Source of the DNA: Erythrobacter sp. EC-HK427 | Lineage (GTDB): Bacteria; Pseudomonadota; Alphaproteobacteria; Sphingomonadales; Sphingomonadaceae | NCBI RefSeq assembly: GCF_902498745.1 | Contig: NZ_LR701479.1 | Coordinates: forward strand, 2,005,663 to 2,069,662 | Direction: 5' to 3' | DNA length: 64,000 nt | Part shown: one piece after another, positions 1 to 64,000 of the stretch | Numbering within the stretch: position 1 is the first letter of the stretch | How the letters are laid out: every line of letters begins with the position of its first letter | Notes under the pieces: generated by a model | What the model saw: the letters and a program-made list of their open reading frames with translations, nothing else | Database searches by the model: none | What the model was told of the DNA's origin: nothing | Made by a program: the position numbers and the translations under genes

Positions 1-1578
1 GAGGCGGAGCAAGTGCTCGTCATTCTCGACGGCGTTCGCGTGGCCGATCCGGCATCGCCCTCGGGCGGGTTCGATTTCGGCAATCTGCTTTCCACCAACC
101 TCGCCAAGGTCGAAGTCCTGCGCGGCTCCAATTCCACCATCTGGGGATCGGACGCGCTGGGCGGGGTGATCGTCGCCTCGACCCGCGCCGACACCGGCCT
201 TGCGGGCGCTATCGAATATGGCAGCGATGACAGCCTCACCGCCGCCGCATCGGGGGGCGTGGGCGATCAGGATATCGGCTTCCTTGGCGCTTCCGCCAGC
301 TATGCCCGCACCGACGGCTTCTCCGCCGCCGCCAGTGGCACCGAGCCGGACGGTTTCGCGCAATGGGCGCTGGAAGGCCATGGCCGTTACTATGCCAGCT
401 ACGAGCTCGAATTCTTCGCCCGCATCCGTCATGCCGAGGGAGAGCTCGACATCGACGGTTTCCCTGCACCCGCCTTCACGCTCGCCGATTCGGGCGAGAC
501 GCAGGACACAGCGCAAACCTTCGGCTCGGCAGGCGCGGTGTATGACAGCGGTCCACTGTTCCTCTCAGCCGCCTACAGCTTCGCCGACACCTCGCGCGAC
601 AATCTCGACGATACAGGCGCGGAGACCTTCACCAGCGATGGCCGCTCCGACCGCGTTTCACTGCGCGGCGAATGGCGGCCCATCGGCCCGCTGATCGTCA
701 ATTTCGGCGCGGAGAACGAGTGGACAAGTTACCAAACGCTGTTCGATTCCGGCAATAACACGCGGATTTTCGGTGCTTATGCGCAGGCAGGCATCGAGTG
801 GCGCGGGATCTCCGGCCATATCGGCGCGCGGGTGGACGACCATGCCGATTTCGGCAGCGCAGTCAGCTTCGGCGCAGACCTCAGCTACGAAGTCGCGCCC
901 GACTGGCGTTTGCGCGCCAGCGTGGGCGAAGGGTTCAAGGCACCGAGCCTGTTCCAGCTGTTCAGCGATTTCGGCAACACGGCGTTGCAACCCGAACGCG
1001 CAACCAGCTTCGATCTCGGGCTTGCCTATGGCGAGCGGGCTTCGGGCAATGTCTTTGGCGCGGTGACGCTGTTCCGCCGCGATACCGAAGACCAGATCGC
1101 CTTCGTCGGCTGCTTTGGTTCGAGCGATCCGATTTGCGACAACCGCCCCTTCGGTACGTACGACAACATCACCAGCGCGCGGGCACAGGGCGTCGAAGCC
1201 GAATTTCGCGCGCGTCCGGTGAGCGGCGTGGTGCTGGGCGCGGCCTATGCCTTTACCGATGCCGAGAACCGCGACACCGGCAACCAGCTCGCCCGCCGCC
1301 CGCGCCATGCGCTGACGCTGAGCGCGGATGTGTCGCCCGTCGATGCGCTGACAGTGGGCGCGGATATGCGGATTGTGTCGGACAGTTTCGACGATGCGGG
1401 CAATTTCGTGCCGCTCGACGGGTATGAAGTCCTCACCGTCCGCGTGGCCTATGATGTGACCGACGCAGTGCAACTCTACGGCCGCGTCGAGAATGTGTGG
1501 GACACAGATTACCAGACGGCCGCCGGTTACGCGACACGCGGGAGGGTGGCGTTTGTCGGGGCGAGGTTGGCGCTTTGA
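1..1578 (+). CDS. TonB-dependent outer-membrane receptor, BtuB-like (5' end outside window)
   Basis: The frame is open from base 1, so the start lies upstream; the GTG at 13 is internal. The first ~60 residues are the end of a TonB plug domain (VLVILDGVRV, VEVLRGSNSTIWGSDALGG), followed by a beta-barrel rich in alternating aromatic strands. The last residues are VGARLAL; most such barrels end in Phe or Trp, so the terminal Leu is slightly unusual. Receptors of this family take up cobalamin, heme or siderophores across the outer membrane using TonB energy. The next three genes form a BtuFCD-type importer, so vitamin B12 is the likeliest substrate. This is inferred from context; no riboswitch can be seen because the upstream region is missing. 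Confidence 0.9.
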   Translation, partial: EAEQVLVILDGVRVADPASPSGGFDFGNLLSTNLAKVEVLRGSNSTIWGSDALGGVIVASTRADTGLAGAIEYGSDDSLTAAASGGVGDQDIGFLGASASYARTDGFSAAASGTEPDGFAQWALEGHGRYYASYELEFFARIRHAEGELDIDGFPAPAFTLADSGETQDTAQTFGSAGAVYDSGPLFLSAAYSFADTSRDNLDDTGAETFTSDGRSDRVSLRGEWRPIGPLIVNFGAENEWTSYQTLFDSGNNTRIFGAYAQAGIEWRGISGHIGARVDDHADFGSAVSFGADLSYEVAPDWRLRASVGEGFKAPSLFQLFSDFGNTALQPERATSFDLGLAYGERASGNVFGAVTLFRRDTEDQIAFVGCFGSSDPICDNRPFGTYDNITSARAQGVEAEFRARPVSGVVLGAAYAFTDAENRDTGNQLARRPRHALTLSADVSPVDALTVGADMRIVSDSFDDAGNFVPLDGYEVLTVRVAYDVTDAVQLYGRVENVWDTDYQTAAGYATRGRVAFVGARLAL

Positions 1579-2438
1579 TGCCCACAACCCCTTCGTCATC
1601 CCGGCGCAGGCCGGGAACCAGAATGGCGCTGCGCCTGCTCTGGTTTCCGGCCTTCGCCGGAATGACGGGATGTGGAGGGGCGCTGGAAACCGAGCGTGCC
1701 TCTACCCACCCCACAATCGTCAGCCTTAACCCCTGCGCCGATGCGATCCTGCACGAGGTCGCCGCGCCCGGGCAATTGCTCGCTGTCTCGCATTACAGCC
1801 ACGATCCCGGCGCCACCTCGATGGTGCTGGCGGACGCGCTGCAATACAAGGCCACCGGCGGCACGGTGGAGGAAGTGCTCGCGCTCGCCCCCGATATCGT
1901 TGTGGCCGACACTTTCCTTGCCCCTGCAACGCGAGAAGCGCTGGAGGCGGCGGGAGTTGCCATCGTTTCGGTGGGCATGGTGTCCTCGCTGGAGGACAGC
2001 TTGGGGCAAATCGCTCTGCTGGGCGAGACGGTTGGCGCGCCGGAGCGGGCTGCGCTGCTGGCGGGCACAGTGCAATCGGCGTGGGACAATGCCGCCAGCG
2101 ATGCCGCGCCGGTTGCCACGCTGCTTTGGCAGGATGGCGGCATCGTTGCAGGCGAGGGCTCGCTCGCGTTCGCGCTGCTGGAGCAGTCGGGCTTTACCAG
2201 CCACTCCGCCGCGCGCGGGTTGGGGCAGGGCGCTTACCTGCCGCTGGAACAGGTGCTGGCCGATCCGCCAGAGCTGATCCTTGCTTCGGGCGGCGAGCGG
2301 GTGCTGACGCACCCGGTGCTCGGCGCGCTGGACGGGGTGCGTTACGCCACGTTCGACAGCGCGCTGCTGTATTGCGGCGGGCCGACCATTCCGCGCGCGT
2401 TGGAGCGCCTCGGCGAGATTAGGCGGCAAGCAGGATGA
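1578..2438 (+). CDS. btuF: Periplasmic cobalamin-type substrate-binding protein (BtuF-like lipoprotein)
   Basis: The body matches BtuF-like binding proteins: TIVSLNPCADAIL, then VLALAPDIVVADTF. Two starts are possible. ATG 1578 overlaps the receptor stop (TGATG) and suits translational coupling. ATG 1623 has no good ribosome binding site but gives a compact lipoprotein signal, MALRLLWFPAFAGMTGC, with Cys as the lipidation site. From either start the hydrophobic signal core is encoded by a palindromic repeat (1594-1667). The stop overlaps the btuC start (ATGA). The protein would deliver substrate to the BtuC/BtuD complex. Heme cannot be excluded as the ligand. Confidence 0.82.
   Translation: MPTTPSSSRRRPGTRMALRLLWFPAFAGMTGCGGALETERASTHPTIVSLNPCADAILHEVAAPGQLLAVSHYSHDPGATSMVLADALQYKATGGTVEEVLALAPDIVVADTFLAPATREALEAAGVAIVSVGMVSSLEDSLGQIALLGETVGAPERAALLAGTVQSAWDNAASDAAPVATLLWQDGGIVAGEGSLAFALLEQSGFTSHSAARGLGQGAYLPLEQVLADPPELILASGGERVLTHPVLGALDGVRYATFDSALLYCGGPTIPRALERLGEIRRQAG
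1594..1667. repeat. 74-bp palindromic repeat inside btuF reading frame
   Basis: The arms CGTCATCCCGGCGCAGG... and ...CCTTCGCCGGAATGACG are imperfect inverted copies of about 28 bp around a short loop holding ATG 1623. Repeats with this CGTCATCCCGGC core are, from memory, common between genes in Sphingomonadales. Here the right arm is translated as LWFPAFAGMTG and forms the BtuF signal peptide. Confidence 0.85.
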
Positions 2439-3403
2439 ACCGCGCCACTCTCATTTTCGGCGGCCTCCTCGCGCTCGCCATCCCGCTTTCGCTGCTAGCG
2501 GGGCGCGTGTGGCTTGACCCGGCGAGCACGCCCAATGCCGCGCTGATCCTCGCCGAATTGCGCCTGCCGCGCGCGGTGCTCGCGGTGGTGATTGGTGGCG
2601 GGCTGGGCGCGGCGGGCGCGGCGATGCAAGGCTATTTACGCAACCCGCTCGCCGATCCCGGCCTGTTCGGCATTGCGCCGGGCGCGGCGCTGGGCGCGGT
2701 GATGGCGCTGACATTTGGCGTGTCGTGGAACCTGCTGCTGACCGGTTCGGCGCTGGCGGGCGCGGCGGGAGCGATGGCGCTGCTCGCGCTGATCGCGGGA
2801 CGCACCGCCAGCCCTGCCAATGGCATCGCGCTGTTCACGCTGGCGGGCATGATGATTGCGAGCCTTGCGGGCGCGCTGACCAGCCTTGCCATCAGCCTTG
2901 CCCCCAATGCCTTCGCCATGAGCAGCATTGTCACCTGGCTGATGGGCGCGCTGACCGACCGCAGCTGGGCCGATGTGCAGCTCGCCGCGCCGCTGACGCT
3001 GGCGGGCGTGCTGGTGCTGTGGAGAGTGGGCCGCGCACTTGATGCGATGACGTTGGGCGAGGCGGCGGCGCGCTCGATGGGGGTCGATCCCAAGCGGCTG
3101 ATGTGGGCGATGGTGCTGGGCACCGGCCTCACCGTGGGCAGCGGCGTGGCGGTTGCGGGGATCATCGGCTTTGTCGGCCTGATCGTGCCGCATCTGGTGC
3201 GCCCGCTCACCGACAAGCGCCCTTCCAGCCTGATCGTGCCATCGGCGCTGGCAGGCGCGCTGCTGGTGCTGGTGGCGGATGTGGTGTGCCGCATCCTGCC
3301 GCTGGTGACCGAGCTACGGCTGGGCATCGCGCTAAGCCTGATCGGCGCGCCGTTCTTCCTGCTGCTGCTGTTGCGGATGCGTGCTTCGACAGGCTCAGCA
3401 TGA
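2435..3403 (+). CDS. btuC: Cobalamin-type ABC transporter permease (FecCD/BtuC family)
   Basis: A 322-residue, very hydrophobic protein of the FecCD family, with the usual size for a ten-helix permease. Family-typical stretches are LRLPRAVLAVVIGGGLGAAG near residue 40 and GFVGLIVPHLVRP near residue 245; the latter lies in the region that contacts the ATPase. It starts inside the btuF stop (ATGA overlap), so the genes are translationally coupled. The last residues, RASTGSA, and the stop codon lie in a short dispersed repeat (3381-3407), so the native C-terminus may have been replaced. It should form the inner-membrane channel with the BtuD-like ATPase. Confidence 0.9.
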   Translation: MNRATLIFGGLLALAIPLSLLAGRVWLDPASTPNAALILAELRLPRAVLAVVIGGGLGAAGAAMQGYLRNPLADPGLFGIAPGAALGAVMALTFGVSWNLLLTGSALAGAAGAMALLALIAGRTASPANGIALFTLAGMMIASLAGALTSLAISLAPNAFAMSSIVTWLMGALTDRSWADVQLAAPLTLAGVLVLWRVGRALDAMTLGEAAARSMGVDPKRLMWAMVLGTGLTVGSGVAVAGIIGFVGLIVPHLVRPLTDKRPSSLIVPSALAGALLVLVADVVCRILPLVTELRLGIALSLIGAPFFLLLLLRMRASTGSA

Positions 3404-3407
3404 GCGG
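3381..3407. repeat. 27-bp dispersed repeat at the btuC/btuD junction
   Basis: GTGCTTCGACAGGCTCAGCA followed by TGAGCGG is a form of the CTTCGACA(A/G)GCTCAG repeat that I recall as widespread between genes in alphaproteobacteria. Here it encodes the last residues and stop codon of btuC and runs into the GGAGG ribosome binding site of btuD (3406-3410). Confidence 0.75.
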
Positions 3408-3416
3408 AGGTTGGTT

Positions 3417-4154
3417 ATGATTCTCGCTTGCGAAGGTCTTACGGTCGAGCGTGGCGGCACGGCCATTCTGGATGGCGTCACCGCGTCGCTGATCCCCGGC
3501 GATATCACCGCGATTTGCGGCCCCAATGGCGCTGGCAAATCGACGCTGCTTTCAACGCTGGCCCATCTGATGGAGCCCGCTGCGGGCAGCGTTACCCTGA
3601 GCAACAAGCCGGTGGGCGCGATGCATCCGCTCACCCGCGCGCGCAACATCGGCTATCTGCCGCAAACGGGCGAAGTCGCGTGGGATGTGGCGGTGCGCGA
3701 TCTGGTGGCGCTGGGCCGCCTGCCGCACCGCGATGCGGGCGAGGCGGAAGTGCGGCAAGCGATCGGCATTTGCGATCTGGATGACCTCGCCCATCGTCCC
3801 GTCTCCACGCTGTCGGGCGGGGAGAAGGCGCGGGCGTTGCTGGCGCGGGTGCTGGCGGGCCAGCCGCAATGGATCCTCGCCGACGAACCGCTCGCCGCGC
3901 TCGATCTGGCGCACCAGCTGGCGATGCTGCGTGTGCTGCGGAGCGAGGCCGAGGCGGGCTGCGGCGTGGTGTTGGTGCTGCACGATCTGGCGCTGGCGAT
4001 GAACCACGCCGACCGCGTGCTGGTGCTCGACAAAGGGCGGCTGGTGGCGGACGGCATTCCGGAAGAGGCGCTTTCCGGCGGCACCATCCGAGAGGTGTGG
4101 GGCGTCGATGCGCACTGGATCGGCGAAGAGGGCGCTCGGGCGCTGGTGTATTAG
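3417..4154 (+). CDS. btuD: Cobalamin-type ABC transporter ATP-binding protein
   Basis: 245 residues with a complete ABC ATPase set: Walker A GPNGAGKST (35-43), signature LSGGEKARALL, Walker B ILADEPLAALD, and the switch His in VLVLHDLALAMNHADRV. Start ATG 3417 has GGAGG six bases upstream; an upstream in-frame GTG lies in the dispersed repeat and is less likely. It is the last gene of the receptor-btuF-btuC-btuD operon and should power substrate import from the periplasm. Confidence 0.92.
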   Translation: MILACEGLTVERGGTAILDGVTASLIPGDITAICGPNGAGKSTLLSTLAHLMEPAAGSVTLSNKPVGAMHPLTRARNIGYLPQTGEVAWDVAVRDLVALGRLPHRDAGEAEVRQAIGICDLDDLAHRPVSTLSGGEKARALLARVLAGQPQWILADEPLAALDLAHQLAMLRVLRSEAEAGCGVVLVLHDLALAMNHADRVLVLDKGRLVADGIPEEALSGGTIREVWGVDAHWIGEEGARALVY

Positions 4155-4380
4155 GGTTCACACGAAGAACACAAAGCCACGAAGATGTGGCACACACACG
4201 CGCCGTAGGCGCAATATGTTTCGCGCAGAGTCCGCAGGGAACGCGGAGGGTCGTGGCCAAAAAAAACTCTGTGCTCTCTGCGATCTCTGCGCGAAATTAT
4301 CGATTGCCTGCGGCGCAAAGAAAGGGGGCGATGCCAAGCACCGCCCCCTTCGTGTCTTCGTGGTCTTCGTGCGAACCGTA
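4155..4380. repeat. ~220-bp nested imperfect palindrome (composite repeat)
   Basis: This gene-free stretch is one nested inverted repeat. The outer arms are ACACGAAGAACACAAAG (from ~4160) and CTTCGTGTCTTCGTGGTC (ends ~4375). The next layer is GCGCCGTAGGCGCAA against TTGCCTGCGGCGCAAAG. The inner layer is TTTCGCGCAGAGTCCGC against GATCTCTGCGCGAAA. It lies between convergent genes (btuD rightward, the M3 peptidase leftward). No transposase is encoded. Confidence 0.8.
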
Positions 4381-4384
4381 AACC

Positions 4385-6553
4385 CTACTCCGCCAGCAAC
4401 CCACGCGCCCGCAGCAGCGGCTCGACTTGCGGATCGCGCCCCGTGAAGTCGCGGAACATTTGTTCGTAGCTCTTCGAATGGCCCTGGCCGAGGAAGGTTG
4501 CCACGATCCGGTCGCCCATTGCGCGGGTCATGCCGCCATTGGCCTCAACATAGCTGTAGGCATCGTGATGCAGCATTTCGGTCCAGGTGTAGGCGTAATA
4601 GCCCGAATCATATCCATGCTCGAAAATGTGCCGGAAATACGGCGTGCGATAGCGCGGCGGCACCAGATCGTGGCGCAGACCGATCCGTTCCAGTGCTTCG
4701 GCTTCGAAAGCCATCACATCGGTCGGTGCGGGCTCGCTGGGATCGAGCGAGTGCCATTCCATATCGAGCAGGCTGGCGGCGATGACTTCGCCAAAGCCGT
4801 GGCCCTGGTTGAAGCGGCTGGCGCGGCCAATCGCTTCAACCAGTTCGGCCGGGATCGGTTCGCCCGTCTCGTGGTGGCGCGCATAGCGTTCCAGTACTTC
4901 GGGCAGCGCGGCGAAATTCTCGTGGAACTGGCTGGGGAATTCCACCCAGTCGCGCGCGGTGTTGGTGCCCGAAATCGACGGATAGGGCTGGTCGGCGAAG
5001 ATGCCGTGCAGCGCGTGGCCGAATTCGTGGAACATCGTCTCGACATCGTCCCACGTCGCCAGACGCGGCTCACCCGGCGCGGGCGGGGCGATGTTCTGCG
5101 TATTGGTGACGACCGGGCGCAGGCCGAGCAGATGGCTCTGTTCGACAAAATTGCTCATCCACGCCCCGCCGCGCTTGGAATCGCGCTGCATCGGATCGAA
5201 GTAGAACAGCGCAATCGGCTCGCCATCGTGGAACACGGTGTAGACCGACACATCGGGGTGGTAGGTCGGGATATCGTCGCGCTTTTCGAAGGTCAGGCCG
5301 TAAAGCTCTCCGGCCATGTAGAACACGCCCTCTTCGAGCACGCGGTCGACTTCGAAATACTGGCGGATTTCCTCGTTATTAAGCGCATAGCGTTCCTGCC
5401 GGACGATTTCGGCGTAATAGGGCCAATCCCATGCGGCGAGCTCGAACGTATGCCCGTCCTGCTCCAGCCGTTCCTGCAACACGGCGGCTTCGCGTTCCTG
5501 CGTGGCGCGCAAAGCGGGCACCATGTCGGCCATGAAACCGATCGCCTGCTGCGGATCGCTGACCATCCGGTCATACATCTGCCAGTTGGCGTGTGTCGGC
5601 TCGCCGAACAATTGCGCGCGGCGGTTGCGCAGGGCGATGGTCTCGCGGATCATCGGCAGCGTCGCGGTTTCGCCCGACTGGTTGCGATCAACGCTCGCAC
5701 GGTGCAGCCGCTCGCGCGTGGTGCGGTTGTGGAGTTGGGACAGCATCGGCACGCCGGTGGTGTTGCTGACGGTGAGCATGAACTTGCCGTCATGCCCGCG
5801 CTCGGTCGCCAAAGCCGCGGCAGCCGCGATCTGCCCGTCGGACAGGCCCGCCAACTCCTCGCGGGTGTCCACCACGATGGCGGCCGCATTCTGCCCCTGC
5901 GTAATCAGCTGGGAGATTTGCGAGGAGAGCGTCGACAAACGCTCGTTAATCGCGCGCAATTCGGTCTGCGCATTAGGGCCAAGCTGCGCGCCGCGATGGA
6001 CGAACTCGTTATAGTAGATGTCCAGCAACATCGCGTCTTCGGGCGTCATGGCCATGGCGGCACGGTTGTCGTAAATGGTGCGGACGCGTTCGAACAGCTG
6101 CGGGTTCAGATAGATGCTGTCGCTCATCGCCGCGATCTGCGGGGCGAGCGCGGCGTCGGCATCGGCAATCGTATCGTTGATATTCGCGCCGACAATCTGG
6201 CTGAAGGCGGAATAACTGCGCGAGAAGACCTGGCCCGAACGCTCCATCGCCACCAGCGTGTTATCGAAAGTGGGCGGGTTGGGATTGTTCGCAATCGCTT
6301 CAACCTCGGCGAGGCGGATCGCAATCGCTTCCTCGATAATGCCCTGCCATGCGCTGTCGGCAACCTGGTCGAATTGCGGCGCGTGCATATAGAGCGGGGA
6401 CGGCTCGGCAAAGATGCTGGTGGCGACCGGGATCTCGGGATCATAGGCGATCTCGGCCATTGGCGGGGTCACATTCATGTCACTCTCCGGCATGGTGGCG
6501 CAGGCGGTCAGGGCGAAGGCCAGCGTGGTGCTGGCAAGCAGGCGCGATTTCAT
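4385..6553 (-). CDS. dcp: M3-family metallopeptidase, peptidyl-dipeptidase Dcp type, lipoprotein
   Basis: 722 residues. The N-terminus has a lipoprotein signal with LTAC, Cys at residue 18. The zinc site HEFGH (about 509-513) and a C-terminal block (YRTPYFRHIF, GYDSGYYAYTWTEML) are those of Dcp/oligopeptidase A-type M3 peptidases, which degrade short oligopeptides. The length suits the family. The lipobox suggests attachment to an envelope membrane facing the periplasm. The start is ATG 6553 with GAGG nine bases upstream. It is a single-gene unit facing the importer operon across the nested palindrome. Confidence 0.92.
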   Translation of the reverse strand: MKSRLLASTTLAFALTACATMPESDMNVTPPMAEIAYDPEIPVATSIFAEPSPLYMHAPQFDQVADSAWQGIIEEAIAIRLAEVEAIANNPNPPTFDNTLVAMERSGQVFSRSYSAFSQIVGANINDTIADADAALAPQIAAMSDSIYLNPQLFERVRTIYDNRAAMAMTPEDAMLLDIYYNEFVHRGAQLGPNAQTELRAINERLSTLSSQISQLITQGQNAAAIVVDTREELAGLSDGQIAAAAALATERGHDGKFMLTVSNTTGVPMLSQLHNRTTRERLHRASVDRNQSGETATLPMIRETIALRNRRAQLFGEPTHANWQMYDRMVSDPQQAIGFMADMVPALRATQEREAAVLQERLEQDGHTFELAAWDWPYYAEIVRQERYALNNEEIRQYFEVDRVLEEGVFYMAGELYGLTFEKRDDIPTYHPDVSVYTVFHDGEPIALFYFDPMQRDSKRGGAWMSNFVEQSHLLGLRPVVTNTQNIAPPAPGEPRLATWDDVETMFHEFGHALHGIFADQPYPSISGTNTARDWVEFPSQFHENFAALPEVLERYARHHETGEPIPAELVEAIGRASRFNQGHGFGEVIAASLLDMEWHSLDPSEPAPTDVMAFEAEALERIGLRHDLVPPRYRTPYFRHIFEHGYDSGYYAYTWTEMLHHDAYSYVEANGGMTRAMGDRIVATFLGQGHSKSYEQMFRDFTGRDPQVEPLLRARGLLAE

Positions 6554-6622
6554 GAGGGCGGCCTCGTCTTTCTCTCTCTTGTGTTGCGGCGTTCCTCAAG
6601 CGACCGGACGCCGTTCTGCGGA

Positions 6623-6636
6623 GCGTTCTAGAACGC
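6623..6636. promoter_or_regulatory. 14-bp perfect palindrome upstream of dcp
   Basis: GCGTTCTAGAACGC is a perfect palindrome about 70 bp upstream of the dcp start. It could be an operator half-site pair. It is not the alphaproteobacterial LexA pattern, since the nearby GTTC pair is spaced by 8, not 7. The function is unknown. Confidence 0.35.
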
Positions 6637-6656
6637 GCTACGCCCGCTGCCAAGCA

Positions 6657-7196
6657 CTAGCGCCGGGGAAAGCTGGCGATTTGCGTGTAGAGCGGCCCCT
6701 GCGGCGTCAGATCGCTTTCGAACAGCGCGAAGCTGTCGGCGCTCCACGGGCCAAGGCTGAGGCGGCTGTGCATCGCCAGCCAGTCGCCAATCGCTGCGCT
6801 GCCGGAATTGAGCCGGGCGAGGGTGACGTGGGGGATGAACTTGCGCGTCTCTGCCATCAGTCCTGCGCGTCGGCAGGCCATTTCCACGTTGTGCTGCAAT
6901 TCGGTGAGCGCGGGCGAGGGGGTTACTGCGGCCCAGATCGCCTTGGCGCGCTTCGCCCCGTCAAAATGGCCGATGCCGTCAATGGCGACAGGGAGGGGGC
7001 GGAAAGGCACGCTCTCCAGCGCGCTTATCACATCATCAGCCTGATGCCGTTCAACTTCGCCGATAAAGCGCAGCGTGATATGCAGATTATCCGCATCCTG
7101 CCAGCGCGCGCCCGCAACGCCCTCCATCGTATCGAGCAGCGCATCGCACACGCTTTCCGGCAGGCGCAGGGCGACAAACAGGCGGCGCTGGGACAT
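6657..7196 (-). CDS. thpR: RNA 2',3'-cyclic phosphodiesterase ThpR (2H family)
   Basis: 179 residues with the two HxT motifs that define 2H phosphoesterases: HITL at residue 39 and HVTL in the second half (PHVTLARL). This family opens 2',3'-cyclic phosphates on RNA ends and was first named LigT. Length and spacing fit ThpR. The start at ATG 7196 gives the normal N-terminus (MSQRRLFVALRLP). It lies between dcp and the RTX cluster with no clear operon partner. Confidence 0.88.
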   Translation of the reverse strand: MSQRRLFVALRLPESVCDALLDTMEGVAGARWQDADNLHITLRFIGEVERHQADDVISALESVPFRPLPVAIDGIGHFDGAKRAKAIWAAVTPSPALTELQHNVEMACRRAGLMAETRKFIPHVTLARLNSGSAAIGDWLAMHSRLSLGPWSADSFALFESDLTPQGPLYTQIASFPRR

Positions 7197-7229
7197 TCGC
7201 TGCCTTTGGCACAGATTGCGTAGTCGAGG

Positions 7230-9512
7230 CTAGAGGATGAAGTCCGCTTCGGTCAGCGTGTGCAGGCCGTTGACGCGGATGGCGAGATCGGCGCCGCCAT
7301 CGCCATCGATGTCCATCAGCAGCATCGTTTGGTTGCGATCGACTTCCCAGCGCAGCTCGCCCGCGGTGCCGCTGAACTCGGCCGCCCCGACAAAGGTGAA
7401 GGCATCATCGCCGCCGCCGAGGATCGCATCGACCGCCGAAAGATCGATCTTGTCGCCGTCCGCCGAGCGATAACCCGCGATGCGGTCTGCGGTCAGCACG
7501 GTGAGCCCGGCAAAGTCGCCATCGGCAAAGGCGAAGGTATCGGCCCCTTGCGCGCCGCGCAGGTTGTCGAAGCCCGCGCCGCCCGAAAGCCAGTCATCAC
7601 CATTGCGTCCGATCAGCGTGTCGTCACCATCGCCGCCATACAGGCTTCCGCCGCCATCGCTGACGCGCAGATAGTCGTTCCCGCCCAAACCACGCAGCGT
7701 CGAGCCGACCGCCACGCTGACGATTGAGTTGTCGAGCTCATTCCCCACGCCTTCCGCCGCATCGCCGCGCAGCCGCAGGTTTTCGACGTGTTCGCCGAGC
7801 GTATAGCTGAGCGAGGAGGTGACGGTGTCATCGCCTTCATCCGCCAGCTCGATCACCACATCGCCGGTATTGGTGACGAAATAGAGATCGTCGCCTGCAC
7901 CGCCCGCCATGATGTCATCGCCGTCACGGCCGTTCAGGCGGTCGTTCCCGGCATAGCCGTTCAACCGGTCATTGCCGCGCCCGCCGAGCAGGTTGTCGTC
8001 GGTCGCGGGCGTGCCCTCGGTCTGGTTGGAGGTGCGGCCGAAGATGACGTAGGCCTCGCCGGTTGAAGCATCGGCACCAAATGCGCCGATCAGGATATCA
8101 TCGTAGCCATCGCCATTCACATCGCCGGCACCGCTCACCGCCCAGCCGGAAAAATCATTGACACCGATTCCATCGAGGCGGAAGCCATTGGAACCATCGA
8201 GCGTGGAGAGGTTGAGCGCAGCGGTGAAACCACTGGCCTTACCAAACACCACATAGCTTTCGCCGCCATCGGTAGCGCCTGCGTCACCACTAAAACTACC
8301 GATGATAATATCATCGAAGCCGTCGCCATTGACATCGCCGGCACTGCTCACCGACCTACCGAATTGATCATTGGCATCTATACCATCGAGGCGGAAGCCA
8401 TTGGAGCCATCAAGCGATGAGAGATCGAGGGCAGCTGTAAAACCACTGGCCTTGCCGAATACAACGTAGCTCTCTCCGGAATTGGTAGCGCCTGCGTCTC
8501 CGAAATGAGCCCCGATGATAATATCATCGTATCCATCGCCATTCACATCGCCGGCGCCGCTCACCGCAATGCCAGAAAAATCAATGGTATCTATACCATC
8601 GAGGCGGAAGCCATTGGAGCCATCAAGCGAGGAGAGATCGAGGGCAGCTGTAAAACCACTGGCCTTGCCGAATACAACGTAGCTCTCCCCGGAATCGAGA
8701 CCACCCTCGTCTCCGCGAAAAGCCCCGATGATAATATCATCGAATCCATCGCCGTTAACATCGCCTGCACCGCTCACCGAAAAGCCGGAACTATCGCTGT
8801 TATCGATCCCATCGAGGCGGAAGCCATTAAAGCCATCGAGGGCAGAGAGACTGAGCGCAGGGGTAAAACCACTGGCCTTACCAAACACTACGTAGGTCTG
8901 TCCGGAACCGGTCTCACCCGCGTTGGCCCCCCGAGCCCCGATGATAATATCATCGAACCCGTCGCCATTAACATCTCCGGCCCCGCTCACCGATTGGCCG
9001 GAACTATCACTGCTATTGATTCCATCGAGGCGAAAGCCATTGGTGCCATCAAGCATGGAGAGACTGAGCGCAGCGGTAAAACCACTGGCCTTACCAAATA
9101 CGACATAGCTTTCTCCGGAATCAGTGGCGCCCGCGTCGCCATCCTGAGCCCCGATGATGATGTCATCGAACCCATCGCCGTTAATATCGCCTGCACCGCT
9201 TACCGAGTAGCCGGAATTATCACTGTTATTGATCCCATCGAGGCGGAAACCATTGGAGCCATCAAGCGTGGAGAGATCGAGGGCAGAGGTAAACCCATTC
9301 GCCTTGCCAAACACGACATAGCTTTCGCCGCTATCGGTAGCGCCTGCGTCCCCGCCCCAAGCCCCGATGATGAAATCGTCGAATCCATCGCCATTGACGT
9401 CGCCGATGTTGCTGACCGAGAAGCCCGCACGGTCACCTGAGCCGATACCCCTGATGGTGAAACCGTTTTGCCCGTCGAGTGTGGAAAGGTCGATGCTTGC
9501 AGGAAAGCTCAT
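7230..9512 (-). CDS. FG-GAP repeat protein with RTX calcium-binding C-terminus, probable type I secreted
   Basis: 760 residues from ATG 9512, chosen because GGGGG lies eight bases upstream; a 15-residue longer form has no support. There is no N-terminal signal peptide. Residues 1 to ~497 hold seven tandem units of about 71 residues, each with an integrin-alpha-like calcium loop (DVNGDGFDDIIIG). Then come RTX nonapeptides (GGRGNDRLNG, GGAGDDLYFV) and a serralysin-like C-terminus ending LTEADFIL. This build is typical of proteins exported to the surface or medium by a type I system. No exporter genes are in the window. Its C-terminal module is shared with the next two genes. Adhesion or matrix binding is inferred. 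Confidence 0.85.
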   Translation of the reverse strand: MSFPASIDLSTLDGQNGFTIRGIGSGDRAGFSVSNIGDVNGDGFDDFIIGAWGGDAGATDSGESYVVFGKANGFTSALDLSTLDGSNGFRLDGINNSDNSGYSVSGAGDINGDGFDDIIIGAQDGDAGATDSGESYVVFGKASGFTAALSLSMLDGTNGFRLDGINSSDSSGQSVSGAGDVNGDGFDDIIIGARGANAGETGSGQTYVVFGKASGFTPALSLSALDGFNGFRLDGIDNSDSSGFSVSGAGDVNGDGFDDIIIGAFRGDEGGLDSGESYVVFGKASGFTAALDLSSLDGSNGFRLDGIDTIDFSGIAVSGAGDVNGDGYDDIIIGAHFGDAGATNSGESYVVFGKASGFTAALDLSSLDGSNGFRLDGIDANDQFGRSVSSAGDVNGDGFDDIIIGSFSGDAGATDGGESYVVFGKASGFTAALNLSTLDGSNGFRLDGIGVNDFSGWAVSGAGDVNGDGYDDILIGAFGADASTGEAYVIFGRTSNQTEGTPATDDNLLGGRGNDRLNGYAGNDRLNGRDGDDIMAGGAGDDLYFVTNTGDVVIELADEGDDTVTSSLSYTLGEHVENLRLRGDAAEGVGNELDNSIVSVAVGSTLRGLGGNDYLRVSDGGGSLYGGDGDDTLIGRNGDDWLSGGAGFDNLRGAQGADTFAFADGDFAGLTVLTADRIAGYRSADGDKIDLSAVDAILGGGDDAFTFVGAAEFSGTAGELRWEVDRNQTMLLMDIDGDGGADLAIRVNGLHTLTEADFIL
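8022..9512. repeat. Seven tandem ~213-bp coding repeats (FG-GAP units)
   Basis: Seven successive units of about 213 bp encode the FG-GAP blades, each with a variant of LDGSNGFRLDGI and SGESYVVFGKASGF. Adjacent units keep long identical DNA tracts, for example around 8400-8470 and 8610-8690, which points to recent duplication or gene conversion. Confidence 0.85.
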
Positions 9513-9617
9513 GCTGGTAACCCCCGAAAATGCGCGATCGCGAAGGCGTCCGGTCATCGGAAAGCGCCCGCCGCATCAGTGGGGGGGATGTTTGGTTTTT
9601 ACACGCGCCGCTGTCCA

Positions 9618-9634
9618 GTGACAAACCTTGTCAC
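9618..9634. promoter_or_regulatory. Inverted repeat upstream of the FG-GAP/RTX gene
   Basis: GTGACAA-ACC-TTGTCAC has 7-bp perfect arms and lies about 106 bp upstream of the ATG at 9512, close to the end of the CAP/RTX gene. It may be an operator or a short terminator stem; there is no T tract. Confidence 0.35.
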
Positions 9635-9650
9635 AATCCGGCGTGTGCTA

Positions 9651-11840
9651 TCACAGCACAAAATCCGCCTCGGTCAGGGTGATGAGGCCGGTTAGCGCGA
9701 TGGCGTAGTCGGCGGTCATGTCGCCATTGGTGTCCATATACACCATCGTCACGCCGCCCGATTGCTCGAAGCGGAGCTGGCCTGCCACGCCGGTGAATTC
9801 TGCCGCGCCGATGAAGGTGAAGGCATTGTCGCCGCCGCCGGTGATGGCATCGACCAGCGAGAGGTCGATCCGGTCGCCTTCGAGCTGGTCGAAGTCGGTA
9901 ATGCGGTCAGCTGTCGTCGTGGTCAGCCCGGCAAAGTGTCCGTCATCAAACGCGAAGACATCTGCGCCAATGTCGCCGCGCATCGTGTCCTTGCCGATGC
10001 CGCCAATGATCGTGTCATTGTCGCGCCCGCCGAAGATTGTGTCGTCGCCCGAGCCGCCATCGATCGTGTCGTTGCCGTGGCTGCCGTTCAGCTCGTCATT
10101 GCCCGATCCGCCGAAAATCTGGTCGTTCCCGCCAAGCCCGTTGATCGTGTCATTATTCGCCCCGCCATCGAGCGTGTCATCGCCCTGGCTGCCGCGCAGG
10201 AAATCGTTTCCGCCAAAGCCGCGCAGCACGGCGCCCGGGCTCTTGGCGTAGATGGCATTCGCAAGGCCATTGCCATCGCCCTGTGTTGCACCGCCGACAA
10301 GGATCAGGTTTTCGATATTGTCGCCCAGCGTGAAGTTGACGAAGGCGCGCACGGTGTCGGTGCCTTCGCCCGCGTTCTCGGTCACGGTGTCGCCCAGATT
10401 GTCCACGATGTAATTGTCGTTATCCGCACCGCCGCGCATATCGTCCGCGCCGGCCTGGCCGTCGATCAGATCGCGCCCCGCACCGCCAAGGAGCGTGTCA
10501 TTGCCAAGGCCGCCATACAGTCTGTCCGCGCCGATACTGCCCACCAGCGTGTCTGCCCCGCCATAGCCGAACAGCCTGCTGCCGAGCGTCGGGTTGGCGA
10601 GGATTTCTTCGCCATTATTGGTGCCGTGCAAAGCGGTGGCGCTGCCGATCAGCGCGAAGCTCTCGACATGGGCGTAGCGGTTGCCGAAGGGGTTGAGATT
10701 GATGCTGGTGTAAATCCGGTCAGTGCCATCGCCCGCCAGCTCGCGCACCACATCGAACACGCTGTCGATATAGAAGCTATCGTCACCCGCGCCGCCGGTC
10801 ATGTCGTCAATGCCAAGCCCGCCGTCGAGCGTGTCGTTGCCGCCGAAGCCGAACAGGACATCATCGCCCGCAAGCCCGTTGAGGACGTCAACACCCGCCC
10901 CGCCATTTAATGTATCGACCCCGGGCGTCCCGTTCTGCACATTGCTCGTGTCCACCGCATCTGCGGCTTCGACATCCAGCTTGACGTTTGCCGTGCCCAA
11001 AGTCGCCGAAGCCGTGATCGTGCCGACCAGCCCGCCGCCCGAGAAAACGATGTCATAGGTGCCCGCAGGCACCGCGATCTGCCAGCCGCCCGCATCCCAC
11101 GTCATGGTGGAGAAGGTGCCGCTGGTGCCCGTCAGCGTCACCGTTACGCCGCCCATGCCTTCGCCGATATCGTAGAAATCGTCATTGTCGGTATCGTTGA
11201 TGACAACGCCGACAAATTGCGCCTGATAGCCAAAGCGCGTGCCCAGATCCTGCGTCACCACCAGCGGGCCGACACTGGTCGCGGAATTGGTCTCCGCGGT
11301 CACCGCGATGCCGATTTCGGTGAAATTGGCATTCATCAGGCTGAGCAAATGCCCCGCCGGATCCTGGATACCGTCGCCGCGCGTCTGCCAGTCGTTATAG
11401 CGCACGTTGTTGCCGTCGAAATCCTCGTCATCGAAGCCCCAGTCGACCACGAATCCGGCATGGCCGTAGACCACGCTATCCGAATAGGCGTAGATATTCT
11501 CCCCCAGCCGCGACCAGTTGGTGTAGCCCGCATCGGTGATGCGCGCGCCGAGGCCCAATTCGCCGGGCAATTGGTGGCTTTGCGTGTCCGCCGCGATCAT
11601 TTCGTCATTGTGGCGCTGCGCGGCGAGGGCGAGGGCACTGTTCCACGCCAGCGGATTGACCGGCGCAAAGGCGAGCATAGCCGCTTGAAACGAACTCAGC
11701 TCGACCCCGAAGAAATTGAGCGCGCCCTGGATTTCCGCCAGCACCTCCGCCGTGGTCAGCCGGGCGTATTCGCCATGCGGATCCATCCGCAGACGGTTGA
11801 TCAATTCGAGAAACAGCTGCTCTTGCGGCGTCGGGTTCAT
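9651..11840 (-). CDS. CAP (SCP/PR-1) domain protein with RTX C-terminus, probable type I secreted
   Basis: 729 residues with no signal peptide. Residues 1 to ~200 form a bacterial CAP domain: a helix with ELINRLRMDP, then TQSHQLPG, RLGENIYAY and DPAGHLLSLMN, which supply the usual His/Glu/His cleft residues. A short beta-rich segment follows (GMGGVTVTLTGTSGTF), resembling carboxypeptidase-regulatory or SdrB-like folds. The rest is RTX nonapeptides (GGAGNDT types) and a C-terminus ending LTEADFVL, nearly matching the downstream and upstream genes. GAGG lies eight bases before ATG 11840. Secreted CAP proteins of bacteria have varied, mostly unproven roles. Confidence 0.85.
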   Translation of the reverse strand: MNPTPQEQLFLELINRLRMDPHGEYARLTTAEVLAEIQGALNFFGVELSSFQAAMLAFAPVNPLAWNSALALAAQRHNDEMIAADTQSHQLPGELGLGARITDAGYTNWSRLGENIYAYSDSVVYGHAGFVVDWGFDDEDFDGNNVRYNDWQTRGDGIQDPAGHLLSLMNANFTEIGIAVTAETNSATSVGPLVVTQDLGTRFGYQAQFVGVVINDTDNDDFYDIGEGMGGVTVTLTGTSGTFSTMTWDAGGWQIAVPAGTYDIVFSGGGLVGTITASATLGTANVKLDVEAADAVDTSNVQNGTPGVDTLNGGAGVDVLNGLAGDDVLFGFGGNDTLDGGLGIDDMTGGAGDDSFYIDSVFDVVRELAGDGTDRIYTSINLNPFGNRYAHVESFALIGSATALHGTNNGEEILANPTLGSRLFGYGGADTLVGSIGADRLYGGLGNDTLLGGAGRDLIDGQAGADDMRGGADNDNYIVDNLGDTVTENAGEGTDTVRAFVNFTLGDNIENLILVGGATQGDGNGLANAIYAKSPGAVLRGFGGNDFLRGSQGDDTLDGGANNDTINGLGGNDQIFGGSGNDELNGSHGNDTIDGGSGDDTIFGGRDNDTIIGGIGKDTMRGDIGADVFAFDDGHFAGLTTTTADRITDFDQLEGDRIDLSLVDAITGGGDNAFTFIGAAEFTGVAGQLRFEQSGGVTMVYMDTNGDMTADYAIALTGLITLTEADFVL

Positions 11841-11952
11841 CGGGAATGCCTCATCGTGTCACGCGCACCTATAGTGCGGCAAAGTCACTGCCGCGACAAG
11901 ATGAACACCGCCTTAGAAGGCAAGGTTAAGGCGAGCGGCCCGGCCAGCCGGA

Positions 11953-14442
11953 TCAGAGGATAAAATCCGCCTCGGTCAGATTGATTAGCCCCGTCAGCGC
12001 GATCGCCAGATTGGCATTACCATTGCCGTTGGTGTCCATGAAAATCATGGTGACACCGCCCGATTGTTCGAAACGCACTTCGCCCGCAGTGCCGCTGAAC
12101 GCGCCGCTGCCGATGAAGGTGAAGGCGTCATCGCCGCCGCCCAGAATGGCATCGACCAATGAAAGATCGATTGTGTCGTTCTCGGCCTGGTCGAAATCGG
12201 TGATCGTGTCGGCGGTACTTGCGGTCAGGCCTGAGAAATGGCCGTCATCGAAGACGAAAATATCCGCGCCGATATCGCCGCGCATGGTGTCGAGGCCCGC
12301 GCCACCGGTGATGGTGTCGTTATCCTTGCCGCCGAAAATCGTATCATTGCCGGTGCCGCCATCGATGATATCATCGCCGTTGCTGCCCTTGATCTCGTCA
12401 TCGCCCGAGCCGCCATCGATTGTGTCGGCACCGCTGAGGCCGTTGATGGTGTCGTTACCGCGTCCGCCCTGAATGATGTCATTGAACTGGCTGCCACGGA
12501 TATTGTCATTCCCGTCAAACCCGCGCAGCGTTGCCGCGCCGCCTGCGGTGACGATGGTGTTGTCGAGCGCGTTGCCATTGCCGACCGAGGCGGTGAGCGC
12601 GAGGCGCAACAGCTCGATATTCTCTCCCAGCGTGAAGTCGACAAAGGAGCGGACAAAGTCCGTGCCCTCATCGGCGAACTCGATCACCACATCGCCCAGA
12701 TTGTCGACGAAGTAATTGTCGTTCCCGGCCCCGCCCGTCATCGTGTCGGCACCGGCATTGCCGTCGATAACATCATTACCGCCGCCGCCGAAGATGGTGT
12801 CGTTACCGCTGCCGGCGAAGATCCGGTCATTGCCGACGCTGCCATTGATCGTATCATCCCCGCCATAGGCGAATATGCGGCTCCCCAGCGTCGGGTTGGC
12901 GAAGATCGTTTCGCCATTGTCGGTCGTGTGAATCGCAATCGCGCTGCCGATCAGCGCGAACACCTCGATATTGGCGTAGCGGGTGCCGAAGGGGTTGAGG
13001 TTGATTGCAGTGTTGAGCCGGTCGGTGCCTTGGCCGGGCAGTTCGGTCACAATGTCGGCGATGCTGTCGATGAAATAGGTATCGTTGCCCAGTCCGCCAA
13101 TCATCTCGTCATTGCCGGTGCCGCCGTCGAGCGTGTCATTGCCATTATTGCCGATGAGGACGTCACTTCCGTCGAGCCCGTAAAGGATGTCATCCAGACC
13201 GGAGCCGTTGAGGGTATTGTCGGTCGCTTGCCGGTCAGTGATCTGGCCATCGCCCGGATCGGCGGTGATCGCGGTGTTGAACAGGCGCGGATCGAGGATT
13301 TCGGTGTAGATCTCGCCGTTTTCCCAGCTCACGAGAATGCGCCCGTCGGTGGTGAGGCTGGCGGAGAAATCGCCGATATCGCCGCCCACCCCGTCGGCAT
13401 CATTGCTGATGATGATGGTGACGCCCTGCTGGCTGCCGTTAAACCCGCGCACGCCGAGCAGGCGGCCCACGGTATCGTCGCGGAACACCGTGTAATACCC
13501 GCCATCCTCCAGCGCGACCAGATCGATGGTGCTGAAATTAAGCGTGGTGTTGTTGGTGATATTGAATTCGGGCACCGAAGAGGTGCCGTTCTCGTTCAGG
13601 ATGCGCCCGCGGATGTCGCCGCTTTCCACCCACGCGATCAGCAGGCGGTTATCCGCCAGTTGCACGATCCGCGGGCCGCTGTCGTCATCGCCGTCATCGG
13701 GCAAAGAGATGTTGTTGACCAGCGCGCCATTGGTGCCATTGGCATTGCTCAGCCGCAATTCGACCGTGCGCCGGTTGAATCCGCCGAACGTGTCGTTCTC
13801 GGTATAGACCGTCGCAAAGCCGCCATTGGCGAGCGCGATGGTATCCGGCTCGGCAATGTTTTCGTTATCGGCACTGCCCGAGAAGCCGTCTTCCCGCATC
13901 ACCACTTCGCTGTCCACTTGCGTGCCGAAGGAGGTGAATTTGCGCCCCACGAGATCCTGGTTGGTGCCGTCATCGCGGATGAAGGTGACGAAGAAGCTGC
14001 CGTCTGCTTGCACCGCGACGTTGGGGTTGGAGTAGGTCAATCCGTTCCCCGCAGAGTCGTTTACGGCAAAGTCCCCGACAGTGCGAAAGCCTGTCGCATC
14101 ATAAATGCCGAAGATCAGATCGGTGTCGTCAGCATTCGGGAAGGTGTAGACCATCACGAAACCGCCATCGGGTGTCGCCGCGACCGAGTTGAGCACTTCA
14201 TTGCGCGAGAAGCCGAAGAAATTGTTCAGGAACAGCGATCCGGTGATCGGCTGCCCCAGCGCGTTGAAAATCACCCCGACAATGTCGGTGCCGGCGCCAC
14301 CGCCCACCGGATTGGAATCATCCTCCCACACCACCAGAAAATTGCCGTTGGCCAGCGCGACCACGCGCGGATTGGCCTGATTATTGGCAGTGACGAGATT
14401 GGTGATGAATTCCTGCAACCAGGTTGTCGGCGTAATCGACAT
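11953..14442 (-). CDS. RTX calcium-binding protein with repeat N-terminus, probable type I secreted
   Basis: 829 residues from ATG 14442, preceded by GTGGGGGA; a longer form by 24 residues looks unlikely. The N-terminal ~430 residues are repeats of the kind (ALANGNFLVVWED, QADGSFFVTF, LADNRLLIAWVES), which I read as beta-propeller or bulb-lectin-like blades found in large secreted proteins. From ~460 there are RTX nonapeptides, and the last ~300 residues are closely paralogous to the CAP/RTX protein, ending LTEADFIL. There is no signal peptide, so type I export is inferred. It lies first in a run of three same-strand RTX genes, each with its own leader. Confidence 0.82.
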   Translation of the reverse strand: MSITPTTWLQEFITNLVTANNQANPRVVALANGNFLVVWEDDSNPVGGGAGTDIVGVIFNALGQPITGSLFLNNFFGFSRNEVLNSVAATPDGGFVMVYTFPNADDTDLIFGIYDATGFRTVGDFAVNDSAGNGLTYSNPNVAVQADGSFFVTFIRDDGTNQDLVGRKFTSFGTQVDSEVVMREDGFSGSADNENIAEPDTIALANGGFATVYTENDTFGGFNRRTVELRLSNANGTNGALVNNISLPDDGDDDSGPRIVQLADNRLLIAWVESGDIRGRILNENGTSSVPEFNITNNTTLNFSTIDLVALEDGGYYTVFRDDTVGRLLGVRGFNGSQQGVTIIISNDADGVGGDIGDFSASLTTDGRILVSWENGEIYTEILDPRLFNTAITADPGDGQITDRQATDNTLNGSGLDDILYGLDGSDVLIGNNGNDTLDGGTGNDEMIGGLGNDTYFIDSIADIVTELPGQGTDRLNTAINLNPFGTRYANIEVFALIGSAIAIHTTDNGETIFANPTLGSRIFAYGGDDTINGSVGNDRIFAGSGNDTIFGGGGNDVIDGNAGADTMTGGAGNDNYFVDNLGDVVIEFADEGTDFVRSFVDFTLGENIELLRLALTASVGNGNALDNTIVTAGGAATLRGFDGNDNIRGSQFNDIIQGGRGNDTINGLSGADTIDGGSGDDEIKGSNGDDIIDGGTGNDTIFGGKDNDTITGGAGLDTMRGDIGADIFVFDDGHFSGLTASTADTITDFDQAENDTIDLSLVDAILGGGDDAFTFIGSGAFSGTAGEVRFEQSGGVTMIFMDTNGNGNANLAIALTGLINLTEADFIL

Positions 14443-14771
14443 GACATTTCCCCCACATGGCCGCCGCACAAGGGCAAGCCGGTAACCCGCGTGCGCTGCG
14501 TGGCCGGAAGGCACAATGCGCGGGCGGACAATGGCGCAAGCCTATCATCGACCGGGCATAGGCAAAAGCCCCAATCGCTAGGCTGGTGCGGGCGTTCTTA
14601 AACGGGACGCGGGCGGGGGGCTTGGCGAAATGCGACAGGGGGGGGCAGGGGAAAACGCGACTCAGGCCGCGCTCGAACATTTGCAGAACATCGCCGCTTC
14701 GGCTACGTCACGCCCAACACCCCCATCAGCCCCTCTGGACTCAGCGCCAGCCAAGCCCCAAGTGACCCGCC
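14443..14771. other. Intergenic region between divergent RTX gene and uvrA
   Basis: 329 bp with no convincing gene. It holds the leaders of both divergent genes and the uvrA SOS box. Nothing else is recognised. Confidence 0.7.
14675..14689. promoter_or_regulatory. LexA (SOS) box of uvrA
   Basis: GAAC-ATTTGCA-GAAC is the reverse complement of the alphaproteobacterial LexA site GTTC-N7-GTTC and lies 82 bp before the uvrA ATG. A matching site precedes recA. Confidence 0.85.
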
Positions 14772-17756
14772 ATGGCTCTTACCCACATCACCGTCAAAGG
14801 TGCCCGCGAGCATAATCTCAAGGGTGTCGATATTGAATTGCCGCGCGATGCGCTGATCGTCATCACCGGGCTTTCGGGCTCCGGCAAGTCGAGTCTCGCT
14901 TTCGATACGATCTATGCCGAGGGGCAGCGGCGGTATGTCGAGAGCCTGTCCGCCTATGCGCGGCAGTTCCTCGAAATGATGCAGAAGCCCGATGTCGAGC
15001 ATATTGACGGGCTTTCGCCCGCGATCTCCATCGAGCAGAAGACGACGAGCCGCAACCCGCGCTCCACCGTGGCGACCGTTACCGAGATTTACGATTATAT
15101 GCGCCTGCTCTGGGCGCGGGTGGGGGTGCCGTACAGCCCCGCCACCGGCCTGCCGATTGAAGCGCAGACCGTCTCCACCATGGTCGACCGGGTGATGGCC
15201 TTGCCCGAGGGCACGCGGCTCTATCTGCTCGCGCCGGTGGTGCGCGGGCGCAAGGGCGAATACCGGCGCGAGCTGGCCGAATGGCAGAAGGCCGGCTTCA
15301 CCCGCGTGCGCATCGATGGCGAGATGTATGCGATTGAAGACGCGCCCGCGCTCGACAAGAAGTTCAAGCACGACATCGAAGTGGTGGTCGATCGCCTCGC
15401 GGTGAAGGACGGCTTGCAGACGCGGCTGGCGGACTCGTTTGAGCAGGCGCTGAAACTGGCCGAGGGGCTGGCCTATGTGGATTTGGCGGATGGGACGGTG
15501 GCGGCACTGCAATCTCCCCTCCCGGAAACGGGAGGGGCCGGGGGAGGGCCTGTAACCGGCGGCGCATCTGACACGCCCTCCCCCGACCCCTCCCGCAAGC
15601 GGGAGGGGAGTGGCATGAAAGGCGCCGGCATCCCCCCCAACCGCATCGTCTTTTCCGAAAAGTTCGCCTGCCCCGTTTCCGGCTTTACCATTGAGGAGAT
15701 CGAGCCGCGGCTGTTCTCGTTTAACTCCCCCCAGGGCGCGTGCCCGACCTGCGACGGGATCGGCGAGAAGCAGCTGTTCGATCCGCAGCTGGTCGTCCCC
15801 AACGAGGAGCTCAGCCTGAAGAAGGGCGCGGTGGTGCCGTGGGCGAAGTCCAACCCGCCATCGCCCTATTATATGCAGGTGCTCGGCAGTCTGGCGGCGG
15901 AGTTCGGCTTCGCGCTCGACACGCCGTGGAACCAGCTGTCCGAAGAGCATCGCGACATCATCCTCTACGGCACCAGAGGCCGCCGCGTGCCGCTCACCTT
16001 CAAGGACGGGCGCAAAAGCTACACGGTGGAAAAGCCGTTCGAAGGGGTGATCGGCAACTTGAACCGCCGCCTCGCGCAGACCGAAAGCGCGTGGATGCAG
16101 GAGGAGCTTTCCAAGTTCCAGACCGCGCAGCCGTGCGAGACCTGCGGCGGCGCGCGCCTCAACGAGAAGGCGCGGGCGGTGAAGATTGACGGGACGGACA
16201 TCAGCCGCCCGGTGCGCTTTTCCGTCTCCGACGCGCTCGCATGGTTCGAGGCGCTGCCCGCCAAGCTCACCGACACGCAGAACCAGATCGCCCGCGCCAT
16301 CCTGAAGGAGATTGTCGAGCGGCTTGGCTTCCTCAACAATGTCGGGCTGGATTACCTCAATCTGGATCGCACCAGCGGCACGCTATCAGGGGGCGAGAGC
16401 CAGCGCATCCGCCTCGCCAGCCAGATCGGCTCCGGCCTTTCCGGCGTGCTTTACGTGCTCGACGAGCCCTCCATCGGCCTCCACCAGCGCGATAACGACC
16501 GGCTGCTCGAAACGCTCAAACGCCTGCGCGATCTCGGCAATACGGTGATCGTGGTGGAGCATGACGAGGACGCGATCCGCGCGGCCGACCATATCGTCGA
16601 TCTCGGCCCCGGCGCGGGGGTGCGCGGCGGCGAGGTGGTGGCGCAGGGGACGCTGAAGCAAATCCTCAAGGCCAAACACAGCCTCACCGCCGATTACCTC
16701 ACCGGACGGCGCGAAATCGCGGTTCCGAAGACGCGCCGCAAGGGCAACGGCCACAAGCTGACCGTCCACGGCGCGCGGGCGAACAACCTGAACAACGTCA
16801 CCGCCAGCCTGCCATTGGGCACCTTCACCTGCATCACCGGCGTTTCCGGCAGCGGCAAATCCTCCTTCACCATCGACACGCTCTACGCCGCCGCCGCGCG
16901 CACGCTGAACGGGGCGCGGGTGATCGCGGGCGCGCATGACAAGGTGACCGGCCTCGAATTCTGCGACAAGGTGATCGAGATCGACCAGTCGCCCATCGGC
17001 CGCACCCCGCGCTCCAACCCCGCGACCTATACCGGCGCCTTCACCCAGATCCGCGACTGGTTTGCGGGCCTCCCCGAAAGCCTGGCGCGCGGATACAAGC
17101 CCGGCCGCTTCAGCTTCAACGTGAAAGGCGGGCGGTGCGAGGCGTGCTCCGGCGACGGCCTTATCAAGATCGAAATGCACTTCCTGCCCGATGTCTATGT
17201 GACCTGCGAGCAATGCGGCGGCAAACGCTACAACCGCGAAACGCTGGAGGTGAAGTTCAAAGGCCACTCGATTGCCGACGTGCTCGACATGACGATCGAG
17301 GACGCGGAAGGCTTCTTCAAGGCCGTCCCCCCCATCCGCGACAAAATGCATATGCTGAACGAGGTGGGGCTGGGCTATGTGAAGGTCGGCCAGCAGGCGA
17401 CGACGCTGTCAGGCGGAGAGGCGCAGCGGGTGAAACTGGCCAAGGAGCTGTCGAGGCGCTCGACCGGCCAGACGCTGTATATCCTCGACGAGCCGACTAC
17501 GGGGTTGCATTTCGAGGATGTGCGCAAACTGCTCGAAGTGCTGCACCGGCTGGTGGACCAGGGGAACTCGGTCGTGGTGATCGAGCACAATCTGGATGTG
17601 ATCAAGACGGCCGACTGGGTGCTCGATTTGGGGCCTGATGGCGGGGTGCGCGGGGGTGAGGTTGTTGCGCAGGGGACGCCGGAGGAGGTCGCTGGGGTGA
17701 GCGGGAGTTATACGGGGCAGTATCTGAAGCCGATGTTGGAGCGGGGTGCGCCGTAG
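14772..17756 (+). CDS. uvrA: Excinuclease ABC subunit A
   Basis: 994 residues, the damage-recognition ATPase of nucleotide excision repair. It has two ABC modules: Walker [12 protein letters not shown] near 32 and [11 protein letters not shown] near 697, signatures [12 protein letters not shown] and [12 protein letters not shown], and Walker [12 protein letters not shown] and [13 protein letters not shown]. The first zinc site reads CPVSGF then CPTCDG, lacking one Cys of the E. coli pattern; I recall this as normal in alphaproteobacteria. The C-terminal zinc finger CEACSGDG...CEQCGG is intact. A GC-rich palindromic repeat is inserted in frame (15514-15610), adding about 33 residues just before the first zinc region. 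An SOS box lies upstream. Confidence 0.97.
15514..15610. repeat. 97-bp GC-rich palindromic repeat in frame within uvrA
   Basis: Two hairpins, CCCCTCCCGGAAACGGGAGG and CCCCTCCCGCAAGCGGGAGG, flank GGGGGAGGGC...GCCCTCCCCC, so the whole unit is also a palindrome. It is open in the uvrA frame and translated as a Pro/Gly/Ser-rich loop ([25 protein letters not shown]). Confidence 0.88.
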
Positions 17757-17767
17757 CTCTACCGTCA

Positions 17768-17786
17768 CCCCGGACTTGATCCGGGG
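17768..17786. repeat. Short hairpin repeat after uvrA
   Basis: CCCCGGACTTGATCCGGGG, preceded by GTCA, is another repeat type that I recall as common between alphaproteobacterial genes. It is followed by TTCTTTTC and may end uvrA transcription. Confidence 0.6.
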
Positions 17787-17833
17787 CAAGGCTTCTTTTC
17801 TGGTACGGAACAGTTGCGGCGGAAGGAACTTAC

Positions 17834-18178
17834 ATGGACAAATCTGCGATCGAGAGCGGGCTAGTTTTGGCGGGTTTTGTGAAAGTCCACGCCACCAAGA
17901 AGCTGATTGAATACCGCCAGAAATCAGAAGCAGTCTATGTGAAAGTGGGCGGGACAGACCACCCACTCGTTATTCATGGCAGGCATGGGCCGAGCATTGC
18001 CAAATTGGCAGGAATGCAAGGGGTGCGACGGGCTAAGCCTTTATCAAAGCCCTACCATAACTCGAACATGCGTTCGTTCGACCTTCGCCAGAATACAGGG
18101 AAGAAGGCGACACGCTATGGCTTCGATTTTGGGTTCGATAGTCCTTCAGCGTTGCAGTCGTTCCTCATGTCTTTGTGA
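17834..18178 (+). CDS. Hypothetical protein (114 aa) in R-M island
   Basis: I do not recognise this protein. It is basic and probably soluble, with no signal peptide or membrane helix. AAGGAA lies six bases before ATG 17834. Its sequence (LIEYRQKSEAVYVKVGG, GRHGPSIAKLAGM, ATRYGFDFGF) suggests a small alpha/beta fold. Base composition is lower in GC than uvrA, and it opens the restriction-modification island. It overlaps the GTG of the next small frame, so the two may be co-translated. Confidence 0.6.
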   Translation: MDKSAIESGLVLAGFVKVHATKKLIEYRQKSEAVYVKVGGTDHPLVIHGRHGPSIAKLAGMQGVRRAKPLSKPYHNSNMRSFDLRQNTGKKATRYGFDFGFDSPSALQSFLMSL

Positions 18179-18231
18179 AGGCCTCGACATACCGTATATG
18201 CCCCGCATCCGCGAGGAAAGCGCAGGCAGAT

Positions 18232-18420
18232 ATGGCGTCGAAGACATCACCGGATAAGCCGCAAGAGCAGGTCATTCGCATGGGCGAATTCGGCCGCCGC
18301 ATCGCCGCGCGCAAGGCCGAGCTTGGCCTGCCCGATCCCCCGCGCAACGCAGGGACAAACCGCACTGAAAGCAAGCGCGCGCTGCTGCAAGCGATCAAGG
18401 ACGCTGGCGGGGAGTGGTGA
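18232..18420 (+). CDS. Small hypothetical protein (62 aa)
   Basis: A small charged protein rich in Arg, Lys and Glu (MGEFGRRIAARKAELGLP, then TESKRALLQAIKDAGGEW). ATG 18232 is preceded by AGGCAG. A longer form could start at GTG 18175, overlapping the stop of the previous gene. No family is recognised. It is possibly a DNA-associated accessory or a remnant; its position before the methylase gene is the only clue. Confidence 0.45.
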   Translation: MASKTSPDKPQEQVIRMGEFGRRIAARKAELGLPDPPRNAGTNRTESKRALLQAIKDAGGEW

Positions 18421-18549
18421 GGGTGGAGTGAGACAGCAAATGTACCGGGCGCAATATGCCCCTCAGGTTGATCGAGCTCGGAAGTGAAGTTGGGATAATC
18501 AGTCTCGCTCACGTTGACTTAGGGCGACTTTTGTGAGTATGATCACCTT

Positions 18550-19197
18550 ATGTTCCAACCAGAATCAGATGCGGGAATTGACCTGCTTCGAACCGCCAAT
18601 GGGCGGCAATTCGGCACAATTCTGGCTGATCCGCCTTGGCAGTTCCAAAATCGGACCGGGAAAGTTGCTCCGGAGCATAAGCGGTTATCGCGATATGGTA
18701 CGATGACCCTCGACGAGATTTGCGATCTTCCAGTCAAAGATGTCGCGGCGGACAGGTCTCATTTATATCTCTGGGTTCCCAACGCATTGTTGCCAGATGG
18801 TCTACGTGTGATGGATGAGTGGGGATTCCGGTATATCTCTAACATTGTTTGGCACAAGGTCCGCAAGGACGGTGGTTCAGATGGACGAGGTGTCGGTTTC
18901 TATTTTAGGAACGTCACTGAATTGTTGCTCTTCGGTGTGCGCGGTAAGGACGTGCGTACCCTCGCTCCAGGGCGCAGTCAGGTTAACATGATCCAGTCCC
19001 GCAAGCGTGAACACAGCCGGAAGCCGGACGAACAGTACAAAATTATCGAGGATTGCAGTTGGGGGCCACGTTTGGAGTTGTTCAGCCGTGGTGCCCGCAA
19101 GGAGTGGACAGTGTGGGGCAATCAAGCTGATGAGACCTATCGCCCGAGCTGGGATACTTATTCTTACAATAGCGCGCTGAGTGTCGCCGCCGAATGA
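18550..19197 (+). CDS. MT-A70 family DNA N6-adenine methyltransferase
   Basis: 215 residues. The catalytic motif DPPW is at 27-30 (TILADPPWQFQN), followed by LYLWVPNALLPDGLRVM, WHKVRKDG, and ELLLFGVRGK, in the order seen in MT-A70 enzymes. Members methylate adenine N6 in DNA or RNA. The stop overlaps the start of a BglII-like nuclease (ATGA), so it is very likely the protecting methylase of a type II restriction-modification pair. Codon use and GC are lower than the flanking genes, consistent with horizontal transfer. The upstream 129 bp hold no further gene. Confidence 0.88.
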   Translation: MFQPESDAGIDLLRTANGRQFGTILADPPWQFQNRTGKVAPEHKRLSRYGTMTLDEICDLPVKDVAADRSHLYLWVPNALLPDGLRVMDEWGFRYISNIVWHKVRKDGGSDGRGVGFYFRNVTELLLFGVRGKDVRTLAPGRSQVNMIQSRKREHSRKPDEQYKIIEDCSWGPRLELFSRGARKEWTVWGNQADETYRPSWDTYSYNSALSVAAE

Positions 19198-19949
19198 CTG
19201 CAAAAACCGACGAAGCGATGGATTCTGCTGTCCGTGACGACGATGTGTCGAGCGGTAGAGGGGCAGATTTGGACACAGTTGTGGCCAGTGTTATGCCACA
19301 GGCGCTGCGAGAAAAATTCGAGATATTTAGCTATCGAAATGCAGCTACCATTCTAGCGTCTGGCTTTCCTGAACAATTCTCAGATATTATCGAAGGTTTG
19401 ACTAAGTTCAGCATTTCGAAGGATCTTATAAGAATCCCCGGTGGCAGCAAAGGGCCTATCGCCAAGTATGTCGACACGATTTTCACCGAAGAGGAAGGGT
19501 GGAGAGAAGCCCGCATTACTGCCGACCTTCATGTGAAACTACTGCACGCAAAAAAGAAGAATTCAGTTCTCGAAGAATACGTCCGCGACGGCTTTCTAGA
19601 CGGTCACCGGATTGATTTCCTGAAGGGTCGTGTAGCGCTGGATCTTGAATGGAACAGCAAAGACCAAACCTATGACAGGGATCTCTATGCCTTTTCAGCC
19701 TTTTATGAGGCAGGGGCAATTGATGTGGGCGTAGTGTTAACTCGCGGGTCGTCGATCGACACGTCTTTCCTCCGCGGGCTTGGAAAAGTCCTCACCAAGG
19801 ACGGGCAGGAGGGAACGGCAGACGTCTACAAGAAATTTGGCGCCTCAACGACATGGATGGGCAAGCTGCTCTACCGATTGGACGCAGGTCGAAACGGTGG
19901 GTGTCCGGTCTTAGCCATTGGCATCACACCTGAATGCGTTGAAGACTAG
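19194..19949 (+). CDS. BglII/BstYI-like type II restriction endonuclease
   Basis: 251 residues. The central block HRIDFLKGRVALDLEWNSKD, then RDLYAFSAFYEAG, resembles the BglII/BstYI family. D141, D150 and E152 have the spacing I recall for the BglII active site (D84, E93, Q95). Enzymes of this family cut AGATCT or RGATCY; the exact site here is unknown. It is translationally coupled to the MT-A70 methylase (ATGA overlap at 19194-19197). Low GC supports transfer. An intact reading frame suggests it is active. Confidence 0.82.
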   Translation: MTAKTDEAMDSAVRDDDVSSGRGADLDTVVASVMPQALREKFEIFSYRNAATILASGFPEQFSDIIEGLTKFSISKDLIRIPGGSKGPIAKYVDTIFTEEEGWREARITADLHVKLLHAKKKNSVLEEYVRDGFLDGHRIDFLKGRVALDLEWNSKDQTYDRDLYAFSAFYEAGAIDVGVVLTRGSSIDTSFLRGLGKVLTKDGQEGTADVYKKFGASTTWMGKLLYRLDAGRNGGCPVLAIGITPECVED

Positions 19950-20022
19950 CCCCTTTCCTACACCCCCCCAAATATGCCTCCCTGCGCGGTTCCCCCAGAA
20001 CCACGCAAGGACACACACGCAT

Positions 20023-20943
20023 ATGAACGCCCTCATCACCATCGACCAGCCGCAGCCCCAAGCCGAGCACGCTCGTCCCGGCCCCGAGCCGATCCTCACG
20101 CCCGCGCTGCAAGGCGCTTTCCTTGCCAGTCTCCAGCTGGTCGGCAATGTCTCCATCGCCTGCGCGCACGCAAAAATCGCTCGCATGACGGCCTATCGCG
20201 CGCGGCGGCGCTCGGCTGCTTTTGCGCGGGCGTGGGATGCGGCGCTGCTCGCGGCGCGGGTCCATGCGGAGGCGGAGCTGGCGGACCGGGCGATCAACGG
20301 GGTGGAGGAGGCGGTGTTCTATCACGGGGAGGAGGTGGCGCGGCGGCGGCGCTACGATTCCCGCCTGCTGCTCGCCCATCTCGCGCGGCTCGACAAAATG
20401 GCCGAGCGCGCCGATCTGCAGGCGGATCAGGCGCGGCTCGACGATTGGGTCGATGCGCTTGAACGCGGCGAGGATCTGGCGGCGGTGATCGCGGCGGAGG
20501 ATGCGGACGCGGTTTCCTCACAGGACACTGTAACAGGTGTAACAGGTTCGGCCTCTGGAGGGGCGGGCGCCGCGCCTCCCTGTCACGAGGCGGAGGCGCT
20601 TTGCGGGCGGTGCCAGCAGCGGCCTGTCTGCGAAGACAGCGACTTCGGGCTGTGCGAGGCGTGCGATCTGGACGAGCGGGTGCATTGCATGGACTGCGAA
20701 CGGCCCTTGGATACGCCCTTCTGGCCCTACGAGTTAGCCAAGAGCCCTGAGGAAGAGCGTGCGATCACGATGAAGCAGCTCGCCGCGTTCGAGCAGGAGC
20801 GCCAGCAGTGGTTCACCGCGCATCTGTGGGATGACGAGGATACGCCATGGGAAGCGGAGGAGGATAGTGCAGCAGAGCCGATCCGCGAGGCGGAGGGGCT
20901 GGTGGCGGATGCCGGATGCGGCCCGTCCCCGTCCGGCCGGTAG
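20023..20943 (+). CDS. HTH-type N-terminal protein with Cys-cluster C-terminus, unknown role
   Basis: 306 residues from ATG 20023 (AAGGA ~10 bases upstream). Residues ~20-140 look like the small-terminase or transposase-type helix-turn-helix found in many Sphingomonadales unknowns: LVGNVSIACAHAKIARMTAY, then AINGVEEAVFYHGEEVA. After a linker come paired cysteines (CGRCQQRPVC, CEACDLDERVHCMDC) that could bind zinc. The linker (SQDTVTGVTGSASGG) is encoded by the TGTAACAGG repeat. No phage genes lie nearby, so a prophage role is unlikely. It is probably a DNA-binding protein. Confidence 0.65.
   Translation: MNALITIDQPQPQAEHARPGPEPILTPALQGAFLASLQLVGNVSIACAHAKIARMTAYRARRRSAAFARAWDAALLAARVHAEAELADRAINGVEEAVFYHGEEVARRRRYDSRLLLAHLARLDKMAERADLQADQARLDDWVDALERGEDLAAVIAAEDADAVSSQDTVTGVTGSASGGAGAAPPCHEAEALCGRCQQRPVCEDSDFGLCEACDLDERVHCMDCERPLDTPFWPYELAKSPEEERAITMKQLAAFEQERQQWFTAHLWDDEDTPWEAEEDSAAEPIREAEGLVADAGCGPSPSGR
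20525..20549. repeat. TGTAACAGG doubled repeat, copy 1
   Basis: The sequence CACTGTAACAGGTGTAACAG continues GTT. The 9-mer TGTAACAGG is in tandem, preceded by GGA. It is in frame within the preceding CDS, at the junction of its two parts. Copies 2 and 3 are near 56860 and 63340. Confidence 0.75.
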
Positions 20944-20956
20944 AGCGCGGGCTGGC

Positions 20957-21571
20957 CTAGTCGCGCAGCAGTTCGAGCTGCACCGTGCCGTGGCCGCGCT
21001 GGATCAGGCCGATCTCGGTCGCGGCGGCTTGGCTCAGGTCAATCGTGCGACCGCGGGTGAACGGCCCGCGATCATTGATGCGCACGATCACGCTGCGGCC
21101 ATTGCCGGTATTGGTCACCCGCACGCGGCTGCCGAAGGGCAGGGTGCGGTGCGCGGCGGTGAGCGCGTTCATGTCGAACGTCTCGCCATTGGCGGTGCGG
21201 CGGCCGTGGAACTGGCGGCCGTAATAGGAGGCAACCCCGCTGCCGAGCGCCTCTGCGGCGGGGGGCGTGGCGGGCTCGATCGTGGCGATGTCGACCGCGT
21301 GGGCAGGGATCGCCACCGCGCCCGGATCGGCGTAGCGGGCGAAGGTCTCTTCAAACGCGGCTTCGGGGCTGGGGGTGAACACCGGCGCACCCGCAGGCGC
21401 GGAGTGGGTGGCGGCGAGCGGCGCGCGCTGCGATGCCTGTTGCGGCGACTGTTGCGCTTGCCCGACGCCAGCCGCGCCCAGCAGCGCCAGCGCAGCGAGG
21501 GCGAGCGAGGCCCGGCCCTTGGCGCGCAACCGCTTGGCGCGTGGCGTGCGGAGAGGTTCCATCCCGTTCAT
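20957..21571 (-). CDS. rlpA: Septal ring lytic transglycosylase RlpA-like protein
   Basis: 204 residues from ATG 21571 (other starts: TTG 21583, ATG 21562). The N-terminus is a signal peptide ending GVGQAQQ. The C-terminal ~100 residues are a double-psi beta-barrel RlpA domain: [33 protein letters not shown], and [18 protein letters not shown]. RlpA proteins act on peptidoglycan at the septum. There is no SPOR domain, so it is a short form. A TATT/TGTATT box close to the start suggests a short leader. It is convergent with the HTH/Cys gene. Confidence 0.88.
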
Positions 21572-21583
21572 GGGAGGCGCCAA

Positions 21584-22442
21584 TACAGGCGAATGGTAAA
21601 CGACCCCAAATGTAACACGCAGCCCGTCGCTGCTGCAGCTCGCTTCATCGGAAATCGGGGCCGGAAACGCGGCGGAATGCCGATTTGGCCACAGAGCGGG
21701 AGGGGTCAGAACAGCGGTTTTCGCGCCGGACTCGGGATTAGGGGGCGAAAAGGGGGCCGGAAAGGAGAAATGGGGCCGGCATTGCTGCCGACCCCACTCT
21801 CACCGGCGGTGGACCCCCGAAGGGATGCTTATCGCCTGGCGTTTCTTCGTCCGGTCGTTGCCCGAAGGCCCGGTTCCTTGCCGAATATGTCGCCCGGCGC
21901 TCGCGCCGGTGCCGGATCCGGTTTTCCACGCTGCGAGCTCCCGAAGGTTCTCAGCTGCGCTTCCCGCCGTTTCCGAGACTGGATGCTTTCGCTGGCGTCT
22001 CAAGCGGCTCCTTCCGCACCTCAGTGCTTCCGTTTCCTCGACGCCGGTTTCCACATCCGGCCTATCCGTTGATCGCTGCTCTTTGTCTCAACAGTCCGGT
22101 TTCTGTCCGCTCTCCCGAAGGAGACCTTTCGTCCGCCATTCCTCCACAAGGAACGATGCCATCATCGCGTCGTCGATTTCCGCTTCCCCCTGTGTCCGAA
22201 CCGGCAGGCGGTTCTTCGTGGCGGTCTGTTTCCGTCTTCGATGTTTTGAGAATGCGCCTGCGGACCGAGTCGGGCAAGGGCGCGAGCGTGCACTTATCCA
22301 CTTTTGGCCGGAATGCCAGTGGACAAGAGTGGATAAGTCAACGGCTCACCGTATCGGGTGAAACCGGCTGCGATTTTGTGGCGATTGGCCGCGCGAAGTG
22401 ACTCAAATGACTCGCATTTGCTGCAGTCTCGCGGCCCCGCGC
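21584..22442. other. Gene-free, hairpin-rich region (candidate structured RNA or regulatory DNA)
   Basis: About 860 bp with several overlapping weak frames but no convincing gene. It holds at least six local inverted repeats: ACCCC-CGAA-GGGAT (21813), GCC-CGAA-GGC (21860), CCGGCGC/GCGCCGG (~21895), GAGCTCC-CGAA-GGTTCTC (~21936), GCCGG...CCGGC (~22044) and TCTCC-CGAA-GGAGA (22111). Read leftward, four have UUCG loops, so a leftward RNA is plausible. DnaA-box-like repeats follow at 22292-22338. I do not recognise a known RNA family. Confidence 0.4.
22292..22338. promoter_or_regulatory. DnaA-box-like inverted repeat pair
   Basis: ACTTATCCACT (22292-22302) and AGTGGATAAGT (22328-22338) are perfect 11-bp inverted copies. 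A third copy, AGTGGACAAG, directly precedes the second. They resemble DnaA boxes (TTATCCACA), ending in T instead of A. The role is unknown; DnaA binding is only a possibility. Confidence 0.45.
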
Positions 22443-23657
<1,215 letters not shown>

Positions 23658-23791
23658 GGGCAAGGGCTTCCTGTTGAATGCGGAGGCGCGGTTAGCAGGG
23701 GGCGCGGCGCGCTGCAATCATGTGCGGCCAGACTCTTTGGAAACCGGTTGTTGGCCCAGCGGCTCGCAAAGCCCGCACGGCGAGCATTGCG

Positions 23792-25285
23792 CTACACCCC
23801 GAACAGCTCCTGCGCCCTGTCATGCACAACGGCGGCGACGCGGCGGCCCATCAGCAGGCCTTCGCGGTTGTCCGCCTCGATATGGTAGCCGCCATAGATG
23901 CGCGAAATGCCCGCCATGTCGGCGGTGGCGGTGAAGGTCGGCAACACCATACGGACTTCCTCGCCCAGCGCCTCGGGCTCGGTAATCTCGCCGGGAATAC
24001 GCGTCAGCTCCGCGCCGAATTCATCGTCGCCGGTTACCAGACGCAGCACTTCGGCGCAGCAGGCGCTCACCGCGCTATGGCCGGAGACATAGCCGGGGAA
24101 GGGCGGGCTGACGAATTCGTAGGGGCTGTAAGGATACCACTCGCTGCCCGGCAGTTCGATCGTGCCTCTGCCCGGACCGCCCCAGCCGCGAATGGTCTGA
24201 TCCGCGAAGTAATGGCGCACCAGCGTCCACGGGCGGGCGCTGTCATAATGCCGCTTGGTATCCCATGCGGCGATGAAGGCATCATGCGCGGCCATGCCGA
24301 CGGAGAAGAACAGCTTCACATCATCGTCCAGCCCATTGCGGTCGCGGCGCGAGACGTCTTGCGCGAACCGCAGCCAGTGGCCCGACTGGCCGGTCGAGCC
24401 GGGGCCGTCGCGCATGAATTCGACAATGGCCTTCTGCTCGTTGGTCAGCCCGGCGTTGAAATCGAGCACCTGCTGCACCTCGGCGAGCAATTCGTTCGAG
24501 CCCACCAGCGGCGGCGGCGGGGCGCGGAACTGGTCGGACGACGTCAGCGCAAAGGTGTTCACGCGGTACCAGTGCGGCGTCAGGAAGCCCGGCGCGCGGG
24601 TGGAGCCGTCGGGAAAGCGGAAGGTAATCGGCTGCCAGCGATCAGGGTGGAGGATACGGTCGGGTGGGTTGACGGGATTATACTGCGTGTAATCCGAATA
24701 GGCGTTGCCGCTCGAACCCGGCTCGTCCCCGAGCTGGTTAGCCCCGTCGCGGTGGCATTCGCCGGTGATCGTCTCGCCAATCAACGTGCCAATGCCCGCC
24801 GGGGTAACGGCGTTGGGAATGGCGCCATCCGGATCGTAGCCGAAGTCGAGCAGCGCCGCGCTGATGGCCGAGCCGCTCTCGGGATAGACATCGCGCAGCG
24901 CGTGGGCGACCGCATAGCTGATCGCCTCTTCCTGATTGGAACGGTTGCGCTCGCTCGCCGGACGTTTCAGCCGTGTGCCGAACCATGCGCCTTGCGCGCT
25001 ATCGTCATAGGCAGCCCACGCCTCATACATGGCGGAGACGACAATCCCCATCGCCCGCGCCAGCACTGTGGGCCGCGCGCCATATTGCCGCACATCGACC
25101 GCCGCAGTGTCGAGCAGCACATTCGTCCAGCGATAGGCGAGCGAGGCATCGGGCACCGCGAGCGACGTTCCGCTATGGCGCACCCGCACCGCCGGGTCGC
25201 GCGCGGCGACGGCTCCCATAAACGGCATGCCAGCCGCCAGTCCGAAAGCACCGCTTTTGAGCAAAGTCCGGCGTTTGATGCGCAC
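23792..25285 (-). CDS. Vanadium-dependent haloperoxidase / PAP2-like secreted protein
   Basis: 497 residues. GTG 25285 is the start, with GGGGGG five bases upstream. The N-terminus RRTLLKSGAFGLAAG looks like a Tat-type signal. The PAP2/haloperoxidase phosphate or vanadate site is visible: KRHYDSARP, PPFPGYVSGHSAVSACC, and RIYGGYHIEADN. Such proteins are either vanadium haloperoxidases or acid phosphatases; length and the motifs favour the haloperoxidase family, but activity cannot be told. The next gene leftward, argG, is unrelated. Confidence 0.85.
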   Translation of the reverse strand: MRIKRRTLLKSGAFGLAAGMPFMGAVAARDPAVRVRHSGTSLAVPDASLAYRWTNVLLDTAAVDVRQYGARPTVLARAMGIVVSAMYEAWAAYDDSAQGAWFGTRLKRPASERNRSNQEEAISYAVAHALRDVYPESGSAISAALLDFGYDPDGAIPNAVTPAGIGTLIGETITGECHRDGANQLGDEPGSSGNAYSDYTQYNPVNPPDRILHPDRWQPITFRFPDGSTRAPGFLTPHWYRVNTFALTSSDQFRAPPPPLVGSNELLAEVQQVLDFNAGLTNEQKAIVEFMRDGPGSTGQSGHWLRFAQDVSRRDRNGLDDDVKLFFSVGMAAHDAFIAAWDTKRHYDSARPWTLVRHYFADQTIRGWGGPGRGTIELPGSEWYPYSPYEFVSPPFPGYVSGHSAVSACCAEVLRLVTGDDEFGAELTRIPGEITEPEALGEEVRMVLPTFTATADMAGISRIYGGYHIEADNREGLLMGRRVAAVVHDRAQELFGV

Positions 25286-25305
25286 TGTTTCCCCCCTGTG
25301 CGTGC

Positions 25306-26613
25306 CTACTCCGCCGCTTCCTTAAATGCCGGATCAAGGTGCCATTTCGGGGCTTCTTCCATCGCAAACAGGCGGCGCTCTTCTTCGTACATGAAGTCGC
25401 GCGTCATCGGCAGGGCTGTGCGGTCTTTCACATAGACGATCTGGTGGTTCACCAGCCCGCCATTGCGGAAGGCCTGCTCTGCCCCGGCGAGGTAGAACAG
25501 CCACATCCGGTAGAACTGCTCGTCATACATCTCGACCAGTTCGTCCTTGTGCATGACGGTGCGGTTGTACCATTCTTCCAGCGTGTGGCAGTAATGGAAG
25601 CGCATCGCTTCCACATCCATCACTTGCCAGCCGAACTGTTCGGACTGGGTAATGAGCTCTGACAGGGCAGGAATGTAACCGCCGGGGAAGATGTATTTGC
25701 GGGTGAAGGCGTCGGTAAAGCCGGGAGGCCCTGCGCGGCCGCAGGCATGGCTCAGCATCACGCCCTTGGGCTTCAGCAGCTTGGCGGTGTGCTCGTAGAA
25801 CTGCGGGTAATGCGGCGTGCCGACGTGTTCGAGCAAGCCGATCGAGCTGATCCGGTCAAACTCGCCGCGTACCTCGCGGTAATCCATCAGCGCGAACTTC
25901 ACCTTGTCGGACACGCCCGCCTCCGCTGCGCGCTCCTTGCAGAAGGCGATTTGGTCGGGCGCGAGCGCCACGCCCAGCACTTCACAGCCATACATCCGGT
26001 TGAGATAGAGCGCGAAACCGCCCCAGCCGCAGCCGATATCGAGCACGCGCATATTGGGCCCGTTCTCGGCGGTGATATTCAGCTTGGCAGCGAGATGCGC
26101 CTTCTTGTCGAGCTGCGCCTGTTCGAGCGAGACATCGAGGCTGCGGTGGTAGCCCATCGTGTATTGGCGATCCTCGTCGAGGAAGAGCTCATACAGGCGG
26201 CGGGTGAGATTGTAGGTGTGCTCGGCATTCTTGCGCGCCTTGCCCGGCAGGTTGATGCTGTCGGCCTTGGCAATCGCCTTTTGCGTCAGCCATTTGGCCT
26301 TGCTCTGCGGCTGGATCGCGGCATCGCCAATGGCCTTGGACTGGGCGGTGAAGAACAGGATCAGGTCGCGCAGATCATGCGGTTCGACAATGTCCATCCA
26401 GCCCCACATGAAGGCCTCTGCCGTGCCCAGCTGCGGATAGCGGGCGATATGCATCGCGGCCTTCGGGTTGGTGAGGCGGACGTGCATCGGCTCCGAATAG
26501 CCGCCCTCGACTTCGCCTCCCGCGCCATATTCGTAAACCTTGCCGTCATGGTCGGTAATGACCAGCTTGCCATTCTTGATGACACGCTTGAGCAACTTGT
26601 CGAGCAACCACAT
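25306..26613 (-). CDS. cfa: Cyclopropane-fatty-acyl-phospholipid synthase
   Basis: 435 residues. The SAM-binding motif VLDIGCGWGG is at about 190-199, followed by LGVALAPDQIAFCKE, IGLLEHVGTPHY and a C-terminal FRKYIFPGGYIPALSE-type segment, all typical of the Cfa family. It adds a methylene from SAM to unsaturated acyl chains of membrane phospholipids, often in stationary phase. The start at ATG 26613 gives the full N-terminal lipid-binding domain. A 20-bp gap separates it from the haloperoxidase-like gene. Confidence 0.93.
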   Translation of the reverse strand: MWLLDKLLKRVIKNGKLVITDHDGKVYEYGAGGEVEGGYSEPMHVRLTNPKAAMHIARYPQLGTAEAFMWGWMDIVEPHDLRDLILFFTAQSKAIGDAAIQPQSKAKWLTQKAIAKADSINLPGKARKNAEHTYNLTRRLYELFLDEDRQYTMGYHRSLDVSLEQAQLDKKAHLAAKLNITAENGPNMRVLDIGCGWGGFALYLNRMYGCEVLGVALAPDQIAFCKERAAEAGVSDKVKFALMDYREVRGEFDRISSIGLLEHVGTPHYPQFYEHTAKLLKPKGVMLSHACGRAGPPGFTDAFTRKYIFPGGYIPALSELITQSEQFGWQVMDVEAMRFHYCHTLEEWYNRTVMHKDELVEMYDEQFYRMWLFYLAGAEQAFRNGGLVNHQIVYVKDRTALPMTRDFMYEEERRLFAMEEAPKWHLDPAFKEAAE

Positions 26614-26706
26614 AAATCCTGCGTCCCCTGAAGATTTGTGTTCAATTCAAACCGCTCGTGTGCGGATGCTTTGCTGCAGAGTCAATTGCGCGCTACACTC
26701 TTCCCC

Positions 26707-27147
26707 ATGAACGGAAATATCACCCAGCCTAGCGCCATGGCGGTCGAGGCGTTTATCGAAGCAGTCGCGCATGACGGCAAACGCGCTGATGCGAAGGTGC
26801 TCGACGCGCTGTTCCGCCGCGTGACGGGGGAGGAGCCGCAGATGTGGGGGCCGACGATGATCGGCTATGGCACCTACCACTACCGCTACGAGACCGGGCG
26901 CGAGGGAGACTTCCTGCGCACCGGCTTTTCCCCGCGCAGTGCCAAGCATTCGCTGTATCTGATGGGCGGCTATTGCGAAGAGTTGACGGCGCAGCGCAAC
27001 GAGGAATTGCTGGCGAAACTGGGCAAGCATTCGCGCGGCAAAAGCTGCCTCTACATCAACAAGCTCGCCGATGTGGACTTGGGCGTGCTGGAGGAGTTGG
27101 TGCGGGTAAACTGGGAAGCCATGGGGCGGGTGTATCCGCTCCTGTAG
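26707..27147 (+). CDS. DUF1801 domain protein
   Basis: 146 residues from ATG 26707. The sequence shows the DUF1801 core: MAVEAFIEAV, DALFRRVTGEEPQMWGPTMIG, YGTYHYRYETGREGDF, and GKSCLYINKLADVDL. Function is unknown for this small soluble fold. It diverges from cfa and converges with the molybdoenzyme gene, whose stop is only six bases away. Confidence 0.85.
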   Translation: MNGNITQPSAMAVEAFIEAVAHDGKRADAKVLDALFRRVTGEEPQMWGPTMIGYGTYHYRYETGREGDFLRTGFSPRSAKHSLYLMGGYCEELTAQRNEELLAKLGKHSRGKSCLYINKLADVDLGVLEELVRVNWEAMGRVYPLL

Positions 27148-27153
27148 CGAACC

Positions 27154-27924
27154 CTAAATCCCCGCATACCACTGATAGCCCGCCACATCCTCCCAATAGC
27201 CGCCTTGGCCGCCATTGATGCCATCAAGGCTCGCGACCAGTTCGATACCGGTCAAGTATTTCGGCTGCTTGTAACCCAGCTGCCGCTCCAGCCGCATCCG
27301 CAAGGGCGCGCCATTGCGTTCGGGTAGCGCCTCGCCATTGAGCATATGCGCGACGATGGTTTGCGGGTGCATCGCATCATCCATGTCGCAGCTTTCGTAG
27401 TAATCCACGCGGCGGCGGTTATCAGCAGGGCCGCGCATGGTGAAATCGGCGCAGCGGAAGACAGCGAACCGCGCGCCTTCCTGCACGCCCGCCATGTCCA
27501 GAATCTGCGCAAGCTGCGGCCCCGTCCATTCGCCGATCGCGCTCCAGCCCTCGACGCAATCGTGGCGGGTGACTTGCGTGCGCTGGGGCAGGGCACGGAT
27601 ATCCTCCAGCGAGAGGCTGAGAGGGGTGTCCACCAATCCGCTGACTGTCAAACGCCAATCGGGAAAGCCCGCAGCCAAGGCCTCGCGATAGGCGTCGCTA
27701 TCGACCGTCAGATTGCCATTGCCGCGAAAATAGGACGAGATGGCGCTGCGATCATATTCGGGCGCCATGGGGATGCGCCCGCCGCCCAGCGCGCGGTGCA
27801 GGCCGCGATGCCAGTTTTGCGCGCCTTGGGCGATCTTACCGAACCAGTCGGTCTTGCCGATTTCGGTGCACCCGGTAAGGAAAGCGGCACCGGCGGCGAC
27901 GAGGAAATTGCGGCGCTGCATCAT
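27154..27924 (-). CDS. Sulfite-oxidase-fold molybdopterin-dependent oxidoreductase
   Basis: 256 residues from ATG 27924, overlapping the upstream stop (ATGA). The N-terminus has a lipobox-like LTGC (RRNFLVAAGAAFLTGC). The molybdopterin domain has TRHDCVEGWSAIGEWTG, with the Cys that would bind molybdenum, then FTMRGPADNRR, and GAPLRMRLERQLGYKQPKY. This is the MsrP/YedY-type family. It is the last gene of a three-gene operon with a cytochrome b and an SDR, so electrons may come through the membrane cytochrome. The substrate is not known. Confidence 0.88.
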   Translation of the reverse strand: MMQRRNFLVAAGAAFLTGCTEIGKTDWFGKIAQGAQNWHRGLHRALGGGRIPMAPEYDRSAISSYFRGNGNLTVDSDAYREALAAGFPDWRLTVSGLVDTPLSLSLEDIRALPQRTQVTRHDCVEGWSAIGEWTGPQLAQILDMAGVQEGARFAVFRCADFTMRGPADNRRRVDYYESCDMDDAMHPQTIVAHMLNGEALPERNGAPLRMRLERQLGYKQPKYLTGIELVASLDGINGGQGGYWEDVAGYQWYAGI

Positions 27925-28643
27925 TCCTTCCCCCCGAAAATCATATCCCTGATCTGGTGGATCGGCCCTGCGAGCAGCACCAGCACGAGGTGCAGCACAA
28001 GGAATCCGCACAGCAGCCACGCGGCGATAAAGTGCAGGCTTCGTGCGCTCTGGCGGCCACCGAACAGGTCGGTCATCCACGGCCACGCGGCTTCCATGCC
28101 GGGGCTCATCACCATGCCGGTGACAATCATCAGCGGAATGAGGATCAGGATCACGCCCGCATAGGCGATCTTCTGCAAGATGTTATACTTGCCCTCGCCA
28201 TGTTCGAAATTGAGCTTGAGATGCTCGCGAATGTCCGTCCAGATGTTCGCCGGACTCCACTCCTTCGCGCGGGCGAAAATGTCGCGCTTCATATGCCCGT
28301 TGATCAGCGAGGCGATCATGAAGGCGAGCAGCCCGAAGGCAAACACCAGCGCGAACACGATATGCCAGTCGCGCGCGGCGGCGAGGTTGTAATGATCGGG
28401 AATTGTCGCCCAGCCGGGGAAACGCGGCACTTCCAGCCAGGCATCTTCGGGCGCGAAACCGTCATTGCCCCAATACAGGCGGCGGTGCGCGTTGGAGATA
28501 TTGAGGCCGCTCATAAACAGGATAATGATGCTGGCGGCATTGGCCCAATGCCACAGCCTTGTGCTGAGCGCGTGGCGCTTTTTGGGCTTGGCGGTGGTGA
28601 CCTGATCGCCACCCGTCGGTTCCATTACCAGAGCATCGCTCAT
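27921..28643 (-). CDS. Cytochrome b561-type membrane protein
   Basis: 240 residues with four or five membrane helices and conserved heme-ligand histidines: STRLWHWANAASIIILFMSG, RDWHIVFALVF, SLHFIAAWLLCGFLVLH. It matches the cytochrome b/b6 fold used as membrane partner of molybdoenzymes and hydrogenases. The start overlaps the SDR stop and its stop overlaps the molybdoenzyme start. It probably passes electrons between quinones and the periplasmic molybdoenzyme. Confidence 0.86.
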   Translation of the reverse strand: MSDALVMEPTGGDQVTTAKPKKRHALSTRLWHWANAASIIILFMSGLNISNAHRRLYWGNDGFAPEDAWLEVPRFPGWATIPDHYNLAAARDWHIVFALVFAFGLLAFMIASLINGHMKRDIFARAKEWSPANIWTDIREHLKLNFEHGEGKYNILQKIAYAGVILILIPLMIVTGMVMSPGMEAAWPWMTDLFGGRQSARSLHFIAAWLLCGFLVLHLVLVLLAGPIHQIRDMIFGGKE

Positions 28644-29401
28644 GCGCCTTTCCCCTCCCGATCAAGGTAAATCACGTCGCGCGGCTGGCGCAGCAGGTGC
28701 TGGCCCGAATCGACGGTAATATTCTGCCCCGAAGCCAGCGGCCCCTCGGCAAGGAACAGCGCCGCATCGGCGATTTCGTCAGCGCCCGTTTGCCGCACAA
28801 GCAGGTTGAGCAAATGGCTGCGCCGTGCCTCTTCCGGCGTCTGGTCATGGCTCGGCAGGATGGCACCGGGCGCGAGCGTGTAGACGCGGTCATCGCCGTG
28901 AAACGCCATCGCCATCATCTGTGCGGCGATATCGGCGGCGGCCTTGCTCATCGTGTAGCTGAAGAAATCGGGGTTGAGATTGGCAAGCTTCTGGTCAGTC
29001 ACCTGCACCACGCGCCGCCCCGCATTGCTGCGACCATGCGCGAAATAGGCTTGCGCCATAGCAACAGGAACGGTTGCATTGATCCCCATAGCGGCTGCAT
29101 TCGTCGCAGCGTCCAGTCCGGTTACATCGTCGGGTTCAAAAATTGATGCGCAGTTGACGAGGCAGCGCCAGTCAGGAAGCTGCTCCGCCAGTTCGCGCAC
29201 CATGGCGCGTCCCGCGTCGACGCTGGAGAGATCGGCACCGATCGTTTGTGCAGAGGGAAGACTGGCGGCCAGCGCCTCTGCCGCTTCGGCAGAGCTGTTG
29301 TAATGGATAACAACGTGCCACCCCGCTGCGGCAAAGCGTTCGACAATGGCGCGCCCGACGCGCTTGGCGCCGCCGGTGACGAGGACTGACTTGGCTGACA
29401 T
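28640..29401 (-). CDS. SDR-family oxidoreductase, pteridine reductase / FolM-like
   Basis: 253 residues. The Rossmann motif is TGGAKRVGRAIVERF, the active site YTMSKAA is near 155-161, and NCASIFEPDD fits the FolM or dihydromonapterin reductase subgroup. Classical SDRs use a Tyr-x3-Lys pair. Its coupling to a cytochrome b and a molybdopterin enzyme is suggestive, because pterin reduction is close to cofactor supply, but that is inference. It could act on another carbonyl substrate. Confidence 0.78.
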   Translation of the reverse strand: MSAKSVLVTGGAKRVGRAIVERFAAAGWHVVIHYNSSAEAAEALAASLPSAQTIGADLSSVDAGRAMVRELAEQLPDWRCLVNCASIFEPDDVTGLDAATNAAAMGINATVPVAMAQAYFAHGRSNAGRRVVQVTDQKLANLNPDFFSYTMSKAAADIAAQMMAMAFHGDDRVYTLAPGAILPSHDQTPEEARRSHLLNLLVRQTGADEIADAALFLAEGPLASGQNITVDSGQHLLRQPRDVIYLDREGKGA

Positions 29402-29463
29402 GCGGCCACCCTACAGCGCGACGCGGCCGGAGCAAGCCGGACTTGGGGCCAGCGCGCCTCGCG

Positions 29464-31527
29464 CTACTCGCCTTCGGGCACGTTGGCGCGCAAATCTTCC
29501 AGCCACACATCGGCTACCGCATCGCTCGGCGCGCGCCAGTCTCCGCGCGGGGAGAGCGCGCCGCCTGCGCTGACTTTGGGGCCGTTGGGTAGCGCGCTGC
29601 GTTTGAACTGGCTGAAGGCAAAGAAGCGCTGCACGAACTTCTCCAGCCAGCTGCGGATCGTCGCGAGATCATACGCGTTCTTGCCTTCATCGGGGAAGGC
29701 GTGCGGCCACAGGCCTGCCTCGGCATCCCGCCAAGCGTGCCAGCACAGGAAGGCGATATGGCTGGGCTTCTGCCCCCAGCGGATCGTGTGGTGGAGGAAG
29801 AAATCGTTGAGCTCGTAAGGGCCGATAATGCTCTCGGTGCTCTGGATCGCGCCGTCGGCACCGGCGGGCACCAGCTCGGGGCTGATTTCGGTGGCGAGCA
29901 CGGCTTCCAGCGCGGCATCGCAGGTCGCGTCGAACTGGTTGGTGCGCGTGCACCAGCGGATCAGATACTGGATCAGCGTCTTGGGCACGCCCGAATTGAC
30001 CGCGTAATGGCTCATCTGGTCGCCCACGCCATAGGTGCACCAGCCCAGCGCCAGCTCCGACAGATCGCCCGTGCCGATCACAAAGCCCTTGTGATGGTTG
30101 GCAAGGCGGAAGAGGTAATCGGTGCGCAGGCCCGCCTGCACATTCTCGAAGGTCACATCATGCACCGGCTCGCCATCGGCGAAGGGGTGCTGCATATCGG
30201 TGAGCATCTGCGTGGCGGCAGGGCGGATGTCGATTTCCTCGGCGGTGACGCCGAAGGCCTGCATCAACTTCCACGCATTGGCCTTGGTGCCATCCGAGGT
30301 GGCAAAACCCGGCATGGTATAGGCGCGGATGGTGGTGCGCGGCAGGCCAAGCGTGTCGCAGGCCTTTGCTGCCACGATCAGCGCGTGCGTGCTGTCGAGT
30401 CCGCCCGAAATGCCGATCACCAGCGCTTTCGTGCCCGTCGCCTGCATCCGCCGCATCAGCGCATCGACCTGGATGTTGAACGCCTCGTAACAATCCTCGT
30501 CCAGCTTATCCTGCCGGTTGGGGACGAAGGGGAAGCGGCGGATGGCGCGCACGAGGCCGATATCGCCCGGCGTGTGGTCATGTTCGAACCCGATCACGCG
30601 GTAACTGTCTTCAGGTCGGCCCGCATCCTCCGCCGCATCGTTGAACGTGCCCATCCGCATCCGCTCGTTACGGATACGCTGCGTGTCGATATCGGTTACG
30701 CACAGCTCCGGCTCCAGCTCGAACCGCACGCTTTCGACCAGCAGATCGCCCAGTTCGTAGACCATGCCTTGGCCATCCCAGCTGAGGTCGGTCGTGCTCT
30801 CGCCAAAGCCGCTCGCGGAATAGGCATAAGCGCAGACATTGCGCGCCGAGGAGGCGCGGCACAGCAAATGCCGTTCGTCCGCCTTGCCGATGGTGATGTT
30901 GGATGCCGAGAGATTGAGCAGGATATTTGCGCCCGCCAAAGCCGCCATGGTGCCGGGCGGGGTGGGGCTCCAGAAATCCTCGCAAATCTCGATCCCGAAG
31001 GTGAAGCCGGGAAGGTTGTCCGCTGCAAAGATCAGATCGACCCCGAACGGCACTTCCTCGCCCGCAACGCTCAGCCAGAGATTGCGGCAGGCATTGCCGC
31101 GCGCAAACCAGCGCTTCTCGTAATATTCGCGGTAATTGGGCAGGAAACTCTTGGGCACCGCGCCCAGCACTTCGCCCTGCGCAATCACCAGCGCGCAATT
31201 GTAGACCCGCCCGCCGCGCCGCAGCGGTGCGCCGACAACCAGCACGGGGGTGAGCGCTTCGCTCGCCTTGCGCAAAGTCTCGATCCCCGCCTCGACCGCG
31301 TCGAGCAGCGCCGCCTGCATATGCAGATCGTCGATGGCGTAGGAGGATACGCACAATTCGGGAAACAGCAGCAGATCTACATGGCCCGCATGGGCCGCCT
31401 CCGCCTGCTCGATGATCCCCTGCACACTGTAGCGCACATCAGCCGTGCGGCTGCGCGGGGTGGCGGTGGCGACACGCACGAAACCATGCGTGTGCATATC
31501 GAAGAACGGATGGGTCTTGGCGCTCAT
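29464..31527 (-). CDS. nadE: Glutamine-dependent NAD+ synthase
   Basis: 687 residues from ATG 31527. The N-terminal carbon-nitrogen hydrolase domain has LLLFPELCVSSY (catalytic Glu), KSFLPNYREYYEKRW (Lys) and FGIEICEDFWSP (Cys). The C-terminal synthetase has GISGGLDSTHAL, the ATP loop. It converts deamido-NAD to NAD+ with ammonia from glutamine. Longer in-frame starts (31539, 31617) lack support. The region just upstream carries the terminator of the next gene. Confidence 0.95.
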   Translation of the reverse strand: MSAKTHPFFDMHTHGFVRVATATPRSRTADVRYSVQGIIEQAEAAHAGHVDLLLFPELCVSSYAIDDLHMQAALLDAVEAGIETLRKASEALTPVLVVGAPLRRGGRVYNCALVIAQGEVLGAVPKSFLPNYREYYEKRWFARGNACRNLWLSVAGEEVPFGVDLIFAADNLPGFTFGIEICEDFWSPTPPGTMAALAGANILLNLSASNITIGKADERHLLCRASSARNVCAYAYSASGFGESTTDLSWDGQGMVYELGDLLVESVRFELEPELCVTDIDTQRIRNERMRMGTFNDAAEDAGRPEDSYRVIGFEHDHTPGDIGLVRAIRRFPFVPNRQDKLDEDCYEAFNIQVDALMRRMQATGTKALVIGISGGLDSTHALIVAAKACDTLGLPRTTIRAYTMPGFATSDGTKANAWKLMQAFGVTAEEIDIRPAATQMLTDMQHPFADGEPVHDVTFENVQAGLRTDYLFRLANHHKGFVIGTGDLSELALGWCTYGVGDQMSHYAVNSGVPKTLIQYLIRWCTRTNQFDATCDAALEAVLATEISPELVPAGADGAIQSTESIIGPYELNDFFLHHTIRWGQKPSHIAFLCWHAWRDAEAGLWPHAFPDEGKNAYDLATIRSWLEKFVQRFFAFSQFKRSALPNGPKVSAGGALSPRGDWRAPSDAVADVWLEDLRANVPEGE

Positions 31528-31561
31528 AAGGCCGCCCATAGCGCAGAAATCTGCGCTATCC

Positions 31562-31602
31562 CAAACAAAACGCCGCCGCTCCGAAGGGGGAGAGCGACGG
31601 CG
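31562..31602 (-). terminator. Intrinsic terminator of the glycine-zipper gene
   Basis: Read leftward, CGCCGTCGCTC pairs with GAGCGGCGGCG around a 10-base loop and is followed by TTTTGTTT. Confidence 0.8.
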
Positions 31603-31674
31603 CTTCTTCAGGGACACTTGGGTATTCGCGGCAACCCTGCTGACGGTTACCGCAGCATCCGCAGCGCCCGGGGT

Positions 31675-32139
31675 TTAGCGGCAGCGCGCATCGCCGCGGT
31701 CGATTTCACGGCCGAGCAAACCGCCCAGCGCGGCGCCCAGAACAGTGCCGACGGTGCGGTCACGCCCGCCATCGATCTCCCGCCCGATCAGCGCGCCACC
31801 GGCAGCGCCAATGATCAGGCCCGTGGTGCCGTTCTCGCGCTCGCAATAATAACGCCCGTCGCGGCCCTGCCACACGCGGTCACCCCGGCGCACGCGGCGC
31901 GGTTCGTAATAGCGGCCGTCATCGTCATAGACACGGTGGCGGCGCTGGTCCCGGCGGCAAGCGCGGCGGTCGCGCCGGCGCTCGTAACGGTCGCAACGAT
32001 CATAGCGGTCATACCCGCGATCATCGTTGTGATAGCCATAGGCCGGAGCCCAGGCAGGCGGTCCGCCCTGCGCCATCGCCGGCGCAGCAGGGATCGCCAG
32101 CGTGGTGGCGGCGGCGAGAGCTAGGAAGGTCTTTTTCAT
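31675..32139 (-). CDS. Glycine-zipper 2TM domain secreted protein
   Basis: 154 residues. The signal peptide ends at PAMAQ. The middle is very rich in Arg, Asp and Tyr (RYDRCDRYERRRDRRACRR), and the C-terminus has a glycine zipper (GLIIGAAGGALIGREI, GTVLGAALGGLLGREID). Similar small proteins occur widely in Sphingomonadales envelopes with unknown roles. ATG 32139 is preceded by AAAGGAGA, and an intrinsic terminator follows. Confidence 0.8.
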   Translation of the reverse strand: MKKTFLALAAATTLAIPAAPAMAQGGPPAWAPAYGYHNDDRGYDRYDRCDRYERRRDRRACRRDQRRHRVYDDDGRYYEPRRVRRGDRVWQGRDGRYYCERENGTTGLIIGAAGGALIGREIDGGRDRTVGTVLGAALGGLLGREIDRGDARCR

Positions 32140-32180
32140 GTGAACAATCTCCTTTCGCTTCGATCAGCCCGTGCTGATGT

Positions 32181-32196
32181 AAAACGAGGTATCGTT
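32181..32196 (-). terminator. Weak intrinsic terminator candidate after the SAM methyltransferase gene
   Basis: Read leftward, AACGA-TACC-TCGTT is followed by TTTT. The stem is only five pairs, so this is uncertain. Confidence 0.35.
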
Positions 32197-32268
32197 CAGT
32201 TTTTCACAACCGCAGATGAACGGTTCGTTGGAATGCAGGTTCAGGGACAAGCTGTTGTTCGCGCGCGA

Positions 32269-32862
32269 TCAGCCGAGCTTCTGGACGGTCACAGCGATCC
32301 AGTCGCGCACGGTGCCGTCGGCCCCTTCGCCTTCCCAAATCCGCTCGCCAACCGGCGCGAACCCGGCTGCGGCATAGCGTTCGCGCACCCAGTCGGCAGC
32401 GGGGAAATTGTGCAACCGGCCAAGCAAATCGCGGCCTTCGCCCGTTCCCAGTTTGAAGCTGGCGTAGTGCAATCCTGCCGGTTTGAGCGCCCGGTGAATG
32501 CGGGAAAGGATGTCGGGCAGATCGTCGCGCGCAACGTGCAGCAAGCAGGCATGGGCCCACACGGCGTCATAGGCGTTCTCGGCGTCGATTTGGTCGAACC
32601 GCATGTGCCTTGCGCCAAGGCTGAAGCTTTCATTGGCCTTGCGCACCATCGCCGCCACGCCATCGGTCGCGTCCACCGCAAAACCCCGTTCGATCATCCG
32701 CGCCGCATCCCGCCCGCCGCCGCAACCGAGTTCAAGTATATGCGCGCCGGGCGCAAGCCGGTCGAGGAAGGCGTCGAGATCGCGGGAAGGCGCTTGCCCG
32801 AAGCTGAGCGTGTAATGCGGCGCAGATTTTTCGTAGAAGGCAATTGTGGCGGGGTCGGTCAC
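32269..32862 (-). CDS. Class I SAM-dependent methyltransferase
   Basis: 197 residues. Motif I reads [15 protein letters not shown], followed by [11 protein letters not shown] and [15 protein letters not shown], which fit a Rossmann-fold methyltransferase with an open active site. The substrate is unknown. Its start overlaps the rlmN stop (ATGA), so it is co-translated with rlmN. Confidence 0.83.
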
Positions 32863-34115
32863 CCTTGGGCCGCCTCAGCCGCTTCCCGATCCCGCTCCGC
32901 GCGGCTTTTCTTCTCCGCAGCCGTCTTCAACTGCCCGCAGGCTGCGTCAATATCGCGCCCGCGTGGGGTGCGCACCGGCGCGCTGATGCCGCCTTCGAAC
33001 ACGATGTCGGAAAAGCGCTTGATCCGTTTGGGCGTCGAACATTCGTAATTCGCGCCGGGCCACGGGTTGAAGGGGATCAGATTGACCTTGGCGGGCAATT
33101 TGTAGGTCTTCAGCAGCCGGACGAGTTCGCGCGCGTGGTCGTCGCTGTCGTTCTTGTCCTTCAGCATCACATATTCGAACGTGATGCGCCGCGCATTGCT
33201 GGCGCCGGGATAATCGGCGCAGGCTTGCAGCAGCTCCTCTATGCCGTATTTCCGGTTGAGCGGAACGATCTCGTCGCGGATATCCTTCGTCACCGCGTGC
33301 AGGCTGACCGCGAGGTTGACCCCAATTTCCTCGCCGCAGCGATCCATCATCGGCACCACGCCGCTGGTGGAAAGCGTGATGCGGCGCTTGGACAGGGCGA
33401 GGCCGTCACCATCCATCACCAGTTGTAGCGCGCCTTTGACATTGTCGAAATTATACAGCGGCTCGCCCATGCCCATCATCACGATATTGGTGAGCAGGCG
33501 GCCGTCCGAGGTGTAGTGACCCTCATCTTCGGCATCATCGAGGTCCGCCCCAAAATCGAACTTCATATTGCCCTTGGGCCATTCGCCCAGCGCATCGCGG
33601 GCGAGCATCACTTGGCCGACAATCTCGCCCGGCGTGAGATTGCGCACCAGCCGCATCGTGCCGGTGTGGCAGAAGGTGCAATTGAGCGTGCAGCCGACCT
33701 GGCTCGACACGCACAATGTCCCGCGATCCGCATCGGGGATGAAGACCATTTCGAAATCGTGCCCGTCCGCCGTGCGGAGCAACCATTTGCGCGTGCCGTC
33801 AGTGGAATGCTGCGCTTCGACCACTTCGGGGCGACCGATGACAAACCGCTCGGCCAGCCATGGGCGCATGGTCTTCGCGATATCGGTCATCGCGTCAAAA
33901 TCGGTGACGCCGCGATGGTAAAGCCAGTGGAACACCTGCTTGGAACGCAGCTTGGCCTGCCGTGTGCCGAGCCCCGCTTCCTCGAAAAGCTCCGCAATCC
34001 GCGCCTTGGGCAGACCGATCAGATCCACGCGGCCATCGGCACGCGGCGTGATGTCACGCGCCACGGGAACCGGGTCAATCTGCCCGGGAATGCTCATCAG
34101 GGTCGTATTGGTCAT
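32859..34115 (-). CDS. rlmN: Dual-specificity 23S rRNA/tRNA adenine-C2 methyltransferase RlmN
   Basis: 418 residues from ATG 34115. It has the radical-SAM motif [11 protein letters not shown] (CxxxCxxC) and typical RlmN text: [27 protein letters not shown], and [13 protein letters not shown]. The enzyme methylates A2503 of 23S rRNA and A37 of some tRNAs. A second Cys used as the methyl carrier lies near the C-terminus (AACGQLK). A TATATG box lies 11 bases before the start, implying a very short mRNA leader. Confidence 0.95.
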
Positions 34116-34125
34116 GGGAGGCGCG

Positions 34126-34131
34126 CATATA
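34126..34131 (-). promoter_or_regulatory. Probable -10 box close to rlmN start
   Basis: Read leftward, CGCCTATATGCGCGCC precedes the ATG by a few bases. A -10 box so near the start codon implies a leaderless or nearly leaderless mRNA. The same CGCCTATAT core lies next to the start at 35549. Confidence 0.5.
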
Positions 34132-34210
34132 GGCGAGGGCGCGCGCTTTTGCCAGAGGCGCAATTCAGGAGCGCGGGGACGCGGCAACACCTGCGCTGGA
34201 CATTCCCAAA

Positions 34211-34642
34211 TTAATAAAGGTTCCAGCCAAAATAGACTTCGGGCGTCGCACTTGTGCAGGTCGTGGACCTGCTATAATTCAAGTCCTCTGATAATATAGC
34301 TTCAAAATCAATAATTTCTACAAAAAGCACGCCATCTCTTGAAATATTTAATATCTGAGGAGCGTATTTATTCTTCTGATCATCGTCCTCGGGGATGTCA
34401 AATAAATCGAAATCATATTCATAAGATGTTGTAAGCACCGTTGGCGAGCCATTTGGAATGCCGATCCGCTTATTATCTGTCTTCAGAAACTCAATAAATT
34501 CGACCCAAAGAGTTGGTTCATGCACGGTGGTCGAAGCGTTGGCACGACAGAATATTTGAAACTCCTCAATCCGATCTTGTTCGGACTGACACCCCGTCAG
34601 CGCAATTAAGAGAGGCAGCGGAATCAGCCAAATCCTATGCAT
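34211..34642 (-). CDS. Hypothetical lipoprotein, AT-rich
   Basis: 143 residues from ATG 34642; a longer form from 34660 overlaps the upstream stop (TAATG). The start is a clean lipoprotein signal, [18 protein letters not shown], with Cys at 18. The rest ([34 protein letters not shown]) matches no family I know. The gene is clearly AT-richer than its neighbours, with an unusual codon bias, suggesting recent acquisition. Confidence 0.65.
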
Positions 34643-34659
34643 GGTTGCAAACCCATCCA

Positions 34660-35070
34660 TTAGCCACTCGCCGATTTGCCGCTCAAAGGCCGCGCCATCA
34701 GATCCTGCCCGAACATCACGCGGTGCCCATCATGCGTGCGCACAGCGAATTCGCGCATATCCCATTCCTCGGTGCGGGGTTCCTTGAGAATGTCCACATT
34801 CGCGCGGTCTATTTCGGCGAAATAGGCATCGATATCGTCGAACTCGATATAGCCGAAATATTGGTGGTCACCCAGTTCGGGCACCGGAGGCGCATCGGGG
34901 CAGGAGCCGAGCATGATCGTGCAGCGGCCGCGCCGGACGAAAACCCAGCCACCCAAATCGCGCAGAGCATCGAATTTCATCACATCGACCCACCAGCGTG
35001 CGGTCGCCATCGCATCGGGCACGGCGAGGACAAAACTGAGGCCAGTGATGTCGGGTCTGGAGTTATTCAT
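34660..35070 (-). CDS. VOC-superfamily (glyoxalase/bleomycin-resistance-like) protein
   Basis: 136 residues from ATG 35070, overlapping the upstream stop (ATGA). Segments TGLSFVLAVPDAMATARWWV, YFGYIEFDDIDAYFAEIDR and FAVRTHDGHRVMFGQDL fit a single VOC beta-alpha-beta unit. Such proteins bind metal or small toxic molecules; the ligand here is unknown. It is in an apparent small operon with the secreted IalB-like gene and the AT-rich lipoprotein. Confidence 0.75.
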   Translation of the reverse strand: MNNSRPDITGLSFVLAVPDAMATARWWVDVMKFDALRDLGGWVFVRRGRCTIMLGSCPDAPPVPELGDHQYFGYIEFDDIDAYFAEIDRANVDILKEPRTEEWDMREFAVRTHDGHRVMFGQDLMARPLSGKSASG

Positions 35071-35549
35071 CGGTTCGCACACCCCACTGCTGCCGCATCG
35101 ATCGCGGTGGCCGCGCCGTCGAGGCTGTAGCGGTCGGTAAAGCGTCGTCCGCGTGTGTCGGTGGCGCTGACGCTCAGGCTGCTGGCGGAGCGCATGGCGG
35201 CGACCACGCGCGCATCGGCGGCGGCATTTTCCGCCCAGCCATTGGTGCCGCTGCCGGACAGCGCAAACCGCTGTCCGCTGATCGCAAGCTGCATCCGCGG
35301 ATCGCTGGCGAGGCTGCGGCTCAAGCGGAAATGGACTTGCTGGCGGACATTCTGGCGCGGCCATGTGCTGATGGTGGCGAAGGCACCGCCGCGCCCCTCG
35401 GCCTCGGCGATGGCGTAGCAGCGCGGCACGTCGCTATCGCGGAACGCGCCCCAATCGCCGAACACGCCCAGACTCTCGCGGTCCACGCCATGCGCCAGCA
35501 GCGGTGCGGAGACGACCAAGGCGAAGGCAGGGGCAATCCAGCGAAGCAT
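35067..35549 (-). CDS. Secreted protein, possibly IalB (invasion-associated locus B)-like
   Basis: 160 residues from ATG 35549. The signal peptide ends APLLAHG. The mature part has FGDWGAFRDSDVPRCYAIAE and QVHFRLSRS, resembling the IalB-family beta-sandwich. AGAGGA is adjacent to the start and a TATATA box six bases upstream, so the message may be leaderless. Its stop overlaps the VOC gene start. Confidence 0.6.
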   Translation of the reverse strand: MLRWIAPAFALVVSAPLLAHGVDRESLGVFGDWGAFRDSDVPRCYAIAEAEGRGGAFATISTWPRQNVRQQVHFRLSRSLASDPRMQLAISGQRFALSGSGTNGWAENAAADARVVAAMRSASSLSVSATDTRGRRFTDRYSLDGAATAIDAAAVGCANR

Positions 35550-35555
35550 TCCTCT

Positions 35556-35561
35556 TATATA
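35556..35561 (-). promoter_or_regulatory. Probable -10 box adjacent to the 35549 start
   Basis: Read leftward, CGCCTATATAAGAGGAATG places TATATA about six bases before the ATG. The same CGCCTATAT core precedes rlmN. Confidence 0.5.
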
Positions 35562-35742
35562 GGCGCATAAAGCCTGCACTGTGAATCCCTCAAAATCGGA
35601 CAAAAATCGTACCGGCAAAGTCCGGTTATTCTGGAAAAATTCCGACCTTTCACCTATATCAGCCGGAACGGAGGGGGTTCTCCTAGAAAACCCGCAAAAT
35701 GAAAGGCGCCCTTGGCCCCAATTCCAAGCGGCGAGTGGAGAG

Positions 35743-36384
35743 ATGAGCCTGTTTGCCGACTATAACCTGCCCTTCGCCATCGCGCTGGGGGCTATGCTGT
35801 TGCTCGGCCTGTTGCAGCTTATCGGGCTTGGTGATTTCGACGTCGGCGGCGATGTCGATCTTGATGCGGACGGTGCCATTGCCGATCCCACCAGTGCCGG
35901 CCTTGGCGGTGCGATCACCACCTTGCTGGGGCTGGGCAAAGTGCCGTTTTTTGCGTGGCTGATGGTGCTGCTCGCCAGCTTTGGCATGATCGGGCTGGGC
36001 GTGCAGGCCTTTGCCGCTGATCTGACCGGATCGCCGCTCTATCCTTGGCTCGCTGCGCTGGTTGCGGGCGGGGCCGCCGTGCCTGCCACATCGGTGATCG
36101 TCCGGCCGCTCGGCCGGATTATGCCGCAGGATGAAACCACCGCCGTCGGGCTCGACAGCCTGTTGGGCAAGCGGGGCCAGATCACGGATGGACGCGCGGC
36201 GAAGGGCTCGCCCGCGCGGGCGAAAGTGCGCGACCGGTTCGGTCACGCGCATTATGTCATGGTCGAGCCGCACGAGGATGGCAGTGTCATCCCCGCAGGC
36301 GACCAGGTGCTGCTCGTCCGCCGCGAGGGGCAAGTGTTTTTCGGGGTGCCGCTGGCTGATCGCAAGCTGGCCCCGGTCGAATAG
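35743..36384 (+). CDS. YqiJ-like OB-fold inner-membrane protein
   Basis: 213 residues from ATG 35743 (GGAG close upstream). It has an N-terminal helix (IALGAMLLLGLLQLIGLG), two further helices (WLMVLLASFGMIGLGVQAFA, PWLAALVAGGAAVPA) and a C-terminal OB-like domain (LLGKRGQITDGRAAKG, VMVEPHEDGSVIPAGDQVLLV). This fits YqiJ, the partner of the flotillin-like YqiK. The flotillin gene follows after 42 bases, supporting the pairing. Confidence 0.8.
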   Translation: MSLFADYNLPFAIALGAMLLLGLLQLIGLGDFDVGGDVDLDADGAIADPTSAGLGGAITTLLGLGKVPFFAWLMVLLASFGMIGLGVQAFAADLTGSPLYPWLAALVAGGAAVPATSVIVRPLGRIMPQDETTAVGLDSLLGKRGQITDGRAAKGSPARAKVRDRFGHAHYVMVEPHEDGSVIPAGDQVLLVRREGQVFFGVPLADRKLAPVE

Positions 36385-36426
36385 GCGCGCTCGCCGCGCA
36401 AAGATGGATGTGAACAAGGAGACGAC

Positions 36427-38202
36427 ATGGAAAATCTGCTAGACTTGGGGCTTATCGGGATTGCGGTTGTCGTCATCCTGGTGATTTCTTTCCTCACCTT
36501 TCTCATCAAGCTCTACCGTCGCGCTTCAAAGGAAATCGCCTTTGTGCGCACGGGGATGGGCGGCGAAAAGGTCGTGATGAATGGCGGCGCGCTGGTGCTG
36601 CCGGTCCTCCACGAAACCATGCCCGTCAATATGAACACGCTGGTGCTGCCGGTGGTGCGCCGCGACGCGGAAGCGCTGATCACGCTCGACCGGTTGCGGA
36701 TTGACGTAAAGGCAGAATTCTACGTCCGCGTGAAGCCCGATGCCGAAGCCATCGCGATGGCGGCGCAGACGCTTGGCCAGCGCACCATGCAGCCCGAGGC
36801 GCTGAAGGATCTGGTCGAAGGCAAGTTCGTCGATGCGCTGCGCTCGGTCGCGGCGGGGATGACGATGAACGAGTTGCACGAACAGCGTGCCGATTTCGTG
36901 CAGAAGGTGCAGCAGGTCTCCTCCAACGATCTTGCGATGAACGGGCTGGAACTGGAATCGGTCTCGCTCACCGGGCTCGACCAGACGAGCATCGAACACT
37001 TCAATGCCAACAACGCGTTTGACGCCGAAGGCCTCACCAAGCTGACCGAGCAAATCGAAGCGCGCAAGAAGCTGCGCAACGATATCGAGCAGGACACCCG
37101 CGTGCAGATGGAAACGAAGAATCTGGAGGCGGATCAGGCGAGTTTCCAGATCAAGCGTGATCAGGAATACGCCCGGTTGGAGCAAGAGCGCGAGGTGGAA
37201 ATCCGCCGCGCCGCGCAAATGGCCGAAATCGCCAGCCAGCAGGCCGAACGCCAGCGCGAGGCCGATGCTGCCAAGATCGAGGCCAAGAAGCTGGTCGATG
37301 CGCAGCAGATCGAGGCCGACCGGCTGGTGGAAGAGGCCCGCATCGATCAGGTGCGCGCGCTCGAAATCGCCCGGCAGGAACAGCAGATAGCGGTGCAGAA
37401 CAAGTCGCGCGAAGAAAGCCAGGCCAAGGCCGAGGCAGACGCAGCGCGGGCCAAAGCTGTCGCGGCAGAAGAACAGGTGGCCACCGCGCGCGAAAGCGAG
37501 ATTGCCGAGCGGCAAAAGAAGATCGAACTGATCGAAGCGGCCAAGGTCGCCGAGCGGGACGCGATCAAGATCAAGGTGGAAGCCGAGGCCGAGAAGGACG
37601 CCGCCACCAACCGCGCCGCAGCGGTCAAATTCGAAGCCCAAGGCGAGGCCGATGCCGAGAAGCTGCGCGCCGAAGCCGCAAGGGTGCGCTTCGAAGTCGA
37701 AGCTGCCGGTCAGCGCGCGGTGAACGAGGCGGCGAATATCCTCTCGATGGAGCAGATCAGCCTGCAAACCAAGCTGGCGCTCTTGAAAGTGCTGCCCGAA
37801 GTCATCCGCGAAAGCGCGAAGCCGATGGAAGCGATCGACTCGATCAAGATCGTGCAGGTCGATGGCCTCACCCAGCGTACCGGCGCGGCTGGTTCGACCG
37901 GCGGCGCGGGCGGCGGTTCGGGCAACCTTGCCAATGACGCGGTGGCCGCCGCGCTCGCTTACCGTGCGCAGGCCCCGGTGCTCGACGGGCTGATGAAGGA
38001 GCTGGGCCTCACCGGTGCATCGCTCGGCCAGCTAGTCGAAGGCGCGGCTCTGGGCGTGGCGAATACCGGGTTCGAGCCCGCTCCCGCGATTGCCGACGAG
38101 ACGCAATCGCCCGGCCTGTTCGCGCAGGATAATGCCGCGGCCAATGTGGGGGATGATCGCAAAGCCAAAGGCAAGCCCAAGGGTGCCGAAGCGGCGGAGT
38201 AA
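36427..38202 (+). CDS. Flotillin-family protein (YqiK-like)
   Basis: 591 residues. An N-terminal membrane segment (LIGIAVVVILVISFLTFLI) is followed by an SPFH/band-7 domain (FVRTGMGGEKVVMNGGALVL, LTLDRLRIDVKAEFYVRV-like), then a long Glu/Ala/Lys coiled coil (residues ~220-430) typical of flotillins, and a Gly/Ser tail. Flotillins organise membrane microdomains and fluidity. The YqiJ-like gene lies immediately upstream, the usual arrangement, and a strong terminator follows. Confidence 0.9.
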   Translation: MENLLDLGLIGIAVVVILVISFLTFLIKLYRRASKEIAFVRTGMGGEKVVMNGGALVLPVLHETMPVNMNTLVLPVVRRDAEALITLDRLRIDVKAEFYVRVKPDAEAIAMAAQTLGQRTMQPEALKDLVEGKFVDALRSVAAGMTMNELHEQRADFVQKVQQVSSNDLAMNGLELESVSLTGLDQTSIEHFNANNAFDAEGLTKLTEQIEARKKLRNDIEQDTRVQMETKNLEADQASFQIKRDQEYARLEQEREVEIRRAAQMAEIASQQAERQREADAAKIEAKKLVDAQQIEADRLVEEARIDQVRALEIARQEQQIAVQNKSREESQAKAEADAARAKAVAAEEQVATARESEIAERQKKIELIEAAKVAERDAIKIKVEAEAEKDAATNRAAAVKFEAQGEADAEKLRAEAARVRFEVEAAGQRAVNEAANILSMEQISLQTKLALLKVLPEVIRESAKPMEAIDSIKIVQVDGLTQRTGAAGSTGGAGGGSGNLANDAVAAALAYRAQAPVLDGLMKELGLTGASLGQLVEGAALGVANTGFEPAPAIADETQSPGLFAQDNAAANVGDDRKAKGKPKGAEAAE

Positions 38203-38223
38203 TCGCCTCCTCCCAAGCGCATG

Positions 38224-38260
38224 AAAAGGCCTGCGGGGTTCGCGCCTCGCAGGCCTTTTG
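38224..38260 (+). terminator. Strong intrinsic terminator after the flotillin gene
   Basis: AAAAGGCCTGCG pairs perfectly with CGCAGGCCTTTT over 12 bp, with a T4 tail. It overlaps the extended 5' end of the patatin frame, so that gene must start after it. Confidence 0.9.
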
Positions 38261-38274
38261 CTTTGCACTGCACC

Positions 38275-39459
38275 ATGGCTTGGGGCAGTAAGCCCGCCAT
38301 GGCCAAACCCGCAGCAACCCCGTCCTCCCCGCACGTCCTCGTCCTCCAAGGCGGCGGCGCATTGGGAGCCTATCAGGCTGGTATGTATGCCGAAATGCAC
38401 CGCGAAGGGCTGGAGCCCGATTGGGTCGCGGGTATTTCCATCGGCGCGATCAACGCCGCGCTCATCGCGGGCAATGCGCCTGAGCAGCGCCTGCCGCGCC
38501 TGCGTGCCTTCTGGGACAGGGTGAGCAGCGAATTGCTCGCTTTGCCGCCGGTGGCAGACGGCCCCGCGCGCCGCTGGTTTAACGAACTCGCCGCCAATAC
38601 GGTCGCGGTGATCGGCGCACCCGGCTTTTTCCGCCCGCACAATTGGTTCAACCCCAAGCAACAGGCGATGCACAGCGCGATCAGCATGTATGACACCGCG
38701 CCTTTGCGCGAAACGCTGCTGGAACTCGTCGATTTTGACCGGCTCAACGCCTCGCCCATGCGGGTGAGCCTTGGCGCGGTGAACGTGCTGACGGGCAATT
38801 TCCGCTGGTTCGATTCAACCAAAGAACGGCTCTGCCCCGAACATATCATGGCGAGCGGCGCGCTGCCGCCGGGTTTCCCGCCGGTGATGATCGAGGGCGA
38901 GCCCTATTGGGACGGAGGTCTCGTTTCCAACACCCCGCTGCAATATGTGCTCGACGAGGCAGACCGGTGTGACATGACGATCTACCAGGTCGATCTGTTC
39001 CACGCGCGCGGGGCGATGCCGCAGGATATTTCCGAAGTGCTGCAGCGCGAAAAGGATATCCGCTATTCCAGTCGCACCCGCTTCAACACCGATGCCGCGC
39101 AGCAATTGGAAGCGCTGCGGCTGGCCGCGTGCCGCTTGGCCGAGAAGCTGCCCAAGGCCTTGCGCGAGGATCCTGATATCCAGGCGCTCACCGCGATTGC
39201 CGGGCCGGGCGCGATCCGGATCATGCTGCTCATCAACCGGCGCGAGGAGCACGAAAGCTATTCCAAGGATTACGAATTCAGCCGCGCCAGCGTGAACGAA
39301 CACTGGGATACCGGCGCCGCCGATATGCGCCACTCGCTAACCCACAAGATGTGGGCCGGGCGCGATAGCGAGGCGCGCGGGATCATCACCTATGACTGTA
39401 CCAATCCCGAAGGCGCCAGAATGCGCGGCGAGGGCGGGGTGGAGATATTTGGGGGTTAG
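38275..39459 (+). CDS. Patatin-like phospholipase
   Basis: The start is ATG 38275 or 38299, both after the upstream terminator. The patatin domain shows the oxyanion loop LQGGGALGAYQAG, the nucleophile elbow GISIG with Ser, and the dyad Asp in DGGLVSN. It hydrolyses acyl esters of phospholipids or storage lipids. Its C-terminus (SLTHKMWAGRDS, EIFGG) fits the DUF3734-linked group. It ends convergently, overlapping the stop of the gluzincin gene. Confidence 0.88.
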   Translation: MAWGSKPAMAKPAATPSSPHVLVLQGGGALGAYQAGMYAEMHREGLEPDWVAGISIGAINAALIAGNAPEQRLPRLRAFWDRVSSELLALPPVADGPARRWFNELAANTVAVIGAPGFFRPHNWFNPKQQAMHSAISMYDTAPLRETLLELVDFDRLNASPMRVSLGAVNVLTGNFRWFDSTKERLCPEHIMASGALPPGFPPVMIEGEPYWDGGLVSNTPLQYVLDEADRCDMTIYQVDLFHARGAMPQDISEVLQREKDIRYSSRTRFNTDAAQQLEALRLAACRLAEKLPKALREDPDIQALTAIAGPGAIRIMLLINRREEHESYSKDYEFSRASVNEHWDTGAADMRHSLTHKMWAGRDSEARGIITYDCTNPEGARMRGEGGVEIFGG

Positions 39460-41108
39460 GTGGCAGGGTCTTGGAAGGCGGGAATGTCGGGCAATCCGGT
39501 GATGACCGGTTGCGTCGCTGGTTCTGGCAGGTCGCCCGGGCAAGGCACCTCGATTGGGTCACCATCCACTACGCCGAGGGGCACCGGCTCGCCCGCTTCG
39601 CACAGCGCCTGGAGATGGGCATAATCCTCGGCGGTCAGCGCGGTCAGCGGCCGCCCGCCAAGCGTGCCGATCACCGGCCCGCCCGCCAGCAGTCCGCAAC
39701 CCGCCGGGGTGTCTAGCCGATAGGACTCCGCACCCGAGTAAAAGCCATAGCCTTCGCCTTCCGCCAGTGCGGTGCACTGACTGCGGATCAGGAACATCAG
39801 CGCGGTCCGCGCGCGCAGCGGCGCATTGGTCTGCGGTTCGATCACCACGCCCATCCGTCGCATTTCGGCATCGACCGTATCCCAGCGCTCGGCCCCACTG
39901 GTGGCAAGGATCGCGGCGAGGGCGGGGCGATCGAGCAAGCTCGCATCGCCTGATGCTGCGACCCAGTCGTCCAGCGTGTATTCGCCGGTGCCGCTGCCCA
40001 CGGCATTGCCGACCGTCTCCCGCCACATTTGCACGACGCCCGGACCGGACTCTGCCTCTCCCTGATACAATTCTGCGAGCAGATGCAGCAGCGGGCCGCA
40101 GCTATAGCGCATATTGGAAGGGATGAAGGACAGATCGTTCAATGCAACCTCGTCATTCCAGCCGAGCGCCGTGCGACAGCGATCCAGCCAGCTCGCAAAG
40201 GTGCCCTGCACCTGCGCACGGTCGCTCCACCCCAGCCGCCATACGGCCAGCGTGGCGATATATTCGGCCCCGCCTTCATGCAGCCATTGCGGCGTGCCTT
40301 GCGCGAACATTGCGACACCGCCGTTCCAGAAATGCACCCCTTCGTGCAGGATCAGCGAGCGGGTGGAAGCGAGCGCGCGCCGCGATGTCGGATCGGGCGC
40401 GGTGCCCATAAAGCGCAGGCCGATCATGGCCTCGCTCGTCACGTCTCCGGTGGAGAAGCTGCGGTCCGAGGCGATAATGCTGGTCGCCACGAATGGAGGG
40501 CTGGCGGGAGGCGATCCGAAGGTATCGACAAGCAGCCCGATGGACTGCGACACCATCTCGCGTATTTCCGCTTCGAAAGCAGCGTCGCCATTGCCGTCGA
40601 ACACGAAGCGGACGCCGCCTTGTTCAACCACCATGCTTTCGGGGCCGAGGAAGAGATAGCCTTGAGGCAGCGGCGCTTCGGGCCAGCGTGTCCAGCCTTC
40701 GGGCATTCCGGCCAGTTCCAGCGTCACGTCCCACGCGGCAAGATCGGGATATACCGTTTGCGCATAGAGCAGCCGCCCTTTGCCGATGCGGTAGAAGGGC
40801 GGATATTTCGCGTCCCGCTCGGTCAGATCCTCAACCAGCCGGAATTCGACGCGGTCGAACGGCGCATTGCCGGTGATGGCATTGTCGGCATAGGCAAGTC
40901 CGGGCGTTTCGATGTGCATGGCATCATCACGCAGAACATCGGCAGGGTCGAAATGCAGCTGCTGCACCGCCTGTTCCAGCGTGATCGTAACGTGCAGATC
41001 GTCACCGGCTGGCGCAATCGTAACTGCGGCAATCGGCAAGCGGGCTTCTTGCGAGAGGGCGGAAGCCGGAAGCAAAAGAGCCAGCAGGCCAAGAATCAAA
41101 GCGCGCAT
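39456..41108 (-). CDS. Gluzincin-type metallopeptidase, secreted
   Basis: 550 residues from ATG 41108, overlapping the greB stop (TGATG). The signal peptide ends LPASALSQE. The zinc site is HEGVH in LILHEGVHFWNGG, followed by HEGGAEYIATL with a third-ligand Glu; together these indicate a gluzincin in the M1/M61 group. The N-terminal beta-rich part resembles the M61 or M1 propeptide-like domain. Substrate unknown. It is translationally coupled to a transcription factor gene, an unusual pairing. Confidence 0.75.
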   Translation of the reverse strand: MRALILGLLALLLPASALSQEARLPIAAVTIAPAGDDLHVTITLEQAVQQLHFDPADVLRDDAMHIETPGLAYADNAITGNAPFDRVEFRLVEDLTERDAKYPPFYRIGKGRLLYAQTVYPDLAAWDVTLELAGMPEGWTRWPEAPLPQGYLFLGPESMVVEQGGVRFVFDGNGDAAFEAEIREMVSQSIGLLVDTFGSPPASPPFVATSIIASDRSFSTGDVTSEAMIGLRFMGTAPDPTSRRALASTRSLILHEGVHFWNGGVAMFAQGTPQWLHEGGAEYIATLAVWRLGWSDRAQVQGTFASWLDRCRTALGWNDEVALNDLSFIPSNMRYSCGPLLHLLAELYQGEAESGPGVVQMWRETVGNAVGSGTGEYTLDDWVAASGDASLLDRPALAAILATSGAERWDTVDAEMRRMGVVIEPQTNAPLRARTALMFLIRSQCTALAEGEGYGFYSGAESYRLDTPAGCGLLAGGPVIGTLGGRPLTALTAEDYAHLQALCEAGEPVPLGVVDGDPIEVPCPGDLPEPATQPVITGLPDIPAFQDPAT

Positions 41109-41599
41109 CACACCTCCGGATAGCTGATCCCGACCACTTCCCATTCTTTTGAACCACTTGGAAGTCTCACCACGCGCAAATCCCCCACTTCCGCGCCGCG
41201 CAGGGCGCGGGCGATGGGGCTGGACCAGCCGACGCGGCCTGCGCTCGCGTCCTGTTCGCGGTCGCCCACGATGGTGAGTGTGCGTTCGGTGTCATCCTCG
41301 TCCGCGATGATGACGGTTGCGCCGAAGAAGACACGGGTCTTGTCCGGCTGCTGCGCCGGATCGACCACCTTCGCGTGCTTCATCACCTTGGCGAGGAAGG
41401 AAAGCTCGCGGTCAATCTCGCGCATCCGCTTGCGGCCATAGAGGTAATCGCCGTTCTCCGACCGATCCCCGTTTCCCGCCGCCCAGCTGACAATCTCGAC
41501 AATCGCGGGCCGCTCGGTGCCGAGCAGGTGATCGTAGCGCGCTTTCAATGCGGTGAGGCCAGCAGGGGTGATGGGGTTGGTTTTGTCGGGGGAGGGCAT
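41108..41599 (-). CDS. greB: Transcription elongation factor GreB
   Basis: 163 residues. The N-terminal coiled coil (LTALKARYDHLLG) and the tip-like NGDRSENGDYLYGRKRMREI, ending with the C-terminal FKBP-like fold (FFGATVIIADEDDTERTLTI), match GreB rather than GreA by length and text. It cleaves backtracked RNA in RNA polymerase. Its stop overlaps the gluzincin gene start. Confidence 0.9.
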   Translation of the reverse strand: MPSPDKTNPITPAGLTALKARYDHLLGTERPAIVEIVSWAAGNGDRSENGDYLYGRKRMREIDRELSFLAKVMKHAKVVDPAQQPDKTRVFFGATVIIADEDDTERTLTIVGDREQDASAGRVGWSSPIARALRGAEVGDLRVVRLPSGSKEWEVVGISYPEV

Positions 41600-41632
41600 G
41601 GGCGGAGCTATAGCGGTCGTAGCCGTAAATGT

Positions 41633-42523
41633 TCAATTGGCGCGCTCAAACGGCACGGCTTCTCCGTCAAACCATATTTCGGCTGGGGGGCCGTCCGCTG
41701 TGAATTCGAATGTGCTTGGCGGTGAGCCGGTGCTGCATTCGACTAGCCTCCCGCTAACTTGGCACGCCGAGGGCATCGAGACCGAATACTGCCCCAAAAA
41801 CTCGTTGCCATTGCGCAAGACGAGTATCTTGTTGACGCCGTGATCGACACCACCGGGTACTGGCTGGTGCACGCCCCGAAAGGTGTAAATATTATAAGCG
41901 TCAGTCCCCGCTTGGACAACTCCGGCCTCATAGATTTGCTCGCGCCCGTTGAGCGGTCCGGAGAACCCCTGCTCGGCCAGAAAGTCGCGAACATCAGAGC
42001 CAGCATCATCCGACCACCCATCCAACCGATCAAAGAGCAATTGGCCCTCAAAAGGCGCGCTCCAATCGATGCGCCTCTCGGTCTCGCGCATGCGGTAGCG
42101 ATGGCCATTCAATGCGATCACGCCGTGATAATGCGTTTCCGGATCCGCCTTTACGACATATCCGAGATCGCGCCATCCGTTGCTCTCGCTTTCAAGCAGA
42201 GTCACCCAAGGGCGAACTGTGGGGTGTCGACCTATTTCAGTGTATCCGGCTTCCGTGCGTGTCGAAATCAGAAGAGTGCAGGCACCCGTCGCGCCGCAGC
42301 CTCCCGGGCCACGAGCGAGCTGAAGGCGTTCTGGAACGCCATCGCCATTGAGATCGACCTCCACGAACTCCCAATTGCGAGGCTGTCGTTCGCCTTGTGG
42401 AAGGCCCGCCGGTTCCGCTTGGTTTTCGATTGGCGGCCCAGTGTCAGCTGGCGCTTTGCTGCAAGAGGCAAGCACCAGCGAAAGGGCTGCAATCGCAAGC
42501 GAATGCAGTCCCCCCAACCTCAC
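41633..42523 (-). CDS. Hypothetical lipoprotein coupled to a lytic transglycosylase
   Basis: 296 residues from GTG 42523, overlapping the stop of the upstream gene (GTGA). This start gives a lipoprotein signal with LASC (Cys at 21); a longer upstream frame lies within the neighbour and is less likely. The mature protein has an EF-hand-like loop (VEVDLNGDGVPERLQLA), then FTADGPPAEIWFDGEA near the end. No family recognised. A role in the envelope near peptidoglycan is inferred from its neighbour. Confidence 0.65.
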   Translation of the reverse strand: MRLGGLHSLAIAALSLVLASCSKAPADTGPPIENQAEPAGLPQGERQPRNWEFVEVDLNGDGVPERLQLARGPGGCGATGACTLLISTRTEAGYTEIGRHPTVRPWVTLLESESNGWRDLGYVVKADPETHYHGVIALNGHRYRMRETERRIDWSAPFEGQLLFDRLDGWSDDAGSDVRDFLAEQGFSGPLNGREQIYEAGVVQAGTDAYNIYTFRGVHQPVPGGVDHGVNKILVLRNGNEFLGQYSVSMPSACQVSGRLVECSTGSPPSTFEFTADGPPAEIWFDGEAVPFERAN

Positions 42524-44463
42524 CGCAAGAAATCGCTCACCAGCCGGCTGCGGCCCATGGTTGCGTTTTCGGGGTAGAGGTGTTCGTAGACCACGGCGTT
42601 CTCCACCACGCGGTGGACGTAATTCTTGGTCTCGAAGAAGCCGATCTCCTCGATCCACCGCAGCCAGTCTCCGGTCACGCGCGGGTCGCCGTTTTCGCGC
42701 AGCCAGCGGTTCACGTTCCCCGGCCCCGCATTGTAGGCGGCGATGGCGAGCGGGTAGCTGCCGTTATACTGGGCGATCAGCCGCTCGATATGGTTGCTGC
42801 CCAATTGCATCGAGTATTCGGAGTCGGTCAGCAGGCGGCTCGGCGAATAGGACATATTCGCCCGGCGCGATTCCTCCTGCGCGGTGGCGGGCATGAATTG
42901 CATCAGCCCGCGCGCGCCCGCATGGCTGATGGCGTTTTCGGCAAACTGGCTTTCCTGCCGCGCGATGGCGTGGATCATCGTCCAATTGGTGCCGGGAGGC
43001 GTCTGTAAGGTGGGGAAACCAATGCGGGTAAACCCGGCATGGCCATCGGCTGCCGCCGCGTCCGCCAGGTTCACCGCCAGATCGCGCCGCCCGATATCGC
43101 GGGCGAGTTCGGCCACAAGCAGATGCTCGCCCACCGTCTCCGCCTGATCGGAGATCGCGCGGTAGAAGCGGATGCCGGTCGCCCATTCGGTATCGCGCGC
43201 GACTTCGGCGGTCGCTTGCGTAATCGGGGCGGATTGGAAAGCGCGGCGTTCCTCCTCGGTCGGTGCGCCCGCAGGGGCAGCGACATAGGGCGGGATCGGG
43301 CGGCCCAGCCGCTCCAGCGCCATCAAGCCGTAGAACCGGTCTGTATATTGCGCGGCCATTTCGTAATGCCGCTCGGCCTCGGCGACCATGCCCGCTTGCC
43401 GGTAGGCCTCGCCTGCCCAGAAGAAGCCTTTGCTCCGCGTCTGGCTGGTGCGTGCTGCCGCGCCATACTGGTAGAACAGCGGAGCCGCCGCCGCGCCGTC
43501 ACCCAGATACCAAAGCGCATTGGTGCCCCCCAGCCACATCAGTGAGGTGTAATCGTCGCGCAGTTGGAAGCCCATGCCGGAAATGTCTTCGCCCGGAGCA
43601 AACGCTTGCGGTGCGCGCTGCGCCACGCGGACGCTGTCCTGCCGGTTGGCGGCGCGGGCGACGCTCAAAAGTTCCTCGATCCACAAGGTACGGTCAAAGG
43701 GCAGGGCGGAGAGGGCTGGCGCTGTTGTCATCAGCCGCACCGCGCTGCCCGGAGAGCCTTCCAGCCGGAATTCGCGGCTACGATTGTAGAGATAGCCCGG
43801 ATCGCCGGTCGCACCCGGTGCTGCGGTCGCCCCGTCGCCGCCTTGCAGAATGGCGAGCCGCGCTTCGAACACCGGCACACGATCGGGCGAAACGCGCGCC
43901 ATCTGCCGCGCCGCGCCATCGGGCTCGCGCTGCCACAGGAGCGCGTCCATCCGCGCATCATTGTCCGCCTGGGTGAAGCCGCTGCCGAAATTGGCGTAGA
44001 TCGAGGCTTCGGCAGTGGGGCTCATCTCGCCGCCGCGCCATGCCTCCAGCGCCCAACGTTGCGCCTGCTCGCGATCGGTACCCATCAGTGCGAGCGCATA
44101 ATGCGCCTTGGCGTAATTGGTCACTGGATCGACTTCGGCGAAGAAGGCCATCAGCAAAGCGGGATCGACAAACTCCTCGCGCAGACGCCGCTCGGCACGC
44201 GCGCGCAGCGTGGCTTCATCGGGAAAACCGGGGTTTTCGATGATGAAGTTGGCATAGGTCGTGAACGGCAATTGCGCCTGCCGGTCGGCCCACAGCCGTT
44301 CCCAGCGCTGGATCTGCGGAGCCATCGGCCCCGGCCCCTCGGCGCGCAGGCTGGCGCGGTTTTCGTCCCACACGCGGGCATCCTGCGCGTTGGCGGCAAA
44401 AGGGGTGGCAAGGGCGGCCAGAGCGGCGGCGGAAAGCAGAGAATAACGAACCATGCTGGACAT
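42520..44463 (-). CDS. Lytic murein transglycosylase, Slt70-like
   Basis: 647 residues. A signal peptide ends FAANAQD. A long alpha-helical superhelix (~400 residues) is followed by an SLT domain with the catalytic Glu in ARQESQFAENA, then SHAGARGLMQFMPATA and AIAAYNAGPGNVNRW. It cleaves the glycan strand of peptidoglycan, releasing anhydro-muropeptides. A TATAAT box lies ~35 bp before ATG 44463. It is divergent from dapA. Confidence 0.92.
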   Translation of the reverse strand: MSSMVRYSLLSAAALAALATPFAANAQDARVWDENRASLRAEGPGPMAPQIQRWERLWADRQAQLPFTTYANFIIENPGFPDEATLRARAERRLREEFVDPALLMAFFAEVDPVTNYAKAHYALALMGTDREQAQRWALEAWRGGEMSPTAEASIYANFGSGFTQADNDARMDALLWQREPDGAARQMARVSPDRVPVFEARLAILQGGDGATAAPGATGDPGYLYNRSREFRLEGSPGSAVRLMTTAPALSALPFDRTLWIEELLSVARAANRQDSVRVAQRAPQAFAPGEDISGMGFQLRDDYTSLMWLGGTNALWYLGDGAAAAPLFYQYGAAARTSQTRSKGFFWAGEAYRQAGMVAEAERHYEMAAQYTDRFYGLMALERLGRPIPPYVAAPAGAPTEEERRAFQSAPITQATAEVARDTEWATGIRFYRAISDQAETVGEHLLVAELARDIGRRDLAVNLADAAAADGHAGFTRIGFPTLQTPPGTNWTMIHAIARQESQFAENAISHAGARGLMQFMPATAQEESRRANMSYSPSRLLTDSEYSMQLGSNHIERLIAQYNGSYPLAIAAYNAGPGNVNRWLRENGDPRVTGDWLRWIEEIGFFETKNYVHRVVENAVVYEHLYPENATMGRSRLVSDFLR

Positions 44464-44497
44464 TTTGGGCAGGCGCTCCTTATCAGGCGCTGAATGG

Positions 44498-44503
44498 ATT
44501 ATA
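44498..44503 (-). promoter_or_regulatory. Probable -10 box of the lytic transglycosylase gene
   Basis: Read leftward, GGTATAATCC is a perfect TATAAT, 35 bp before the start, in the short divergent gap with dapA. AAGGAG lies 12 bases before the ATG. Confidence 0.55.
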
Positions 44504-44541
44504 CCGTTGTCTAACGGCAGCGGACGCGAAAGGCTCCACGA

Positions 44542-45423
44542 ATGTTCTCAGGATCGATACCGGCGCTCGCCACCCCCTTCAAGGATGGACAGGTGGATGA
44601 AGACGCCTATCGCAAGTTTATCGACTGGCAGATCGAAAGCGGCTCCTCCGCGCTGGTGCCCTGCGGAACGACAGGCGAAAGTGCGACGCTGGATAATGAC
44701 GAGCATCACCGTGTCATCGGCATTTGCGCCGAACAGGCCGCGGGCCGCGTCAAAGTGATCGCGGGCGCAGGCTCGAACGATACGCAGACGGCGCTGTGGC
44801 ATATGAAGGAAGCGCAGATTGCCGGTGCCGACGCGCTGCTGCTGGTCGCGCCCTATTACAACCGGCCGAGCCAGGCGGGGCTGCTGGCGCATTTCAGCTA
44901 TCTGGCCGAACGCACCGATTTGCCGATCGTGTTGTATAACGTGCCGGGCCGGACAGTGACCGATATCCTGCCGGACACAGTGATCGAGCTGCACCGGCGC
45001 TTTCCCGACCGGATCATCGCGCTGAAGGATGCGAGCGGCGACCTCTCGCGCGTGGTGACGCAGCGCATGGGGGCGGGGCCGGATTTCTGCCAATTGTCGG
45101 GCGATGATCCGCTGGTGCTGGCGGGCTATGCGCTGGGGCAGGTCGGCTGCATCTCGGTGACGGCGAATGTCGCGCCGAAGCTGTGCGCCGATTTCCACGC
45201 GGCGGCGGCAAGCGGCGATTATGCGACCGCGCGCGGGCTTAACGAGCGGCTTTATCCGCTGCATAAGGCCATGTTCGCCGACGCCTCCCCCGCGCCCGCA
45301 AAATACGCGCTGAGCCGGATGTTCGACTGGTTCTCCCCCGAAGTGCGGCTGCCGATTGTCCAGTGTTCTGACGCGGCAAAGGCGGCGGTGGATGCGGCGA
45401 TGGAGATTGCGGGGATTGGGTGA
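44542..45423 (+). CDS. dapA: 4-Hydroxy-tetrahydrodipicolinate synthase
   Basis: 293 residues. It condenses pyruvate with aspartate semialdehyde in lysine and diaminopimelate synthesis. Motifs are CGTTGESATL, LYNVPGRTV (Tyr) and IIALKDASGD with the Schiff-base Lys. Length fits. It supplies meso-DAP for peptidoglycan; the neighbouring transglycosylase is divergent. A toxin-antitoxin pair lies between it and smpB, which normally follows it closely. Confidence 0.95.
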   Translation: MFSGSIPALATPFKDGQVDEDAYRKFIDWQIESGSSALVPCGTTGESATLDNDEHHRVIGICAEQAAGRVKVIAGAGSNDTQTALWHMKEAQIAGADALLLVAPYYNRPSQAGLLAHFSYLAERTDLPIVLYNVPGRTVTDILPDTVIELHRRFPDRIIALKDASGDLSRVVTQRMGAGPDFCQLSGDDPLVLAGYALGQVGCISVTANVAPKLCADFHAAAASGDYATARGLNERLYPLHKAMFADASPAPAKYALSRMFDWFSPEVRLPIVQCSDAAKAAVDAAMEIAGIG

Positions 45424-45464
45424 CAGTTCTTGCAAAGTGTTATCCGAATGGGCAACTTCACCAC

Positions 45465-45692
45465 ATGAGCCAGAACGAGCGCATCGTTGTTGATCCACAA
45501 GTTTGCGGCGGTCGCCCGATTGTCGCCGGAACGCGTGTGCGGGTTGTCGATGTGCTCGAAATGTTGGCAGGCGGTGCATCGCATGACGAGATTCTTGCTG
45601 ACTTTCCCTATCTGACGGAAGCGGACATCCGTGCGTGCCTCGCCTACGCAGCGAACGCAGTCGATCACCGGATCGTCAAAGACGCGGCGTGA
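45465..45692 (+). CDS. DUF433 antitoxin
   Basis: 75 residues from ATG 45465. It contains the DUF433 core: IVVDPQVCGGRPIVAGTRVR, then MLAGGASHDEILADFP and YLTEADIRACLAYA. DUF433 proteins are DNA-binding antitoxins of the VapB-like kind. The stop overlaps the start of a DUF5615 gene (GTGA), so it is coupled to the toxin. Confidence 0.85.
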   Translation: MSQNERIVVDPQVCGGRPIVAGTRVRVVDVLEMLAGGASHDEILADFPYLTEADIRACLAYAANAVDHRIVKDAA

Positions 45693-46012
45693 AATTTCTC
45701 GTCGATGCACAATTGCCTCCGGGTTTGTGCGCGGGATTAGCGAAGCGTGGGCATGAGGCGGTGCATGTGGCCCAAGTCCTTCCCGGCGCTACGCCCGATA
45801 TAGAGGTTCTGCGATATGCGGTGGCAAACGCGATGATACTCGTCACCAAGGACGATGATTTCGCGTTGCGGTTCACCCATCCGGAATTGCGGGTCGTTTG
45901 GCTGCGGATCGGCAACGCGACCAACCGCGCATTGATTGAATGGTTGGAGCCGAGATGGGAGCGTGTCGAGAATGCGCTGGACGATGGGGAACATTTGATC
46001 GAAGTGGTCTGA
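45689..46012 (+). CDS. DUF5615 PIN-like toxin
   Basis: 108 residues from GTG 45689 (overlap with the antitoxin stop). The N-terminus KFLVDAQLPPGL and ILVTKDDDFALRFTHP are the PIN-like acidic motifs of Mut7-C/DUF5615 proteins, which act as predicted RNases. A chromosomal toxin-antitoxin pair is inferred. It separates dapA from the usual smpB neighbour. Confidence 0.82.
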   Translation: MKFLVDAQLPPGLCAGLAKRGHEAVHVAQVLPGATPDIEVLRYAVANAMILVTKDDDFALRFTHPELRVVWLRIGNATNRALIEWLEPRWERVENALDDGEHLIEVV

Positions 46013-46038
46013 CGCGGGGCGATACAAAGGGAAATACC

Positions 46039-46458
46039 ATGAAAGCCGCATTGATCCTCACCGCCACCCTCGCGCTGACAGCGTGCGCCATTCCGCAGAT
46101 CATCACCCCGCGCATCGCGCCAGCCTCTGCCAGTTTCGCGCAGGCGCAGCGGGTCGAGGTGCGGCTCGACAATTTCGATTTCGAGCCGCGCACGCTCACT
46201 CTCGCGGCAGGCCAGCCGGTGGTGCTGGTGTTCACCAATGTCTCCGATGGCGAGCACAATTTCTCCGCGCCGGGCTTTTTTGCCGCCGCGCAGATGGAGC
46301 AGGCCAGCGCAAATCTGGTGCGCGACGGGCTGATCGAAGTGGCGGGCAATGCCAGTGTCGAGCTGCGGCTGATCCCGGCGGCGGGCGGCTATGATGTCGA
46401 TTGCACGCATACCGGGCATTCGATCCTCGGCATGAACGGGTCTATTGTGGTGCGGTAA
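46039..46458 (+). CDS. Cupredoxin-fold lipoprotein
   Basis: 139 residues from ATG 46039 with AAAGGG upstream. Lipobox LTAC, Cys at 16. The copper-site residues are visible: [10 protein letters not shown] (His), then [12 protein letters not shown] (Cys, His, Met). This is a plastocyanin/azurin-type site, probably for periplasmic electron transfer or copper handling. Neighbours: toxin-antitoxin pair and smpB. Confidence 0.82.
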
Positions 46459-46507
46459 GAGTTGCGCCTTGGCATCGTGCCAAGCGCGCACTACATCCGC
46501 GCTCCTT

Positions 46508-46990
46508 ATGGCTCGCCCGAAACCCGCTACTTTCGACAAACAGAAGACCGTCGCCGAAAACCGCAAAGCGCGGTTCAATTATCATATTGAGGACGTTTTC
46601 GAAGCGGGGCTGGCCCTGCAAGGCACCGAGGTGAAGAGCCTGCGCGGCGGAGAAGGCTCGATTGCGGAAAGCTATGCCGAGGTGAAGGATGGCGGAGTCT
46701 GGCTGGTCAACGCCACCATCCCCGAATTCAGCCACGGCAACCGCCACAATCACGAACCCAAACGCCCGCGCAAATTGCTGCTGCACGCCCGCGAGATCGA
46801 CAAGCTGCTGGGTGCGGTGGAGCGCAAAGGCATGACGCTGGTGCCGCTCAGCATCTATTTCAACGGGCGGGGCCGCGCGAAAGTGGAGCTGGCGCTGGCC
46901 AAGGGCAAGCAGACGCACGACAAACGCGCGACGATCAAGGATCGCGACTGGCAACGCGACAAAGCGCGGCTGATGCGCGACAAGGGCTGA
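46508..46990 (+). CDS. smpB: SsrA-binding protein SmpB
   Basis: 160 residues from ATG 46508. It has [40 protein letters not shown] and the C-terminal tail [19 protein letters not shown], all typical of SmpB. It brings tmRNA to stalled ribosomes. The tmRNA gene is not in the window. An intrinsic terminator follows. Confidence 0.96.
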
Positions 46991-47014
46991 CCGGACGCCT
47001 TGCCGACCGGGTAT

Positions 47015-47036
47015 TTCGACATAGGTCGAACTTTTT
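47015..47036 (+). terminator. Intrinsic terminator after smpB
   Basis: TTCGAC-ATAG-GTCGAA followed by CTTTTT is a clean intrinsic terminator 25 bp past the smpB stop. Confidence 0.85.
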
Positions 47037-47105
47037 CCCGCTCCGTTAAGCTCGCATTGTTATCCGCTCGGCTATTCCCATCTACCGAATAGACACCAAA
47101 GGTGT

Positions 47106-47690
47106 ATGAGCCGCGCAGGATATATGATCAACAGGGCGAAAAACTGGCTTTCGGCGCGCTTGCCGAAAATGCCCGAGCGGGACGAGATGGCCCGCAACAA
47201 ATATCTTGCGCCTATTGCCCACCGCTTCGGCCGCAGCGAATTGTGGCGGTTCAACCGCCGTTCGGTGCCGCGCGGCGTTGCGCTCGGCCTTTTCGCCGGT
47301 TTCATTATTCCGCTGGGACAGATTTTCCTCGCCGCTTTCCTCGCGCTGCCCGCGCGGGCCAATGTGCCGACGGCGGCGCTGATTACGTTTGTCACCAATC
47401 CCTTCACCCTGCCGTTCTGGCTGGTGGTGGCGAACAAGGTGGGGCAGTTTACGCTGAAGATCGACCCCACGACCATGGGCAATGCCAAGGCGGCGCTGGA
47501 ACAGGGCTGGTGGGCGGAATTCGGCTGGTGGTTGCAAACCGCCGGCGTGACCGCGTTCGGCTTTGTCGTCTTGTCGGTGGTAACGGCGGCTATCGGTTAT
47601 CTGCTGACAAGTTTCCTGTGGAGGTTTGTCGTCGCCCGCCGCTGGAGCAGGCGACCTGCTGCACGTAAGGTGCTACCAGCGGCCGAATGA
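47106..47690 (+). CDS. DUF2062 membrane protein
   Basis: 194 residues. Contains the DUF2062 core: PRGVALGLFAGFIIPLGQ, ALITFVTNPFTLPFWLVV, with a C-terminal helix (TAFGFVVLSVVTAAIGYLL). Small integral membrane protein, function unknown. Its stop overlaps the cckA start (ATGA), which ties the two together; this arrangement is common in alphaproteobacteria as I recall. Confidence 0.85.
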   Translation: MSRAGYMINRAKNWLSARLPKMPERDEMARNKYLAPIAHRFGRSELWRFNRRSVPRGVALGLFAGFIIPLGQIFLAAFLALPARANVPTAALITFVTNPFTLPFWLVVANKVGQFTLKIDPTTMGNAKAALEQGWWAEFGWWLQTAGVTAFGFVVLSVVTAAIGYLLTSFLWRFVVARRWSRRPAARKVLPAAE

Positions 47691-50152
47691 ATCTGGCCAA
47701 TTTGCAAGAATCACGGCGACTGGTGGACGGTTTGGCCGTCGCTGCGGCGGTGCTCGCCAGCGTCGCGCTGATCCATTACGCGGCGCAAAGCGCAACGGTG
47801 ACGCTCGCCTTTACCGGCGGTCTGGTGGTGCTGGGTCTGGTTGCTTTCGTCGCCGGACGGATACCCGCGCAGGCTCCCGGCGATGCGGTGGGCGATATCC
47901 CCGACTGGTCGGTGACGGTTGCCGCGATCGAGCGGCCCGATCTCGCCATTGCAATCACCGACCGCGCCAATCGCCTCGTCTGCGCCAATGCCGCGTTCGA
48001 AGTGTGGTTTGGCTCGCGCAATGGCCCGCCCAGCCTGCCGGTGGATGGCACCAGCAGCGAGCGGCTGACCCGGCTCGTCCGTGCGGCGTGGCGCGATGGC
48101 AAGGGCGAAGCGGTCACTATTGCCGATGAGGACAAAAGCTGGACAGCCGATGCGGTGCGCGCCGGGCGGGCGGAGGATTATCTCATCTGGCGCATCGCCC
48201 CTGTGATCCGCGAGGATCCCTTTGCTGCCATTGGCACCCAGATCGGCGGCCTGCTGGGAAAGGTGCTGGGAGCAGCGGGCATCGCCGCAGCGGTGGTCGC
48301 GCCCGATGGCGTCATCAAGGCGGGCAATCCCGCGCTCGCCCGCCGTGCCTTTGGTGACGAGACCGCGCGGATGTCGGGGCAGGAATTCGTGCAATTGCTC
48401 CGCTCGGACGAGCGTGAACGGATCTATTTCGCCCGCGAGGGCAAGAAGGGCTCGCCGCAAACGCTGGTGCAAGTGCCGCTGGCCGATCCCGAAAAGGCCG
48501 CGCGTGAGCGGGTGCCGGGCAAGGCTGCAGCAGAAGCGCCCTCTCTCATGCTGCTGATCGACGCCGGTATCGGCTTGGGCGGCTGGGGCGGAAGCGAGCC
48601 GCAGGGGCAATCGGCGCAATTGCAGGCACTGCTCGAACAGCTCCCGCTGGGCCTCGCTGCGACCGACCGGGACGGGCATTTCCTCTTCGCCAATCCCGCC
48701 TTCCGCCGCGCGGCGGGGCTGGAGAGCGAGGAGCTGCCGCCTTATCCCAGCGATCTGGTGGTGGCGCGGGACAAAACCGCCATGTCCGATGCGGTGCGCC
48801 GCTTTGGCAAAGGCCCGGCCAGTTCGGGCGACATCGCCGTGCGGTTGCGGCATGAGCCGGACGATCCTGTCAGCCTGGGGCTTGCCGGAGTGCGCGGGCT
48901 GGGCGAGGCGGCAGTGCTGCTGAGCCTTGCCGATACATCGGAGGAAGCGCGGCTCAAACGGCAGGTGGCGCAGGCGACCAAGATGCAGGCGGTCGGCCAG
49001 CTGGCGGGCGGCGTGGCGCATGATTTCAACAACGTGCTGACCGCGATTATCGGCTATTGCGACCTGATGCTGCTGCGCCACACGCCTGGCGATAGCGATT
49101 ACGACGATATCCAGCAGATCAAGGCCAATTCCAACCGCGCGGCCAGCCTGACGCGGCAATTGCTCGCCTTCAGTCGCCAGCAGACCTTGCAGCCCGAAAT
49201 CATCCAGCTGCCCGATATATTGTCCGAAGTCAGCCAGCTGTTGAAGCGGCTTTTGGGCGCGAAGATCACGCTCAACGTCCGGCATGATCGCAATCTCGGC
49301 CATGTCCGCGCCGATCCGCGGCAGTTGGAACAGGTCATCATCAATCTGGCGGTGAATGCCCGCGATGCGATCCAGTCGAGCGGCGGCGGCGAAAGCGCGG
49401 CGGGAACGCTCACCTTCGCCACCCGCCGGGTCGAGGCGAAGGATATCCGCCGCATGGGCAGCGAGATCATTCCCGCAGGTGATTACACCGTGCTGATTGC
49501 CGAGGACACGGGCGGCGGCATTCCGCAGGCGATTATCGGCAAGCTGTTCGAACCCTTCTTCACGACGAAGGAGCAGGGCAAGGGCACTGGCCTCGGCCTC
49601 TCCACCGTCTATGGCATCGTCAAGCAGACGGGCGGCTTCATTTTCGCAAGCAACGCCAAGGGGCAGGACGGCAAGGTGAAGGGCGCGCGCTTCACCATCT
49701 ATCTTCCGGTGCACGAGCTGACCGCAGACGATGTGAAGAAGGCCGAACAGGTGGAGGCGGCGCGCGAATGGTCTGGCGGCGGGACAATCCTGCTGGTGGA
49801 GGACGAGGATATGGTGCGCGCGGTCGCCGAACGGGCGCTGGCGCGGCAGGGATACACCATCGTCACTGCCAGTGACGGGGATGAAGGGCTGGAGGCGTTC
49901 CGCGACGATCCCGACCGCTTCGATCTGATCGTCAGCGATGTGGTGATGCCCAGCATGGATGGCCCGGCGATGGCGCGCGAAGTGCGCAAATTGCGCCCGC
50001 ATCTGCCGATTATTTTCATGTCCGGCTATGCCGAGGAACAGCTGCGCAGCCAGATCGATATCGAGAATATGCACTTCATTCCCAAGCCCTTCAGCGTGCA
50101 GCAGATCGGCGAGAAAGTGGGCGGCGTGTTGCGACAGCGCGCGCAGAGCTGA
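47687..50152 (+). CDS. cckA: Hybrid histidine kinase CckA
   Basis: 821 residues. Two N-terminal membrane helices, then two PAS-like regions, the HisKA H-box GGVAHDFNNVLTAIIG with His near 445, the ATPase motifs NLAVNARDAI and GLGLSTVYGIVKQTGG, and a receiver domain with Asp ~751 (DLIVSDVVMP) and Lys in FIPKPFS. CckA feeds phosphate through ChpT to CtrA in the alphaproteobacterial cell-cycle pathway. ChpT and CtrA genes are not in the window. Confidence 0.95.
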   Translation: MNLANLQESRRLVDGLAVAAAVLASVALIHYAAQSATVTLAFTGGLVVLGLVAFVAGRIPAQAPGDAVGDIPDWSVTVAAIERPDLAIAITDRANRLVCANAAFEVWFGSRNGPPSLPVDGTSSERLTRLVRAAWRDGKGEAVTIADEDKSWTADAVRAGRAEDYLIWRIAPVIREDPFAAIGTQIGGLLGKVLGAAGIAAAVVAPDGVIKAGNPALARRAFGDETARMSGQEFVQLLRSDERERIYFAREGKKGSPQTLVQVPLADPEKAARERVPGKAAAEAPSLMLLIDAGIGLGGWGGSEPQGQSAQLQALLEQLPLGLAATDRDGHFLFANPAFRRAAGLESEELPPYPSDLVVARDKTAMSDAVRRFGKGPASSGDIAVRLRHEPDDPVSLGLAGVRGLGEAAVLLSLADTSEEARLKRQVAQATKMQAVGQLAGGVAHDFNNVLTAIIGYCDLMLLRHTPGDSDYDDIQQIKANSNRAASLTRQLLAFSRQQTLQPEIIQLPDILSEVSQLLKRLLGAKITLNVRHDRNLGHVRADPRQLEQVIINLAVNARDAIQSSGGGESAAGTLTFATRRVEAKDIRRMGSEIIPAGDYTVLIAEDTGGGIPQAIIGKLFEPFFTTKEQGKGTGLGLSTVYGIVKQTGGFIFASNAKGQDGKVKGARFTIYLPVHELTADDVKKAEQVEAAREWSGGGTILLVEDEDMVRAVAERALARQGYTIVTASDGDEGLEAFRDDPDRFDLIVSDVVMPSMDGPAMAREVRKLRPHLPIIFMSGYAEEQLRSQIDIENMHFIPKPFSVQQIGEKVGGVLRQRAQS

Positions 50153-50271
50153 CCGTTCTCCACCGCGCATTGCAGAATCCGTTCGCCTTTACATTTCAGG
50201 TTTGATAGGCCGCGCTTTCAAGAAGCGTCGGCGGGGGTATGCCTGACGCATGAAAATTGTGGGAGGGGGCT

Positions 50272-50889
50272 TTGCGGAAACTTCGGCAACGCATTGGTTT
50301 GGCCGCTGCGGCTTCGGTTGCAGGTCTGGTGATGGCCGCATCACCGGCGCAGGCGCAAGACCGCTATATCGGCGAGATTTTGCAGACGGGCGCGAACTTT
50401 TGCCCGAGAGATACAGCAGAGCTGAACGGGCAGTTGCTCTCGATTGACGAGAATAACGCGCTGTTTGCGCTGATCGGCACAATTTACGGCGGCGACGGGC
50501 AGACCACATTTGGTTTGCCCGATATGCGCGGGCGCGTGCCGATGCATTCGGGGCAGGGGCCGGGCCTCTCTCCGCGCGTTGTCGGTCAACGTTTCGGGAG
50601 CGAAGAAAACTTCATTTCGATCACCAATATGCCTGCGCATACGCATAATGAGCGAATGCGCGTCAGCCGCGTCAATGCGACCACGCGCAATCCCATCGGC
50701 GCCTATCTTGCGCGCTCGGCGGACAATGTGTTCGAGGAAGTGCAGGAGCCGACCACGGGGGACACCATGGCGAGCGATGCCATTTCCTCGCAAAATGTGG
50801 GCGGCAATCTTCCGGTAAGCAACATCCAGCCGGTTCTGGTGAACCGGTATTGCATGGTGCTGTACGGCATTTTTCCGTCGCGCAGCTGA
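50272..50889 (+). CDS. Secreted phage tail collar domain protein, copy 1
   Basis: 205 residues from TTG 50272, chosen because GGGAGGGGG lies just upstream and it gives a signal peptide (MRKLRQRIGLAAAASVAG...). The mature part has the tail collar fold: GEILQTGANFCPRDTAELNG, LFALIGTIYGGDGQTTFGL and LPDMRGRVPMHSGQGPG, as in microcystin-dependent protein MdpB. A second conserved half reads MRVSRVNATTRNPIGAYL. It starts a tandem run of three paralogs directly after cckA. Confidence 0.85.
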   Translation: MRKLRQRIGLAAAASVAGLVMAASPAQAQDRYIGEILQTGANFCPRDTAELNGQLLSIDENNALFALIGTIYGGDGQTTFGLPDMRGRVPMHSGQGPGLSPRVVGQRFGSEENFISITNMPAHTHNERMRVSRVNATTRNPIGAYLARSADNVFEEVQEPTTGDTMASDAISSQNVGGNLPVSNIQPVLVNRYCMVLYGIFPSRS

Positions 50890-50906
50890 TTCAGGGGGGC
50901 ATGACA

Positions 50907-51512
50907 ATGACAATCAAGATGTGGATGGCAGGCGCAGCGCTGGCCGCCTCGACGCTCTGCCTCGGTGCACCGGCACAGGCGCAGGAAAAGGTGCTCGGAG
51001 AGCTGTTTCCGGTAGGGTATGACTGGTGCCCGCGCGGGTCTGCTCGCACCGACGGGCAATTGCTGTCGATTAGCCAGAACTCGGCACTGTTTGCGCTGCT
51101 CGGCACGACCTTCGGCGGCGACGGGCGAACGACCTTCGCGCTGCCCGATCTGCGCGGACGCTCACCCATGGGTATCGGCGGTGGCAATGGCCTGACGCCG
51201 CGTGATCTTGGCGAGCGGGTCGGCACCGAAACGACGACGCTGCTCGTCGCCAATATGCCCGCTCACGCGCACAATCCGGTGATGCGGGTGAGCCGGGTGA
51301 ACGCGACCACGCGCAATCCGATCAACGCCTATCTTTCACGCTCGGCGCTGAACGTGTTCGAGGAAACAACCGAACCGACAGGCGATCTGATGGCGGCAGA
51401 TGCGATCAGCTCCAACACGGTTGGCGGCGGGCAAGCCATTTCGAACATGATGCCGACGGCGGTCATCACCTATTGCATCGCGCTGCAAGGCATCTTCCCG
51501 TCGCGCAATTGA
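50907..51512 (+). CDS. Secreted phage tail collar domain protein, copy 2
   Basis: 201 residues from ATG 50907, seven bases after AGGGGGG; ATG 50901 is too close to that site. The signal peptide ends GAPAQAQEK. The collar core FALLGTTFGGDGRTTFALPD and MRVSRVNATTRNPINAYL are almost those of copy 3. Secreted to the periplasm or beyond. The family is known for tail fibres of phages and for adhesive proteins; there are no other phage genes nearby. Confidence 0.85.
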   Translation: MTIKMWMAGAALAASTLCLGAPAQAQEKVLGELFPVGYDWCPRGSARTDGQLLSISQNSALFALLGTTFGGDGRTTFALPDLRGRSPMGIGGGNGLTPRDLGERVGTETTTLLVANMPAHAHNPVMRVSRVNATTRNPINAYLSRSALNVFEETTEPTGDLMAADAISSNTVGGGQAISNMMPTAVITYCIALQGIFPSRN

Positions 51513-51546
51513 TTGCGCGCAGTAAGAGAATTCCGGGGGAACGACT

Positions 51547-52158
51547 ATGTCGAAACTGAACACCATTCTTGCCGCCGCAGCCTGCGCCACAGGTCTGCTG
51601 GTGATATCCGCTCCGGCAAAGGCGCAGGATCGCTACATCGGCGAGATTTACGAAGCTGGCTACACTTTCTGCCCGCGCAACACCCTGCCTGCGAACGGCG
51701 GACTGATTCCGATTTCGCAGAACACCGCGCTGTTTTCGCTGCTCGGCACCACCTATGGCGGCGATGGCCGAACAACTTTCGCCCTGCCGGATATGCGCGG
51801 GCGGCTGCCGATGCATGTCGGCCAAGGGCCTGGCCTGACATTCCGCAGCCAGGGGGAGATGACCGGTACCGAGAGCAACACGCTCAGCACCGCCAATTTG
51901 CCCTCGCACTCGCACAATCCGGTCATGCGGGTGAGCCGGGTGAACGCCACCACGCGCAACCCGATCAACGCCTATTTCGCGCGCTCTGCCACCAATGTGC
52001 ACGAGGAAGTGCAGGAGCCTACCACGAGTGACGCGATGGCCGCCGATGCCATCCAGTCGGATCTGGTTGGCGGCAACCAGCCCTACAGCATTTTGCAGCC
52101 GAGCCTGGTGTTGCAATATTGCGTGGTTACGCAGGGCATCTTCCCGCCGCGCTCCTGA
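51547..52158 (+). CDS. Secreted phage tail collar domain protein, copy 3
   Basis: 203 residues with GGGGGAA upstream of ATG 51547. A signal peptide ends SAPAKAQDR. It shares SLLGTTYGGDGRTTFALPDM and the block MRVSRVNATTRNPINAYF with copies 1 and 2, showing tandem duplication. A strong GC-rich hairpin follows the stop. Confidence 0.85.
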   Translation: MSKLNTILAAAACATGLLVISAPAKAQDRYIGEIYEAGYTFCPRNTLPANGGLIPISQNTALFSLLGTTYGGDGRTTFALPDMRGRLPMHVGQGPGLTFRSQGEMTGTESNTLSTANLPSHSHNPVMRVSRVNATTRNPINAYFARSATNVHEEVQEPTTSDAMAADAIQSDLVGGNQPYSILQPSLVLQYCVVTQGIFPPRS

Positions 52159-52191
52159 CGGATCGCATAGGCAAGCCGATCAAGGCACAGC

Positions 52192-52217
52192 AGGGGCGCT
52201 CCGCTTGGGGCGCCCCT
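52192..52217 (+). terminator. Terminator-like hairpin after the collar genes
   Basis: AGGGGCGC pairs with GCGCCCCT around a 10-base loop. The T run is weak (TTGGCGTTTC), so termination may be partial. Confidence 0.6.
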
Positions 52218-52299
52218 TGGCGTTTCAGGCCACCCGCAATTGGCGGTTGCTAGTAGTGCCACCTTGCGCCACTCTCCCATTCAGATGGCATACAGGCGG

Positions 52300-52316
52300 G
52301 CGATACAATGTATCGC
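52300..52316. promoter_or_regulatory. Palindromic operator candidate before DUF4139 genes
   Basis: GCGATACAATGTATCGC is a perfect 8+1+8 inverted repeat 42 bp before the DUF4139 start, in a promoter-like position. The regulator is unknown. Confidence 0.55.
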
Positions 52317-52357
52317 AAGCACGGCCTGCCAGCCGATCCTTGGGAGGGATTCTTCAA

Positions 52358-53863
52358 ATGACCATTCGCACTAGCACGCGCCTGTCTGCCGCCACTCTGC
52401 TCGCTGCCACCGCGCTGGCTCTCGCCGTGCCTGCGGCCGCGCAGTCGCTCCCCGATCCTGACGAGACCGCGCAGGGCGATGTCGCGGTGACGATCTACCA
52501 GAACGGGCAGGCGCTGGTGCAGGATGTGCGCCAGCTCAACATTCCGCGCGGCACCACCCGCATCGAATTTCCTGATGTCTCCGCGCAAATCCGCCCGCAA
52601 ACCCTCAGCTTCGCCGCGGCCGGCACCGCAATTGTCGAGCAGAATTTCGACTTCGACTTGCTGACCCCGCAAAAGCTGATGGAAAAAGCGGTGGGCGAAA
52701 CGGTGACGCTCATCCGCACCAACCCTGCCACCGGCGTCGAGACGACCGAGCGCGCGGAGATTCTCTCGGTTGCAGGCGGCGTCGTCATCCGTATTGGCGA
52801 CCGGATCGAAGTGCTGCGCGATGACGGCCTGCCGGTGCGCGTGGTGTTTGACGAAGTGCCGCCCAACTTGCGCGCCCGTCCGACGCTGTCGGTCACGCTC
52901 AACAGCAACCAGTCGGGCACGCGCCCCGCCACCATCCGCTATCTCACCCCCGGCCTCGGCTGGACGAGCGATTACGTCGCCTTGTACGACGAAGCGCGCG
53001 GCACGGTGGATATGCAGGGCTGGGTGACGCTCACCAACAATACCGGAACGACTTTCCATAACGCTGACACGCTGCTGGTCGCAGGCAATCCCAATGCCGG
53101 GTATAATGGCGGAGGCCCGCGCCGCGATATGGTGCGCCCCGGCACCGAAACGGCAGACCGCGAACGGCTGGGCGATTACTATCTCTACCCCATCGAAGGC
53201 CGCACCACGATTGCCAATGCGCAGACCAAGCAGGTGAGCTTCCTTGATGTGCAAGGCGTGCCCGCGCGGCGCATCTATTCGATCGGTTCGGGCTGGTTGC
53301 AGAACGACAGCGATTTCCGCCCCGCTTCCAGCGCGATCAGCTTCAGCTCGGCGAGCGAAGGCGGGCTGGGCGATGCGCTGCCCGCAGGCACGGTGCGCTT
53401 TTACCAGAACGACCGCGAGGGCAACCCGCAATTCATCGGCGAAAACGGCATCGGCCACACGCCGATGGGCAGCACGCTGGCGCTTACCACCGGCAATGCG
53501 TTCGACGTGTTCATGCAGGCCGAGGTCGAGAACCGCCAGCGCATCACCGGCGAGGAATATGAACGCAGCGCGCGCTACCGCGTGATCGAGGACGGCGAAG
53601 TTGTGCGCGAAATCACCGAGGAGCGCGCGCTTACCTATTACCGCACGACGATGCGCTACACCTTCACCAATGCCAAGCCCGAGCCGGTGACGGTGGAGCT
53701 GACCCAAAGCGGGCTGGCGCAATATTGGTGGGGCCAGGATTTCCGCGTGACGAGCGAGGATCTGCCCGGCGAACAGCTCAATTTCGATACCCGCCGCTAT
53801 CAGGTGACGATCCCCGCCAATAGCGAGCGCGTGGTGCGCGTGACATACGAGACGCGGTACTAA
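52358..53863 (+). CDS. DUF4139 domain secreted protein, first copy
   Basis: 501 residues from ATG 52358 (GGGAGGGA upstream). The signal peptide ends VPAAAQSLP. The mature part reads VAVTIYQNGQALVQDVRQLN, TRTNPATGVE-type text and the C-terminal SGLAQYWWGQDFRVTSEDLPG, which fits the DUF4139 family of secreted beta-rich proteins with unknown role. The paralog follows after only 11 bases. A palindrome upstream may regulate both. Confidence 0.82.
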   Translation: MTIRTSTRLSAATLLAATALALAVPAAAQSLPDPDETAQGDVAVTIYQNGQALVQDVRQLNIPRGTTRIEFPDVSAQIRPQTLSFAAAGTAIVEQNFDFDLLTPQKLMEKAVGETVTLIRTNPATGVETTERAEILSVAGGVVIRIGDRIEVLRDDGLPVRVVFDEVPPNLRARPTLSVTLNSNQSGTRPATIRYLTPGLGWTSDYVALYDEARGTVDMQGWVTLTNNTGTTFHNADTLLVAGNPNAGYNGGGPRRDMVRPGTETADRERLGDYYLYPIEGRTTIANAQTKQVSFLDVQGVPARRIYSIGSGWLQNDSDFRPASSAISFSSASEGGLGDALPAGTVRFYQNDREGNPQFIGENGIGHTPMGSTLALTTGNAFDVFMQAEVENRQRITGEEYERSARYRVIEDGEVVREITEERALTYYRTTMRYTFTNAKPEPVTVELTQSGLAQYWWGQDFRVTSEDLPGEQLNFDTRRYQVTIPANSERVVRVTYETRY

Positions 53864-53874
53864 GGGGGCGGGCG

Positions 53875-55623
53875 GTGCTCCGCGTAACCCGATCCTCCCC
53901 CATCGGGGGAGGGGGACCGCCGCAGGCGGTGGAGGGGGGAAGTCCCGCCTTTGCCACATTCCCCCTCCGTCAGCCGCTTCGCGTCTGCCACCTCCCCCGA
54001 TGGGGGAGGATTTTGGCGCTGCTTTCTTTAGCGCTCGCCGCACCGGCCCAAGCCCAAGACCGCCAAACCGTCACCGCCTCCGCCCCCGAAGCACTCGCGG
54101 TTACGGTGTATCGCGACCCCAATCGCCAGCCTTGGCAGCAGCTTCAGCGCAACTGGCCGCGCGGTTTTGCCATGATCAGCGAAACGCGCACCGTCACGCT
54201 GCCACAGGGCCGCTCGACCATCCGTTTCGATGGCGTGTCCGAAGGTATGATCGCGGTCTCTGCCATCGTCACCGGCCTGCCCGGCGGCACGATCGAGAAG
54301 AACCGCAACGCCGATCTGCTCAGCCCCGCCGCTTTGGTGGATGGCACGCTGGGCAACCGCGTCACCATCACCCGCACCAATCCGGCAACCGGCATTGCCG
54401 AAAGCGAGGACGCGATTGTCCGCACCCGCGCCGATGGCGGGCTGGTGTTGCAAACAGGCGCGGGATACGAGGCGGTGCGTTGCTCCGGCCTGCCCGAGCG
54501 GGTGAGTTTTGACTCCATCCCCGCAGGCCTTTCCGCGCAGCCCGTGTTCACTATCGACACTGCGAGCGATGCGGGCGGCACCTATCAGGTCACGCTCACT
54601 TACCTGTCTTGGGGTTTTGACTGGCAGGCCGATTACGTCGCCACCGTGCAAGATGGGCGCGCGGCGGATGATATTCGCTTCGATCTGACCAGCTGGCTCA
54701 CCATCCTCAACGATAACGGCCAGAGTTTTGCCGGGGCCGAGCTGATGGCGGTGGCGGGCACGCTTAATATCGTGAGCAATTTTGCCGGTCTCGCCGATCC
54801 GCCCGATGCCGCGCCGCTGCGGCTGCAATGCTGGCCGCAGGGCAGCACGGCGACGGGTTCGCCGGTGCCGGTCTATGATGACTATTTTGAAGAAAGCTAT
54901 GCCGAAGCGGATATGATTACGGTGACGGGTGCGCGGATGGCGGCGATGCCTTCTCCGCCTCCGCCACCTCCACCCCCGCCTGGTGCGCCGCCGCCGGTGA
55001 TCGCGGGCGAGGAAAACCTCGGCGATCTCAAACTCTACCGCATTCCCGTTCCGGTCGATGTCAACGCGCAAGGGCTAAAGCAGGTGATGTTCCTGCGCGA
55101 AGAGGATGTCGAAGGCGAGATTGTGTATGAAACCCGCTGCGAGCCCAATAGCTGGGGCGGCGAACCTGCACCCATGCCTGTCGCCATGGTGCTGGAAACC
55201 CGCAATGATGCAGAAAGCGGGCTGGGCGTTGCGCTGCCATCGGGCACGATTGCCGTGTTCGAGCAAAGCCCCGTGGGTGATTTGCTGATCCGCGAGGAAC
55301 GACTGCGCGACTATGCCTCCGGACAAGACGTCGAAGTGCCAATGGGCGCGAGCAGCCAGGTGTTTGCCACCTGCGCCTCGCGGGCCAATTTCGGCGATGC
55401 GAACTGGGCGCGGCAATGGTCTGGAATGCGCCTCACGCTCACCAACGCCAATCCGCATCCGGTGACGGTGCGGGTGGAGCTGGGCGCATCGACCGGTTGG
55501 GAACTGCAGGGCGTGCGTACGACATTGCGCGACGGGCAGCGAATCACCGAGCTGCGGATTCCGGCGAACGGCACGCGCGAACTCGACTGGCAAACCCGCG
55601 TTCCGCAGCCTGTAACCGAGTAA
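53875..55623 (+). CDS. DUF4139 domain secreted protein, second copy, with repeat-derived N-terminus
   Basis: 582 residues from GTG 53875, which has AGGGGG six bases upstream just after the previous stop. The first ~45 codons lie in a palindromic repeat (53893-54010). The signal-like core ILALLSLALAAPAQAQ begins only near residue 46, so the native start may have been displaced. TTG 54013 would give a bare signal peptide but has poor spacing. The body (SVTLPQGRSTIRFDGVSEG-type, VTGLPGGTIEKNRNADLLSP) matches the upstream paralog. A Pro-rich linker (PSPPPPPPPPPGAPPP) lies in the middle. Confidence 0.78.
   Translation: MLRVTRSSPIGGGGPPQAVEGGSPAFATFPLRQPLRVCHLPRWGRILALLSLALAAPAQAQDRQTVTASAPEALAVTVYRDPNRQPWQQLQRNWPRGFAMISETRTVTLPQGRSTIRFDGVSEGMIAVSAIVTGLPGGTIEKNRNADLLSPAALVDGTLGNRVTITRTNPATGIAESEDAIVRTRADGGLVLQTGAGYEAVRCSGLPERVSFDSIPAGLSAQPVFTIDTASDAGGTYQVTLTYLSWGFDWQADYVATVQDGRAADDIRFDLTSWLTILNDNGQSFAGAELMAVAGTLNIVSNFAGLADPPDAAPLRLQCWPQGSTATGSPVPVYDDYFEESYAEADMITVTGARMAAMPSPPPPPPPPPGAPPPVIAGEENLGDLKLYRIPVPVDVNAQGLKQVMFLREEDVEGEIVYETRCEPNSWGGEPAPMPVAMVLETRNDAESGLGVALPSGTIAVFEQSPVGDLLIREERLRDYASGQDVEVPMGASSQVFATCASRANFGDANWARQWSGMRLTLTNANPHPVTVRVELGASTGWELQGVRTTLRDGQRITELRIPANGTRELDWQTRVPQPVTE
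53893..54010. repeat. 118-bp palindromic repeat at the 5' end of the second DUF4139 gene
   Basis: The ends TCCTCCCCCATCGGGGGAGG and CCTCCCCCGATGGGGGAGGA are inverted copies; GGGACCGCCGCAGGCGGTGG and GCCGCTTCGCGTCTGCC lie inside. The unit is open in the coding frame, so the gene is translated through it. Confidence 0.82.
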
Positions 55624-55659
55624 TTTTCGGCAGAATTGCGCCAATCCAACAAAAATTCT

Positions 55660-55674
55660 GTTCCACTCTTGTTC
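55660..55674. promoter_or_regulatory. LexA (SOS) box of recA
   Basis: GTTC-CACTCTT-GTTC matches the alphaproteobacterial LexA site, 77 bp before the recA ATG. The second half overlaps the palindrome TTGTTCTTATAGAACAA. Confidence 0.88.
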
Positions 55675-55750
55675 TTATAGAACAAAGGCGGTACAAGCGT
55701 CGCTGTAGACAGTGGGAATGTTCCCCTAGCGAACCGACGGAGGCCGTGTC

Positions 55751-56818
55751 ATGGCAAGTGCGAACCTGAAGCTGGTTGAGAAGGAATCCAACGTGGACCG
55801 TCAAAAGGCGCTCGACGCCGCACTCGCGCAGATTGACCGCGCATTCGGCAAAGGCTCGGCAATGAAGCTGGGCAGCAAGGAAGCGATGAATGTGGAGGCG
55901 ATCTCCACCGGCTCGCTGGGGCTGGACATTGCGCTCGGCATTGGCGGCCTGCCCAAGGGGCGGGTGATCGAGATTTACGGGCCGGAAAGCTCGGGCAAGA
56001 CCACGCTGGCGCTGCATGTGCTGGCAGAATCGCAGAAGAGCGGCGGGACAGTCGCTTTTGTTGATGCCGAGCACGCGCTCGATCCGGTTTATGCCAAGAA
56101 GCTGGGCGTGGATATTGACGAACTGATCGTCTCGCAGCCCGACACTGGTGAGCAGGCTCTGGAAATCGTCGATACGCTGGTGCGTTCGAACGCGATTGAT
56201 GTGCTGGTGGTCGATTCGGTCGCCGCGCTGGTGCCGCGCGCCGAAATCGAAGGCGAGATGGGGGACAGCCATGTGGGCCTGCAGGCGCGCCTGATGTCGC
56301 AATCGCTGCGCAAGCTGACCGGCTCGATCAACCGCTCCAAGTGCATGGTGATTTTCATCAACCAGCTGCGCATGAAGATCGGCGTGATGTATGGTAACCC
56401 CGAAACCACGACCGGCGGCAACGCGCTGAAATTCTACGCTTCTGTCCGCCTCGACATCCGCCGCACCGGCCAGATCAAGGATCGCGACGATATTATCGGC
56501 AACACCACCCGCGTGAAGGTGGTCAAGAACAAGGTCGCCCCGCCGTTCAAGCAGGTCGAGTTTGACATCATGTATGGCGAAGGCATTTCGAAGATCGGCG
56601 AGATTCTCGATCTCGGGGTGAAAGCCGGCGTGGTCGAAAAGTCCGGCTCGTGGTTCAGCTATGACAGCGTCCGCATCGGTCAGGGTCGCGAGAACGCGAA
56701 GACCTTCCTCAAGGAAAATCCAGAGCTTTGCGCCAAGTTGGAAACCGCTATTCGCGGCAAAACCGACGAGGTCGCCGGGGAGATGATGGCGGGGCCGGAC
56801 GCGGACTCCGAAGACTGA
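55751..56818 (+). CDS. recA: Recombinase RecA
   Basis: 355 residues. Walker [14 protein letters not shown], then [30 protein letters not shown] and the C-terminal acidic tail. It forms filaments on single-stranded DNA and triggers LexA self-cleavage. GGAGG lies seven bases before ATG 55751. The SOS box upstream and that of uvrA indicate coordinate SOS induction. Confidence 0.98.
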
Positions 56819-56856
56819 TCCTCAAGAAGGCGGGCGGGGGCGTTTCTCCCTCTGGA

Positions 56857-56879
56857 CACTGTAACAGGTGTAACAGGTT
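56857..56879. repeat. TGTAACAGG doubled repeat, copy 2
   Basis: CACTGTAACAGGTGTAACAG continues GTT. It lies just after recA and carries the same CTGGA lead-in as copy 1. Confidence 0.75.
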
Positions 56880-57017
56880 AGTCCCGACCTTGCGAAACCG
56901 GAGCCGGCAAAGGTGGTGCAGCAGCCACCGGAGCCGGCTTCTTCGCGTTGGTGCTTCCCTCCACGCGCGAACCGACCTAAGCGCCCCCAAGTGCGGTGCG
57001 CAGGAAGGGACAAGACA

Positions 57018-57842
57018 ATGACCGATGCAAGCGAATGGCAAGGCCGCACCGGCGAAAGCTGGGCAACCGAATGGCGCCGCACCGACCGCAGCTTCTCGCT
57101 GCTCACCGAACAGCTCCTCGCCGCGACCCGCCAGTTCCGCTTCAAAACCGTGCTCGATGTGGGATGCGGGGCAGGGGAGTTGGCGCTCGCCATCGCGCGC
57201 GGGCGGCCTGAAGTCTCAGTCACCGGCATCGACATTTCCCTGCAGCTGGTCGACGTCGCGAACAGCCGCGCGGGAAACCTTACCAACATCCGCTTCGAAG
57301 CCTGCGATGCTGCCGCGTGGACAGCAACGCCCGACAAGGCGCCCGATCTCATCATCTCGCGGCACGGGGTGATGTTCTTCGATGATCCGGCCGCCGCCTT
57401 TGCGCATCTCGCCGGACAGGCACAATCAGGCGCAGGCCTGCTGTTCTCCTGCTTCCGCGAGCGCGTGCGCAATCCCTTCTTCACCGAAATCACCCGCCTG
57501 CTCCCGCAAGCGCCCGAACCCGCGCCCGCCGATGCACCGGGGCCGTTCGCCTTCGCCGATAGCGAACGGGTGCGCGGCATTTTGACCGCCGCCGGATGGG
57601 CGGACTTCGCGGCCAAACCGCTCGATCTGCCGATGATTGCCGGGGCCGGAGATGATCCCGTGGAAGAGGCGGTCGCCTATTTCCTGAAGATCGGCCCTGC
57701 CGCCCGCGCCGCCGCCGAACTCGATCCCGCCGCCCGCGAGCGCTTCATCACCCGGCTGCGCGAGCTGCTATCCCGGCATTGCTTCGGCGGCATCGTCTCG
57801 CTGCCGGCAGCCATGTGGCTCATCACCGCCCGCAAAGGATAA
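57018..57842 (+). CDS. Class I SAM-dependent methyltransferase
   Basis: 274 residues from ATG 57018 (GGAAGGGA upstream). Motif I is [16 protein letters not shown], motif IV region [15 protein letters not shown], then a substrate-cap-like C-terminus ([16 protein letters not shown]). It resembles the ubiE/tam-like methyltransferases, but the substrate is not clear. It lies between recA and alaS. Confidence 0.82.
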
Positions 57843-57922
57843 GCCGCCAATCGCACAATCCGCTTACAGTAATGCGCGCATTCGGCTTGTCGCAACGCGC
57901 TCTTGCGCCTAACTCGGCTCAC

Positions 57923-60583
57923 ATGAATTCGACCAACGATATCCGCCGCGCCTTTCTCGATTACTTCGCGTCGAACGATCACGAAGTAACACCCTCCGCG
58001 CCGCTTGTGCCGTATAATGATCCCAGCCTCATGTTCGTTAATGCGGGCATGGTGCCGTTCAAGAATGTCTTCACCGGCATGGAGACACCTCCGGCACCGC
58101 GTGCCACCAGCAGCCAGAAATGCGTGCGCGCAGGCGGCAAGCACAATGATCTGGACAATGTCGGCTACACCGCGCGCCACCTCACCTTCTTCGAAATGCT
58201 CGGCAATTTCAGCTTTGGCGACTATTTCAAGGAACGCGCGATCGAACTCGCCTGGGGCATGGTCACGCAGGAACTGGGCCTCGCGAAGGACCGTCTGAGC
58301 GTCACCGTCTATCACACCGATGACGAGGCGTTCGATCTGTGGCGCAAGATTGCCGGCCTGCCCGAAGACCGGATCATCCGCATCCCTACGAAGGACAATT
58401 TCTGGGCCATGGGGTCGGATGGCCCCTGCGGCCCGTGCTCGGAAATCTTCTGGGATCACGGCCCCGCTGTCGCCGGTGGCCCGCCCGGCTCGCCCGACGA
58501 GGATGGTGATCGCTTTGTCGAGATCTGGAACCTCGTTTTCATGCAGCACGTGCAGGAAGCAGACGAGATTGTCGGCAATCTCCCGCGCCCCAGCATCGAC
58601 ACCGGTATGGGTCTGGAGCGCATGGCAACTGTCATGCAGGGCGTGCACAATGTGTTCGAGACCGACACCTTCGCCACGATCATCGAATCGAGCCAGGATT
58701 TGCTTAAGTCCAAGGCCACCGAAGACACCATCGCCAGCCACCGCGTGATCGCCGATCACCTGCGCTCGACCAGCTTCCTCATCGCCGACGGGGTGCTGCC
58801 CTCGAATGAGGGGCGCGGATACGTCCTGCGCCGGATCATGCGCCGTGCCATGCGCCATGCGCATCTGCTGGGCGCGGAAAAGCCGCTGATGCACCGCCTT
58901 GTTCCCACTCTGGTGAGCGAAATGGGGCAGGCTTATCCCGACCTTGGCCGCGCGCAGCCGCTGATCACCGAAGTACTCGAACGCGAGGAAGCACGCTTCC
59001 GCCAGACGCTCGAAAAGGGCCTGCGCTTGCTCGACGAGGAAAGCGCCGGGCTGGCCGAGGGCGATCAACTGCCCGGCGAAACCGCGTTCAAGCTCTACGA
59101 TACGTTCGGCTTCCCGTACGATCTGACCGAAGATGCGCTGCGCGCCCGCAATATCGGCGTGGACAAGGACGGCTTCGATGCCGCCATGGCGTTGCAAAAA
59201 GCCGCGGCACGCGCAGCATGGAAAGGCTCAGGTGCCGCGGCAGACGGCGAATTGTGGTTCGACATTGCCGAGCGCGAGGGCGCGACCGAATTCACCGGCT
59301 ACAGCGCCAGCGAAGGCGAGGGCCGCGTTGTCGCGCTGGTGGTGGACGGCAAGGAAGTTCCCTCCGCCGATAGCGGGCAGGACGTGATCGTGCTTACCAA
59401 CCAGACGCCATTCTACGGCGAAAGCGGCGGGCAGATGGGCGACAGCGGCACGATTTCGGGCGATCACCGTCTGGAAATCGCGGTCGCCGATACGTCCAAA
59501 CCCTTGGGCCGCTTGCACGCGCATCACGGCACCATTACCAGCGGCAAGATCGCTGTAGGCGATACGGTGCATCTGGCGATTGACGCGGGTCGCCGCGATG
59601 AAATCCGCGCGAACCACTCGGCAACGCATCTGGTGCACGCGGCGCTGCGCAACCAGTTGGGCGACCATGTGACGCAAAAGGGCTCGCTGGTCGCGCGCGA
59701 CCGGCTGCGGTTCGACTTCTCGCATCCGAAGCCGCTCAGCGCCGCCGATATCGCGGCGATCGAATCCGAAGTGAACGCCGAGATCCGCAGCAATCAGGAA
59801 GTCGTCACCCGGTTGATGAGCCCGGACGATGCCGTTGAAGCGGGCGCGCTGGCGCTGTTCGGCGAGAAATATGGGGAGGAAGTGCGCGTGCTGTCCATGG
59901 GGCGGCGCGGCGCGGGCGGGCGCAATTACTCGGTCGAGCTGTGCGGCGGCACCCATGTGCGCGCCACCGGCGATATCGCGCTGTTCCGCATCGTTTCCGA
60001 AAGCGCCGTCTCCTCGGGTGTGCGCCGTATCGAAGCGTTGACCGGCGAGGCTGCGCGCCAATGGGTCGTGGGCCGCGAGGAATCGCTCAAATCCGTCGCC
60101 GCAACGCTCAAGACTTCGCCCGAAGAGGTGGAGGAGCGCGTGGCGGCGCTGGTGGACGAGCGCAAGCGGCTCGAACGCGAGCTGGCCGAGGCGAAGAAGG
60201 CGCTGGCGCTGGGTGGCGGCGGCGGTGCGGCAGCTGCGGCGGACGAGGATGTCGGCGGCATTGCCTTCAGCGGGCAAGTACTCGACGGGATGGATCCCAA
60301 GGAACTGCGCGGCCTGCTTGACGAGGCGAAGAAGCGCATGGGTTCGGGCGTTGCCGCGATCATCGCGGTGAACGACGGCAAGGCGACGGTCGGCGTTGGC
60401 GTGTCCGACGACTTGACCGGCACGATCAGCGCGGTCGATCTGGTGCGCGCCGGTGTCGAAGCGGTGGGCGGCAAGGGCGGCGGTGGCCGTCCGGATATGG
60501 CGCAAGGCGGCGGGCCCGATGGCGACAAGGCGGACAGCGCCATTGCCGCGATCAAGGAAGCGGTGCTGCGCGTCTCGGCCTGA
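57923..60583 (+). CDS. alaS: Alanyl-tRNA synthetase
   Basis: 886 residues from ATG 57923; longer starts are unsupported. The class II domain has [13 protein letters not shown] and [14 protein letters not shown]. The editing domain has [13 protein letters not shown] and VELCGGTHV, whose His/Cys bind zinc. A coiled-coil C-Ala domain ends the protein. It charges tRNA-Ala. The recA-alaS proximity is common in alphaproteobacteria. Confidence 0.97.
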
Positions 60584-60601
60584 GCGCGCTGGCGCCCCCG
60601 C

Positions 60602-61423
60602 CTAGCGGAACACGCAGGCCATGCCCGCCCACAGTGACCCGATGCGGTTGCTATTGTCGCGGGCAAGCGCGTGCACACCGGCTCCGTAATGCTCATCGCC
60701 CAGTGTGGACTCCGGCATCGGGCGCATCCATTCGGGCAGGCGATCCATCGTATCGCCCAGCTGCGCGCCGCCCAGCAAGCGGATCGAAACCGGCGGCTGC
60801 GCGCCATATTCCATCGACCAGCCTCCCAGCGCATCGTCTCGGAAATGCAACGTCAGCCCGTCGAAGTTGAGAAACGTGAGCGGCCCGGCGGGGCATTCGG
60901 CGAGGGCTTCGCTGACCGTCGGTGTGCCGAGTATGGGTGAGAGGGCCGCAGACGCCTCCGCGCTGCTCGCGCCGAACTCCAGAACGCTGTCATCGTCCAC
61001 GTCGGGCGCCATCAGCCACAACCAGTCGTTGAGCAGCACGATGCCGGGCGCGGTGCGCGGCTCTTCCTCCACCAGCTCGTTGGGAATCGGCATCCGGCAG
61101 ATGTAATAGCTGCCACCATATTCCAGCGTGCCTTCCAGGCCCCAGCCTTCGAACACGGTCTCGCCCTGCGCGAAGCGGAAGCCCTGCGCATTGTCGCGCC
61201 CGCGCAGCGTGACGCGCACCGCATCGGCGTCCGGCGCCGGGCTGTCGTAGAGGATCGCGGTGCCGTGACGCAGCGCCTGGATTTCGACAATCAGGAAGCC
61301 TTCGCCCTCCCGGTCGCACTGGTACTGGTCGTTGAGCGAGGCGTGCGCCGGTGTCGCGGTCAGCAGCATGGCAGTAGCGATTGTTGCGGCGGCAGCGGCT
61401 TTGCGGATGGTGCTGGCAATCAT
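60602..61423 (-). CDS. Secreted hypothetical protein
   Basis: 273 residues from ATG 61423, with GGGGGAAAG upstream. The signal peptide ends TPAHAS. The mature part has acidic and aromatic segments (FLIVEIQALRHG, LNDWLWLMAPDVDDD, MDRLPEWMRPMP) and a single C-terminal Cys. No family is recognised. It is convergent with alaS. Confidence 0.65.
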   Translation of the reverse strand: MIASTIRKAAAAATIATAMLLTATPAHASLNDQYQCDREGEGFLIVEIQALRHGTAILYDSPAPDADAVRVTLRGRDNAQGFRFAQGETVFEGWGLEGTLEYGGSYYICRMPIPNELVEEEPRTAPGIVLLNDWLWLMAPDVDDDSVLEFGASSAEASAALSPILGTPTVSEALAECPAGPLTFLNFDGLTLHFRDDALGGWSMEYGAQPPVSIRLLGGAQLGDTMDRLPEWMRPMPESTLGDEHYGAGVHALARDNSNRIGSLWAGMACVFR

Positions 61424-61505
61424 AACTTTCCCCCTATGATGTCCGGTGAACCGTGCAATACGTGCGATTGACCGAGGGTGAACCATCCGTTCGAAGGCGC
61501 GAAAG

Positions 61506-63269
61506 CTAACCCGCTTCGGTGCTCGTGCGCAGCTTCGGCTTGTGTTCGAGCGCGCCTTCGCGCTGGATGCGTTCGCGGAATTCGTCGCGCTTTTCGTGGA
61601 TGCTGGCGATCACCGGCCCCATCGGCACGCCGATATCAACCAGCGCCGCTTCGGAGAGTTGCAGCGAGCTTTCCAGCGTTTCGGGCACCGCCGTACTCGC
61701 GCCGCTGCGATACAGTTCGGCGGCATGGAAGCTGTCGCGGGCGCGGGCGATGATCGGCAATTCGGGATGCGCGGCGCGCAATTTGCGCACCATGCGCTGG
61801 GCGAGGATGTGTTCGTCCATCGTCAGGATCACCGCCGGAGCCTTGGCGATCCCCAGCTTGTCGAGCGCGTCTTCGCGCAGCGCATTGCCGAAGATCGCGT
61901 AATAGCCATCGCGCCGCGCTTGCTCGACCAGATCGGGATCGGAATCGATGGCGACATAGGGCTGATCGTGGCGTTGCAGCATTTGCGCCACCAACCGGCC
62001 GACGCGGCCCAGTCCGACAATGACCACGCGCGGCACCTCGCCCCCGTCATCGAGCTGGTCGAGCGAGGGTGCGGGATCGACCGAGCGCGCCACCCGCTTG
62101 CCGAGCATGGCGAGGAGCGGCGTGACGGTCAGCCCGATGGCGATCACGATTTGCCAGAACGCCGCGGTGCCTGGCTGGATCAGCAATGCCGAAGAGGCAG
62201 CGGTGAGCACGATCAGCGAGGTTTCCGACGGGCTTGCCATCAGGATGCCGGTCTCGGTCGCCGTGGCGCTACTTGCGCCCATCAGGCGCAGCAGGACGCC
62301 GGTCACCACTGCTTTGAGCAGCAGCACACCGACAACGGCGGCGGCAATCACGCCGAGATTGTCCCAGATCGTGGTCAGATCGATCCCCATGCCCACGGTG
62401 ATCAGGAACACGCCCAGCGCCAGCCCCTTGAACGGCTCCATGATCCCTTCGACTTCGGTGTGATATTCGGTTTCGGCGATCAGCAGGCCCGCGAGCAGCG
62501 CCCCGACAATGGGCGAGAGGCCGACCAGCGCGGTCGCCAGACTTGCACCGATCACCACCAGTAGGCTGGCTGCAAGGAACAACTCGGGCGATTTGGTGCG
62601 CGCGGCCTGCGCGAACAGTCGGGGCAGCAAGAAGCGGCCCGCAACCATCATCACCGCCACCACCAGCGCGCCCTTCCACAGCACATCGACAAGGCCCGCC
62701 CAGCCGCCATCGCCCGCTGTTGGAGCGAGGGCGCCGAGGAGGAAGATGATCGGGACGATCATGATATCCTCGAACAACAGCATCGAGAGCGCGGCGCGGC
62801 CCACCGGCGTGTTCGTCCCCGAAATCGGCAGCACCAACGCGGTCGAGCTGAAGGCAAGCGCGAGGCCGAGCGCCAGCGCGCCCGTCCAGTACTGCCCCAT
62901 CATCGAAAGCGCGGCAGCGAGCAGCAGGCCGATCACGATCAGCTCTAGCGCACCAAGGCCGAAGACCAGCCGCCGCAATTGCCACAAGCGGTTGAAACTC
63001 AGCTCCAGCCCGATGCTGAACAGCAGCAGGATGATGCCGAACTCGGCAAACGGTGCAAGCCGCTCGGGATCGGTAATGGTGACGTAGGACAGCCATGCAT
63101 ATTCGAACGTCATCCGCCCGAGGCCATACGGCCCGACCAGCACGCCGACGAGGATGAAGCCGATGATCGGCGTCACCCGGAAGCGCGCGAAGAGCGGGAT
63201 GATGATCCCGGTCGCGCCAAGGATCACCAGCGCATCAGACATCAGCGGCGAGATTTCGGCGTGGTGCAT
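61506..63269 (-). CDS. CPA2-family K+/H+ antiporter (KefB/KefC/YbaL-like)
   Basis: 587 residues. About 12 membrane helices with ARFRVTPIIGFILVGVLVGP and FSSTALVLPISGTNTPVGR, followed by a cytosolic TrkA-N/RCK domain (VVIVGLGRVGRLVAQML, YYAIFGNALREDALDKLGI). Such transporters exchange monovalent cations for protons and are often gated by nucleotide or glutathione binding to the RCK part. No KefF/KefG partner is nearby. Confidence 0.92.
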   Translation of the reverse strand: MHHAEISPLMSDALVILGATGIIIPLFARFRVTPIIGFILVGVLVGPYGLGRMTFEYAWLSYVTITDPERLAPFAEFGIILLLFSIGLELSFNRLWQLRRLVFGLGALELIVIGLLLAAALSMMGQYWTGALALGLALAFSSTALVLPISGTNTPVGRAALSMLLFEDIMIVPIIFLLGALAPTAGDGGWAGLVDVLWKGALVVAVMMVAGRFLLPRLFAQAARTKSPELFLAASLLVVIGASLATALVGLSPIVGALLAGLLIAETEYHTEVEGIMEPFKGLALGVFLITVGMGIDLTTIWDNLGVIAAAVVGVLLLKAVVTGVLLRLMGASSATATETGILMASPSETSLIVLTAASSALLIQPGTAAFWQIVIAIGLTVTPLLAMLGKRVARSVDPAPSLDQLDDGGEVPRVVIVGLGRVGRLVAQMLQRHDQPYVAIDSDPDLVEQARRDGYYAIFGNALREDALDKLGIAKAPAVILTMDEHILAQRMVRKLRAAHPELPIIARARDSFHAAELYRSGASTAVPETLESSLQLSEAALVDIGVPMGPVIASIHEKRDEFRERIQREGALEHKPKLRTSTEAG

Positions 63270-63555
63270 GGGCTATCCTATCACACAGCGCGCGCCATTG
63301 CTGCAACTGCGAAAGCGTCGAGCGCTGCCGAACCTGTTACACCTGTTACACAGTCCAGGGAGCAAAAAGGGCTCTGTCTGCAAAGGCTTTTTTCCATGGC
63401 AATGCTCCACCATGTTGGATTGTCTGTAGGAAAGGATTTTTCGCGGGCGGTGGCGCGGCTTTACTTGCGTTCGCTCACCGCGCCAGCCGCGCAACCCCCT
63501 TGCAAAAACCCTTCGCCCCCTAGCCAGCACCGCGTGCATCGTTATGCTTGGGGCC
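63270..63555. other. Gap between antiporter and symporter genes
   Basis: About 286 bp without a convincing gene. It holds copy 3 of the TGTAACAGG repeat and the probable leaders of the divergent neighbours. Confidence 0.6.
63330..63354. repeat. TGTAACAGG doubled repeat, copy 3 (reverse)
   Basis: AACCTGTTACACCTGTTACA then CAGTCCAG is the reverse of copies 1 and 2, with a small change in the lead-in. It lies in the 286-bp gap before the symporter gene. Confidence 0.75.
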
Positions 63556-64000
63556 ATGCAGACACCAACGATCATCGCGCTCGCCCTCTATTTCGTCCTC
63601 ATGCTCGCCATAGGCGTATATGCGTGGAAGCGTTCGGGCGACGATAGCGAAGGCTATCTGCTCGGCGGGCGTAACCTGCATCCGGCGGTGGCGGCGCTGA
63701 GCGCGGGGGCGAGCGATATGTCGGGCTGGCTACTCCTCGGTCTGCCGGGCGCGCTCTATGCGAGCGGGCTGGTGGAAGCGTGGATCGGCATTGGTCTGTT
63801 TGCAGGCGCACTGGTGAACTGGTTTGTCGTCGCCCCGCGCCTGCGCCAGCAGAGTGTCGATTACGGCAACGCCCTCACCATTCCTGCCTTCCTCGCCAAC
63901 CGCTTCCCCGACAAGGCGACCGCGCTGCGCGTTGTCTCCGCGATCATCATCGTGGTGTTCTTCGCGGTTTATTCGGCGGCGAGCCTGGTGGCGGGTGGCA
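63556..64000 (+). CDS. putP: Sodium/proline symporter, PutP-like (3' end outside window)
   Basis: The first 148 codons start at ATG 63556 and run off the window. MQTPTIIALALYFVLMLAIG, then GYLLGGRNLHPAVAALSAG, SDMSGWLLLGLPGALYASG, and RLRQQSVDYGNALTIPAFLA match the PutP branch of sodium:solute symporters. ATG 63544 is an in-frame alternative. Confidence 0.9.
   Translation, partial: MQTPTIIALALYFVLMLAIGVYAWKRSGDDSEGYLLGGRNLHPAVAALSAGASDMSGWLLLGLPGALYASGLVEAWIGIGLFAGALVNWFVVAPRLRQQSVDYGNALTIPAFLANRFPDKATALRVVSAIIIVVFFAVYSAASLVAGG

Follow-up and report, generated by a model that had tools for sequence, protein, structure and literature searches.

Ogata and co-workers reportedly found, in 2000, palindromic elements lying in frame inside conserved genes of Rickettsia. 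The CGTC-tagged REPs were described by Di Nocera et al. (2013) as units made of a CGTC tag, a stem of 8-9 bp starting with AT, a loop of 4-5 nt and a CCA tail, arranged in head-head dimers; according to the main text of that paper (PMC3733652) they usually lie less than 20 bp from stop codons and occur also inside genes, with tRNA synthetase and TruB genes of E. litoralis and S. alaskensis among the examples. The same main text identifies the Rickettsia elements RPE-4 and RPE-6 as CGTC REPs and equates the Neisseria dRS3 repeats with CGTC-1, and it holds REPs found at N-termini to be possible misannotations or without effect; the term "signal peptide" is absent from it. As reported in the passages of PMC2759123 and PMC2229807 that deal with this gene, Delihas (2007) found an RU-2 repeat in YPO1552 of Yersinia, the relatives of which had unrelated signals. 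That REPs occur inside genes, and that a mobile repeat forms part of a signal peptide, is already known. In the literature searched, most subscription journals lying outside it, no report of a recurrent REP-derived signal in one conserved lipoprotein was found, and none of the titles and abstract starts listed dealt with a REP or palindrome as the signal of BtuF.

Here we describe a CGTC-tagged REP dimer that very probably serves, with both of its units read, as the lipoprotein signal of a BtuF protein. It was found in a stretch of 64,000 nucleotides of Erythrobacter sp. EC-HK427, the whole of which is called the window.

The btu operon

Four genes follow one another on the + strand of the window: the 3' part of btuB (13..1578, the gene starting before the window), coding for a TonB-dependent cobalamin receptor and ending in a TGA stop at 1576-1578; btuF (1575..2438), for a predicted cobalamin-binding lipoprotein; btuC (2435..3403), for a permease; and a gene for a btuD-type ATPase (3417..4154). 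The btuB assignment was based on the open reading frame and on TIGR01779 TonB-B12 (5.6e-63), the 213 bits of which stayed below the cut-off of 600 in this gene cut by the window. That of btuC came from NF003001 BtuC (8.3e-55, below the cut-off), and that of btuD from ABC ATPase families and its place in the operon, no ABC ATPase family being over its cut-off among the 25 matches listed. The btuF product contains a Peripla_BP_2 domain (PF01497, 1.4e-17) and scored 20.1 bits against the NCBIfam BtuF equivalog NF002894, the cut-off of which is 234, so that the protein is BtuF-like by operon and fold family and not by NF002894. Upstream of the window, at 405 bp from its first nucleotide, the genome has a cobalamin riboswitch (RF00174, 133 bits), which supports the vitamin B12 reading despite the NCBIfam cut-offs missed by BtuB, BtuF and BtuC.

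Other repeats were observed in this operon. A second dispersed repeat, TTCGACANGCTCAGNNTGAGCGG, lies at 3385-3407, likewise at a gene junction; BtuC takes its C-terminal codons (..STGSA) and its stop, directly before btuD, from this repeat, which was present at 54 places in the genome (up to 2 mismatches), compared with 0 for the reversed control. Nested inverted repeats were seen 3' of the btuD stop (4151-4381), with 34-nt arms 85% complementary and 30-nt arms 80% complementary.

The REP dimer at the 5'-end of btuF

A preliminary description of this DNA had placed a palindromic repeat at 1594-1667, and the coordinates were exact: the 74 bp consist of two inverted units, the left one at 1594..1621 and the right one at 1640..1667, separated by a spacer (1622..1639) that holds the ATG of 1623-1625, all three parts being assigned to the + strand. 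The dimer begins 15 nt 3' of the btuB stop, within the 5'-end of btuF. Its tags, CGTC at 1594 and the GACG that closes the repeat at 1667, lie outside, and each unit has an 8-nt stem with 7/8 positions paired (G-U counted), a 4-nt loop and a CCAG tail, with one tail-side change (TTT for ATT) in the right unit. The same head-head arrangement was found in 18 other dimers of the genus. The repeat is a member of the CGTC-tagged REP (dRS3/RPE) superfamily already described (PMC3733652).

When the region 1590-1671 was folded as RNA, it reached -59.4 kcal/mol, compared with -31.7 +/- 3.4 for shuffled sequences (z -8.2; 0/200 as good). Run on 1400-1900 with default settings, a repeat search reported no inverted repeat; mismatches break the palindrome, which is visible in the RNA fold.

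The repeat is a dispersed one: five other dimers (C2:1343090, 1344203, 2105956, 2222046 and 2431170) and one half copy (1979339) are present in the same genome, and an 81-base repeat query gave matches in 17 of the 40 genomes of the genus (E up to 1e-4). CGTC-tagged REPs are described as not associated with a tyrosine transposase. Counted by presence in the genome, Y1_Tnp (PF01797) was found in 3 of the 40 genus genomes, and neither the window genome nor 7 of the 8 genus genomes carrying the repeat in btuF had it; to this extent an IS200/RAYT-type mobiliser is not indicated.

Conserved genes other than btuF also contain in-frame dimers in the genus, namely those of valyl-tRNA synthetase (L218), glycyl-tRNA synthetase beta (L010, L216 and L200) and TruB (L217). 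In the window genome itself, the gene of glycyl-tRNA synthetase beta bears a short in-frame dimer (L010:1501-1556, at G000:C2:2431170); the dimer of G013 (L216) lies in about the same inter-domain region and that of G003 (L200) elsewhere in the gene. Both the valyl-tRNA synthetase (L218:1022-1103) and TruB (L217:1019-1097) dimers belong to G002.

Translational start of btuF

In an analysis of 57 sequences, a btuF start was searched for at the point where a long frame upstream, taken as btuB, ends. Such a start was found in 52 of them, that is, in all 17 btuF genes bearing the dimer (carriers) and in 35 of the 40 others, the five without it (G012, G037, G022, G036 and G124) being non-carriers. 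The start/stop overlap was of the type xTGA in 16/17 carriers, the 17th being shifted by 3 nt, and in 33/35 others. In the window, the likely start kept in carriers corresponds on the + strand to positions 1575..1580, either TTG 1575-1577, which overlaps the btuB stop, or ATG 1578-1580.

ATG 1623 had previously been pointed out in the loop of the repeat. This codon does sit in the spacer and in frame, but it is not the likely start, since a spacer ATG was present in only 2 of the 17 carriers; some in-frame ATG, GTG or TTG was found in the spacer of 9, and none in that of 8. A start behind the repeat did not fit the window either, because the stretch from the repeat end to the conserved TIVSLNPC core has no in-frame ATG, GTG or TTG. 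One ATG, at 1662, is in frame in the final codons of the right unit, and starting there would leave no signal; likewise, 13/17 carriers have some in-frame start codon 3' of the repeat, the use of which would remove the signal. In relatives the conserved start position precedes the repeat, so that the left unit is probably translated as well, a point that the preliminary description had missed. Most likely, both arms are coding, with a start at TTG 1575 or ATG 1578 and with MPTTPSSSRRRPGTRMALRLLWFPAFAGMTG as the predicted signal immediately before the cysteine.

Properties of the predicted signal peptide

Read in this frame, the left unit encodes a basic n-region, (S)SSRRRPGTR, and the right unit a hydrophobic core, (L)LWFPAFAGMT. 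As had been proposed for the right arm, LLWFPAFAGMT adjoins the lipobox, the cysteine of which (MTG followed by C; 1671..1673, + strand) was predicted by pattern match to be the first residue of the mature lipoprotein. Scored with a PROSITE-type pattern, the lipobox was present in 16/17 carriers, the window included, and in 33/35 others, G020 being among these 35; the carrier without the lipobox Cys was G056. The charge of the n-region was +5 in the window and positive in 16/17 carriers, the remaining value being 0 for G223, in which the core had been placed automatically at a site upstream of the repeat. Among sequences with a lipobox, the n-region charge averaged +4.7 in carriers and +1.2 in others, the signal length was 35.6 versus 14.9 residues and the mean of the best 10-residue hydrophobicity of the core was 1.85 versus 2.61, suggesting that export could be weaker with the less hydrophobic core of the carriers. 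A Tat signal was considered and rejected: RR was present in 13/17 carriers but the RRx-phi-phi motif in 0/17.

Lipoproteins are exported and lipidated through Sec, Lgt and signal peptidase II. Judging from the features above, the repeat-derived peptide appears to direct BtuF out of the cytoplasm, and the window BtuF would be exported and lipidated by this pathway.

Distribution among BtuF orthologues

BtuF was found in 37 of the 40 genomes of the genus and the 5'-end was read in all 37. The full dimer forms the putative signal in eight of them (G000, G002, G007, G011, G016, G018, G032 and G039), the right unit only in one (G020, RRRRWIPAFAAMTVAAC, 17 residues), and other signals, of 12-19 residues where measured, are present in the remaining 28. 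These ordinary BtuF signals of the genus are very short, most often with 13 residues before the lipobox Cys. Comparison of the btuF 5'-ends of relatives revealed that the repeat-less orthologues had unrelated signals and that no WFPAF-type peptide arose from other DNA, the sole partial exception being G020, where the WFPAF-type peptide is itself a right REP unit. With neither the same peptide from unrelated DNA nor a start behind the repeat, the earlier proposal that a dispersed palindrome acts as the predicted export signal of BtuF stands so far as sequence can tell. The BtuF of G020 (L053) may represent a trimmed stage; in the G020 assembly rpoB is present twice, nearly complete, on separate contigs, and the assembly may thus be mixed.

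In the wider family, BtuF matches were obtained in 143 of 249 genomes, 4 of them of the genus. Among 80 5'-ends of other genera, from 79 genomes, nine carried the repeat, two of them in degenerate form; this is not a prevalence because the sample consisted of the best 60 outside the genus by rank plus 20 chosen partly for matches reaching the N-terminus. A frame-blind scan for the arm patterns detected no further dimer at btuF 5'-ends and none in another frame.

Other genes using the repeat as a signal were searched for in the 40 genus and 249 family genomes with a btuF-trained profile, A2 (family E up to 1e-9). All the matches listed that ran from model position 5 or lower to 37 with an open frame of more than 300 codons were btuF, in the genus as well as in the family. 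Non-btuF matches were either full ones with shorter frames (G016:C201, G171 and G263) or partial, e.g. G003:C1:634343, and no clear signal peptide was seen in the frames at 26 loci with other dimers, two of which gave none. Since the profile was trained on btuF, other genes with repeat-derived signals may exist.

Selection on the frame and the peptide

For the left SSxRRR and the right WIPAFAGMT to be read in one frame, the distance between the units must be a multiple of three, a spacing that in-frame insertion alone does not demand, since other frame pairs are also open. Both motifs were in one frame in 17/17 btuF dimers versus 5/18 other dimers (Fisher 7e-6), and in 8/8 versus 5/18 when only genus carriers were counted (Fisher 0.0016), p-values that are weakened because carriers are related and the 17 are not independent trials. 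The 18 other dimers were obtained by DNA searches; L227, one of 19 full-length non-btuF places, was excluded, its arm patterns being unmatched.

The codons of the right unit, when compared with the nearest REP subtype, had 15 silent changes where 6.4 were expected (p 0.0005) and neither a charged residue nor a stop (p 0.0013), and 19/36 changes were at third codon positions (p 0.012). For this comparison the ancestor was taken as the nearest of ten subtypes, a mutation model was assumed, and G032, identical to G039 there, was left out. Complementarity of the arms, out of 28 positions, was 25.2 in 18 other dimers (a set without the short L010 and with L213, found by profile), 24.1 in the btuF copies of the genus (p 0.09, not significant) and 20.4 in those of other genera (p 1e-4), where the palindrome has decayed. 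Carrier-to-carrier likeness at third positions of unchanged codons was only slightly higher in the right arm (0.64) than in mature btuF (0.57) and, over all third positions, 0.73 versus 0.50; we do not lean on either figure.

The kept frame, the silent excess and the decay of the palindrome in other genera together indicate selection on the peptide. To judge from these codon and frame counts, it is the peptide, more than the palindrome, that selection keeps, and in the genus copies the hairpin may be under selection as well.

We propose that the dimer, 15 nt 3' of the btuB stop, occupies a typical place for such repeats, which falls within the signal-peptide codons of btuF because btuF overlaps btuB. 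In one reading frame the dimer would constitute a ready-made lipoprotein signal, with a basic n-region from the left unit, an uncharged hydrophobic core from the right unit and then the lipobox Cys, in the place of the ordinary signal of the relatives; afterwards, selection would keep the peptide more than the palindrome.

One or several insertions

In an rpoB tree (35 rows, 7 carriers) the trait needed six changes, at least four of them forced by well-supported branches; G018 was absent from it (no rpoB match), one of the two G020 copies was dropped, and G019 and G025 (no BtuF match) were counted as non-carriers. The BtuF protein tree (37 rows) needed seven changes, at least five forced, and rejected a single carrier clade. 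In a 57-row tree of the 37 genus rows plus 20 hand-picked others, 9 of these carriers, 13 changes were needed, at least 11 forced, and a single gain would need 27-28 losses. Carriers were no more clustered than shuffled labels (of 500 shuffles, 192 were as low for rpoB, 237 and 239 for the BtuF tree and 66 for the 57-row tree). Two stem subtypes, CCGGC-type and CCCGC-type, were distinguished among the btuF copies, and for 14 of the 17 the nearest compared sequence was a REP from elsewhere, other dimers being compared in either orientation, a closeness that is expected near the consensus; G039 and G032 matched each other and G244 gave a tie.

The distance between the start codon and the repeat is exactly 19 nt in 12 of the 17 carriers, and the spacing is 72 in 8 of the 9 from other genera. 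Of the 18 other dimers, nine follow an open frame of at least 190 codons at a distance of 6-22 nt from its end, compared with an expectation of 0.28 for other positions in these loci, with both limits chosen after the data were seen and one of the nine, L217, doubtful because it is antisense to truB. A landing preference of this kind would reconcile multiple insertions with the constant place in btuF. We favour, short of proof, several insertions into a landing zone, filtered by frame and followed by some losses. The wider proposition, that a selfish palindrome is by its own symmetry a portable signal peptide, installed independently several times at one spot of btuF in the genus and in related genera, refined by selection and once trimmed (G020), is evenly balanced in our judgement.

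Alternative explanations

Translation could use the right arm only, starting at ATG 1623 and giving the 16-residue signal MALRLLWFPAFAGMTG, with the left arm as an untranslated leader. The in-frame ATG would yield a signal of ordinary length, much as G020 makes 17 residues from the right unit alone, and 9/17 carriers have some possible start in the spacer; nevertheless, we consider this improbable, as a spacer start is not general (ATG in 2/17, none of the three codons in 8/17) whereas all 17 carriers retain a start at the btuB stop, and an untranslated left arm would have no need of the left-to-right frame, also kept in 17/17. The notion that the REP is kept for a role as RNA, either protecting the end of the btuB mRNA or tuning btuFCD, with its in-frame reading merely tolerated, is slightly less doubtful: the hairpin is very stable, the stems of genus carriers are nearly intact, and the main text of PMC3733652 takes REPs 3' of stop codons to function probably at the RNA level. 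In other genera, however, the palindrome decays while the character of the peptide stays, and the gene is without any other signal peptide. It is highly improbable that BtuF of the carriers is decaying or no longer exported; G056 without its Cys and one TGA within the protein-search matches of G056 and of G244 would suit such a loss, but from the conserved core onwards the frame stays open for at least 239 codons in all eight genus carriers, and for 239 and 238 codons in G056 and G244.

Palindromes are prone to deletion. One old ancestral insertion, inherited vertically with many losses and refreshed here and there by gene conversion with other REPs, is the alternative to which we give most weight, although we still think it rather unlikely; it would change the history alone and not the function proposed for the dimer. 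The 19-nt distance and the spacing of 72 would follow from it, and G020 resembles a partial loss, but the 27-28 losses compare poorly with 13 free changes, and the 14/17 copies nearest to a REP from elsewhere, as well as the presence of both CCGGC- and CCCGC-type stems, speak for separate arrivals.

Comparison with known systems

If the dimer is indeed the BtuF signal, selfish non-coding DNA would have turned, in nature and in replicate, into a functioning targeting signal of a conserved transport protein. Such a case would bear on the origins of signal peptides and on the survival of REPs, and it would speak against the default view of N-terminal REPs as annotation errors. The copies, being at differing stages of decay, would offer a series for following the change from palindrome to peptide.

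The window dimer resembles the CGTC-tagged REPs, as the main text of PMC3733652 presents them, in tag, stem, loop, tail, head-head arrangement, proximity to stops and occurrence in genes, and the dimers found here in tRNA synthetase and TruB genes of the genus parallel the E. litoralis and S. alaskensis cases given there. The Neisseria dRS3 repeats belong to the same superfamily as the btuF dimer, and no link with signal peptides is described for them in that text. The Rickettsia palindromic elements are, like the btuF dimer, in-frame palindromes in conserved genes; in contrast to the role proposed for it, they are described as tolerated inserts and not as export signals, as far as that account goes. 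In the case of YPO1552, as outlined in the relevant passages of PMC2759123 and PMC2229807, a single putative exported protein is associated with a 168-bp MITE, whereas in btuF a REP dimer would provide most of the n- and h-regions, recurrently, in one conserved lipoprotein.
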